From: Anaeroplasmataceae bacterium
Lineage (GTDB): Bacteria > Bacillota_I > Bacilli_A > Acholeplasmatales > Anaeroplasmataceae
Direction of reading: 5' to 3'
Assembly (NCBI GenBank): GCA_029067355.1
Contig: JAIEEQ010000062.1
Coordinates: 1 to 35,999 of the forward strand
Length of the DNA: 35,999 bases
Within the stretch, counting starts at the first letter, position 1; every line of letters starts with the position of its first letter. Of this stretch, positions 1 through 35,999 are shown in pieces. The notes under the pieces were generated by a model. That model worked only from the letters and a program-made list of their open reading frames with translations, ran no database searches and was not told the DNA's origin. The translations under genes and the position numbers were made by a program.

Positions 1-2
1 CG

Positions 3-86
3 GATGTACTATCAATTGAAAGTAAAGATGTAGTAAGAAATACTATTAAAATAGCTACAAAAATTTTTTTAAATTTCCTTATATAA
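3..86 (+). CDS. C-terminal end of an unidentified gene cut by the window edge
   Basis: An open frame enters from the left edge and ends at TAA 84-86. The 27 visible residues begin DVLSIESKDVVRNT and end KIFLNFLI. The pattern (a DVLSIES turn followed by an amphipathic helix) recalls the last helix of M28/M20-type metallopeptidases, but this is too short to assign. No start can be seen. Confidence 0.35.
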   Translation, partial: DVLSIESKDVVRNTIKIATKIFLNFLI

Positions 87-260
87 AATCTCCCTTCTTC
101 AATTAAATTATAGCACATTATCACTAGTTTTAAAATACCTAAAATAATTAATCTCTTATTGTCAAAATTAAGTCAATAAGATATCACTTGAATTTCAAAT
201 CGCATTAAAGCGTATAAAAAGAAAAAAATAACTAGAATTATCAATTTTACCTTCATTTAA

Positions 261-398
261 CTGTTTTCTTATTTAAATTTTCTTAAAGATGGCAATTTAC
301 AACGATTTTATGATATAAAGTTTGATAATGATGTATTTAGAACCTATTTTGCTATAATGGCAGAAGACCACGAAAGGTATAGAAACGCCTCAAAATAG
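261..398 (+). pseudogene. Decayed coding fragment, C-terminal 45 residues, no start
   Basis: The frame opens after a TAA at 258-260 and runs to TAG 396-398. Its translation has the composition of a real protein (it includes KDGNLQRFYDIKFDNDVF followed by RTYFAIMAEDHERYRN). There is no ATG, GTG or TTG with a ribosome binding site, so it is probably the tail of a gene that lost its front. I do not recognise the family. Confidence 0.35.
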
Positions 399-439
399 AA
401 ATGTGCCACTACAAAAAGTCTTATATTCTCATTCTTTCT

Positions 440-559
440 CTATTCATATTTCCATTTGTCCAATATGCAGTCGTATCGTTTTTCCCTTGCGTCAATGTCA
501 TTTTATAATATGGACAACAAGCGTATTACTCTTCTATATTCTTCTTTCGTTGTTGCCAT
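440..559 (-). pseudogene. Short gene with promoter and RBS but an in-frame stop
   Basis: ATG at 559 is preceded by AGGAG at good spacing (complement of 563-567). The frame gives MATTKEEYRRVIRLLSIL, then TAA, then 20 more charged residues (NDIDAREKRYDCILDKWKYE) and TAG at 440-442. The continuity of composition across the stop suggests a nonsense mutation in a gene of about 39 residues, or an 18-residue product. Family unknown. Confidence 0.4.
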
Positions 560-586
560 TCGTCTCCTAATTTCTAAAAATTAATT

Positions 587-615
587 CTTATAAGTTTTAG
601 ATTCTTTTATATCAA
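587..615 (-). promoter_or_regulatory. Promoter for the broken small gene at 440-559
   Basis: On the minus strand TTGATA (610-615) and TATAAG (587-592) are separated by 17 bases (593-609). The site lies 28 bases upstream of the ATG at 559. Confidence 0.45.
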
Positions 616-685
616 TTCTTTTTTTCTTAAACAAGTTAATTCATATCCATATTTTCATCCACTCTATCCTGAACTTATATCACAC

Positions 686-708
686 CTTGATATTGATCAA
701 GTTTTTTT
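686..708 (+). terminator. Intrinsic terminator
   Basis: Stem CTTGAT (686-691) and ATCAAG (696-701) closes a four-base loop and is followed by seven T (702-708). It would end plus-strand transcripts coming from the decayed region on the left and isolates the gene at 836. Confidence 0.5.
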
Positions 709-771
709 AAAAATTCTTGGCACTCACAATATTGTCAAATTGTAAAAAAGTAGTAAAAGACTCAAAAGCAC

Positions 772-800
772 TTGAAAATAATGTATAAAAATGTTATAAT
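772..800 (+). promoter_or_regulatory. Promoter for the Imm1-like gene
   Basis: TTGAAA (772-777) and TATAAT (795-800) are spaced by exactly 17 bases (778-794), 35 bases before the start codon at 836. Confidence 0.7.
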
Positions 801-835
801 TTTTTCTACAAATTTAAATATGATAGGAGAAACTT

Positions 836-1240
836 ATGATTACTTTTTATGGACCTGATGGTGAAAAATTTGAAAATCCAAGCGATGAATTTATAAAAGA
901 ATTTACCAACAAAGAAGCGGACTATTGGCAACAAGGAAGTGGTGATTCTTCATTTGAAGCAGATAATTGTGATGAAGCTCTTATAATTTTTTATGAAGAG
1001 CCTTATGGATTTTTAATTTTGCGTCATCCAGATTATTTAGTGCCTTATGATGAGGATAAAGATAATGAAAGCATTGAGCATGAGGTTGGTGGTGAACCTA
1101 TGGTTGTGCCAGCTTGTAGCTTTGTAAGCCGTGAGGATGCATATAAAATAATTACAGAGTATGTTAAAAAACAAACCTTTGCAAAAAAATATAATTGGAC
1201 TGATTTATACGAGATAGATTTTGAAGGCAATGAATATTAA
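836..1240 (+). CDS. Imm1-like small acidic protein
   Basis: 134 residues, strongly acidic, no signal peptide or membrane segment. The start has AGGAGA five bases upstream. The central part (about residues 45-110) reads EALIIFYEEPYGFLILRHP, then a short acidic stretch, a VVPACSFVSREDAYKII strand-helix and a closing tryptophan (W121). This order resembles the Imm1 immunity family, in which a Gly-Phe strand, a P-x-x-x-V-S motif and a helix precede a terminal Trp. If so it would bind and neutralise a toxin delivered between cells. No toxin gene is adjacent, so it may be an orphan. It has its own promoter. The family link is by eye only and could be wrong. Confidence 0.5.
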   Translation: MITFYGPDGEKFENPSDEFIKEFTNKEADYWQQGSGDSSFEADNCDEALIIFYEEPYGFLILRHPDYLVPYDEDKDNESIEHEVGGEPMVVPACSFVSREDAYKIITEYVKKQTFAKKYNWTDLYEIDFEGNEY

Positions 1241-1353
1241 TTATATTATGTCAGCATCAAATTAATAAATGACATTAGTGATATATATTTTTATTAAGGC
1301 TAACTAGATTCACTAATAAATTCATTGTTGTTCATAGTCTTCTGCTAAGGTTG

Positions 1354-1483
1354 AAACTCTAATTTGTCTTGACTGACTAAAGCGTAAAAAATAAGCACTT
1401 ACTATCTGTTTAGGATAGTAAGTGCTTATTTTATTAGTAATGTCATTATTTTTGTTATTTTCGTTTAAGACAAATTAGAGTTT
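1354..1483. mobile_element. 130-bp nested inverted repeat, MITE-like
   Basis: Perfect 17-bp terminal inverted repeats (AAACTCTAATTTGTCTT at 1354-1370; its complement at 1467-1483) enclose a second perfect 19-bp hairpin (1388-1406 with 1414-1432). There is no coding capacity. Termini plus a structured core suit a small non-autonomous transposon lodged beside a tRNA gene. I see no clear target duplication and no second copy in the window. Confidence 0.4.
1388..1432. terminator. Bidirectional terminator hairpin
   Basis: A 19-bp perfect stem (1388-1406/1414-1432) with a seven-base loop. It is flanked by T-rich sequence on the plus strand and by a run of A on the left side, so it can terminate the gene at 836 rightward and tRNA-Pro leftward. 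Confidence 0.65.
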
Positions 1484-1490
1484 ATATGGT

Positions 1491-1563
1491 CGGAAAGATG
1501 GGATTTGAACCCACGATCTCTAGCTCCCGAAGCTAGCACTTTACCAAGCTAAGCTACTTTCCG
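1491..1563 (-). tRNA. tRNA-Pro (anticodon CGG)
   Basis: The minus strand folds as a 73-base cloverleaf: acceptor CGGAAAG/CTTTCCG, anticodon stem CTAGC/GCTAG with loop TTCGGGA, and T-arm GTGGGTTCAAATCCCAT. The anticodon CGG reads proline codon CCG. G37 and the C1-G72 pair are typical of bacterial tRNA-Pro. No CCA is encoded. Confidence 0.93.
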
Positions 1564-1635
1564 ATTCTTTCTTATTTGACTAATGAAGGGGTTATTAGTT
1601 GCTCAAAACTTTATTAAGCCTTCTCAAGTATTCTT

Positions 1636-1644
1636 ATTATATCA
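1636..1644 (-). promoter_or_regulatory. Extended -10 promoter for tRNA-Pro
   Basis: TGATATAAT on the minus strand (TATAAT at 1636-1641) lies about 70 bases before the tRNA. There is no good -35, but the TGn extension is present. Confidence 0.35.
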
Positions 1645-1657
1645 TAAGAGTATGAAA

Positions 1658-1681
1658 AGAAAAAGAGGGCATCAAGCCCTC
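1658..1681 (-). terminator. Terminator of the GH105 lipoprotein gene
   Basis: GAGGGC/GCCCTC (1676-1681 with 1665-1670, loop 1671-1675), followed on the minus strand by a T-rich run, 13 bases after the stop codon. Confidence 0.8.
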
Positions 1682-1693
1682 AAATATTCTAGT

Positions 1694-3676
1694 TTATTCT
1701 TTTGTACATTTACCATATAGAGTAATATCCTCAGTAATCATTATATTACTAGGAACTGCTATCTTATAATCCTTATCATAGAAAAATCCTTCAAAAATAT
1801 AGCCTGGAACATACTGATACATAATCTCATTAGAATTAATTTCATTTTCAAAAGAAACATCTCGTTCAATATCAAGATAAACCTGATGAATGTTATGGTA
1901 TTGCTTCAGCTTATTTTGGGATTTTGCATATTCTATATAAGCCATAAGGAATGGTCCAACCCCTTTTGCATCATTACTACCAACAGGCTCTGCAAGATAG
2001 TAAGCAAAGCTACCATCTCGATGAGGACTTTTCTCTGGTCCTAATCCAGCAGTAATACAGATATTATGCAAAGTATTATCCTCATAGCTATAATCATAAA
2101 TACCTTCAAAAATGCTTATTCCAATAGTCTCATAATGGCTTTCCACATATCCTAATTTCGCAGACTTTAAAAGAGCGTAGGCAATCATACTAGAGCCTGA
2201 GGTTTCTAAATAATTCTTGATTGTCGTATCATTAGCCCCATACTGATGATTCTTTAAAGCCTCAACATAGTTTTTTTCAACAAGAAAAGCTGTTGGTCCT
2301 TGATCTATAAGCTGATAAAATAAATTTGTTTTAGAATCCTTATATTGTAAAATACCTTCTAAGGCCTCTTTTAATAATTTTCTTAAATATTCTTTATTTT
2401 CTCCCTCAGGATAATACTCTAACACATCCACCAAAGAAACAATAAACCAGCCATTTGATCTTAGCCAAAAGCTTGAACTATTTCCTGTACTTGAATCAGC
2501 CCAAAATATAGATTTAGTTGTATCATGTCCATGATAATAAAGCTTCTTCTCTTCATCAAACATATGATTCCTAATATATTCATATTGCTGTTTAATTAAA
2601 TTAAATGTACTCTGATCCTCTTTCATTTGTGCATATCGAGCCAAAAAAGGGACATACATATACATTCCATCAAGCCAAATTTGATTCAAATAGGAGGTCT
2701 TATGAGAATAATTCATCGTTCCTTGTGCCAAAGGCATTTTCATTAATTCTTGGTACGTTTTTTCTATGGCCTTTAAATATCTTTCATCCCTAGTCATCTC
2801 ATAAGCATCAAATAAAATACGACTTGCACATACACTATCTAATTCTCCAGAACGATATCCTTCTTTCTTCTGTGTTTCTGGATTGATGAAATCTCCCTCA
2901 AAATCAATATAATAATTGATATAGCGTAAAAAGAAATTTTTATACTCTGCTTTATTTGTTTCCTTGTAAAGATTGACTATGGAATTCAAAAACACTCCAT
3001 CAATATAGTTCCATCTTCCTTTAAATCCTTCTTTATTCCAGCTTGGATAAAAAGAATCAGTTTGAGCAATTAAATTATCAATATACTGATCTAAGCTCTC
3101 TACAAGAACGTCTTTATTCACAATGCCTGGCACATAGGCTAAATCATAGGTAAGCTTAGCATATAGTGCCATATCCCTTGTAATAGGTGTCTGCATATCA
3201 AAAGGAATTTTATAGGAAGAATCCAAATAATATCCCCCCACCTTCATAACCTCTCCAGAAAGAGTGGTATTCGTAGATGGTAAATTTAAAGAGCTAAGAG
3301 ATTTCCCATTTTCAATTTCATAGATTGACTCTTTACTGCCATAATGAAGTTCAATTGTTGAATAGCTGTCCTTAAACAAAACCTTAAATTCCTCTTTATA
3401 TTGAATTTCTTCAAAGGTATAGGTTACATAAAATATAGTTTCACCAATCTGAGGACTTTTGCCATCCTTTATAGAGATTACCAAATCCTGATAAGAAACA
3501 GCTTCCTCATTCTTATAGCATCTCACATAAGGACTAAAATCATAATTTGCATTATAATCCTCTAATTCAATTTCAATAGTAGAGGATATATCAAAACGAA
3601 TTTCTAACTTTTCATTCTTACTACATGAGCATAGGATTCCACATAGTAATAAAAAGAGTAAAAATATCCTTTTCAT
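1694..3676 (-). CDS. Lipoprotein glycoside hydrolase, family 88/105-like
   Basis: 660 residues. An N-terminal signal peptide ends in a lipobox (L15-C-S-C18), so it is probably anchored outside the membrane at Cys18. Residues about 195-590 match unsaturated glucuronyl or rhamnogalacturonyl hydrolases of the GH88/GH105 (YteR-like) type: the WLDGMYM motif at 334-340, SFWLRSNGW at 402-410, ETSGSSMIAYAL at 491-502. These enzymes remove the unsaturated uronate left by polysaccharide lyases. The catalytic part is framed by two InlB-B/Listeria-Bacteroides-type repeats, about residues 135-175 (GGYYLDSSYKIPF ending ALYAKL) and 620-658 (PGYIFEGFFYDKDY ending LYGKC), which suggests a wall or glycan contact role. 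It has its own promoter and terminator. Exact substrate unknown. The start is supported by AAGGGA upstream. Confidence 0.8.
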   Translation of the reverse strand: MKRIFLLFLLLCGILCSCSKNEKLEIRFDISSTIEIELEDYNANYDFSPYVRCYKNEEAVSYQDLVISIKDGKSPQIGETIFYVTYTFEEIQYKEEFKVLFKDSYSTIELHYGSKESIYEIENGKSLSSLNLPSTNTTLSGEVMKVGGYYLDSSYKIPFDMQTPITRDMALYAKLTYDLAYVPGIVNKDVLVESLDQYIDNLIAQTDSFYPSWNKEGFKGRWNYIDGVFLNSIVNLYKETNKAEYKNFFLRYINYYIDFEGDFINPETQKKEGYRSGELDSVCASRILFDAYEMTRDERYLKAIEKTYQELMKMPLAQGTMNYSHKTSYLNQIWLDGMYMYVPFLARYAQMKEDQSTFNLIKQQYEYIRNHMFDEEKKLYYHGHDTTKSIFWADSSTGNSSSFWLRSNGWFIVSLVDVLEYYPEGENKEYLRKLLKEALEGILQYKDSKTNLFYQLIDQGPTAFLVEKNYVEALKNHQYGANDTTIKNYLETSGSSMIAYALLKSAKLGYVESHYETIGISIFEGIYDYSYEDNTLHNICITAGLGPEKSPHRDGSFAYYLAEPVGSNDAKGVGPFLMAYIEYAKSQNKLKQYHNIHQVYLDIERDVSFENEINSNEIMYQYVPGYIFEGFFYDKDYKIAVPSNIMITEDITLYGKCTKE

Positions 3677-3713
3677 ATTGTCTTCCCTTCTTTTTTATAA
3701 TCTTCTCATCTAT

Positions 3714-3742
3714 ATTTTAGCAGACCAAGCTCCTATTTTCAA
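3714..3742 (-). promoter_or_regulatory. Promoter of the GH105 lipoprotein gene
   Basis: Minus strand TTGAAA (3737-3742), 17-base spacer, TAAAAT (3714-3719), 38 bases before the ATG at 3676. The -35 abuts the terminator of the upstream permease gene. Confidence 0.6.
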
Positions 3743-3766
3743 GAAAAAAGAGCCCATGGGGCTCTT
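3743..3766 (-). terminator. Terminator of the uracil permease gene
   Basis: AAGAGCCC/GGGCTCTT stem (3759-3766 with 3748-3755, three-base loop) running into a T tract on the minus strand, eight bases past the stop codon. Confidence 0.85.
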
Positions 3767-3773
3767 CATAAAA

Positions 3774-5216
3774 CTACTCTATTGAATCTATATCCTTAGA
3801 TTCTGCGACTTCTTTTATTGTTTTTGGCAAAACCAAATTCATTATTATACCTAATAGCATGGCTACCGCAGTTGAAGAAATTGTAATCACATTACTTCCT
3901 AATACACCACCAAAGCCTAAAGCAAGACCACCAATTCCAGCAACTAAAATAACGGAGGCTATAACTATGTTTCTAGTTTGTCCAAAATCAACCTTCTCCT
4001 TTACAAGCATCTTCACACCACTAGAAGCAATGAATCCATAAAGAATCAAGGAAACTCCACCTGTAATACATGCAGGAATAGTTTGTAAAAGAGTTGTTAA
4101 AGGAGCAAAGAATCCTAACACAATCGACAGGATAGACGCTAATATAATTACAGAAACAGAAGCAATCTTAGATACACCAATGACAGCCACATTTTCACCA
4201 TACGTCGTATTTGCAGCACCACATAATACTCCAGATACTGCTGTTGCAACACCATCACCAATCAAAGTTCTTGTCAAGCCAGGCTCTCCATCAAGCAAAT
4301 CTCGGTTAATAATGTTCCCAAGATTCTTGTGGTCCCCAATATGCTCACAAATAGTAACCAAAGCAACAGGGATAAACAATAAAGCAACCTGTCCTACTGT
4401 CTTCAAAGAAAATACAGCATTTTGAGAAATTGTTTTGACAAACACAAAATCAATCGTTATCCAAGAGCCAACATTCGACCAATCTTTATTGAACAGGGAA
4501 AAATCCACAATCTTCAGCCAGTCTGTATGAGCTAGATGACCAATACCTGTTAAAATACACGCAAGTATATAAGCACCAACCATACCAATAACAAATGGAA
4601 TCAACGTAATGTTTTTTCTCTTAGAGGTTGCACAAAAGGCAGTTAAGAAGCAAGCAAATAACGCAATGACAATAGACATAAAGGTGTATTGCCAAGGAAG
4701 GCTTTCGCCAGCATGAAGGGACTGAAAAATAGAAATACCAGCGGTACCCCCTGTAACATTTCCAATTGCAGAGCCAGCAAGACCTAAACCAATCACCATA
4801 ATAATAGGTCCAATTACCACAGGAGGTAAAAGCTTATTTAACCATCCTGTTCCAACCTTCTTGATAATTAAAGCAATAACCACATAAACTAAACCAACCA
4901 TAGCCATGCCAAGCATCACTGCACCATAATTCATTGTGCCATCATCTACCATACCTAAGGTTAAAGCAGTTGACATAGGTGCAAGATAGGCAAATGAGCT
5001 ACTTAAGAAAACAGGAGATTTCCTTTTGGTGGTAAAAATGTAAATCAAAGTACCACATCCTGCCGCTATCAGCGTAGGACCAATCGGCAATCCTGTAATC
5101 AAAGGAACGGTAATACACGCAACCAGCATTGCCAAAATATGCTGAATTGCAAACAAAATCCACTGCGACTTCTTCTTTGGGCTTTCTTCTACATCCAAGA
5201 CTAATTCTTTTTCCAT
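3774..5216 (-). CDS. uraA: NCS2 family uracil permease
   Basis: 480 residues, about 12-14 membrane segments, with no signal peptide. The amino end IQHILAMLVACITVPL is the classical opening of the NCS2 nucleobase-cation symporters, and the length matches UraA/PyrP. It would import uracil by proton symport. It has its own extended -10 promoter and its own terminator, so it is not part of the preQ1 operon that lies just upstream. Since NCS2 proteins also carry purines and xanthine, transport of a deazapurine is conceivable from the neighbourhood but nothing in the sequence shows it. The ATG has GAAAGG upstream. Confidence 0.88.
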   Translation of the reverse strand: MEKELVLDVEESPKKKSQWILFAIQHILAMLVACITVPLITGLPIGPTLIAAGCGTLIYIFTTKRKSPVFLSSSFAYLAPMSTALTLGMVDDGTMNYGAVMLGMAMVGLVYVVIALIIKKVGTGWLNKLLPPVVIGPIIMVIGLGLAGSAIGNVTGGTAGISIFQSLHAGESLPWQYTFMSIVIALFACFLTAFCATSKRKNITLIPFVIGMVGAYILACILTGIGHLAHTDWLKIVDFSLFNKDWSNVGSWITIDFVFVKTISQNAVFSLKTVGQVALLFIPVALVTICEHIGDHKNLGNIINRDLLDGEPGLTRTLIGDGVATAVSGVLCGAANTTYGENVAVIGVSKIASVSVIILASILSIVLGFFAPLTTLLQTIPACITGGVSLILYGFIASSGVKMLVKEKVDFGQTRNIVIASVILVAGIGGLALGFGGVLGSNVITISSTAVAMLLGIIMNLVLPKTIKEVAESKDIDSIE

Positions 5217-5270
5217 AAATTTACCTTTCTTTATTCAATTTTTGAGTTGCTATTTCAACCCTTAAGGGCG

Positions 5271-5279
5271 ATTATACCA
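5271..5279 (-). promoter_or_regulatory. Extended -10 promoter and short leader of the permease gene
   Basis: TGGTATAAT on the minus strand (TATAAT at 5271-5276). The 50-base leader that follows holds a CCCTTAAGGG palindrome and a small GTTG/CAAC hairpin. I found no known riboswitch or PyrR-type structure in it. Confidence 0.5.
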
Positions 5280-5382
5280 CAAAGAAAGTCGAAAAGAAAC
5301 AATTTTTTTCATTTTATAAAAAAATTAAAATATATCTACTTCTTTAACCAAGAATGCATCCTTCCTCAAACTTCTACTATTT

Positions 5383-5865
5383 TCACCTATTATCTACGAC
5401 CTCTGGATTCATATCATGCCAAAATAAGCGTTGTTGTGCCATTTGTTCAAATTTTGTACCTGGCTTACCATAGTTGCAATAAGGATCAATAGAAATTCCT
5501 CCTCGAGGAGTGAACTTCCCCCATACCTCAATATATCGAGGCTCCATAAGCTCAACTAGATCCTTCATAATAATATTTATGCAATCCTCATGAAAGTCTC
5601 CATGATTACGAAAACTGAATAAATATAGCTTTAAGGATTTTGATTCAACCATCTTTATATCTGGAATATAGGAAATGTATATTGTTGCAAAATCAGGTTG
5701 TCCTGTAATTGGACATAAGGATGTAAACTCAGGACAATTAAATTTTACAAAATAGTCATTCTCTAGATGCTTGTTAATAAAGGTTTCTAATACCTCAGGA
5801 GCATAATCCATACTATATTTTGTTTTAGCTCCTAATACTGTTAAATTTTCATTAGTACGACTCAT
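5383..5865 (-). CDS. queF: NADPH-dependent 7-cyano-7-deazaguanine reductase
   Basis: 160 residues, short unimodular QueF type. It reduces the nitrile preQ0 to the amine preQ1 in queuosine tRNA modification, in the cytosol. Key residues are visible: the thioimide-forming Cys51 and Asp58 in [12 protein letters not shown], and the QueF signature ESKSLK at 74-79. It is the last gene of the preQ1 operon and overlaps queC by four bases (ATGA-type junction), so the two are probably translationally coupled. No clear hairpin terminator follows. Confidence 0.95.
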
Positions 5866-6551
5866 AATTCCTCCTCATATTCTATTGGGTCTTCTACCCC
5901 ATTTGCTAAAAATGCATTTTTTCTATCTATGCATGTTCCACATTTTCCGCAGGCCTTTTTATGCCCCTCATAGCAGCTCCATGTAAGATGATATGGCACA
6001 TGAAGTCGTAGACCTTCTTTTACAACATCCTTCTTACCAACATTTACAAAAGGTCCTTCTACATGGACCTGTTTGCCACTTCCAATATAGATAGCCTGAT
6101 TCATATACTCTGTAAATTCCAAGCTACAATCTGGATAAGCATTTCCACAAGAATCATCAGAATGTGCTCCATAATAAATCGTATCACAGCCCTTAGAAAT
6201 AGCAATAGATGCAGAGGCAGAAAGAAATAGCCCATTTCGAAATGGAACATAGGTTGACACTACGCCATTTGTTTTGCTGACCTGCAAATCGTAGGATTCG
6301 TGTGGGATATCCTCATGAGAATGCTTTAAAAGGGAACAATCAGAATATTCAAATATTTTTGCCAAATCCAAGTATAAGTGTTCAACTCCATAGTAGTTAG
6401 CTATATCAATGCTTGAGGTAAGCTCACGGTCATGCTTTTGACCATATAGAATACTCAACGCTACAACATTATCCTTTCCTGCTTTTTCTATTGCCTTTGC
6501 TAAGGCTGTTGTAGAGTCAACTCCACCACTGAACAATACTAAAATTTTCAA
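5862..6551 (-). CDS. queC: 7-cyano-7-deazaguanine synthase
   Basis: 229 residues. QueC converts 7-carboxy-7-deazaguanine and ammonia to preQ0 with ATP. The PP-loop [10 protein letters not shown] is at residues 7-16, and the zinc site of four cysteines is near the C-terminus ([17 protein letters not shown]). Length is normal. It overlaps folE upstream and queF downstream by four bases each. Confidence 0.95.
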
Positions 6552-7105
6552 TTCAAATCACTCTCCATTATATTTCCTATTTTTGATTTTGTTACTGTAT
6601 AGCTTTTCTTTTTGATGCCACGTGCTGATACACAGGAATGACACCCTTTAATACGTACATATATTTCCTCTGCATTTGTTATTTTTTTAATAATATACAA
6701 AATATCTTCAGTTATTCTTTCCTGAAGCTGTAACCTCTTAGACACCATATCAGCAATCCTAGCAAGCTTAGAAAGACCTATAACTCTTCCATTTGGTCTA
6801 TAAGCAATATCAACTGTCATATCATACATCAATGCCAAATGATGCTCACAAAAGGAAAAGATATCTATATTCTTTATTACTACTAGATTTCTAGAATCTG
6901 TTAATATATCCTCATCAAATGTTTTATCAAACATTTCTGCAATTTCATCATTGGTATAATTCATTCCCTCAAGCATTTCTGCAAGCATACTAGCCGCTCT
7001 TTTTGGAGTATCAGCTAGTCCATCCTTAGAAACATCAGCTCCTACGGCAAATAAAACTTCTTTTATCGCATTCTGGAGTCTTTTTTCGTCCACCATTCTA
7101 TACAC
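6548..7105 (-). CDS. folE: GTP cyclohydrolase I
   Basis: 185 residues. FolE opens GTP to dihydroneopterin triphosphate, the first step of both folate and 7-deazapurine synthesis. The zinc ligands are present in FCEHHLALM and GCHSCVSARG. Its place between queE and queC, behind a preQ1 riboswitch, suggests this copy serves the queuosine branch. It overlaps queE by eight bases. Confidence 0.94.
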   Translation of the reverse strand: MYRMVDEKRLQNAIKEVLFAVGADVSKDGLADTPKRAASMLAEMLEGMNYTNDEIAEMFDKTFDEDILTDSRNLVVIKNIDIFSFCEHHLALMYDMTVDIAYRPNGRVIGLSKLARIADMVSKRLQLQERITEDILYIIKKITNAEEIYVRIKGCHSCVSARGIKKKSYTVTKSKIGNIMESDLN

Positions 7106-7748
7106 CTCTTTTTTCCTTATCCCAGATCAATTTATGAATTTGAAGCTGGATACGCACAGAATTTAAAGCATACTCCTTCATAAAATCTACAATGTCTTGA
7201 GGATCTATTACTCCAAACACAGGACTTATAATACAATTTGTCTTTTGATATAAATCAAACTGATCCATAATCTCTTTACTTCTGATAAGATCTGCCTTAT
7301 CTCCACAGACAAATTTTACTGTATCCCCATTAGTAATATACTTATAGTTATCTACCTCCATTTTAGTTTCCTCCATAGAATATGGAGTTTTATAATCTAG
7401 TGTAAATGAAACATTTTTAATATTTCTATATGGAAGAATGCTTATGCTTCCATTTGTTTCTATTTCAATATAGAGGTCATGCCTACTCAGGCTTTCCAGT
7501 AATTCCTTAATTTCTGGCTGAATTAAAGGCTCTCCACCTGTCAATGTAACATTCTTAATCCCTGTAAAAAGAATATAATCCACAATTTCATTTATACTTT
7601 CTTCTGTATATTTGGGATGATCATAGGAATAAATTGTATCACAATATACACATCTTAAATTGCAATTTGCAAAACGGATAAATACAGCAAGCTGTCCTTG
7701 TCTAATGCCCTCTCCATTAATACTTATAAATTTCTCAACTACTCGCAT
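7098..7748 (-). CDS. queE: 7-carboxy-7-deazaguanine synthase, radical SAM
   Basis: 216 residues from the chosen start. It rearranges 6-carboxytetrahydropterin to 7-carboxy-7-deazaguanine with an iron-sulfur cluster and SAM. The cluster motif is CNLRCVYC (C-x3-C-x2-C), preceded by the ISINGEG opening typical of QueE. The frame is open five codons further upstream (to 7763), but the ATG at 7748 has GAGG placed correctly inside the end of queD, so I take MRVVEKF as the true start. It overlaps queD by ten bases. Confidence 0.94.
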   Translation of the reverse strand: MRVVEKFISINGEGIRQGQLAVFIRFANCNLRCVYCDTIYSYDHPKYTEESINEIVDYILFTGIKNVTLTGGEPLIQPEIKELLESLSRHDLYIEIETNGSISILPYRNIKNVSFTLDYKTPYSMEETKMEVDNYKYITNGDTVKFVCGDKADLIRSKEIMDQFDLYQKTNCIISPVFGVIDPQDIVDFMKEYALNSVRIQLQIHKLIWDKEKRGV

Positions 7749-8137
7749 ATATACCTCGCACAATTTGTAGGGGTTTCATAAACCTCAGCATATAAGCATT
7801 TATATTTATCATTTACCTTATCAAAGAAATACTTTGAAAAGTTTTCAGCAGTAGTTCTAAAATCTACCTCACGAATAAGAAACTCTTCCTTTAAGAGATT
7901 TAATGTTTCCTTATTAAGACTTCCTTTTTCAACAATAAAGGAATGATCAAAAAAATCACACAGCTCCTTTAAATAAGCCTTTACTATACCAAAATCTACA
8001 ACCATACCATTATCAAGCTCTCCTTTGATGCAAACAATCACTTTCCATCTATGCCCATGAATGTTATGACATTTCCCCTTATAATTGCTTAAAAAATGAG
8101 CAGCATCAAAAGAACTTTCACATGTTACTGAATACAT
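7739..8137 (-). CDS. queD: 6-carboxytetrahydropterin synthase
   Basis: 132 residues from the chosen start. QueD turns dihydroneopterin triphosphate into 6-carboxytetrahydropterin. The catalytic Cys and zinc histidines are visible in FDAAHFLSNYKGKCHNIHGH. The frame extends to TTG 8146 and ATG 8143, but the AGGAG at 8147-8151 is too close to those; the ATG at 8137 lies nine bases from it and is preferred. It is the first gene after the preQ1-I riboswitch and leads a five-gene operon with overlapping ends. Confidence 0.93.
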   Translation of the reverse strand: MYSVTCESSFDAAHFLSNYKGKCHNIHGHRWKVIVCIKGELDNGMVVDFGIVKAYLKELCDFFDHSFIVEKGSLNKETLNLLKEEFLIREVDFRTTAENFSKYFFDKVNDKYKCLYAEVYETPTNCARYICE

Positions 8138-8157
8138 AAACATCAACTCCTAACAAT

Positions 8158-8189
8158 AAAAAATGAGGCAACTAAAAAAAAGCTGCCTC
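8158..8189 (-). terminator. Riboswitch-controlled terminator before queD
   Basis: GAGGCAGCT (8181-8189) pairs with AGTTGCCTC (8165-8173) in nine base pairs including one G-U, followed by six T (8158-8163). It lies between the preQ1 aptamer and queD, so it is the expression platform for attenuation. Confidence 0.85.
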
Positions 8190-8204
8190 TTACAAGTACA
8201 TGTT

Positions 8205-8246
8205 TCCTTAGTTTTAAATTATAGACAGGATGGTTACGAACTGTCT
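8205..8246 (-). promoter_or_regulatory. preQ1-I riboswitch
   Basis: On the minus strand AGACAG/CTGTCT closes the 12-base loop TTCGTAACCATC and is followed by an A-rich tail ending AAAACTAAGGA. This is the preQ1-I layout: one short stem, a long loop, then a tail whose GG pairs back to the loop C's as an H-type pseudoknot. It compares directly with the well-known Bacillus subtilis queC leader. Ligand binding should favour the downstream terminator and switch the queD-queE-folE-queC-queF operon off. Confidence 0.88.
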
Positions 8247-8263
8247 TATGAAATTGCTTGTTC

Positions 8264-8292
8264 ATTATAGCATACATTATATTCCAATTCAA
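8264..8292 (-). promoter_or_regulatory. Promoter of the preQ1 operon
   Basis: Minus strand TTGAAT (8287-8292), 17-base spacer, TATAAT (8264-8269). It lies 18 bases before the riboswitch stem. Confidence 0.8.
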
Positions 8293-8372
8293 GATTAATA
8301 TCAAACTGCTCTCACTAAAATACAACATTTTACATATTTTAAAAGATGAGCCTATTTGATAACAAGAACTAC

Positions 8373-8400
8373 TTGACATTGAAAATCTTTGTTTTATACT
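8373..8400 (+). promoter_or_regulatory. Orphan plus-strand promoter
   Basis: TTGACA (8373-8378), 16-base spacer, TATACT (8395-8400). It points at the holin relic and the truncated DUF5655 gene, so it probably once served a gene whose front has been deleted. Confidence 0.55.
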
Positions 8401-8476
8401 ATTTATCATTGATTCTATTGAGGTGATAAGTCATTGCTGAAGGTCAGCATAATTTATTCTAATAAATGTTTTGACC
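8390..8476 (-). pseudogene. Relic of a phage holin C-terminus
   Basis: Reading the minus strand from 8476 gives VKTFIRINYADLQQ, a TGA stop, then LITSIESMINSIK. The intact holin at 16418-16795 ends VKTFIQSNYGDLQLW, LTTSIEATINKLK: same frame and spacing, with the TGA at the Trp codon. At DNA level 8417-8476 matches 16449-16508 with 49 of 60 identical bases and no gaps. It is a nonsense-broken fragment of a related prophage. Confidence 0.8.
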
Positions 8477-8478
8477 AT

Positions 8479-8716
8479 ATTTATAGCTTTCAAATGTAAC
8501 AATAAAAATATTTGTGATGTAGAGCTATATAAAAATAATTTAAAGGTGTTCCTAAATCTCCCTTCTGGCAAACTTACAGATGCCAATCAATTTGCAAAGG
8601 ATGTTTCACAAACTGGACATCATGGAAATGGCGATTATAGTGTTGATATTAATTGCATTGACGATATTGATTATTTGATGACTCTAATTCGCCAATCCTA
8701 TAAATTCAATAATTAA
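8479..8716 (+). pseudogene. Truncated DUF5655 protein (C-terminal domain only)
   Basis: About 78 residues starting IAFKCNNKNICDVELYKNN, with NLPSGKL, AKDVSQTGHHGNGDY and DIDYLMTLIRQSY. These match the DUF5655 domain, usually the C-terminal part of larger DUF262-type or restriction-related proteins. The only in-frame start, TTG 8471, has no ribosome binding site and lies inside the holin relic, so the N-terminal part has been replaced by phage DNA. It may be the remnant of a restriction-like defence gene. Confidence 0.6.
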
Positions 8717-8884
8717 AAGAAATAATTTCACATTAAAAACAAAGAAGCAATATTTCTAATAGTAATATAAATAAGTGAGTGTATAGTATTAAGCTTTAAT
8801 TAATTGAGGGTGTTAAAATGCCCTCTTTTACTTATAATTAAAAATGAATAAAAAAAGTATGTGCTCCTATGATAAAATTTAAAT

Positions 8885-10132
8885 GTCACAATAAACTTAA
8901 GAAAGGAGCCCATACATGGATTATTATACATTAAAATTATTCAAATTAACATATCTTGATGTTGATTTAGAAAAATCTTTTGTCACTCATATTACAAATG
9001 ATAAATCAATATTAAATATATTCTTAAAAACTAAAGTTCAAGCTTGTAAAATTTGTGGTTGTGGTAATATAAAAGTCAGATCTACATCTCAAACTAAAGT
9101 GAATCATTCTATCTATTCAGATCTCAAAGTTGAATTATATATTCATAGAAGGAAATACTTCTGTCCTGATTGTGGTCACTATTTCACTGAAGACAACCCT
9201 ATTGTTTCTTCTAATAGAAATATCTCTATTATGACTGACTTTAGAATACTAGATCTTCTTAAAGATCCTACCAATACCTATTCTAAAGTAGCGAACCTTA
9301 CCTCTACATCTATCACCTATGTTCAAAACATTTTTGACAAGTATATTGATATCAAACTAGGTAAATTATCTACTGTTGTTTGTATTGATGAAGTCTATGC
9401 CAAAAAATTAGTAGATAATAAATATATCTGTATTTGGTATAACCCTTTTGAACGAAAGGTTATTGATGTTTTAGACTCTAGATGGAAATCAGATTTATTA
9501 ATTTGTGTAGATTCCTTCCATGTCATTAAACATCTTAATGACGCCTTTAATCAAGTAAGACTTAGAGTTCAAAAAAGATTTGCTCACCTTAAAAGTGATT
9601 CAAATAGCTATTACTGGTTATATAAGAAATATAATAAGTTTCTTCTAAGAGATTTCTCCAATATTTTCTCTGGTAAAATCAAAGTCAATAGAACTGGTAT
9701 GTTGCTGGATAAATATCAAATTAGAGAATTTATGCTTTCCTTAGATGATGAGCTTAGATTAGCTTACGAGCTAAAAGAGGAATACCGTTCTTTTAATCTC
9801 TCTGCCTCTATTTGTGATGCCAAAGATAGGTTACTTGACCTTATGGATAAATTCAAAGCTTCTAGAATAAAAGAGTTCTATCCATTTATTAGAACTATTA
9901 AAAACTGGTTCGTTGAAATTGTTAATTCCTTCAATCGAATCAATGGTAAAAGAATTTCTAATGGTCCTATGGAAAGAACTAACAGAACAATCAAACAATT
10001 ATTTTATAATGGTTTTGGGTTTACTAATTTCCAAAGAACTCGCAAACGTATTATCTATATTTCTAATCCTGATACACCTCTCTTAGGTGTTCCTAAGCAT
10101 AACAAATAATCTATATTTTTATTTATTGTGAC
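8885..10132 (+). mobile_element. ISL3-family insertion sequence
   Basis: The 11-base inverted repeat GTCACAATAAA at 8885-8895 recurs as its complement at 10122-10132, bracketing one ISL3-type transposase gene. No obvious 8-base target duplication is seen, which fits an old insertion or later rearrangement. Outer ends may extend a few bases further. Confidence 0.7.
8916..10109 (+). CDS. ISL3-family transposase with apparent internal deletion
   Basis: 397 residues. The N-terminal zinc ribbon (C44-C47, C83-x2-C86) and the DDE domain are recognisable: VCIDE at 155-159 gives the first Asp, ICVDSFHVIKHLND at 196-209 is a typical block, and the closing Glu is E353 in NGPMERTNRTIK. The stretch that normally separates the first two blocks, roughly 40 residues carrying a second conserved Asp, is missing: FERKVIDVLDSRWKSDLL runs straight into ICVDSF with the frame kept. 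The protein is therefore probably inactive, although it would be translated (GAAAGGAG before the ATG). The deletion is inferred from memory of the family, not from an alignment. Confidence 0.8.
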   Translation: MDYYTLKLFKLTYLDVDLEKSFVTHITNDKSILNIFLKTKVQACKICGCGNIKVRSTSQTKVNHSIYSDLKVELYIHRRKYFCPDCGHYFTEDNPIVSSNRNISIMTDFRILDLLKDPTNTYSKVANLTSTSITYVQNIFDKYIDIKLGKLSTVVCIDEVYAKKLVDNKYICIWYNPFERKVIDVLDSRWKSDLLICVDSFHVIKHLNDAFNQVRLRVQKRFAHLKSDSNSYYWLYKKYNKFLLRDFSNIFSGKIKVNRTGMLLDKYQIREFMLSLDDELRLAYELKEEYRSFNLSASICDAKDRLLDLMDKFKASRIKEFYPFIRTIKNWFVEIVNSFNRINGKRISNGPMERTNRTIKQLFYNGFGFTNFQRTRKRIIYISNPDTPLLGVPKHNK

Positions 10133-10719
10133 CCAGATAAAAAACCGCCAAATTTTAGTACTTTTTATGTACTATTTTTGACGGCTTTTTTGGCTCTCGT
10201 TTAAAGCTTTGTTCTCTATTTTTTATTGCTTTGTACTGAGTTACGGAAAGCTTGTTTTCTCCCCACACCCCTCAGAATTTAAAGAACCGTGTACTCTTAA
10301 GATGTCTTAAGCCTACTGAAATAATACCTCCAAAAAAGGTTAGGCTTACTGAAGTAATACCAATTTTAATGAAAATTAAAGAAAAATATACAGGTTAAGC
10401 CCCTTACAATTTAATAAAAGTGATTCGTTTCCTAATTTATTTACTATGTGACCGATTTTCTATTTTTCTTCTGATACAAATATTTAATGATAATAGCTGT
10501 TTTAGTAAGTTCTAAATCTATTATAGTTGACAAATGTTTGTTCGATAGAATTGATTAAGAGTAATCACTTTTCCTCACTTAACAACTATCCCTACACTGC
10601 TGATGAACACTAAGCGAATTTTACCATGTCTCTTCCCATTTCAATTTGAATTTCGAATTTATAATTTTTTTCAAAAAAGCAAAGAAATTATTACCAATTG
10701 AAAAAATTCGTACCATTAA
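10133..10719. other. Gene-free decayed stretch after the insertion sequence
   Basis: No intact gene. An imperfect hairpin followed by T's (10147-10190) may terminate the transposase transcript. An 18-19 base direct repeat (GCCTACTGAAATAATACC at 10311-10328 and GCTTACTGAAGTAATACC near 10344-10361) lies inside a short open frame without a start (ending at a TAA near 10399) that encodes a lysine-rich peptide. Several other short coding-like pieces occur on both strands. This looks like the worn remains of mobile DNA. Confidence 0.5.
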
Positions 10720-11895
10720 CTATTTTAAGGCTAATTGAAGAATTTTATATATGTCACTTGAATTAACTTTTACAAGATTGCCAATGTGAGTCCTATTAAT
10801 TAAAGCATTTTTTGAAATAATATCAAAATATTCTTCTCCTATATTTATTTCATATAATCGCGTAGGCAAACCTAATTCCTTATAAAATTCTTCTAATTTG
10901 CGTATTCCATTCAATATGGTATCTTCCTGCGTCAAAGATTCTTCCACACCAAAAACGTTCTTGGCAAAGGAAACAAAAATTTCTTTTCCTTTACCAAGAC
11001 TATGAATGTACTTCATCCATGCAGGAAAAATAATTGCAAGTCCTGCACCATGTGAAACATTATTTATTGCCGATAGCTCATGCTCAATGTTATGTGACGC
11101 CCAATCACCTATTCTTCCAACAGAAAATATCCCATTATGTGCATATATTGCAGCCAGACTCATTTCGGCTCGCAATGAATAATCATATTTATTCCGCATT
11201 ATTTTTTTACTATTATCAATGTGCGATTTCATTGCACCTTCAAGTATGTGATTAGTGAAATCAACACCTTGAACAGATGTAAAATAGCGTTCCATCATAT
11301 GTGCTAAAATATCACAAGCACCATTTGCAATTTGTTCATTAGGTAAAGAATAAGTAAATTCAGGATCAATAATTGCAAATTTAGGTAGCATAACTTCAGA
11401 GCAGGCATCACGCTTTAATTTAGAAATTTCATCAGTAATAACAGCTCCATTAGAAGATTCACTACCTGCAGCAGGTATAGTTAATACAACACCTATAGGC
11501 AGTGCTTTTTTAATAGTTTTACTACTATCCATAAAGTAACTCCAAATATCACTATTATAAACAGCACATGCCAAACATTTTGCAGAATCAATTACGCTTC
11601 CGCCACCAATAGCCAAAACAAAATCAACCCCTTTTGATTTTGAAATTTCAGCACCTTTAAGAGCATGTTGCAAATGAGGATTGACAACCACTCCACCAAA
11701 CTCAATAAATTCTATGTTATTTTCTAGTAAAGTTTTTTTTACTGATTCTAAAATCCCATTTTTTTTTATAGATTCCCCTCCATAATGAAGGAGAACCTTA
11801 CTTCCACCACTTGTTTTAATCATTAATGCTAATGATTCCATACTGCCCTTTCCAAAAATTATCCTAGTAGGATTATAAAATTCAAAATTTTCCAT
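10720..11895 (-). CDS. Iron-containing alcohol dehydrogenase (butanol dehydrogenase type)
   Basis: 391 residues, the normal length for group III alcohol dehydrogenases of the BdhA/YqhD branch. It should reduce aldehydes to alcohols with NAD(P)H. The dinucleotide loop GGGSVID is at 97-103, and the metal ligands D195 and H199 (CDILAHMMERYF), H268 (DWASHNIEHELS) and H282 (VSHGAGLAI) are all present, so it looks active. It is the last gene of a five-gene operon headed by an SDR enzyme. AAGGAG lies correctly before the ATG. Its physiological substrate is unknown; in this context it may act on a product of the kinase and eIF2B-like partners. Confidence 0.85.
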   Translation of the reverse strand: MENFEFYNPTRIIFGKGSMESLALMIKTSGGSKVLLHYGGESIKKNGILESVKKTLLENNIEFIEFGGVVVNPHLQHALKGAEISKSKGVDFVLAIGGGSVIDSAKCLACAVYNSDIWSYFMDSSKTIKKALPIGVVLTIPAAGSESSNGAVITDEISKLKRDACSEVMLPKFAIIDPEFTYSLPNEQIANGACDILAHMMERYFTSVQGVDFTNHILEGAMKSHIDNSKKIMRNKYDYSLRAEMSLAAIYAHNGIFSVGRIGDWASHNIEHELSAINNVSHGAGLAIIFPAWMKYIHSLGKGKEIFVSFAKNVFGVEESLTQEDTILNGIRKLEEFYKELGLPTRLYEINIGEEYFDIISKNALINRTHIGNLVKVNSSDIYKILQLALK

Positions 11896-11916
11896 TTATT
11901 AGTCTCCTTTTTTTAT

Positions 11917-13119
11917 TTAATATGGAAATATATCCACATAAAATTTTCTGTTACAATTGGGAAATTCAAGTTCAAATTCATCTACTTCGTCTATGATTTT
12001 TGTTTTATCAAATTTTATAACTTGTTCTACAAATTTAATAAAACAAGGAATCTCTTTTTTTGCTTGAGGCCAAAATTCATTCACAACATCATTTAAATGA
12101 TTGAAATAAAAATTTTCATCATCATACTTAAATCTATATCTATACGCATTAGGGTGTAAAATATGGTAAGCCATTTTCCTTCCACCAAAACGCAAAAAAC
12201 GAATTATAAATGTTATAGCTATTTCTTTCCCATCAATGTTAAAATCTTTATTGTTCCAAATTAAATCTTTAGCTTTAGGCATCTCTAACCAATTAATTTC
12301 ATGACATGAAAAACCTATAGGATCATCATATTTTGATGTTAAATCTTGACACGACGAAAAATCAAAATCTATTATTGGACAATTAAGTAAGTCTTTATAC
12401 TCTCCGCTTTTTAGCATCTCAACAAATTTACTAAGTCTTTTTTCATCTGCCATAAGAACATTTTTATCAACATCTAAATAATGCTCCAAATAAAGCTTGG
12501 GATAATATAAAACCATATTCTTTGTTGTTGAATCTCTAAATGGGACAGTTGCCATTCGATTAAATTCATTTATTATATATGGAAGATCATGACTAAATAA
12601 TTCTTCATGTATATCTAATTTCATAATCTCACAAAGCATTTTTACAAGATCAACCAGTTTTTGCTGAGGATAAATTTTTTTTGATTGTTTTTTTTGGGCC
12701 AATTTTATTAATGCTGATTGTATATTAATTTGATTTTGTCTACATCTTTGATACAAAAAAGTTTTTAATTCTTTAGTTTGCTCGTTTAATCCTAAATTCA
12801 TTTTATCAATTTTTCTTAAGTAAGCCAAAACATTATAGACACGAATACCATCAAAATATTCAATATCTAAATATGACACTTCTTGTTTGTCTTCTAGCAA
12901 TATGCTGCCATTGCCAAAAATACGTGGCACACACCCAGCTTTAGATTGCAATAAAAAATTTATAACCTCTATTTCTGTCGCATATTCTTCTTTGGAGGTA
13001 TTGTATTTACGCATAATTTTTCCAGATATACTATCTGGATAAGGCAGTATTTCTATTTCCCTTTGGTCTTTACATAAATCATCTCGAAAAAGTTTTAGAA
13101 TTTCTTTTGAAAATTTCAT
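11917..13119 (-). CDS. Kinase-fold (APH/choline-kinase-like) phosphotransferase
   Basis: 400 residues, cytosolic. I do not recognise the exact family, but the layout is that of the small-molecule kinase fold: an N-lobe with a conserved Glu region (TEIEVINFLLQSKAGCVP, about 48-65) and a linker strand YLDIEYFDG (83-91), then a catalytic loop FRDSTTKNMVL (194-204) and a metal-binding IIDFDFSS (249-256). RD-x4-N plus DFD corresponds to HxDxxxxN plus DxE/DFG in aminoglycoside, choline and methylthioribose kinases, so catalysis is plausible. It starts ten bases after the SIR2/eIF2B fusion with AGGTGA upstream. A kinase beside an eIF2B/MtnA-like protein recalls the MtnK-MtnA pair of methylthioribose salvage, suggesting a phosphorylated sugar or nucleoside as substrate. 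That is inference. Confidence 0.55.
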   Translation of the reverse strand: MKFSKEILKLFRDDLCKDQREIEILPYPDSISGKIMRKYNTSKEEYATEIEVINFLLQSKAGCVPRIFGNGSILLEDKQEVSYLDIEYFDGIRVYNVLAYLRKIDKMNLGLNEQTKELKTFLYQRCRQNQINIQSALIKLAQKKQSKKIYPQQKLVDLVKMLCEIMKLDIHEELFSHDLPYIINEFNRMATVPFRDSTTKNMVLYYPKLYLEHYLDVDKNVLMADEKRLSKFVEMLKSGEYKDLLNCPIIDFDFSSCQDLTSKYDDPIGFSCHEINWLEMPKAKDLIWNNKDFNIDGKEIAITFIIRFLRFGGRKMAYHILHPNAYRYRFKYDDENFYFNHLNDVVNEFWPQAKKEIPCFIKFVEQVIKFDKTKIIDEVDEFELEFPNCNRKFYVDIFPY

Positions 13120-13129
13120 ATTTTTTCAC

Positions 13130-14899
13130 CTATAAAGTTTCATCAATCAGTTTTACATCAATTTTCTCATCATTGCAATCAAAAATCTGATTTTCACTCA
13201 CAAGTTTTACCCCTTTATAAAACAAGCAATAATCATACCCAATGTTCCTAGTTTGAATATTCATTTTTTTTGCCCAAAGAGCAAAATTGAAATCTTTGTA
13301 TATTGTGCTCTCATGTCCATATGAAATTGCATATTCATATTGTTTTTCTATTGAGTTATATGTTGCCTCAGTAAATTTACCGCTCTCAGCTACAACTATT
13401 ACAGAAATTTGAAATTGTTTAGCAATTGACATTATTGCAGCAGAACCACATGTATTTATGAAACTTATAGGCCTTTCTTTATAAAAAACAACATCATGTG
13501 CTCCGAGAATAACCAAATCAATTAACCCTCTGCTTAACAAATTAAATGCAGCCATATCTGGAATAATAGTTATGTGATGAGAGGCAACTAGCCCATTACA
13601 TAACCTTTCACCCATATCCATAGCATCTCTAAAAGGCGTTTCACTTTTCGGACGACATTCACATATATAGATATTGCTTTCTCGCAAAAAACTATCATCC
13701 GCACCAAATAAGAATTCTGCCACACGCAGACTTTGAGAAAAAAGCAAAATATTTTTATATTCTTTAATTGAAGAAGATGAAAGTAATATACTACCATTAT
13801 TTTGAATTCCCTCTGAAATGTCTTCTCTTTTTCGTTTTTCTTCTCTCACAATTCTTTCTAAAAACTGTCGTCTCGTTTGACCTGAAAGTAAATTGGTCTT
13901 AATTGCAATCCAACATTTTACAAAAGCATTGAAATTTGGTTTAAGCATTTTTAAAGCTGAAACATTCCTGTCATATTTATCAATAATTATAGTAATATCC
14001 AAACCTGCACTAATGTCTGATTGTAATTGATTTATTAATAGTTCTACAGCCTGTGTTTCTGTAGGCGTACTAGCCATATTAAATAATTCAGTAACAAAAT
14101 GATTATCGCTCTGATTCATACTAAAAATTTTTTTCAAAAGTTCACTAGAAGAGATGATTTTATCCAAAAAACGATCGCTAGACAAATTTACTATTTTCAT
14201 TCTATTTTCTTCATCATTATAAATAGACTCGAACTGCATATCATCATTAGGGACAAAGGCTATATTTATAGTCGAGGTAAAATAATCGTCACCTAGTAGT
14301 CCTCTAAGATATTTGCCAATTTCCTTATATCCTTGATAATCTTTATTAAAACCTAAATAAATAAGACGCCTACCGCTAAGCAAAATTCTTAGCAAAACTT
14401 CGCTTTCTGAATCTAATCCCACACAATCATCTTTTTCTTTTGAACTACGATTCAATAAGAATACAGGCACATCTCCATGTTGAATATCAAAACTTCTTGA
14501 AGATTCAGGTTTTACAATAAATGCTCTACTTCCTAAATCCGATATAGCATTACATATATTGGAATATTCATCAGTTGTTATATAAGCAGAAAAAGGAAGT
14601 TTAACTAGCTCCTTTATTTTAGATGGTATTACTGAAACAGAAATTTCTTCATGCAACTTATTTTCCAAAATTGGTTTTCCTTGTTGTGCTAAACTCTCCC
14701 ATTTTTCGTAAACCGTATTCCCTATTCCACTTCTAAAATTCATCAAATATTCATTCATACATGGTCCAATTACCGCTACGCAATTTTGTGCAAACATCTC
14801 ATCTTCAACTACTGCAAGAAGTTTATCCATTTCTGAAATTTTTTCTATATTTTGAAGTTCATTATTTTCTTTTACTAAACTTGCAAATCCTTGTTTCAT
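13130..14899 (-). CDS. SIR2-like / eIF2B-like fusion protein
   Basis: 589 residues, two domains. Residues about 35-250 resemble SIR2_2-type domains: VAVIGP (41-46) at the GAG position, YEKWESL (64-70), LPFSAYITTDEYSNI (101-115) at the usual TTNYD position, and LIYLGFNKDY (179-188) for LGYSLRD. The glycine loop, the Asn of TTN and the usual His are altered, so NADase activity is doubtful. Residues about 270-570 resemble the eIF2B-alpha/MtnA/ribose-bisphosphate isomerase family: a helical region, ILLFSQSLRVAEFL (384-397), ICECRPKSE (412-420), DLVILGAHDVV (461-471), INTCGSAAI (481-489) and VVAESGKF (502-509). The Cys expected in the isomerase loop of MtnA is absent, so a ligand-sensing role is possible. 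Start ATG overlaps the preceding stop as ATGA, with GGAGG upstream. I know of no such fusion. Confidence 0.6.
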   Translation of the reverse strand: MKQGFASLVKENNELQNIEKISEMDKLLAVVEDEMFAQNCVAVIGPCMNEYLMNFRSGIGNTVYEKWESLAQQGKPILENKLHEEISVSVIPSKIKELVKLPFSAYITTDEYSNICNAISDLGSRAFIVKPESSRSFDIQHGDVPVFLLNRSSKEKDDCVGLDSESEVLLRILLSGRRLIYLGFNKDYQGYKEIGKYLRGLLGDDYFTSTINIAFVPNDDMQFESIYNDEENRMKIVNLSSDRFLDKIISSSELLKKIFSMNQSDNHFVTELFNMASTPTETQAVELLINQLQSDISAGLDITIIIDKYDRNVSALKMLKPNFNAFVKCWIAIKTNLLSGQTRRQFLERIVREEKRKREDISEGIQNNGSILLSSSSIKEYKNILLFSQSLRVAEFLFGADDSFLRESNIYICECRPKSETPFRDAMDMGERLCNGLVASHHITIIPDMAAFNLLSRGLIDLVILGAHDVVFYKERPISFINTCGSAAIMSIAKQFQISVIVVAESGKFTEATYNSIEKQYEYAISYGHESTIYKDFNFALWAKKMNIQTRNIGYDYCLFYKGVKLVSENQIFDCNDEKIDVKLIDETL

Positions 14900-15552
14900 T
14901 CATTGTTTTCCTCCTTGCCTTTTCTCGCATGTTTAACTTCCATTAATTCAAGAAGTTGCTTTAAAAATTTTTCTAATTCATTTTTATCCAACTTTACTCT
15001 ATTTAAAATCACATTGCAATACTGTGCAATACTGGATAATTGGCTTTTAATTTCAGTATCAGTTTTTAATATAGAAAGAGAACCAGTTTGAAATGACACA
15101 AGTTGTGAAAGATATATATTTGTATACATTTCGCCCCATTTATTAAACTCATTGATATTGTTATAAAAATCAAAGATTTTATTATACCACAAAAACACAA
15201 TAGCATGCTTTTTCAGTCTCTTTTTCTTTTGCAGATATTTGTCCAATCTCGCAAGAGATTGACCCAGGCTTCCCCTTAAAATACCATCCCATATTGGAGT
15301 TTCAATTCTATTTTTATTAGGTTCGCAGGCATCAATATTAGATCTTCCCAGTGCTTCATTTATATTATTAATTTCTTTAACAATACTTTCTATGCAGAAC
15401 ACTCCATCGTTCAATTCCTTTTTACCATCGCTATATTTTTGTAACCACATTGCAATATATAGACCAAAAATCGTGATAATAAGTCCAACTAGAGTATCTA
15501 GCCACCATGGCATATCAATTAACCATTCAACACAAAATACATAAGGAATCAT
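14896..15552 (-). CDS. One-pass membrane protein with coiled coil
   Basis: 218 residues. One hydrophobic segment near the N-terminus (about 17-37, LDTLVGLIITIFGLYIAMWL), then a long charged helical region with heptad character to the end. The basic KYSDGKK after the segment suggests a cytosolic C-terminal domain. Family not recognised. AAAGGAGG is placed perfectly before the ATG, and its stop overlaps the SIR2/eIF2B start by four bases, implying stoichiometric expression and a likely physical partnership at the membrane. Confidence 0.55.
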   Translation of the reverse strand: MIPYVFCVEWLIDMPWWLDTLVGLIITIFGLYIAMWLQKYSDGKKELNDGVFCIESIVKEINNINEALGRSNIDACEPNKNRIETPIWDGILRGSLGQSLARLDKYLQKKKRLKKHAIVFLWYNKIFDFYNNINEFNKWGEMYTNIYLSQLVSFQTGSLSILKTDTEIKSQLSSIAQYCNVILNRVKLDKNELEKFLKQLLELMEVKHARKGKEENNE

Positions 15553-15573
15553 ATTTGCCTCCTTTTGAAGAAT

Positions 15574-16257
15574 TTATTTTCTTTCTATTATGATATCAGA
15601 AACATACATCGTTTTTTGTTCATCTACACTGAAAATAATTTGTCTAGCTACTTCATTAGGATCCATAAATTTGTTAACATCTGGATTCATACCGCATTGT
15701 GCACTCCAAAATGGCGTATTCATCCCACCTGGATAAACTCCAACGACATGAATATTTGTTTTTTTGTAATATGCCTTTAAAGCTTCAGTAAATCCTCTTA
15801 TTGCCCACTTTGAAGCACAATATAATGATTCATTAGGATTTCCCCTCAATCCAGCAGTTGACATAATATTAATTATAAATCCGCCACTACTCATACGACG
15901 ACACGCTTCATAAGTTATACACATTAAGCCAATCACATTAGCGTCAATAACTTTATAAATTTTATCTTTATTCATATCCTCTGGGATGCCAAAAATACCA
16001 ATGCCAGCACAATTATACAAGTAATTTACATAATATCCCTTATCTTGCAAATTATCAAAAACTTGCTTTATAAATGCTTCATCATCCACATTACCAGAAT
16101 ATCCAATGATATTACCTCCTAATTCTTTTATGGTTTGTTGAATTTTCGTTTCATCGCGAGCAATAATGCAAACATTTTGGCTTCTTCTTATAAGTTCTCT
16201 AGCAAGTTCTTTACCTAAACCTGAAGAGCCTCCAGTAATTATAGAAATTTGTTTCAT
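15574..16257 (-). CDS. Short-chain dehydrogenase/reductase
   Basis: 227 residues, classical SDR. The cofactor loop TGGSSGLG is at 8-15, NCAG at 82-85, and the catalytic tetrad is complete (N107, S133, Y146, K150), with PGG at 176-178. Arg34 after the second strand suggests NADPH preference. It should be an active oxidoreductase on a carbonyl or alcohol. It is the first gene of the five-gene operon, 21 bases before the membrane protein gene, with AGGAG eight bases before its ATG. The substrate is not evident. Confidence 0.85.
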   Translation of the reverse strand: MKQISIITGGSSGLGKELARELIRRSQNVCIIARDETKIQQTIKELGGNIIGYSGNVDDEAFIKQVFDNLQDKGYYVNYLYNCAGIGIFGIPEDMNKDKIYKVIDANVIGLMCITYEACRRMSSGGFIINIMSTAGLRGNPNESLYCASKWAIRGFTEALKAYYKKTNIHVVGVYPGGMNTPFWSAQCGMNPDVNKFMDPNEVARQIIFSVDEQKTMYVSDIIIERK

Positions 16258-16324
16258 TTTTATTTCTCCTCACATTCTTTTTATATTTTTATTTTAACAA
16301 ATTACGACAAATAAATATATATTT

Positions 16325-16368
16325 TCGACCCCAAAATCGACCGACAAAGTTCGACATTCTATGTCGAA
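16325..16368. promoter_or_regulatory. TCGAC-rich repeat block upstream of the SDR operon
   Basis: The 44 bases hold four CGAC motifs on the plus strand and end in the inverted repeat TTCGACAT/ATGTCGAA (16350-16357 and 16361-16368, three-base gap). It sits between the holin terminator and the operon start, so it may be an operator or a recombination site. No strong -35/-10 pair is visible. Confidence 0.35.
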
Positions 16369-16371
16369 AAG

Positions 16372-16411
16372 AAAAAACCTCCACCCATTAGATGTGTTCT
16401 AACAAGTGGAG
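16372..16411 (-). terminator. Terminator of the prophage late operon
   Basis: CTCCACTTGTTAG (16399-16411) pairs with CTAATGGGTGGAG (16379-16391), including G-U pairs, followed by six T on the minus strand. It ends the late transcript right after the holin gene and separates it from the SDR operon. Confidence 0.8.
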
Positions 16412-16417
16412 TCATTA

Positions 16418-16795
16418 CTAGTTTTTAAGTTTATTAATTGTTGCTTCTATCGATGTGGTAAGCCATAACTGAAGGTCACCATAATTACTTTGAATAAATG
16501 TTTTGACCTCATTGCTCATTTGACTTAAAACTAAGTCCTTTGCTTTTAAAAGGGCTGTCTTTTGCTTCTGTTCATCGAATGTTTTGTCTGTCTTTAACTG
16601 TTCCACATAGACTTGAAAAACCGAGCGTACGGCGTTTACGACCGCTTCTGTGGCCTGTGTTAAAAGGCTCGCTACCTTCTCGTTTTGAATCTTGGAATTA
16701 ATCCAGGAGATTAACTTACTCCCTAGCATAGTAATTAGTGGTATTAGAATTGCAGTGACCACTACACTGATTATATTTAATAAAATATCATTCAC
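16418..16795 (-). CDS. Phage holin, LLH-like family
   Basis: 125 residues: one strongly hydrophobic N-terminal segment (about 4-28, LLNIISVVVTAILIPLITML) followed by amphipathic helices with ALLKAKDLVLSQM. This is the make-up of the LLH-type phage holins, which open the inner membrane at the end of infection. It overlaps the preceding membrane protein by eight bases. It is the last gene of the late operon; no endolysin follows. A broken homologue of its 3' end lies at 8390-8476. Confidence 0.75.
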   Translation of the reverse strand: MNDILLNIISVVVTAILIPLITMLGSKLISWINSKIQNEKVASLLTQATEAVVNAVRSVFQVYVEQLKTDKTFDEQKQKTALLKAKDLVLSQMSNEVKTFIQSNYGDLQLWLTTSIEATINKLKN

Positions 16796-17111
16796 AATTA
16801 CTTCCTCCTTTATGCTTTGTTTTATCGTTGATATGTTCTGTAATTCTTTTGTGTGCTTGGGCTACACTTTCTTCTGTTTTAGTCAGCTGATTTGAAAGCT
16901 GATTATATCTATCTTCTAGCTTGTCCATGTTCTTTTCAATACGATCAATTGAAGATTTAATATAACCCACATCACTGATTAAGACTCCTTCGTTTTTACC
17001 CTCCAGCTTATTGTCTGTTTTGGCATTTCTCTTATAAGCTAGATATGCAAAGACAATAGAGGATACTGTTCCTAACACACTAATGATTGATAATACGATA
17101 GTTGCTTCCAT
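16788..17111 (-). CDS. Small phage membrane protein with coiled coil
   Basis: 107 residues. A hydrophobic N-terminus (about 3-25) and then a coiled coil (SIDRIEKNMDKLEDRYNQL) of the kind found in XhlA-like or lysis-accessory proteins encoded next to holins. It may assist lysis or anchor to the tail region. TAGGAGG precedes the ATG. Confidence 0.55.
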   Translation of the reverse strand: MEATIVLSIISVLGTVSSIVFAYLAYKRNAKTDNKLEGKNEGVLISDVGYIKSSIDRIEKNMDKLEDRYNQLSNQLTKTEESVAQAHKRITEHINDKTKHKGGSNCE

Positions 17112-17122
17112 TTGTTTTCCTC

Positions 17123-18355
17123 CTAATATAAGACAATTACGTTGTCTTGCATACCATCAAAATTGATAAGGGCTTGCTTCTTCACATAGACCTCTTGAGA
17201 AGCATCATAGATATAATAAATAAGGCTTTTAGCATCTTCAGTTACACCACCATATAAGAATCCTTTACCGCCTTCCATAGAAGAACATCCTATAATACGA
17301 TTTGTATTTTGGTAAAAAAGTACTCGATCTTGAATAGGGCTTTTAAATCCTGTAAACATACTAAGAGTAAAGGCTCCCAATTGTCCTGCACCTGCAAACC
17401 TAACCTGATGCAATACGACATGCTGTTGAAGATTAAATACATCATTGACATAATCTTCTTCATCATAAGTCATTTCTTTAATGACAAAGCCATGTAATCC
17501 AAATATTGCTTCTGTTCCATAGCCTGATTCTTCTTGATCCTGTCTAGATTTCAACGTTATCTTTCCATCCTCAAAATGCAATTCTTGACTAATCCAATAG
17601 TCGTCATCTATTCCGCCTAAACAAGACGGATCAGGAAAAGAATAGGTAAGATGTAATCCTTTAGAATCTAAAATGATTTGAGATGAACCGTTTTTTTGAA
17701 ACTCTCTTGACCATGCATGCCTTTTTATAATGACATTTTCTAAAGTATTCTCAATTTTATTTGTTATCTCAGTCCCATTAATAGTCTGTTTGAATAAGGA
17801 GATGACTTTTTTATCTAATTCTTTTTTGATTCCTTCACTTGTAACTGGATTGCTGCTTTCTAATGTTGGAGTATCATCAAAGGTTAATTTAGGTTGAGGA
17901 CTTAAAATATAGTTTAAATCGATAGGTTGTTCCACAATGGATGATGTGGTTTTGTAATATTTAAATATAGGATATTGATAAACCTTTCCTACTCCATCAT
18001 ATAGATTTTCTTGTGTAAGAGCTGGATAGGTTGTGGTTGTTCCTTCTAAGCATTTTAGTTCACATGAATTTGATTCCAAATCAATATCAATAATCACATA
18101 ACCATAAGCTATTTTATCTAAAGAAACATAAACTGATGTATTATCTTCAATCACAATTCTTCTACCATATATTTCTATATAGCCCTTACTAAAATAAATG
18201 TTGTTGTTTGAAATGGTTGCTGTTAAAGGAGCTTTTCCATTGAATTTCAATGCCAAAACTCCAACTTCTGCATTTCCATTTCTAAAATAGTTGATATCTG
18301 AGTCCATTAATGAACTCACATTTGCACCATCAAAAGTTATCTTTTTTATTGCCAT
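17123..18355 (-). CDS. Phage baseplate or tail-fibre protein
   Basis: 410 residues. It begins MAIKKITFDGANVSSLMDSD, followed by a beta-rich domain (to about 150) with segments such as GYIEIYGRRIVIED, a short linker with a TPTLESSNPVTSEGIKKELD motif often seen in phage fibre proteins, and a second beta domain to the end. The position between the tail-hub gene and the lysis genes fits a host-recognition component. Exact role not certain. Confidence 0.6.
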   Translation of the reverse strand: MAIKKITFDGANVSSLMDSDINYFRNGNAEVGVLALKFNGKAPLTATISNNNIYFSKGYIEIYGRRIVIEDNTSVYVSLDKIAYGYVIIDIDLESNSCELKCLEGTTTTYPALTQENLYDGVGKVYQYPIFKYYKTTSSIVEQPIDLNYILSPQPKLTFDDTPTLESSNPVTSEGIKKELDKKVISLFKQTINGTEITNKIENTLENVIIKRHAWSREFQKNGSSQIILDSKGLHLTYSFPDPSCLGGIDDDYWISQELHFEDGKITLKSRQDQEESGYGTEAIFGLHGFVIKEMTYDEEDYVNDVFNLQQHVVLHQVRFAGAGQLGAFTLSMFTGFKSPIQDRVLFYQNTNRIIGCSSMEGGKGFLYGGVTEDAKSLIYYIYDASQEVYVKKQALINFDGMQDNVIVLY

Positions 18356-18359
18356 ACTG

Positions 18360-19427
18360 CTACCTCCTGTTATTCTTAAATAAAATAAATTGTTCTGTTA
18401 GAGAGATTCTATGCTCCCCTAGCGTAATTGCGACCTTACCTAAATCTTTTTTAAACTCCATTTTACTAACTAAAGTTTGGTAGGTTTTCTTTTTTGTAAT
18501 AAATAAAATAAAGTCACCCACAGAAAAATCTTTAAATGGAATTGCCACCTGACTATCCAACACATAATCGAATGTTATGGAATGATCAAAAGATTTTTTT
18601 AAGAGTGCTGTTTGAACTGTTGTAGATAAGGTGTCAAAATCTTCATCATAAAAAATGATGGATTCATTTTTAACTACATTATATCTTAAGTTTGATGTAG
18701 GATCTGTTCCTACTGTTCCATCAGTTAATAAGTAATAACAAATTTCTTCTTTATGTTCTTCATTATCTGCAGATGGAATGAAAGTAATATTATTTGTTAC
18801 TTGAGAACAAGAATCCGTAATAACTAAATTAGAAATTCCTTTGTAATCACTTCTTAGTATCAATCCTCGATTACATTTTGTAATGTGCAATTCGATTCCT
18901 GATATTTTTCCTCGACTATAAACAATTTCATATTTTAATCCGATGGAATAAGACTTATTGAAGCTCTTTAGTAAAGTAGCTATGCTCATAAGAGTATCTG
19001 GTTCAAATATCAACGTATCTATGATTTGCACATTGTCCCTTTTTATAGAAAGATATTTAAAGTTTTGTTTTGCATCCGTATTATTTATATAAGTATTATG
19101 GATTAGATTTGAAAGAAAAAGTGACACATCCCCTTCATAATTATCTACCTTTACCTCAACATTTAATATGGAAATAAAATCATCTGTTTTAACCTCTGTT
19201 ACTAGTTTATTTGTATTTTCCAAAAGCTCATTAATGATTCCAATATAATTAACTCTCTTATCTTTTATATATATCAAATCTCCTAGCTTTGCTTGAATGC
19301 CAATCTTGTTAACTATGAATGTCGATTTTTGAGGAATTACGTCATCACAAATTATTCTATAATCATTATTCACATAACCAAAATCTAATACCTTAAAATC
19401 AATTCTATCCAAAAATATAAGTTCCAT
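18360..19427 (-). CDS. Phage tail hub / minor structural protein
   Basis: 355 residues. Position directly after the Dit-like gene and before the fibre gene, together with strands like LGDLIYIKDKRVNYIGIINE, fits the baseplate hub N-terminal (gp27/Tal-like) fold. No peptidase or lysozyme domain is seen at the C-terminus. It overlaps the Dit gene by one base. Confidence 0.55.
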   Translation of the reverse strand: MELIFLDRIDFKVLDFGYVNNDYRIICDDVIPQKSTFIVNKIGIQAKLGDLIYIKDKRVNYIGIINELLENTNKLVTEVKTDDFISILNVEVKVDNYEGDVSLFLSNLIHNTYINNTDAKQNFKYLSIKRDNVQIIDTLIFEPDTLMSIATLLKSFNKSYSIGLKYEIVYSRGKISGIELHITKCNRGLILRSDYKGISNLVITDSCSQVTNNITFIPSADNEEHKEEICYYLLTDGTVGTDPTSNLRYNVVKNESIIFYDEDFDTLSTTVQTALLKKSFDHSITFDYVLDSQVAIPFKDFSVGDFILFITKKKTYQTLVSKMEFKKDLGKVAITLGEHRISLTEQFILFKNNRR

Positions 19428-20257
19428 TAATGACCACTATATCCTTCCTTATATGAGATTCTACAAAATGTATGATAGTCTTCTACTCCTGAATCAAATT
19501 TCAAGAGGTATGTTCCACGTGGTAAAAATAAAAAATTATCAAATCTAAAATCTTGTTTTTGATAAATATTGGAAGTTATCCCATTTTCTTTCATTATCAT
19601 GTATTGATTTGTCACATCTGAATTAATTTCAATAATACAGTTTTCTGATTCAACTAATATACTTAAGGTTGCTATTACTTCATTGTGATCGATAATGTAA
19701 AGCTTAGGGTTAACAACTGCACCTTGTATCATGATATTTAATGCAGCATCTATCTCTCCACTATTTGTAAACCACTGACTTCCATCGTAGCCTGATCCAT
19801 AAACATAAGGATATTTGTAGGAATAAAGTTTTCCATCTGCTGGTTCCTTTAAAACAATACTGCTAGATATGTCTTTATACCACATAGATAATTTGTTTAA
19901 AGATAACGAGCATTTCAAAGAAAGGTAATGTAATTCTGTTTTGGTTAATGATTCTATAGCAACAAATACATACTTCATTTCTTTATTCACTACATAGCAA
20001 AGTCTTAATCTACCACTAGAACGCATTTTATAATTTATAAAATTTGTGTATCCTTTATAGCCATTTAAAAATATCAACTCTAATTCAATTATAGAATTGC
20101 TATTATTTTCTCTAATTAGCACTCTTTCATTTTCATAATCTAGAAAAGTCAAATCCTTTTTAAAGCCTAAATCAGAAATATCAGATATAAGTGTCTTGGT
20201 ACTAAAATCGAAATAATAGGCTTCTTCATTTTCATTTAATAAATATAGTTTTCTCAT
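19427..20257 (-). CDS. Distal tail protein (Dit-like)
   Basis: 276 residues. It lies between tape measure and hub, the invariable place of Dit. Its two-part layout fits: an N-terminal region (about 1-135) ending SLNKLSMWYKD and a C-terminal galectin-like beta region (about 150-270) with VKP-like strands such as VVNPKLYIIDHNEVIATL. It would form the ring that links the tail tube to the baseplate. The assignment rests on gene order as much as on sequence. Confidence 0.6.
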   Translation of the reverse strand: MRKLYLLNENEEAYYFDFSTKTLISDISDLGFKKDLTFLDYENERVLIRENNSNSIIELELIFLNGYKGYTNFINYKMRSSGRLRLCYVVNKEMKYVFVAIESLTKTELHYLSLKCSLSLNKLSMWYKDISSSIVLKEPADGKLYSYKYPYVYGSGYDGSQWFTNSGEIDAALNIMIQGAVVNPKLYIIDHNEVIATLSILVESENCIIEINSDVTNQYMIMKENGITSNIYQKQDFRFDNFLFLPRGTYLLKFDSGVEDYHTFCRISYKEGYSGH

Positions 20258-23154
20258 TATAAATAAGCACTTCCTAACCTTCTATTTAAATCATCGACAT
20301 CTATTTGAGCTGCAGTGGTATGAACAACAATTGAATTATTAACTGTGGTATTCTGCGATGTATTTGGTTTTTCTGCCTTTTTACCACCAGAAAAAAGATT
20401 TGAAAAGAAACCGCCAATTTTACTTCCCACATCACTTACAAATCCACCTACTGCATCAGTTACTTTTGATACCGTGTTTGAAACTGCATCTACCGCTCCA
20501 CCAAACGTATTTGATGCCCAATTTCCTACCGTTTCTTTTACGTTATTAAAAACTCCTCCAACTTTATCTGCAACATTTCCTACAAAATTTCCAACAGAAT
20601 TTGTTACATTAGATGCCCAGTTTCCTATGGTATTTCCTACTTTACCAAAAAATCCACCTACTGAATCTGAAACACCGCCAAACCAATCTGTTATTCCGCT
20701 CCATGTATCTTTAAAGAAATTTCCTACCGAATTCATCTTATCTCCAATCCAGGAGGATGCATTTTCCACTACACCACCAAAAAAGGAACTGATTGTTCCT
20801 GTGATATTTCCTATAAAGTCAATGAATCCTGCGAACTTTCCACTCATCCAGTCAAAGAACCCACCAATTTTATCAAAACAGAAATCAAATTCTCCTCCAA
20901 GACTATTTACAATTCCACCAGCAAAGCCATCAACACTTCCAAATATACCATTTAAGAATCCAGCAATGTTATCTACAACCCACTGAACTGCTTCCATAAT
21001 CTTATGAATTACATCTAATATAGGCTGTAATAACTTCATCACTAGTTCTAATACAGGGGCAAAGACTGTATCAATCAGATTACATATTTCAGTTAAGATA
21101 GGTGCAAATACTTCTAGCAATTTACTTAAAAGCTCAAGGCTTATAGTTAATGGCATTAATAGTACTTCTATAAATGGGCTAAGCAAATCAAATAATACAC
21201 TTACTACATCGATGATGACTTCTAGTATTTCAAAGATAGGTTCTAGTAATTGAATAACTACCTTTAGTATTGGCTCTAATAAATTCATAAGTACTTCTAT
21301 GAGTTTTGAGATTACTTTGATTACTACATCTAATAACTGAATTGCTATTTCCAAAACCTTCATCACTGGATCTAGCACCGAATCAAGCAGATTCAAAACA
21401 ACAGTAATTACATCTTCTAATAGATTTATAATCATATCAAGTATTTCTACAATAGGATCTAAAAGAGCAATTATCAAATCCAAAATAGGAACTAATAAAT
21501 CAGCAAGTTTACTTATGATTCTTTCTAATATAGGCGTTAGTTTTTGAATCACTTTTGCTAACATCTGTATGGTTGCAATTAGACTATCCATCAATCCATC
21601 AATCAAGTGAACTGTAACATCCATCAGTTTTTCTATAAGTTCAATGATACTTTCAATAATAGGCTCTATAACATCTAATAGGCCAATAATCAAATCAACT
21701 AATTCATTAATGATAACTTCTGCAGTCTCAAAAAGTTTTTCAAGTAAAGGCATTAATGAGGTTATTAAATTCATCAATTTCGCTAGAATTCTTTGTAGAA
21801 GTTCCCATAGTCTTTTTAATATTTCCCTAAATTGTTCATTTTTAAGTAAAACAACTGCCAGTACAGCAATTAAGGCAATCCATCCAAGAGTAGAAAATTT
21901 TATAGTTCCTCCAAATACCTTTAAAGCTCCATCTACAGCAGTAAAAGATGTTACAATACCTTTAATAGCAGGGACTAGCTTTCCTATAACCACTAACACA
22001 GGTCCTACCGCAACCGCAATGGCACCTATAGTCTTAATAAGCTTCTTATTTTTATCTGACATATTATTCCAATAAGATATTAGAGTTTTAACTCTTGGAA
22101 TAACACTATAAGTAATCGTAGTCACTAGTTTCGATAATATAGGGAGAAAATTCATAGCAAGTTCCATTTTCAAACTCTTAATTGCCTGATTTAATGCAGA
22201 TACTTCATCTGTAAAGACACCTGCTTTATCTGCTTCCTCATTTGTGATGATACCAAGTTTTCTTGCTTCTTGTCTTAAATCTCTAATTGATGAGGAAGAA
22301 ACAGATAAAACCTGAGTTAATTCTGCTCCCAGCTTATCTCCAAAAATTTCATTGGCTACTGCTATCCTATTTGCCTCATCTGAAACTTCTGATAAAACAT
22401 CTCTTATTTTCATAAATGCTTCATCTGTAGATAGACCTTCTAAATCCTCACAAGTAAGTCCTACTAAAGCTAACTTTTCATCAACCCTATCTATGTCTCC
22501 ATTAGCTATATCTCCGAGAAGGGCATTTACTTTTGTAAAGGCCTTAAACATTTGATTGCTATCCACTGCCAATATCTCACATGCATATGCCCACTCCTGA
22601 TAGGCTTCTGCATTTAAATACACTTTAGAGGCATTGTCTCCAATCTCATCTGCTTCAAATAGCATTTGGTAAGATAGACCAGCAAGAGCTGTTGTGGCAG
22701 CAATGACAGGAGCAGTGACATGTTTGGTTAGTCCAGTTCCTATTTTGGCCAGATTATCCCATTTGGCATTTCCTAACTTTTTAATTTGAGAGTTGGTACT
22801 CTCTAATTCTTTTGTTAGCTTAGCAACATCTGCCTGTGTATATTCTACACTTCTCTCTAGCTTCTTGAACTCCTCTTGACTCATTGCTCCAATTTGAACT
22901 GCTTTCTTTGCTTCCTCTAACTGCTTGTTTTGAGCATCCAGCTTTGCCTTTGTAGTTTGCAATGTTTCATTTAACTTAGACTGCTTTTGTTTCCATGTAT
23001 CAATATTAGTTGAATCATATTTCAGCTTGCTATTAATTGCCTTAAGGTCATTCTGCTGATCTTTAAGTTCTGTTTTTAATTCTCCTAATTGCTGATTTAA
23101 ATTTGCAGCATCTAGTCCAAGTTTAATATTTAAACCCTTAATTGTTTCTGCCAA
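20257..23154 (-). CDS. Tail tape measure protein
   Basis: 965 residues, the largest gene. An N-terminal coiled coil (about 1-140, opening MAETIKGLNIKLGLDAANL), a hydrophobic section (about 370-435), then some 290 residues of Leu/Ile-rich pseudo-repeats of the type LLEPI and VLNLLDSVLDPV, and a Gly/Asn-rich part (about 740-930) with repeated VGNFVGNVADKVGG-like units. This is the usual composition of siphovirus tape measures, which set tail length. It overlaps the Dit gene by one base. Confidence 0.92.
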   Translation of the reverse strand: MAETIKGLNIKLGLDAANLNQQLGELKTELKDQQNDLKAINSKLKYDSTNIDTWKQKQSKLNETLQTTKAKLDAQNKQLEEAKKAVQIGAMSQEEFKKLERSVEYTQADVAKLTKELESTNSQIKKLGNAKWDNLAKIGTGLTKHVTAPVIAATTALAGLSYQMLFEADEIGDNASKVYLNAEAYQEWAYACEILAVDSNQMFKAFTKVNALLGDIANGDIDRVDEKLALVGLTCEDLEGLSTDEAFMKIRDVLSEVSDEANRIAVANEIFGDKLGAELTQVLSVSSSSIRDLRQEARKLGIITNEEADKAGVFTDEVSALNQAIKSLKMELAMNFLPILSKLVTTITYSVIPRVKTLISYWNNMSDKNKKLIKTIGAIAVAVGPVLVVIGKLVPAIKGIVTSFTAVDGALKVFGGTIKFSTLGWIALIAVLAVVLLKNEQFREILKRLWELLQRILAKLMNLITSLMPLLEKLFETAEVIINELVDLIIGLLDVIEPIIESIIELIEKLMDVTVHLIDGLMDSLIATIQMLAKVIQKLTPILERIISKLADLLVPILDLIIALLDPIVEILDMIINLLEDVITVVLNLLDSVLDPVMKVLEIAIQLLDVVIKVISKLIEVLMNLLEPILKVVIQLLEPIFEILEVIIDVVSVLFDLLSPFIEVLLMPLTISLELLSKLLEVFAPILTEICNLIDTVFAPVLELVMKLLQPILDVIHKIMEAVQWVVDNIAGFLNGIFGSVDGFAGGIVNSLGGEFDFCFDKIGGFFDWMSGKFAGFIDFIGNITGTISSFFGGVVENASSWIGDKMNSVGNFFKDTWSGITDWFGGVSDSVGGFFGKVGNTIGNWASNVTNSVGNFVGNVADKVGGVFNNVKETVGNWASNTFGGAVDAVSNTVSKVTDAVGGFVSDVGSKIGGFFSNLFSGGKKAEKPNTSQNTTVNNSIVVHTTAAQIDVDDLNRRLGSAYL

Positions 23155-23168
23155 AATACATCACCTCC

Positions 23169-23718
23169 CTACAATAAGAAATTATCTATATCTGCTTGAG
23201 TAGCCATTCGTGGAGCATTACTTGTTTTATCTAAGCTCTCACTATATATCTCTATTAGTTCAAAATAAGTGTCAATCTCTATATGATAGGCATCGCCTAT
23301 GGCTATACCCATTTGTGCTAAATTAAAAATGACATTACTTGTTGGTGTGTGGTTTGTGAGGTTTTGAGGGTGTTTGGTTTTTCCTACCACTCCCATTCTT
23401 TGTTGAACCTAACATCTCTCCAACAATTTTCATAGCTGATGTTAGTGAATCTGAATCCGTTAAAACATCAAAGTCAAACTCGTTTAAAAAATCTTCAAAT
23501 GGTCTTTGTGAAAAAGGCTTATTCAAAATATAAATTATTTGAAATAATATCTGCACCACATTAGAGATGTCAGCTGTTTTAGCTTTATCATTTTTCACTT
23601 CCATTTTTGAAACATCCTGAAATAAATCTGTTCCAAACTCACTTTTATAAGCAATGATAGTAAAAAGGGAAGATCTAAGACGCATTTCCTTCTTACCAAT
23701 AAATACTTTTCTTTCCAT
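23169..23718 (-). CDS. Tail assembly chaperone fusion (gpGT-like) made by frameshift
   Basis: The second open frame (23169-23396) lies in the +1 (equivalently -2) register relative to the 127-residue chaperone and overlaps it. It opens only just before its first ATG, at a TAG near 23409-23415, and has no ribosome binding site. The overlap contains AGG-AAA-AAC (A run 23378-23382) and ACA-CCC-TCA (CCCTCAAAAC at 23361-23370). Either could support a +1 slip, giving a fusion of about 180 residues ending ATQADIDNFLL. The order matches lambda G and GT just before the tape measure. The shift site is inferred. Confidence 0.6.
23335..23718 (-). CDS. Tail assembly chaperone (gpG-like)
   Basis: 127 residues, the unshifted product, with AAAGGAGA before its ATG. 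Residues 1-95 resemble phage tail chaperones (RSSLFTIIAYKSEFGTDLFQDV, then an acidic helical part). The tail end GRKNQTPSKPHKPHTNK is the low-complexity linker typical of G proteins near the frameshift. It would hold the tape measure during tail assembly and is not in the virion. Confidence 0.75.
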   Translation of the reverse strand: MERKVFIGKKEMRLRSSLFTIIAYKSEFGTDLFQDVSKMEVKNDKAKTADISNVVQILFQIIYILNKPFSQRPFEDFLNEFDFDVLTDSDSLTSAMKIVGEMLGSTKNGSGRKNQTPSKPHKPHTNK

Positions 23719-23721
23719 AAA

Positions 23722-24309
23722 TTAGTTTTCTCCTTTTGATTGTGTAGGTAGCACAGGTGCATTAGTTAAAAATGTTGCGTAATTGTCATCACCTTTAGAT
23801 GCTAAGATATAAGTAATACATGTATCTTCATCAACTTCAATTGGTCTTGCAGAAATTGTAATAGACGTAGCATTGGCTTCTACACTATCTGTTTTACTTT
23901 TTGTGCTTTCACTTACAGGAGTTGCAGTACATAAATAAAACCACATTCTTCTTGCTTTAACATCTCCTTGAAATTCAAGACCTAAAGCAAATGTAACTAC
24001 TGGGGCATTTGCAATCTCAATTAGATTTCCATTCTCTAACCTTTTATAGCCAAGAACATCAATTTTAAATTCATCTGGTAGTTCTGTCACTTTTAAAGTA
24101 ATAGTTCTACCAGCATTTTGATTTAATGTTGTAATCACTTGATCATCAGCATAGACAGGTGTAGAGCCACCTATAATGTCACTAGTAAATTCTTGTGCTC
24201 CTTTTAAAGCAACTGGTTGTTTATAGCTCCATGTGTTACCATCATCGGACAATGTCGCAATAGCATAATGGACATTTTTCAAGCCAAAGCTTACAATGTT
24301 ATTTTTCAT
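23722..24309 (-). CDS. Major tail protein (phi13-like)
   Basis: 195 residues. The start NNIVSFGLKNVHYAI, the central VTELPDEFKIDVLGYK and the later KARRMWFYLCTATPVSE are hallmarks of the phi13-type major tail proteins, which polymerise into the tail tube. Length is normal. A diverged, longer paralogue lies at 34714-35688. Confidence 0.9.
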   Translation of the reverse strand: MKNNIVSFGLKNVHYAIATLSDDGNTWSYKQPVALKGAQEFTSDIIGGSTPVYADDQVITTLNQNAGRTITLKVTELPDEFKIDVLGYKRLENGNLIEIANAPVVTFALGLEFQGDVKARRMWFYLCTATPVSESTKSKTDSVEANATSITISARPIEVDEDTCITYILASKGDDNYATFLTNAPVLPTQSKGEN

Positions 24310-24311
24310 TT

Positions 24312-24647
24312 TTATTCCTCCATTTTGATTTCATAAATTCTATTTACTGATTTATCTGAATTGATGGTTTCAGTTAAAACAGAAAAAAAGATACCCTTTT
24401 TTAAAAGTTGCTTTTCCAACTTCTGTTCTAATAAGGTATCTTTTCTTTTAGTGACTAAAGTGATTTGAATTGTCCTCTGATAACGTATAGGAAAATCATC
24501 GTGATATCCAATTGGTCTTTTTGATATCTCTTGGTAGACTATATAGGGCATACTTGCATTATCCTCATTATCATAGACATTGATTCCATAAAACACTTTA
24601 GTTCCTAAAACTTTATTTAAAATGGAATATAGTTTTTCTAATTTCAA
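24312..24647 (-). CDS. Tail terminator / head-tail joining protein
   Basis: About 111 residues from TTG 24647, which follows GGAGG at proper spacing; an ATG at 24665 is in frame but lacks a ribosome binding site. The MPYIVYQEISKRP and YQRTIQITLVTK strands and its place between HK97-gp10 and the major tail protein fit the tail completion (DUF3168-like) proteins. Confidence 0.6.
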   Translation of the reverse strand: MKLEKLYSILNKVLGTKVFYGINVYDNEDNASMPYIVYQEISKRPIGYHDDFPIRYQRTIQITLVTKRKDTLLEQKLEKQLLKKGIFFSVLTETINSDKSVNRIYEIKMEE

Positions 24648-24648
24648 G

Positions 24649-25035
24649 TTAGATGCTACCTCCATTTATTATATTTTTGATTTCTTCTAGCATTTCAGGA
24701 GTAAAGGAGTCATAGGCAGGTCTTAAGAATGGACGTGCAGCTACATGCCTACCTGACTTATGCTTGAAACCTAGTTCAATCAAATGAACTAATCTTCCTT
24801 TTGATTTAGACGATATATAGATGACTTTTTTAGCACCATCTCCTGAAGGAGTCTTAACAAAAGAATCCACCAAATGATGATAGCTCTGTCCTTTAGGGAC
24901 ATTCTTCTTTATATAATCTAGTATCTTATCAGCAGTTTTATCTAATAATTCTAAGGCTTCATTTTTTACTTCTATACCATATCTTTCTATCAAGTCAGAT
25001 AGATTCAATCCTAATTTATCAATTGAATCACTCAT
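24649..25035 (-). CDS. HK97-gp10-like tail component
   Basis: About 128 residues. An N-terminal helix is followed by KKNVPKGQSYHHLVDSF and the C-terminal signature GFKHKSGRHVAARPFLRPAYD, typical of the HK97-gp10 family of tail assembly proteins. The ATG at 25035 is preferred over the TTG one codon upstream (GAGGA at good distance). Confidence 0.82.
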   Translation of the reverse strand: MSDSIDKLGLNLSDLIERYGIEVKNEALELLDKTADKILDYIKKNVPKGQSYHHLVDSFVKTPSGDGAKKVIYISSKSKGRLVHLIELGFKHKSGRHVAARPFLRPAYDSFTPEMLEEIKNIINGGSI

Positions 25036-25360
25036 CAATTAAATCCTCATATTTTAAATCTGTGCTTGCCATATAAAGTTCCAAAAACTGGCCTTTCATA
25101 AATGTTCTTTCAATCTTAAAAATCGTAGATTGGATAAGAGCATACTTTTCTTCTTTATATAGAAATGCTTGGACTAAAACCTTTCTATCATATTTGACAT
25201 TCATCATAACAGCTGAATTATATTCGCTTGTTGTGATTGACTTTGTTGTCCCATAAACTTGATGCGAATTGGTAATGATATTTTTTTTATTACCAAGTTT
25301 GTCAACCTTAGAAGAAATCGTCAGGAGTGATAGCATAGTATTATTCGAAGATGGATGCAT
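25028..25360 (-). CDS. Head-tail closure (stopper-like) protein
   Basis: 110 residues from ATG 25360, preceded by GAGGA inside the end of the connector gene; the frame is open to TTG 25375. A short beta-rich protein in the position of head-closure proteins. Assigned by gene order and size; little sequence signature is visible. Confidence 0.55.
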   Translation of the reverse strand: MHPSSNNTMLSLLTISSKVDKLGNKKNIITNSHQVYGTTKSITTSEYNSAVMMNVKYDRKVLVQAFLYKEEKYALIQSTIFKIERTFMKGQFLELYMASTDLKYEDLIDE

Positions 25361-25364
25361 ATGA

Positions 25365-25664
25365 TTATTCCTCAAGATGCGTCAAGACAAGTTGTCTAGT
25401 AAGCAAATCAAAGTTAGCTGGAAGTTCTCTTACACTTCCATCTGATTTAAAGCCAAAAAAGGTTTTAACATATATAAGAATCAATCCTTCCACCAAAGGA
25501 TTATCACTTTCTGCCACGGCTTGTGGAACGCCCATGCTTGTCAAAAGATTTTCGCAGGAAGAAATGTGTAGGTTGATTTCTTCATCTGCAAACTTATCTT
25601 CTAAAGGAATCATCAAAGCTGTTTTAACTCTAAATAAAAACTTATCTGCATTCCGTTTTTCCAT
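25365..25664 (-). CDS. Head-tail connector (gp6-like)
   Basis: 99 residues, mostly helical: MEKRNADKFLFRVKTALMIP, then ISSCENLLTSMG and VEGLILIYVKTFFGF. Size, helix pattern and position just after the capsid gene fit the phage gp6/DNA-packaging connector family that binds the portal ring. Confidence 0.65.
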   Translation of the reverse strand: MEKRNADKFLFRVKTALMIPLEDKFADEEINLHISSCENLLTSMGVPQAVAESDNPLVEGLILIYVKTFFGFKSDGSVRELPANFDLLTRQLVLTHLEE

Positions 25665-25687
25665 AATATCACTCCTCGATTATTGTA

Positions 25688-26857
25688 TTATCCTTCGTTC
25701 TTATCAGGTGTTCCCTGATTAGATGCAGGTGTGTCTGTAGCCTTCTTAATTCTTAAGAAACCTTTATATCCTACAACATTACCACCAGTAAATACTGTGG
25801 CTTTATAACAAATAATTCCATCCTTAAATTTGTAATCATTTGACTTGGTTACTTCTACACTAGAGAAAATTGGAACCTCATAGTTTTGTAAAGGTCCATA
25901 AGCAATACAGTAAGTTCCACCCTTTGTAGATGGGTTAGATAATGATGCACAATTGGAATTGATAATATAAGGGATGTTATCAATTGTCTTAGCTTGTGTA
26001 TTAATTCTGTGTAGGTAATCACCATTCTTTTTTGTCAAGTTAGCAAATGCTGATAAGTCTGCTTTAGACAGAATTAGAACACATCCACCTTCAACTGCTT
26101 CATCTCCACCATAGCCAAAGACAATCTTACGTAAAGTAGTATTGTCAATCTCTTTAATCTCTAAGGCTTCGCTATCTTTTAATGCATCTGCCTTATCAGA
26201 AAAAATACCTGTGAAGGAATTTGCTGTACCTGCACCATTGATAATTTGTTTTGAAATCTTTTTCTTTAAGGCCTTATTAACACTTTTTAAAACTTCTGCT
26301 TGATAATTTATGGCTGGTAGTTTTTCTATTTCTTCGGTAATCTCTGCATAAGCAGTAACCTTTACTTTTGAAATAGTAACATAACCAAAAGTTGGATCAC
26401 TTTCAGTTGCTGCCTTTCCTTCCTCTACCAGTTCTGCTTCTCCGCTTGATTTAACATAACTCTTTGTATAAGTTTCTCCACCGAGCAAATTGACAGTATG
26501 CACCTTATCAACAATCTCAGAATATTCAGCAAATGGAACTCCTGCGATTGTCGAGTTTGTATGTGTCGGAAGCAAGATTTCCTCACTAGAAACCATTACT
26601 GCACGTGCTTCCTTTAATGCTTTGCCTCTAGTTTCTAGCTCTTCAGTATTATTAGACTTTGTTTCAACGACTAGAGGTTTAATTTCTGATTTAGACATAA
26701 TATTTAACTTTGCTTGAATCTGCATCCTTTCTTCTTGGAGTTTGTCACACTCAGTTTCATAGCCCTTTAATTTTTCTACATCTGTCTCTGCACCTACTGC
26801 AGTTCTAATCTCTGCTAATCTAGCATCGATTTCTTTCATTCTTGAAATCAAATTCAT
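25688..26857 (-). CDS. Major capsid protein, HK97 fold
   Basis: 389 residues. The first 85 or so form the coiled-coil delta (scaffold) region, followed by the mature shell protein from about residue 90 with features of the family (VDKVHTVNLLGGETYTKSYV, EITEEIEKLPAINYQAEV, INGAGTANSFTGIFS). The upstream protease should remove the scaffold. AGGAGG precedes the ATG. Confidence 0.93.
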   Translation of the reverse strand: MNLISRMKEIDARLAEIRTAVGAETDVEKLKGYETECDKLQEERMQIQAKLNIMSKSEIKPLVVETKSNNTEELETRGKALKEARAVMVSSEEILLPTHTNSTIAGVPFAEYSEIVDKVHTVNLLGGETYTKSYVKSSGEAELVEEGKAATESDPTFGYVTISKVKVTAYAEITEEIEKLPAINYQAEVLKSVNKALKKKISKQIINGAGTANSFTGIFSDKADALKDSEALEIKEIDNTTLRKIVFGYGGDEAVEGGCVLILSKADLSAFANLTKKNGDYLHRINTQAKTIDNIPYIINSNCASLSNPSTKGGTYCIAYGPLQNYEVPIFSSVEVTKSNDYKFKDGIICYKATVFTGGNVVGYKGFLRIKKATDTPASNQGTPDKNEG

Positions 26858-26870
26858 TTTCTTTTTCCTC

Positions 26871-27476
26871 CTAAATTTTTGTTTTAATTTGAATTCTTTT
26901 TCTTATAAGTTCTGCCTCTTGTTTTTGCAACTCTAAATCCATAGCCTCTAGTTCAGTATCCACTAATCCTAAAGAACGTGCCACAGTAATTGAAGTTTGT
27001 TCGTAGGCAGGAACATCCACAATAGATACATCATACAAGCAATCAATTTCCAAAATGATACGCTTTGGAAGATTCCCTGTTCTATCAAACTTTTGACTTT
27101 TCACTGTAAAAGCAAAACTCATCTTATCTAAAAGTCCAGCCTTAACCATCTTATAAATATCCTTATTGGATTCTGTATCGATAAGCTCAGCTCGTACCTT
27201 TAAACCTATTTCATCTACTATTAATTTCAAAGAACCATTCCTAGTTCTTGCAATAATTAAGAATGAATCATTGTGATTATATTTCAAAGGAACATCCTTC
27301 ATATTTGCCAAATCTAGTGCATGTGCATCTATGCTTTCAATATAACCTTTCGTTTCATCACCGATTAATGTTTCTTGATTAAAAAGCAACGCATATCCTT
27401 CAAGAACCATCTTCTCTTCTGCATTCTCTAGCAAACTAATGTCTGCTAGTCTTGTTTCAATTTTTGTTTTATCCAT
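26871..27476 (-). CDS. Prohead protease, HK97 family
   Basis: 201 residues. The catalytic His is in PLKYNHND (about residue 67) and the Ser in LDKMSFAFTV (about residue 119), in the usual order for this herpesvirus-type protease. It cleaves the capsid scaffold. The C-terminal helix (LEAMDLELQKQEAELIRKRI) is typical. The gene is immediately preceded by two terminators, which is odd for a late gene. Confidence 0.9.
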   Translation of the reverse strand: MDKTKIETRLADISLLENAEEKMVLEGYALLFNQETLIGDETKGYIESIDAHALDLANMKDVPLKYNHNDSFLIIARTRNGSLKLIVDEIGLKVRAELIDTESNKDIYKMVKAGLLDKMSFAFTVKSQKFDRTGNLPKRIILEIDCLYDVSIVDVPAYEQTSITVARSLGLVDTELEAMDLELQKQEAELIRKRIQIKTKI

Positions 27477-27500
27477 TTTTTAATCTCCTTCTTCTAAAAA

Positions 27501-27526
27501 CAAAAAATCATCCCAAAAGGAATGAT
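27501..27526 (-). terminator. Second terminator before the protease gene
   Basis: ATCATTCC/GGGATGAT (27519-27526 with 27507-27514, loop TTTT) followed by a run of T on the minus strand, 25 bases before the protease start. Confidence 0.6.
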
Positions 27527-27557
27527 CCATGTTTAAATTATATTTACTTTAGTGCAT

Positions 27558-27587
27558 AAAAAAATCACCGATTGTACACCGATGATT
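27558..27587 (-). terminator. Terminator of the AlbA_2 gene
   Basis: A stem of about ten pairs (27578-27587 with 27563-27572, two G-U) followed by seven T on the minus strand, 11 bases after the AlbA_2 stop codon. Confidence 0.75.
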
Positions 27588-27597
27588 AATCTAATGT

Positions 27598-28905
27598 TTA
27601 TTCTTTTATTTCCCAATACCCAGCCTTTGTAGAACCACGATGAATAATTTTATTTTTCTTTTTTAATTGGTCCAAATGATATTTTGCACTATCTTCTGTT
27701 ATTGATAATGCACTTGCTATTTGGATTCTTGTTATTTGTGGATTATTTTTTATTAATTTTAATATTTTTTCTTGGGTGGTTTCTTGGGTGGTTTCTTGGG
27801 TGGTCTGAATGCCAAATCCCGTTCTGTCAAATGGTATAGTCACAATTATAGAGTTTTCATTGAACTTATATGCTTTCTCTCCATACTCTCTTACAACTAT
27901 TGGCACACCGTGTCCAGAATGTTCCACGATATCACATTGTAAAAAAACACTCATTAATTCCTCGTTTACAGGTTGAGTTTCTCCAGATAAAAATCTTTCT
28001 TTTGTCATTCCCTTAGGAATTCCTCCATAAGACATAATTTCTAATCTGTCATCAAACCAAAATACAGCAGGTGGTCTCTTTTCAACCCATTTATTATGAA
28101 CACATGCATTAATCCATGCTTCTTTGAATGCCTCATAGTTAAAAAGTTTCTTTTCTCTTCTAGGACTAACACTTAAGTCAACATACGTTTCATTTAAAGC
28201 ATCACAATAATTTAATACTTTTTCCAAGGAACTTATTAAACATGTATTACCATACTCATTTCTTTTATGAAAATAAGATTTATCTTTTCCTTTAAAAAGA
28301 GCAACTTTAATAGAATACATATTCTCATCAGATAATATTTCAGCCATTAAATTAAATTTACCACTAGGAGCAAGCAAATTAAAATTCTTATAAAATGTTT
28401 CATTACTAATATGAATGTTGTTATTGGATAAATACATTTTAAGAATTCTAAATGTTAAATCCGTTCTCATTGACTCTTGGTTTACTAACTTAGGCTCAGG
28501 TATATTCAAAGTGGCTTCATATCTTTCTTTAATTTCAGCATCATTTAATCCTCTACAACTTGTACCTACTCTAATAAAACAGCCTGCTTCACTTAAACCT
28601 TTAGATTTAATGTAATAAAGACCTGTTCCTTTAGTAACTTCCACCTTAATAATTAACTTGCCCTCTTCTAAAATCGCCATAGGCTTTACAAAGTTTTTAC
28701 AGGATGGATTAATACCATCCACAATTATATTTGAAATAGATTGCAGTGTTTCATCAACATTCTTAACTCCAATAATATCTCCATCATCGGTAATTCCTAG
28801 ATAAATTGTGCCATCATGCGTATTTAAAAAGGCTACTACTTCTCTAGTAAAAGAATCATTCAAGCGTTCTTTTAACTCAATTGATTCAGTTTCAATATAT
28901 TTCAC
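27598..28905 (-). CDS. AlbA_2 (Schlafen-like) DNA-binding protein
   Basis: 435 residues. Residues about 1-125 form the AlbA_2/Schlafen-like domain (TESIELKERLNDSFTREVVAFLNTHDGTIYLGI, GVKNVD, then LSEAGCFIRVGTS). The middle resembles a RecG-like HATPase region (LFNYEAFKEAWINACVHNKW, DRLEIMSYGGIPKG). A three-fold TTQE repeat follows (12-base unit near 27776-27805) and a winged-helix end (ITRIQIASALSITEDSAKYH). Proteins of this type are predicted nucleic-acid-binding regulators, some in defence contexts. The start is GTG with AGGTGA upstream. It has its own promoter and terminators and splits the portal and protease genes, so it looks like an inserted accessory gene. Confidence 0.85.
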   Translation of the reverse strand: MKYIETESIELKERLNDSFTREVVAFLNTHDGTIYLGITDDGDIIGVKNVDETLQSISNIIVDGINPSCKNFVKPMAILEEGKLIIKVEVTKGTGLYYIKSKGLSEAGCFIRVGTSCRGLNDAEIKERYEATLNIPEPKLVNQESMRTDLTFRILKMYLSNNNIHISNETFYKNFNLLAPSGKFNLMAEILSDENMYSIKVALFKGKDKSYFHKRNEYGNTCLISSLEKVLNYCDALNETYVDLSVSPRREKKLFNYEAFKEAWINACVHNKWVEKRPPAVFWFDDRLEIMSYGGIPKGMTKERFLSGETQPVNEELMSVFLQCDIVEHSGHGVPIVVREYGEKAYKFNENSIIVTIPFDRTGFGIQTTQETTQETTQEKILKLIKNNPQITRIQIASALSITEDSAKYHLDQLKKKNKIIHRGSTKAGYWEIKE

Positions 28906-28925
28906 ATTATCACCTACTTGATAAG

Positions 28926-28934
28926 ATTATACCA
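28926..28934 (-). promoter_or_regulatory. Extended -10 promoter of the AlbA_2 gene
   Basis: TGGTATAAT on the minus strand (TATAAT at 28926-28931), 20 bases before the GTG. A weak TTAAAA lies at -35. Confidence 0.65.
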
Positions 28935-28988
28935 TAAAACTATTTTTATTTTAAGTAAATAGTTAAAATACTTTCTCATTAAAAATTT

Positions 28989-29077
28989 CTGCAAAAATAA
29001 ATAATAGTATTCATTTATACTGAAAAGTTTTTTAAAAACTGCAAAAAGTTTTCAGTTTGCTAATAAAACTGCAAAAA
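28989..29077. repeat. Three copies of CTGCAAAAA upstream of the AlbA_2 promoter
   Basis: The nonamer occurs at 28989-28997, 29039-29047 and 29069-29077 on the plus strand. Around the middle copy ACTGAAAA/TTTTCAGT forms an inverted repeat (about 29019-29055). It may be an operator or a terminator for portal transcripts. Confidence 0.4.
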
Positions 29078-29093
29078 TGGTAATACCCTCATT

Positions 29094-30305
29094 TTAGCTT
29101 GTATCTTCGTCCTCTTTTTCTCCTACTTGATAAAGGTTAGCCTTTGTGGCATCCACATAATTTAAAGATTGCAGTCTCTTATCTCCACCCTCGACTGGTT
29201 CAAGCCCTAACAAATTCCTAGATTCATTTAAACTCATTATTCCAAGTCCAATAAGCTTTCCAATGGCATTCACTTTTGTGTGCCAGGAAGCATACTGTAA
29301 TCGTTCAGAAAAAAAGAGGATTTGTTCTCCTCTTTCCAACTGCCCATCTGTAAGTAATCCTAAAGAAAAAGCCTCACTGAGTTGTATAGCAATAGGCTCT
29401 ATTGTTGATTCGTAAAATGAGTTATATTCATTTTCATCATACTTATTTGAAAATACTCCTTTGCTTACTCCATAATAATCAAGTATCTTAGATTGAATAA
29501 AATCTAATGTTGTGCTTTCCACAATCTTAGGATTTGTTTCAAGAGGTACATAATCCGCTTTCGTATCCATTGGAATAATGGAACTATTACCTTTGGTCGC
29601 TTTCTCTACTGCTCTTGAAAATTCATCTAATTGTTTATTCTTATCGGTTTCTTTTAATATACCATTAATCTTCAATAATCCCTTAATCTTAAAAGATGAC
29701 TCTATGGCCGCTGATACTCCCTGCAATAAAGATTCATTGGTTTTAAGTGTTTTTAAAAGGGCTTCATGATTACCACTTGAGCCTGTCCCACCAAAGAAAT
29801 CATTTTTACAATAAAACCTTTTGAGATGAATCACATTCTCTATAGGGATTTCATAAGACTCCCCATCTTTAAAGTAAAACTTATAAGTGTAGCTACCATC
29901 TGTGTATTCCTGAGGTTGCACAATCATAGGATCTAGTGGATAGAGTCCTTTTAACTTATGAGTCTGTCTATCATATAGCGGATAGACAAAAGCATTATCA
30001 TTTAGCAACAACAAGGATACAGTCTTATAAATAAACTGATAAGGGGTCATTGCAATGTTTGGTTGATATTTTAAAACAAATGAAATGTCATTGTTCTTTT
30101 CACTTTGAACCCCTGCATCATTCGTTTTAATGTATCTTGCTTTTAGTTTGGCACACTGACTTGCTACTTTGTCTATACAAACCATTACCACATCACTTTT
30201 TAAGATGTTGTCTCCAAAAGGAATTAAAGGCAAGTCTATATTATGTACCATCGTAAAACCAGTTACTGATTCTGCAGTTTTATTTTTTCTTTTAAATATT
30301 CCCAT
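29094..30305 (-). CDS. Portal protein, HK97 family
   Basis: 403 residues, normal length. Signature features: the MGIFKRKNK opening, QPNIAMTPYQFIYKTVSLLLLNDNAFVYPLYD, DYYGVSKGVFSNKYDENEYNSFYESTI, and the C-terminal IMSLNESRNLLGLEPVEGGD. It forms the dodecameric DNA channel of the head. It begins ten bases after the large terminase. Confidence 0.93.
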   Translation of the reverse strand: MGIFKRKNKTAESVTGFTMVHNIDLPLIPFGDNILKSDVVMVCIDKVASQCAKLKARYIKTNDAGVQSEKNNDISFVLKYQPNIAMTPYQFIYKTVSLLLLNDNAFVYPLYDRQTHKLKGLYPLDPMIVQPQEYTDGSYTYKFYFKDGESYEIPIENVIHLKRFYCKNDFFGGTGSSGNHEALLKTLKTNESLLQGVSAAIESSFKIKGLLKINGILKETDKNKQLDEFSRAVEKATKGNSSIIPMDTKADYVPLETNPKIVESTTLDFIQSKILDYYGVSKGVFSNKYDENEYNSFYESTIEPIAIQLSEAFSLGLLTDGQLERGEQILFFSERLQYASWHTKVNAIGKLIGLGIMSLNESRNLLGLEPVEGGDKRLQSLNYVDATKANLYQVGEKEDEDTS

Positions 30306-30315
30306 TAGAATCCTC

Positions 30316-31959
30316 CTAACTTATCATCGTTTCATAATCTTTTTTGTGTATATTTAAAACAGCATAAGCTATAATCAAAGCCACTGCTCCATCAATCCTT
30401 TTAAACTTGCTGTATAATTTAGATGGTTGAATATTACTATTAATATCTACTTTCGCCTGCGTGTTTGCAAGACACCATTTTAAAATCGGATTGTTGTTGT
30501 AATTAACTTTATGTCCCTTTAAATCTGCCTCTAGTTGTTTCATTGGTTCTGATAAAGTAAATACTCCCTGTCTTATCTTTTCCATTTCAAACCCTGAATC
30601 TTCCATTTCATCAACCCAGTATTTAGAATTCCACGGATCATAACCAACCCATAAAGGTCTAATTTGATATTTATAGAACATCTCTTTAAACCAGTCTGTT
30701 ACTAAACTAAAATCATTTTGAGAACCCTCGGTCAAAGTGATATATCCTTTTTTTACCCAAATATCATATGGAACTGAATCTTCTTCTATTCTTTTTTGTA
30801 AGACTTCACTTGGCATAAAAAAATGTGGAATGACATATTTCACCTTATCTTTAATAATTAAAAGGATGGCAGCTGTTAAATCTGTTGTGCTTGATAAATC
30901 TACACCAGCCACTGCGTAAGAATCTCTTAAAAATTCTATATTATACACATCTTCATTATTCAACTCATCAAAGGAAAGCCATGTTCCAGATTCTAATTGC
31001 TTAATATTGAAATCCTTGCAAAGCATTGTAATTCTTGTTGATAAGTCATTCTTTGCTTTGTTCATTATATCTTCTATATACTGCACTTGCTTTATTGCAT
31101 ATAAAGATGGATTGGATTTCTGCCATGTCCTAGGATCTGAATAGATTTCCTTTTCATCATCTTGTGTATATAGCCAAGGAAGCACTCTTTCATCTTGAAT
31201 CTCCCCCTTTATCATCTTCCTGCAATATTCCAGCTTCTTATCTAAAAAACCATTAACTACATTTCCTTCGGTAGTAATGATAAATATAAGGGGTTGTTGT
31301 TTGGTAGATTGTGACTGCTTAATGGCATCATAAACTTTTGAATCTGTCATTTGATGCACTTCATCAATACAACCAACTTCTATATTAAAACCATCTAAGT
31401 TCCTGGATTGAGCTGATAACTTTTTAATCTTGTTCTTTGTCTTTGGAGAATAGATATAAAAAATGTTCTTCTTACTTCTAGATGGCTTAGATAGACTCTT
31501 TGATTGTTCTCTCATATTGTTGATTTCTTCAAACAATATAGAAGCTTGGTCGTTTGTGTTAGAGGCACAAACAATATCTACTCCACCTTTAGATAAAAAG
31601 AACTCTGCCAAGTCTATTCCTGCCACAAAGGTTGTTTTACCATTTTTTCTTGCAATCAAAAGGATTACTTCAGTAAATCTTCTAAGTCCTGTTTCTATAT
31701 ATTTAAACCCATATGCAACTTGAAGAAATGCCTTTTCCCATAATTCTAAAATAAATGGTTTACCATTGAAGGGCGACTTCGTATGCTTACAAAATTTTTC
31801 TATGAATTCAATTCTTAAATTTCCATCAGCTAAGTCATAAATGTATTTAGGATTGTCTATATCCTTTATTAAACCTTCTAAAACACTTTTTAGTTCCTCT
31901 CCTACTAAAATTCTTCTCGACTTTATTTCTTCATAATATTCTAAAAGATAATTATGCAT
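30316..31959 (-). CDS. terL: Terminase large subunit
   Basis: 547 residues, Terminase_1 type. The ATPase centre has IARKNGKTTF as Walker A (about residues 104-113) and VGCIDEVHQM as Walker B. The C-terminal nuclease has VAGVDLSSTTDLTA and a later Asp-rich region. It cuts and pumps phage DNA into the prohead. It overlaps the small subunit by eight bases. Confidence 0.95.
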   Translation of the reverse strand: MHNYLLEYYEEIKSRRILVGEELKSVLEGLIKDIDNPKYIYDLADGNLRIEFIEKFCKHTKSPFNGKPFILELWEKAFLQVAYGFKYIETGLRRFTEVILLIARKNGKTTFVAGIDLAEFFLSKGGVDIVCASNTNDQASILFEEINNMREQSKSLSKPSRSKKNIFYIYSPKTKNKIKKLSAQSRNLDGFNIEVGCIDEVHQMTDSKVYDAIKQSQSTKQQPLIFIITTEGNVVNGFLDKKLEYCRKMIKGEIQDERVLPWLYTQDDEKEIYSDPRTWQKSNPSLYAIKQVQYIEDIMNKAKNDLSTRITMLCKDFNIKQLESGTWLSFDELNNEDVYNIEFLRDSYAVAGVDLSSTTDLTAAILLIIKDKVKYVIPHFFMPSEVLQKRIEEDSVPYDIWVKKGYITLTEGSQNDFSLVTDWFKEMFYKYQIRPLWVGYDPWNSKYWVDEMEDSGFEMEKIRQGVFTLSEPMKQLEADLKGHKVNYNNNPILKWCLANTQAKVDINSNIQPSKLYSKFKRIDGAVALIIAYAVLNIHKKDYETMIS

Positions 31960-32281
31960 TTACTTTTTTCAAAAACTCATCAAATTCATCATCGTCATCT
32001 ATAACGTTTTTACCCATAATAGTATTTAAGGTTCTGATGATGCTTTGATATAAATTTAGAGAGGAAAGATAAGTTTTATAATAAATAGAAAGTCTAACAT
32101 TCCCTTTGTTAGACTTTTCAATACTTCCATTGATTTTGATTGTGGATTCTAGATAATCAAGCTCACATTTTAAAAATGCTGCTTTTTTTAACAACTCATC
32201 TACCAAATTGCTTTTAGATGGATCTATATTTTCAAAAAGAGATTTTAACCTTCTATACTCTTCGTTTATCTTTTCATTCAT
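31952..32281 (-). CDS. terS: Terminase small subunit, P27-like
   Basis: 109 residues from ATG 32281, with AAGGTGA six bases upstream. The frame is open up to 32434, but that part overlaps the previous gene and its terminator. The sequence is helical and acidic at the end (DDDDEFDEFLKKV) with the P27-like core LVDELLKKAAFLKCELDYLE. It should recognise the phage packaging site. Confidence 0.75.
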   Translation of the reverse strand: MNEKINEEYRRLKSLFENIDPSKSNLVDELLKKAAFLKCELDYLESTIKINGSIEKSNKGNVRLSIYYKTYLSSLNLYQSIIRTLNTIMGKNVIDDDDEFDEFLKKVNA

Positions 32282-32298
32282 TTCAATCACCTTCAAAC

Positions 32299-32328
32299 GT
32301 AAGGCCCAAAACTGCCCACACGTCGCCT
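32299..32328. other. GC-rich island, candidate cos site
   Basis: Thirty bases with far higher G+C than their surroundings (AAGGCCCAAAACTGCCCACA, then CGTCGCC) sit just upstream of the small terminase gene, where cos sites of HK97-type phages usually lie. No cleavage position can be shown from sequence. Confidence 0.3.
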
Positions 32329-32363
32329 TTTTATTTTCAAGTTTGATACTTATTCCATAAAGT

Positions 32364-32387
32364 GAAAAAAGGGCACGTTTGCCCTTT
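32364..32387 (-). terminator. Terminator between accessory block and terminase
   Basis: AAAGGGCA/TGCCCTTT (eight pairs, four-base loop; 32380-32387 with 32368-32375) followed by T's on the minus strand, seven bases after the zinc-ribbon protein stop. Confidence 0.85.
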
Positions 32388-32393
32388 CCTTGT

Positions 32394-32807
32394 TTACTCT
32401 TCTTCTGGTGCTTCAAATATTTTTTCAGGAACAATTAAAATATTACCCAAATACTTCCAACCGAATATATTATATCCAGTAAGATTTGGTGGCATTCCTC
32501 TTAATGCACCTTCTTCATTAACCACAACAAAGCAATCTCCCATTCGCTCAGGAGCTATCGCTATATTGCCAGCAACTGCTTTTTGTTTTTCCTCTAAAGT
32601 AAAATACTCCTTCTTAGGCTCTAAAACCTCTAGTACATATTGAGGTTTTAACAATAATGCACAAGTAGGCTTTTCCTTACTCAATAGAAATATTCGAAAA
32701 GGAATCACAAACTTATTATTACATTCTTTACAACACCGCCCCTCCATAAGTGGATTTGCATTATGTGGATACTTAAAGATTTCTTTTTTACAAATACAAC
32801 AATTCAT
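32394..32807 (-). CDS. Zinc-ribbon protein with DUF3846-like domain
   Basis: 137 residues. An N-terminal two-CxxC zinc ribbon (C3/C6 and C26/C29) is followed by a region (about 85-130, IAIAPERMGDCFVVVNEEGA ending ILIVP) resembling DUF3846, a small domain common in phages and conjugative elements of Bacillota. Function unknown. AAGGAGTG precedes the ATG. It shares a transcript with the gene at 32825. Confidence 0.6.
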   Translation of the reverse strand: MNCCICKKEIFKYPHNANPLMEGRCCKECNNKFVIPFRIFLLSKEKPTCALLLKPQYVLEVLEPKKEYFTLEEKQKAVAGNIAIAPERMGDCFVVVNEEGALRGMPPNLTGYNIFGWKYLGNILIVPEKIFEAPEEE

Positions 32808-32824
32808 TTTTTCTCACACTCCTT

Positions 32825-33112
32825 TTATTCACTTATAAATGGTAAGATGCAAGTGTATCTTGCATACCTAAAACCTTCACTGCACACCAATACACCAAAA
32901 CCACGCTTGACATCACTTTTTACCAATAAGCAGGTTGTCTTATCCAAGCCACGAACCAGTTTGTCTGTATGCTCTTTAATAAAATCGTAATTACCTAAAA
33001 GGTTATGTATGAAATGTTCAAATTCATCATCCTTTAAAATAACCTCCTTTAGTATTTCGATTTCTTCTAGTGGTTTCAATTCTGATTTTTTGGAATTAAG
33101 TATTACTTTCAT
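32825..33112 (-). CDS. Conserved small phage protein, unknown function
   Basis: 95 residues from ATG 33112 (MKVILNSKKSELKPLEEIEI). The frame continues upstream to 33181 through the repeated leader, but AAAGAGGG sits correctly before 33112. A helical acidic first half is followed by a beta-rich end (LLVKSDVKRGFGVLVCSEGF, ARYTCILPF). Family not recognised. Its leader is a near copy of that of the amidoligase gene. Confidence 0.55.
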   Translation of the reverse strand: MKVILNSKKSELKPLEEIEILKEVILKDDEFEHFIHNLLGNYDFIKEHTDKLVRGLDKTTCLLVKSDVKRGFGVLVCSEGFRYARYTCILPFISE

Positions 33113-33116
33113 TTTG

Positions 33117-33199
33117 TATCCCTCTTTCTGCCGATTCTTTCGGTCGTGTATATACATCACTCTAAAGAAAACAAATAGCAAGTTATATTTTTACTATAG
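33117..33199 (-). promoter_or_regulatory. Repeated leader, copy 1
   Basis: 83 bases about 92% identical to copy 2 (34620-34701). It contains a conserved TATAGT/TATAAC region (possible -10; no -35 seen), a CCGA/TCGG hairpin with a five-base loop, and a stem in which TTTTCTTT (33164-33171) pairs with the Shine-Dalgarno segment AAAGAGGG (33120-33127), using three G-U pairs. It probably controls translation of the gene at 32825. Confidence 0.65.
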
Positions 33200-33221
33200 A
33201 ACGCTTTATCTAAGAGCATTT

Positions 33222-33249
33222 AAAAAGCCCACACAAAGCCTGTGTGAGC
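33222..33249 (-). terminator. Terminator of the cyclotransferase gene
   Basis: GCTCACACA/TGTGTGGGC (33241-33249 with 33227-33235, five-base loop) followed by five T on the minus strand. Confidence 0.85.
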
Positions 33250-33268
33250 CCTAATTTTTGAAGTTTTG

Positions 33269-33688
33269 CTATATACTTTTTAGAAATGCGTCTGTTAAGT
33301 AATCCAAATTGAAATTGAAGTCTTTATAACCTTCCATACAAACATCCATATATATTCCAGTTGGTGCCATAACTCCTCTTATGTCATTCATAATGTATAT
33401 CAAACCACTTTCTTCTTTTCCATCAACAACAATCGGAATATACTCCTTACGATAATGTGTTGGATATCCTTCATAATAATCTAAACATTTCTCATCCTCT
33501 GGTGTGATTTCCCAAATGCCTACTGGCACTTGAGCACCTTCCTTTTTTTCAACCGTCAAGTAGTACTTGAATATTAGTTCATAGCCTTTAAGAAGGAAGC
33601 CTCCAATGGCTTTAGAATGAGGACATCTCATCCTCATTTGTCTTTTATTCAAGTTTGAACCATATGCCAAATAATACATCTTACTCAT
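33269..33688 (-). CDS. Gamma-glutamylcyclotransferase-like protein
   Basis: 139 residues. The YLAYGSNLN motif at 6-14 binds the substrate and the DYYEGYP segment (71-77) carries the catalytic Glu; the length is that of the GGCT/AIG2-like family. Such enzymes release 5-oxoproline from gamma-glutamyl amines, or undo isopeptide links. The gene follows the amidoligase by 17 bases with AAGGAGG between, so the two probably act on the same linkage. Confidence 0.85.
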   Translation of the reverse strand: MSKMYYLAYGSNLNKRQMRMRCPHSKAIGGFLLKGYELIFKYYLTVEKKEGAQVPVGIWEITPEDEKCLDYYEGYPTHYRKEYIPIVVDGKEESGLIYIMNDIRGVMAPTGIYMDVCMEGYKDFNFNLDYLTDAFLKSI

Positions 33689-33705
33689 CTACCTCATCCT
33701 CCTTG

Positions 33706-34614
33706 TTAGGCACAGCATGGAGCATTGAATCTCCATGCTGAACTTCCACTTAATGCTTTTGTTAAATGCTCTCTGCAATTTTTATAATCCTCTCCAATCA
33801 TCCCAATTCGGTTAAGGTATGTTCTCATTGCGAATTTCTCATTCTCAACTTGTGGCTTTTTCGTTGATGCTGACTTTTGAACTATTGCTTGATGGTTTAA
33901 TGCTAAGGCTAAAACTATGTAACTTCTTACCTTTCCAGCGTGCAACTCGGAATTGAATCCTCTGAGCTCAACTGTGTGATGTCCATTGAAGAAACTATGT
34001 AGGTTTAAGAAATGGTATCTTGAACTATGATAATGTTGTGTTCTACTTCCATTATAACCTTCATACCAAATGTCTTCTAATTGTTTCATTGTTTTAGGTT
34101 TCTTCTTGTTAATTTTTTCGACTAATGCTGCATCCATCTTTTTGCAATATGTCATACGTTCTTGTTTAATTTCTAATGCTTTGTAGAAAAGGTCATTCTT
34201 ACTTGCGATGATGTTTACAAAGTTTTTAATTGTTTTGATTGTGTGGTTTGCTCCATCAAGGTGAATGTGAATTCCACAAGAGCTATTTGTAAATCCTCCT
34301 GCCTTTCTTAAGGATCTAACAATCTCTTGTAGGGTTTGGATGTCTTCTTTGTAGGTTAGAATTGGACTAACCAGTTCGCAACTATAATCTGATGTCTCAC
34401 TTATAACTCTTCCATTAACCTTTCTTTGCGTTGCCAATGAACCATCATACATTACTTTCCAGCTTCTACCATCTAATGTTGTAATTCTCTTTGTATCATA
34501 ATAATCTCTAATATCTGTGATACTTCCGTTTACAATTTGACTTACAACCTCTGCTGCTTTTTTTCTTGTGATTCCTGTGAATTCAATTTCAATTCCAAAT
34601 TTTGTATTTAACAT
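33706..34614 (-). CDS. Amidoligase (COOH-NH2 ligase family)
   Basis: 302 residues from ATG 34614 (AAAGAGGA upstream; the frame stays open into the leader). Family motifs appear in order: FGIEIEFTG (6-14), CELVSP (79-84), SSCGIHIHLD (111-120) and TVELRGFNS (214-222). These metal- and ATP-binding residues define the glutamine-synthetase-like amidoligase_2 group, predicted to join a carboxylate to an amine, for example gamma-glutamyl tagging of peptides or proteins. The neighbouring cyclotransferase fits removal or trimming of such tags. In a phage the target could be a virion or host protein; this is not shown. Confidence 0.85.
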   Translation of the reverse strand: MLNTKFGIEIEFTGITRKKAAEVVSQIVNGSITDIRDYYDTKRITTLDGRSWKVMYDGSLATQRKVNGRVISETSDYSCELVSPILTYKEDIQTLQEIVRSLRKAGGFTNSSCGIHIHLDGANHTIKTIKNFVNIIASKNDLFYKALEIKQERMTYCKKMDAALVEKINKKKPKTMKQLEDIWYEGYNGSRTQHYHSSRYHFLNLHSFFNGHHTVELRGFNSELHAGKVRSYIVLALALNHQAIVQKSASTKKPQVENEKFAMRTYLNRIGMIGEDYKNCREHLTKALSGSSAWRFNAPCCA

Positions 34615-34619
34615 TTTTT

Positions 34620-34701
34620 TATCCTCTTTCTGCCGATTCCTTCGGTCGTGTATATACATCACTCTAAAGAGGATAAATAGCAAGTTATATTTTCACTATA
34701 G
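34620..34701 (-). promoter_or_regulatory. Repeated leader, copy 2
   Basis: A near copy of 33117-33199. Here the arms 34618-34629 and 34666-34677 form a perfect 12-bp stem (AAAGAGGATAAA with TTTATCCTCTTT) that buries the Shine-Dalgarno of the amidoligase. The interior is identical to copy 1 except for one loop base (CCGAAGGAATCGG against CCGAAAGAATCGG). Confidence 0.65.
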
Positions 34702-34707
34702 TGAAAA
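34690..34707. promoter_or_regulatory. 18-bp perfect palindrome, candidate operator
   Basis: TTTTCACTATAGTGAAAA overlaps the presumed promoter of the amidoligase leader. Copy 1 keeps only half of it (TATAGT), so a repressor acting here would affect only the amidoligase unit. Confidence 0.45.
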
Positions 34708-34713
34708 ATTTTT

Positions 34714-35688
34714 TTACTCTAAAAATACTTCGATTTTTTCGATCAAAACTATCATGGATTCATAATCACCTTTTCTCAATTTATATGTATGACCAGCTAC
34801 TGCTTGAAAGGTAATTGATGTTATTTCTTTTATATTTTTGTTTGCAAACTCTCCCTCAGTATAAAAGTTTGTAAGTTCATCAAGATCTTCGACGAGAACT
34901 CTTGTTGAGGCAGTGTTGCTGTTACAATACCCTACTATCTTAATAATAACTTCTTTCGCTCCTAGATTCGTATGGATGATGAGATACTGATTTGAGTTTA
35001 ATTTCAATCCTTTTGTTTTCAAATTACCATTATAAGAATAACCATTGATGGAACTCAAATATCCCTCCACATCTATAAACTCATCATTTTCAGATGTAGA
35101 GAAATCAAATAAATTCACTTGTTTAGTAGTAATCCTTAAGTCAGGAGGAACATCTAAAAAACTATTATAGTTTGAATCACCTTCACTACAGATTACTTTT
35201 GATACCTCATATTTTTTCAAAATTAAATTATAAGTATTGATAACAAGTGTAATGGAATTTGCCTCAACACTATCTGTTTTACTTTTCGTAGCAAAGGAAG
35301 TTGGACTAGCTATACAAAACAAATGCCAAATTCTTCTATTCTTAACATCACCTGCCATCTCATATCCAACAGCAAAAGGAACAGGAATAGTATTATTTGT
35401 TTCTACTAAATTGTTGTTCTTATTATACTTGTATCTCAATACATCAATTTTGAATTCATCAGAAAGCTCGGTCAATTTCAAATTCAATGTATATCCAGCA
35501 ATAAGATTAAACGTAGCACAAGTTATATCATCTGCATAAGTATTTGTAGTTCCACCTTTTAGATCAATTGACATCTCTTGAGCATAAAGAATCTTTTTTG
35601 ATTTTGAATAACTGATATTACCATTCTCATTTTTTATTAGAGAATAGCAAGCATTCTTCAATCCAAAAGTCACTATGTTATTAGGCAC
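34714..35688 (-). CDS. Second major-tail-protein paralogue with C-terminal extension
   Basis: About 324 residues from GTG 35688, which has GAAGGA about ten bases upstream; an in-frame ATG at 35706 has none. Residues 1-185 follow the phi13-like major tail protein of this prophage closely: NNIVTFGLKN, LTELSDEFKIDVLRYK, KNRRIWHLFCIASP, TKSKTDSVEAN. The remaining 130 or so form a separate beta-rich domain (from about FIDVEGYLSSINGYSYNG to AVAGHTYKLRKGDYESMI), as in tail proteins with surface-exposed Ig-like or glycan-binding domains. It lies 10 kb from the tail genes, behind a terminator, and may be an alternative or decorating tail protein. Confidence 0.75.
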   Translation of the reverse strand: MPNNIVTFGLKNACYSLIKNENGNISYSKSKKILYAQEMSIDLKGGTTNTYADDITCATFNLIAGYTLNLKLTELSDEFKIDVLRYKYNKNNNLVETNNTIPVPFAVGYEMAGDVKNRRIWHLFCIASPTSFATKSKTDSVEANSITLVINTYNLILKKYEVSKVICSEGDSNYNSFLDVPPDLRITTKQVNLFDFSTSENDEFIDVEGYLSSINGYSYNGNLKTKGLKLNSNQYLIIHTNLGAKEVIIKIVGYCNSNTASTRVLVEDLDELTNFYTEGEFANKNIKEITSITFQAVAGHTYKLRKGDYESMIVLIEKIEVFLE

Positions 35689-35721
35689 TGCTATCACTTC
35701 CTTCATAATAATACATGTATA

Positions 35722-35758
35722 TAAAAAAGACTATGAAACTTTTAAAATCTCATAGTCT
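35722..35758 (-). terminator. Terminator upstream of the tail paralogue
   Basis: AGACTATGA/TCATAGTCT (nine pairs, 35750-35758 with 35728-35736) followed by a T run on the minus strand. It ends the transcript of the small gene at 35764. Confidence 0.85.
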
Positions 35759-35763
35759 ACATT

Positions 35764-35880
35764 TTATCGAATTAAATCAATAAAATCTAATAGGGTACTT
35801 ATCAACTGAATGATTGTATTAATCAACTCTTGGTGAGTATAAAACCAGTTGATTTCCCATAAATAAAACGATTTTATCAT
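35764..35880 (-). CDS. 38-residue hydrophobic small protein
   Basis: MIKSFYLWEINWFYTHQE, then LINTIIQLISTLLDFIDLIR. AAGGAG lies 9-10 bases before the ATG, inside a small hairpin (ATGCTC/GAGCAT), and a terminator follows the stop by six bases, so it is a complete transcription unit. The second half is an amphipathic or membrane-active helix. Unknown; it could be a phage accessory peptide or a toxin-like peptide. Confidence 0.45.
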   Translation of the reverse strand: MIKSFYLWEINWFYTHQELINTIIQLISTLLDFIDLIR

Positions 35881-35925
35881 ACATCAATGCTCCTTTCAGA
35901 GCATTTATGGTTTAAAATCTCCTAA

Positions 35926-35931
35926 AGTCAA
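35926..35931 (-). promoter_or_regulatory. Possible -35 of the small-gene promoter
   Basis: TTGACT on the minus strand, with an AT-rich -10-like ATAAAT 17 bases on. Weak -10, so tentative. Confidence 0.3.
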
Positions 35932-35999
35932 GAAATTAATTAAAAAAAATTATTTTTTAATGAAAATTTTATAAATTGTGGTTTTATTCTACTCTTGAT

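Follow-up and report, generated by a model that had tools for sequence, protein, structure and literature searches.

A recurrent SDR, SIR2/TIR-eIF2B fusion and kinase gene unit at a prophage edge in an Anaeroplasmataceae bacterium: a candidate metabolite-signalled abortive-infection system

Contig JAIEEQ010000062.1 of an Anaeroplasmataceae bacterium (assembly GCA_029067355.1), of which a stretch of 35,999 nucleotides was analysed (hereafter, the window), carries five adjacent genes that PADLOC does not recognize, raising the question of whether they are joined by chance, serve a metabolic pathway, or form a system of immunity. All five are intact open reading frames on the minus strand (10720-16257), and their content and placement were confirmed. 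Gene 1 (15574..16257) encodes an SDR oxidoreductase of 227 aa (Pfam adh_short, 1.6e-43), gene 2 (14896..15552) a single-pass membrane protein of 218 aa, gene 3 (13130..14899) a SIR2-eIF2B fusion of 589 aa, gene 4 (11917..13119) an APH-superfamily-like small-molecule kinase of 400 aa, and gene 5 (10720..11895) an iron-containing alcohol dehydrogenase (Fe-ADH) of 391 aa (Pfam, 4.1e-43). From gene 1 to gene 5, the intergenic spacings are 21 bp, a 4-bp ATGA overlap, 10 bp, and 21 bp, and a purine-rich RBS-like sequence precedes each start codon. The gaps and ribosome-binding sites reported in a preliminary description of the locus were thus borne out, as were its family assignments, by Pfam for the SDR, the Fe-ADH, and the eIF2B domain, by a profile for SIR2, and by an AlphaFold model for the kinase fold.

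The window copy of the system sits at the edge of a prophage. The earlier placement of the operon at the end of the phage late operon did not survive closer inspection, as a strong predicted Rho-independent terminator (16379..16411, minus strand; a 14-pair stem, then a T run), located after the holin-like genes, parts it from phage late transcription (16411-16379) and, on the sequence, makes it a separate transcription unit. Upstream of the operon lies a perfect palindrome, TTCGACAT-TCT-ATGTCGAA (16350..16368), which is a possible operator and matches the window once, against an expectation of 0.12 when up to three mismatches are allowed. A DUF5655 remnant, also claimed to adjoin the operon, was not detected in the read-through minus-strand frames of 10110-10720, which cover part of that region.

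When the fusion protein was used as a single-protein query, no matches were obtained in genome and viral collections, and relatives required the conserved alignment of the gene 4 kinase, with which 84,980 genomes were scanned. In one genome each of Clostridiales, Holophagales, Fibrobacterota, and Bacteroidota, tightly spaced genes encode an SDR, a fusion of SIR2 or TIR with eIF2B, and an APH-like kinase, and the order and strand of this core trio are identical across these distant lineages. With three of its five genes recurring in this manner in four other lineages, the operon represents more than a chance association. A variant in which the kinase is fused to TIR-eIF2B was found in one Clostridia genome and in one congener of the window genome, where it is split over two contigs; with this split copy, seven loci are known. 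Three of the four loci in the first set carry a HAD phosphatase gene upstream of the SDR gene, and the phosphatases in this slot belong to two different subfamilies. The SDR, eIF2B, and kinase sequences diverge in step, with pairwise identities correlating at r > 0.91 over ten non-independent pairs, and the SDR of the locus is the best SDR match in each related genome (67, 43, 43, and 37% identity, vs at most 32% for other SDRs there). Conservation of all five genes, as first proposed, therefore stands for the SDR, the fusion, and the kinase, but not for the Fe-ADH, which is absent elsewhere, or the membrane protein, which has no detectable relatives. According to the preliminary description, the unit should be abandoned if homologues occurred only separately or within a catabolic pathway explaining all members; for these three genes neither was found, since they recur as a unit with an immune-like effector that no known catabolic pathway explains.

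The distribution is sporadic (about 0.5% or less of sampled genomes in the class and phylum of the window), and the system was absent from PADLOC, from phage and plasmid collections, and from IMG/VR. The literature covered, which included few subscription papers, yielded no description of bacterial defence systems that combine eIF2B and SIR2 or TIR, and the system is apparently a rare, undescribed family that has spread horizontally across several bacterial phyla. Several candidate relatives were discarded: two weak ones (L003 and L004) were chance matches to unrelated exported proteins; SDR relatives in IMG/VR (L036-L073) had no kinase or eIF2B nearby and are therefore generic SDRs; and plasmid matches to the fusion, among those listed, covered essentially the SIR2 part alone. 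One further entry (L035) is a weak G1295 kinase match over 68 positions. Genes near two copies (L016, which is the Bacteroidetes copy, and G003) encode TIR, SEFIR, TIR-NACHT-LRR, ThsB-like, and RES proteins and a PADLOC "cll" protein, the ThsB-like proteins occurring near the G003 copy, and no obvious defence island surrounds L013 or L018.

The eIF2B-like half of gene 3 (approximately residues 324-589; 13133..13930, minus strand), a putative ligand-sensor domain, was recognized by Pfam (IF-2B, residues 335-522, 9.6e-13), by Foldseek (eIF2B, E 1.9e-11), and by alignment, with fold matches including 7KMA and 7KMF, sugar-phosphate-bound entries of eIF2B alpha. In the window, the catalytic Cys and Asp of MtnA and R15P isomerases are replaced by S388 and H468, respectively; the latter position is His or Cys in all seven copies, and both catalytic residues are lost throughout. 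eIF2B alpha is known to bind sugar-phosphate ligands through a defined pocket (PMC8187479), whose residues G196, N208, and K234 correspond to G466, N482, and K508, invariant in the seven sequences. The position of the sugar ligand Glu198 is occupied by His or Cys, and the phosphate-coordinating Arg132 has no clear counterpart in the fusion alignment. Since isomerase residues have been lost and sugar/phosphate-binding positions are invariant, this domain probably senses a phosphorylated metabolite.

The SIR2 half (approximately residues 30-250; 14150..14812, minus strand) is invisible to Pfam in the window protein; it is clear by a profile built from relatives (7uxt, 4.9e-25), and profile matches of gene 3 comprise ThsA, DSR2, KomC, and eIF2B. 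Two residues of ThsA, N112 and H152, are needed for NADase activity (PMC7272460). Alignment shows that the window domain is degenerate, with GAGxS changed to GPCMN, the catalytic Asn to D110, and the catalytic His to N150. Both catalytic residues are retained in L014, L015, and L016, which match the ThsA, Dsr2, and LmuA models in the SIR2 part only, the PADLOC ThsA model PDLC00407 being covered in relatives only at about positions 10-232 of 478. The active site is also destroyed in L013, the nearest relative of the window (44% identity over that region), and the dead domain is therefore an old, maintained state.

Other putative effector modules appear where SIR2 is altered or missing. TIR takes the place of SIR2 in L018 and G003, and L013 carries a TIR domain plus the dead SIR2. 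The product of gene 2 contains a single, strongly hydrophobic segment (about residues 17-38, hydropathy peak 1.89), in agreement with its initial annotation as a membrane protein, and is known from the window locus only, with no detectable relatives; it occupies the junction between the SDR and the fusion, the same place as the TIR domain of L013. Because the dead SIR2 of the window and of L013 is accompanied at this position by a membrane protein and a TIR domain, respectively, gene 2 is a probable replacement effector acquired by exchange.

The remaining genes encode enzymes. The SDR, a core component, contains the catalytic tetrad N107, S133, Y146, and K150, which is conserved in relatives. 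The kinase, likewise part of the core, lacks a Pfam match and resembles no solved kinase significantly in sequence; it shares 27-53% identity with its relatives, and its AlphaFold model (pLDDT 87.8) is similar to small-molecule kinases of the APH type, the top Foldseek matches being 25-hydroxysteroid kinase, glucosamine kinase, APH(2''), and maltokinase (probability up to 1.00, best E only 3e-3). It has an HxDxxxxN-like loop (R195-D196-x4-N201) and D251-F-D253, of which D196, K200, N201, and D253 are invariant among relatives, and the His of the HxD motif is replaced by Phe or Arg in this family; the protein would thus possess the catalytic Asp and the metal-binding Asn/Asp motif of the APH superfamily. 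The Fe-ADH, whose nearest NCBIfam entry is PRK15138, has four paralogues elsewhere in the window genome, no match in the L013 genome, and no counterpart at the other loci; it is accessory and lies outside the conserved core.

Taken together, the joining of an eIF2B-related molecule-sensing domain to SIR2 or TIR killer-enzyme modules favours an immune-type reading: on an even balance of probability, the locus encodes a metabolite-signalled abortive-infection system with a core of SDR, (SIR2/TIR)-eIF2B, and APH-like kinase, often accompanied by a HAD phosphatase. In such a system, the kinase, together with the SDR and the phosphatase, would make, modify, or remove a small phosphorylated metabolite resembling a sugar or nucleoside, and the eIF2B-type domain, having lost isomerase chemistry and kept part of the sugar/phosphate pocket, would bind it. 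Binding may change the oligomeric state of the fusion, the putative core sensor and effector, and thereby switch on the attached module. In most copies, a predicted SIR2 or TIR NADase would then deplete NAD+ and cause abortive infection; in the window, where SIR2 appears to be a pseudo-enzyme, the overlapping one-pass membrane protein would likely act instead. We infer the ligand, the direction of regulation, and the anti-phage role from this architecture.

Thoeris offers a precedent, with SIR2-SLOG and TM-macro effectors in which an NADase and a membrane protein alternate within one family (PMC11204291). Like the fusion, ThsA joins an N-terminal ThsA-type SIR2 to a C-terminal nucleotide/metabolite-binding domain, and the TM-macro variant resembles the NADase/membrane exchange proposed here. 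However, the C-terminal half of the fusion is IF-2B by Pfam and Foldseek, whereas the Thoeris sensor is SLOG (STALD) or macro; the partners are an SDR, a kinase, and a HAD phosphatase rather than a separate ThsB, no TIR gene being present in the window operon; and the catalytic Asn and His are missing in the window, although L014, L015, and L016 possess them. The defence proteins DSR1/DSR2, LmuA, and KomC contain a related SIR2 NADase domain; to our knowledge, none has an eIF2B domain or a kinase/SDR operon. With the eIF2B alpha/beta/delta regulatory core, a sugar-phosphate sensor, the fusion shares its fold and the pocket Gly, Asn, and Lys, and it has undergone a comparable loss of catalytic residues, its GAHA motif being like that of human eIF2B delta. 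Unlike eIF2B, the bacterial domain is fused to SIR2 or TIR, has no nucleotide-exchange partners, and differs from the alpha subunit at E198 and R132.

Other explanations draw on much of the same evidence. The genes may instead form a specialized-metabolite or nucleotide-sugar biosynthesis cluster, in which SIR2/TIR, eIF2B, SDR, kinase, and HAD, joined in some cases by an isonitrile-synthase-like enzyme, successively convert a substrate derived from NAD or a sugar phosphate into, for example, a warfare or signalling molecule. The intact catalytic residues of the SDR and kinase, the two HAD subfamilies in one slot, the presence of three reductase folds (SDR, Fe-ADH, aldo/keto), and an L-Tyr/L-Trp isonitrile synthase-like domain in L014 and L016 (E 8e-4) could serve a pathway equally well. 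Nevertheless, we consider this unlikely: the eIF2B domain has lost both isomerase residues in every copy, the interchange of SIR2 and TIR and the ruined SIR2 site of the window suit an effector better than a pathway enzyme, and transporters, ligases, and other assembly enzymes are missing from the loci.

Distinctly improbable is that the window copy has simply degenerated, its NADase lost, into a relic or a repurposed aldehyde-detoxifying operon (SDR plus Fe-ADH) at the prophage edge. The dead SIR2 and the added Fe-ADH with an IS element alongside would fit, but five intact, tightly spaced ORFs with good RBSs, strict conservation of eIF2B and kinase motifs, and the shared loss in L013 speak against decay. 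A sugar-alcohol catabolic operon with two dehydrogenases has a model in methylthioribose kinase MtnK (APH superfamily) and isomerase MtnA (eIF2B family), a known kinase/isomerase pair acting on sugar phosphates, and the Foldseek matches of gene 4 are indeed small-molecule kinases. Yet gene 4 belongs to a distinct kinase family, the operon has no sugar transporter or regulator, the Fe-ADH is conserved at no other locus, and SIR2/TIR fusions are left unexplained; above all, the loss of both catalytic residues weakens any isomerase pathway, as raised in the preliminary description, and led us to reject the MtnK/MtnA-like version, so that this explanation is disfavoured as very improbable.

If the abortive-infection reading is true, the eIF2B fold would join the sensor classes of bacterial immunity, probably together with a further class of messenger, namely a phosphorylated small metabolite produced by a dedicated kinase, SDR, and phosphatase. 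It would also have a counterpart in the integrated stress response of eukaryotes, in which sugar phosphates are sensed by eIF2B alpha. The exchange of SIR2, TIR, and membrane modules while the sensor stays constant yields predictions for simple bench assays. We tentatively raise the possibility of a new class of immune signalling in bacteria: a dedicated set of kinase, oxidoreductase, and phosphatase would control a sugar-like phosphorylated second messenger, which an eIF2B-type sensor would read to drive these interchangeable effectors. On that view, bacterial immunity and the eukaryotic stress response would both use the eIF2B fold as a metabolite alarm sensor.

The five minus-strand genes at 10720-16257 have the positions and spacing given in the preliminary description, and RBS-like sequences are present. 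They encode an SDR (15574-16257), a membrane protein (14896-15552), a SIR2-eIF2B fusion (13130-14899), an APH-superfamily-like small-molecule kinase (11917-13119), and an Fe-ADH (10720-11895). Used as a single-protein query, the fusion matched only a remote copy in a congener, G003 (recorded as an uncultured Mollicutes bacterium). A wider search of the genome collection, using an alignment of the kinase with the congener copy, retrieved loci in Clostridiales (L013; kinase 52%), Holophagales (L014), Fibrimonadales of the Fibrobacterota (L015), Bacteroidetes (L016), and Clostridia (L018). In L013-L016, genes for an SDR, a (SIR2 or TIR)-eIF2B protein, and the kinase follow one another on a single strand, almost touching; of the five families that the preliminary description proposed might recur together, these three do so, whereas the Fe-ADH and the membrane protein do not. 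A HAD phosphatase lies immediately upstream in L013, L014, and L016, and the presence of two different HAD subfamilies in this slot suggests that its function, rather than a particular protein, is required. In L018, TIR, eIF2B, and kinase form a single polypeptide. The congener likewise encodes a TIR-eIF2B-kinase fusion, cut by the end of one contig (C7) with the remaining kinase at the start of another (C20), and an aldo/keto reductase gene upstream, separated from the fusion by another TIR gene.

The adjoining SDRs share 67, 43, 43, and 37% identity with the window SDR, and in every SDR-locus genome the other SDRs score far lower. When the SDR, the eIF2B part, and the kinase are compared between loci, their pairwise identities correlate at 0.91-0.94 (ten non-independent pairs from five loci), as joint inheritance predicts, and the window and L013 copies are sisters in all three. 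The Fe-ADH is missing from the other loci, and the window genome encodes paralogues of it. No collection that was searched yielded a relative of the membrane protein. The three-gene core is almost certainly real and is well supported as a conserved, apparently undescribed system. It is sparsely distributed: the kinase occurs in 2 of 395 genomes sampled from the class and 2 of 392 from the phylum, and only in the seed genome among those drawn around three other loci (201, 298, and 191), with one weak partial match among 191 drawn around a fourth. It was not found in phage, plasmid, or IMG/VR collections.

In the SIR2 half, a five-row profile of the fusion matches ThsA, the SIR2-SLOG effector of Thoeris (7uxt, 4.9e-25), DSR2, and KomC; in the second half its matches are eIF2B subunits, R15P isomerase, and MtnA. 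PADLOC ThsA models cover only the SIR2 part of L014, L015, and L016, scoring about 1e-26 to 1e-29. The AlphaFold prediction (mean pLDDT 74) is similar to eIF2B (1.9e-11), as well as to eIF2B alpha with bound sugar phosphate. Together, these matches indicate a ThsA layout in which an eIF2B-type domain replaces SLOG. L014, L015, and L016 retain GAGxS together with both catalytic residues, Asn and His. All of these are lost in L013 and in the window, which has D110 and N150; ThsA substitutions at the equivalent positions, N112A and H152A, abolish NADase activity (PMC7272460). In L013, a TIR domain precedes the dead SIR2, and at this junction the window carries the separate one-pass membrane gene, overlapping the fusion gene by 4 bases, which we read as a replacement effector. 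Thoeris likewise alternates SIR2 and membrane effectors (PMC11204291). In the eIF2B part, the isomerase catalytic Cys and Asp are replaced by Ser and His, with Cys for His in the TIR-kinase fusions. Invariant G466, N482, and K508 correspond to eIF2B alpha G196, N208, and K234 (N and K by HMM alignments with 1vb5 and eIF2B), which touch fructose 6-phosphate (PMC8187479). Since E198 and R132 of eIF2B alpha are not retained, the ligand may be something other than a hexose phosphate.

The kinase family is without a Pfam model. Its structure model is confident (87.8), and its top fold matches are small-molecule kinases, with weak E-values. Its FRD(A/S)TxKNM loop and DFDFSS are spaced as in the APH-type HxDxxxxN and DxD motifs, and the SDR retains its Asn-Ser-Tyr-Lys set, so both enzymes are probably active, judging from these motifs. 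An isonitrile-synthase-like domain of the L-tyrosine/L-tryptophan type (9dh4, 8e-4, a weak match) is attached to the system in two phyla (L014 11125-12156; L016 5701-7521, C-terminal part), in one case fused to the HAD phosphatase. The match deserves mention because such synthases use pentulose phosphate.

The window covers an entire contig, C59, and the genome measures 1.79 Mb. The operon had been placed at the end of the prophage late operon; it does follow late genes (terminase, portal, protease, capsid, tail, holin-like), but a strong terminator (16411-16379) intervenes, so that it forms a separate transcription unit on the edge of the prophage. Between terminator and SDR start, a perfect palindrome, TTCGACAT-N3-ATGTCGAA (16350-16368), is a possible operator. 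The other flank holds an ISL3-type transposase and a queuosine-precursor operon. Within the prophage, a putative amidoligase gene (Amidoligase_2, 3e-75; 33706-34683, minus strand) starts the late region, and two small membrane/coiled-coil holin-like genes (16418-17111) close it, with no endolysin gene recognised between them and the terminator. A gene for a Schlafen AlbA_2 and HATPase protein (27598-28905, minus strand), unusually located in that it is flanked by the prohead protease and portal genes of the phage head module, is possibly an anti-host or anti-phage insert.

As for neighbourhood, SEFIR/TIR, 'cll', and RES proteins are among the neighbours of L016, and the congener copy sits amid closely packed TIR proteins, some of them TIR-NACHT-LRR or ThsB-like (L010 2260-6168; L005 9545-10867), possibly an immune island; no clear defence context was found at the other loci. 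The main rival to an immune role, that the genes form a biosynthetic cluster, appears unlikely. We give about an even chance to the inference that the operon is an immune system, in which the eIF2B domain would gate NADase or membrane effectors in response to a phosphorylated metabolite that the kinase, SDR, and HAD phosphatase would govern.
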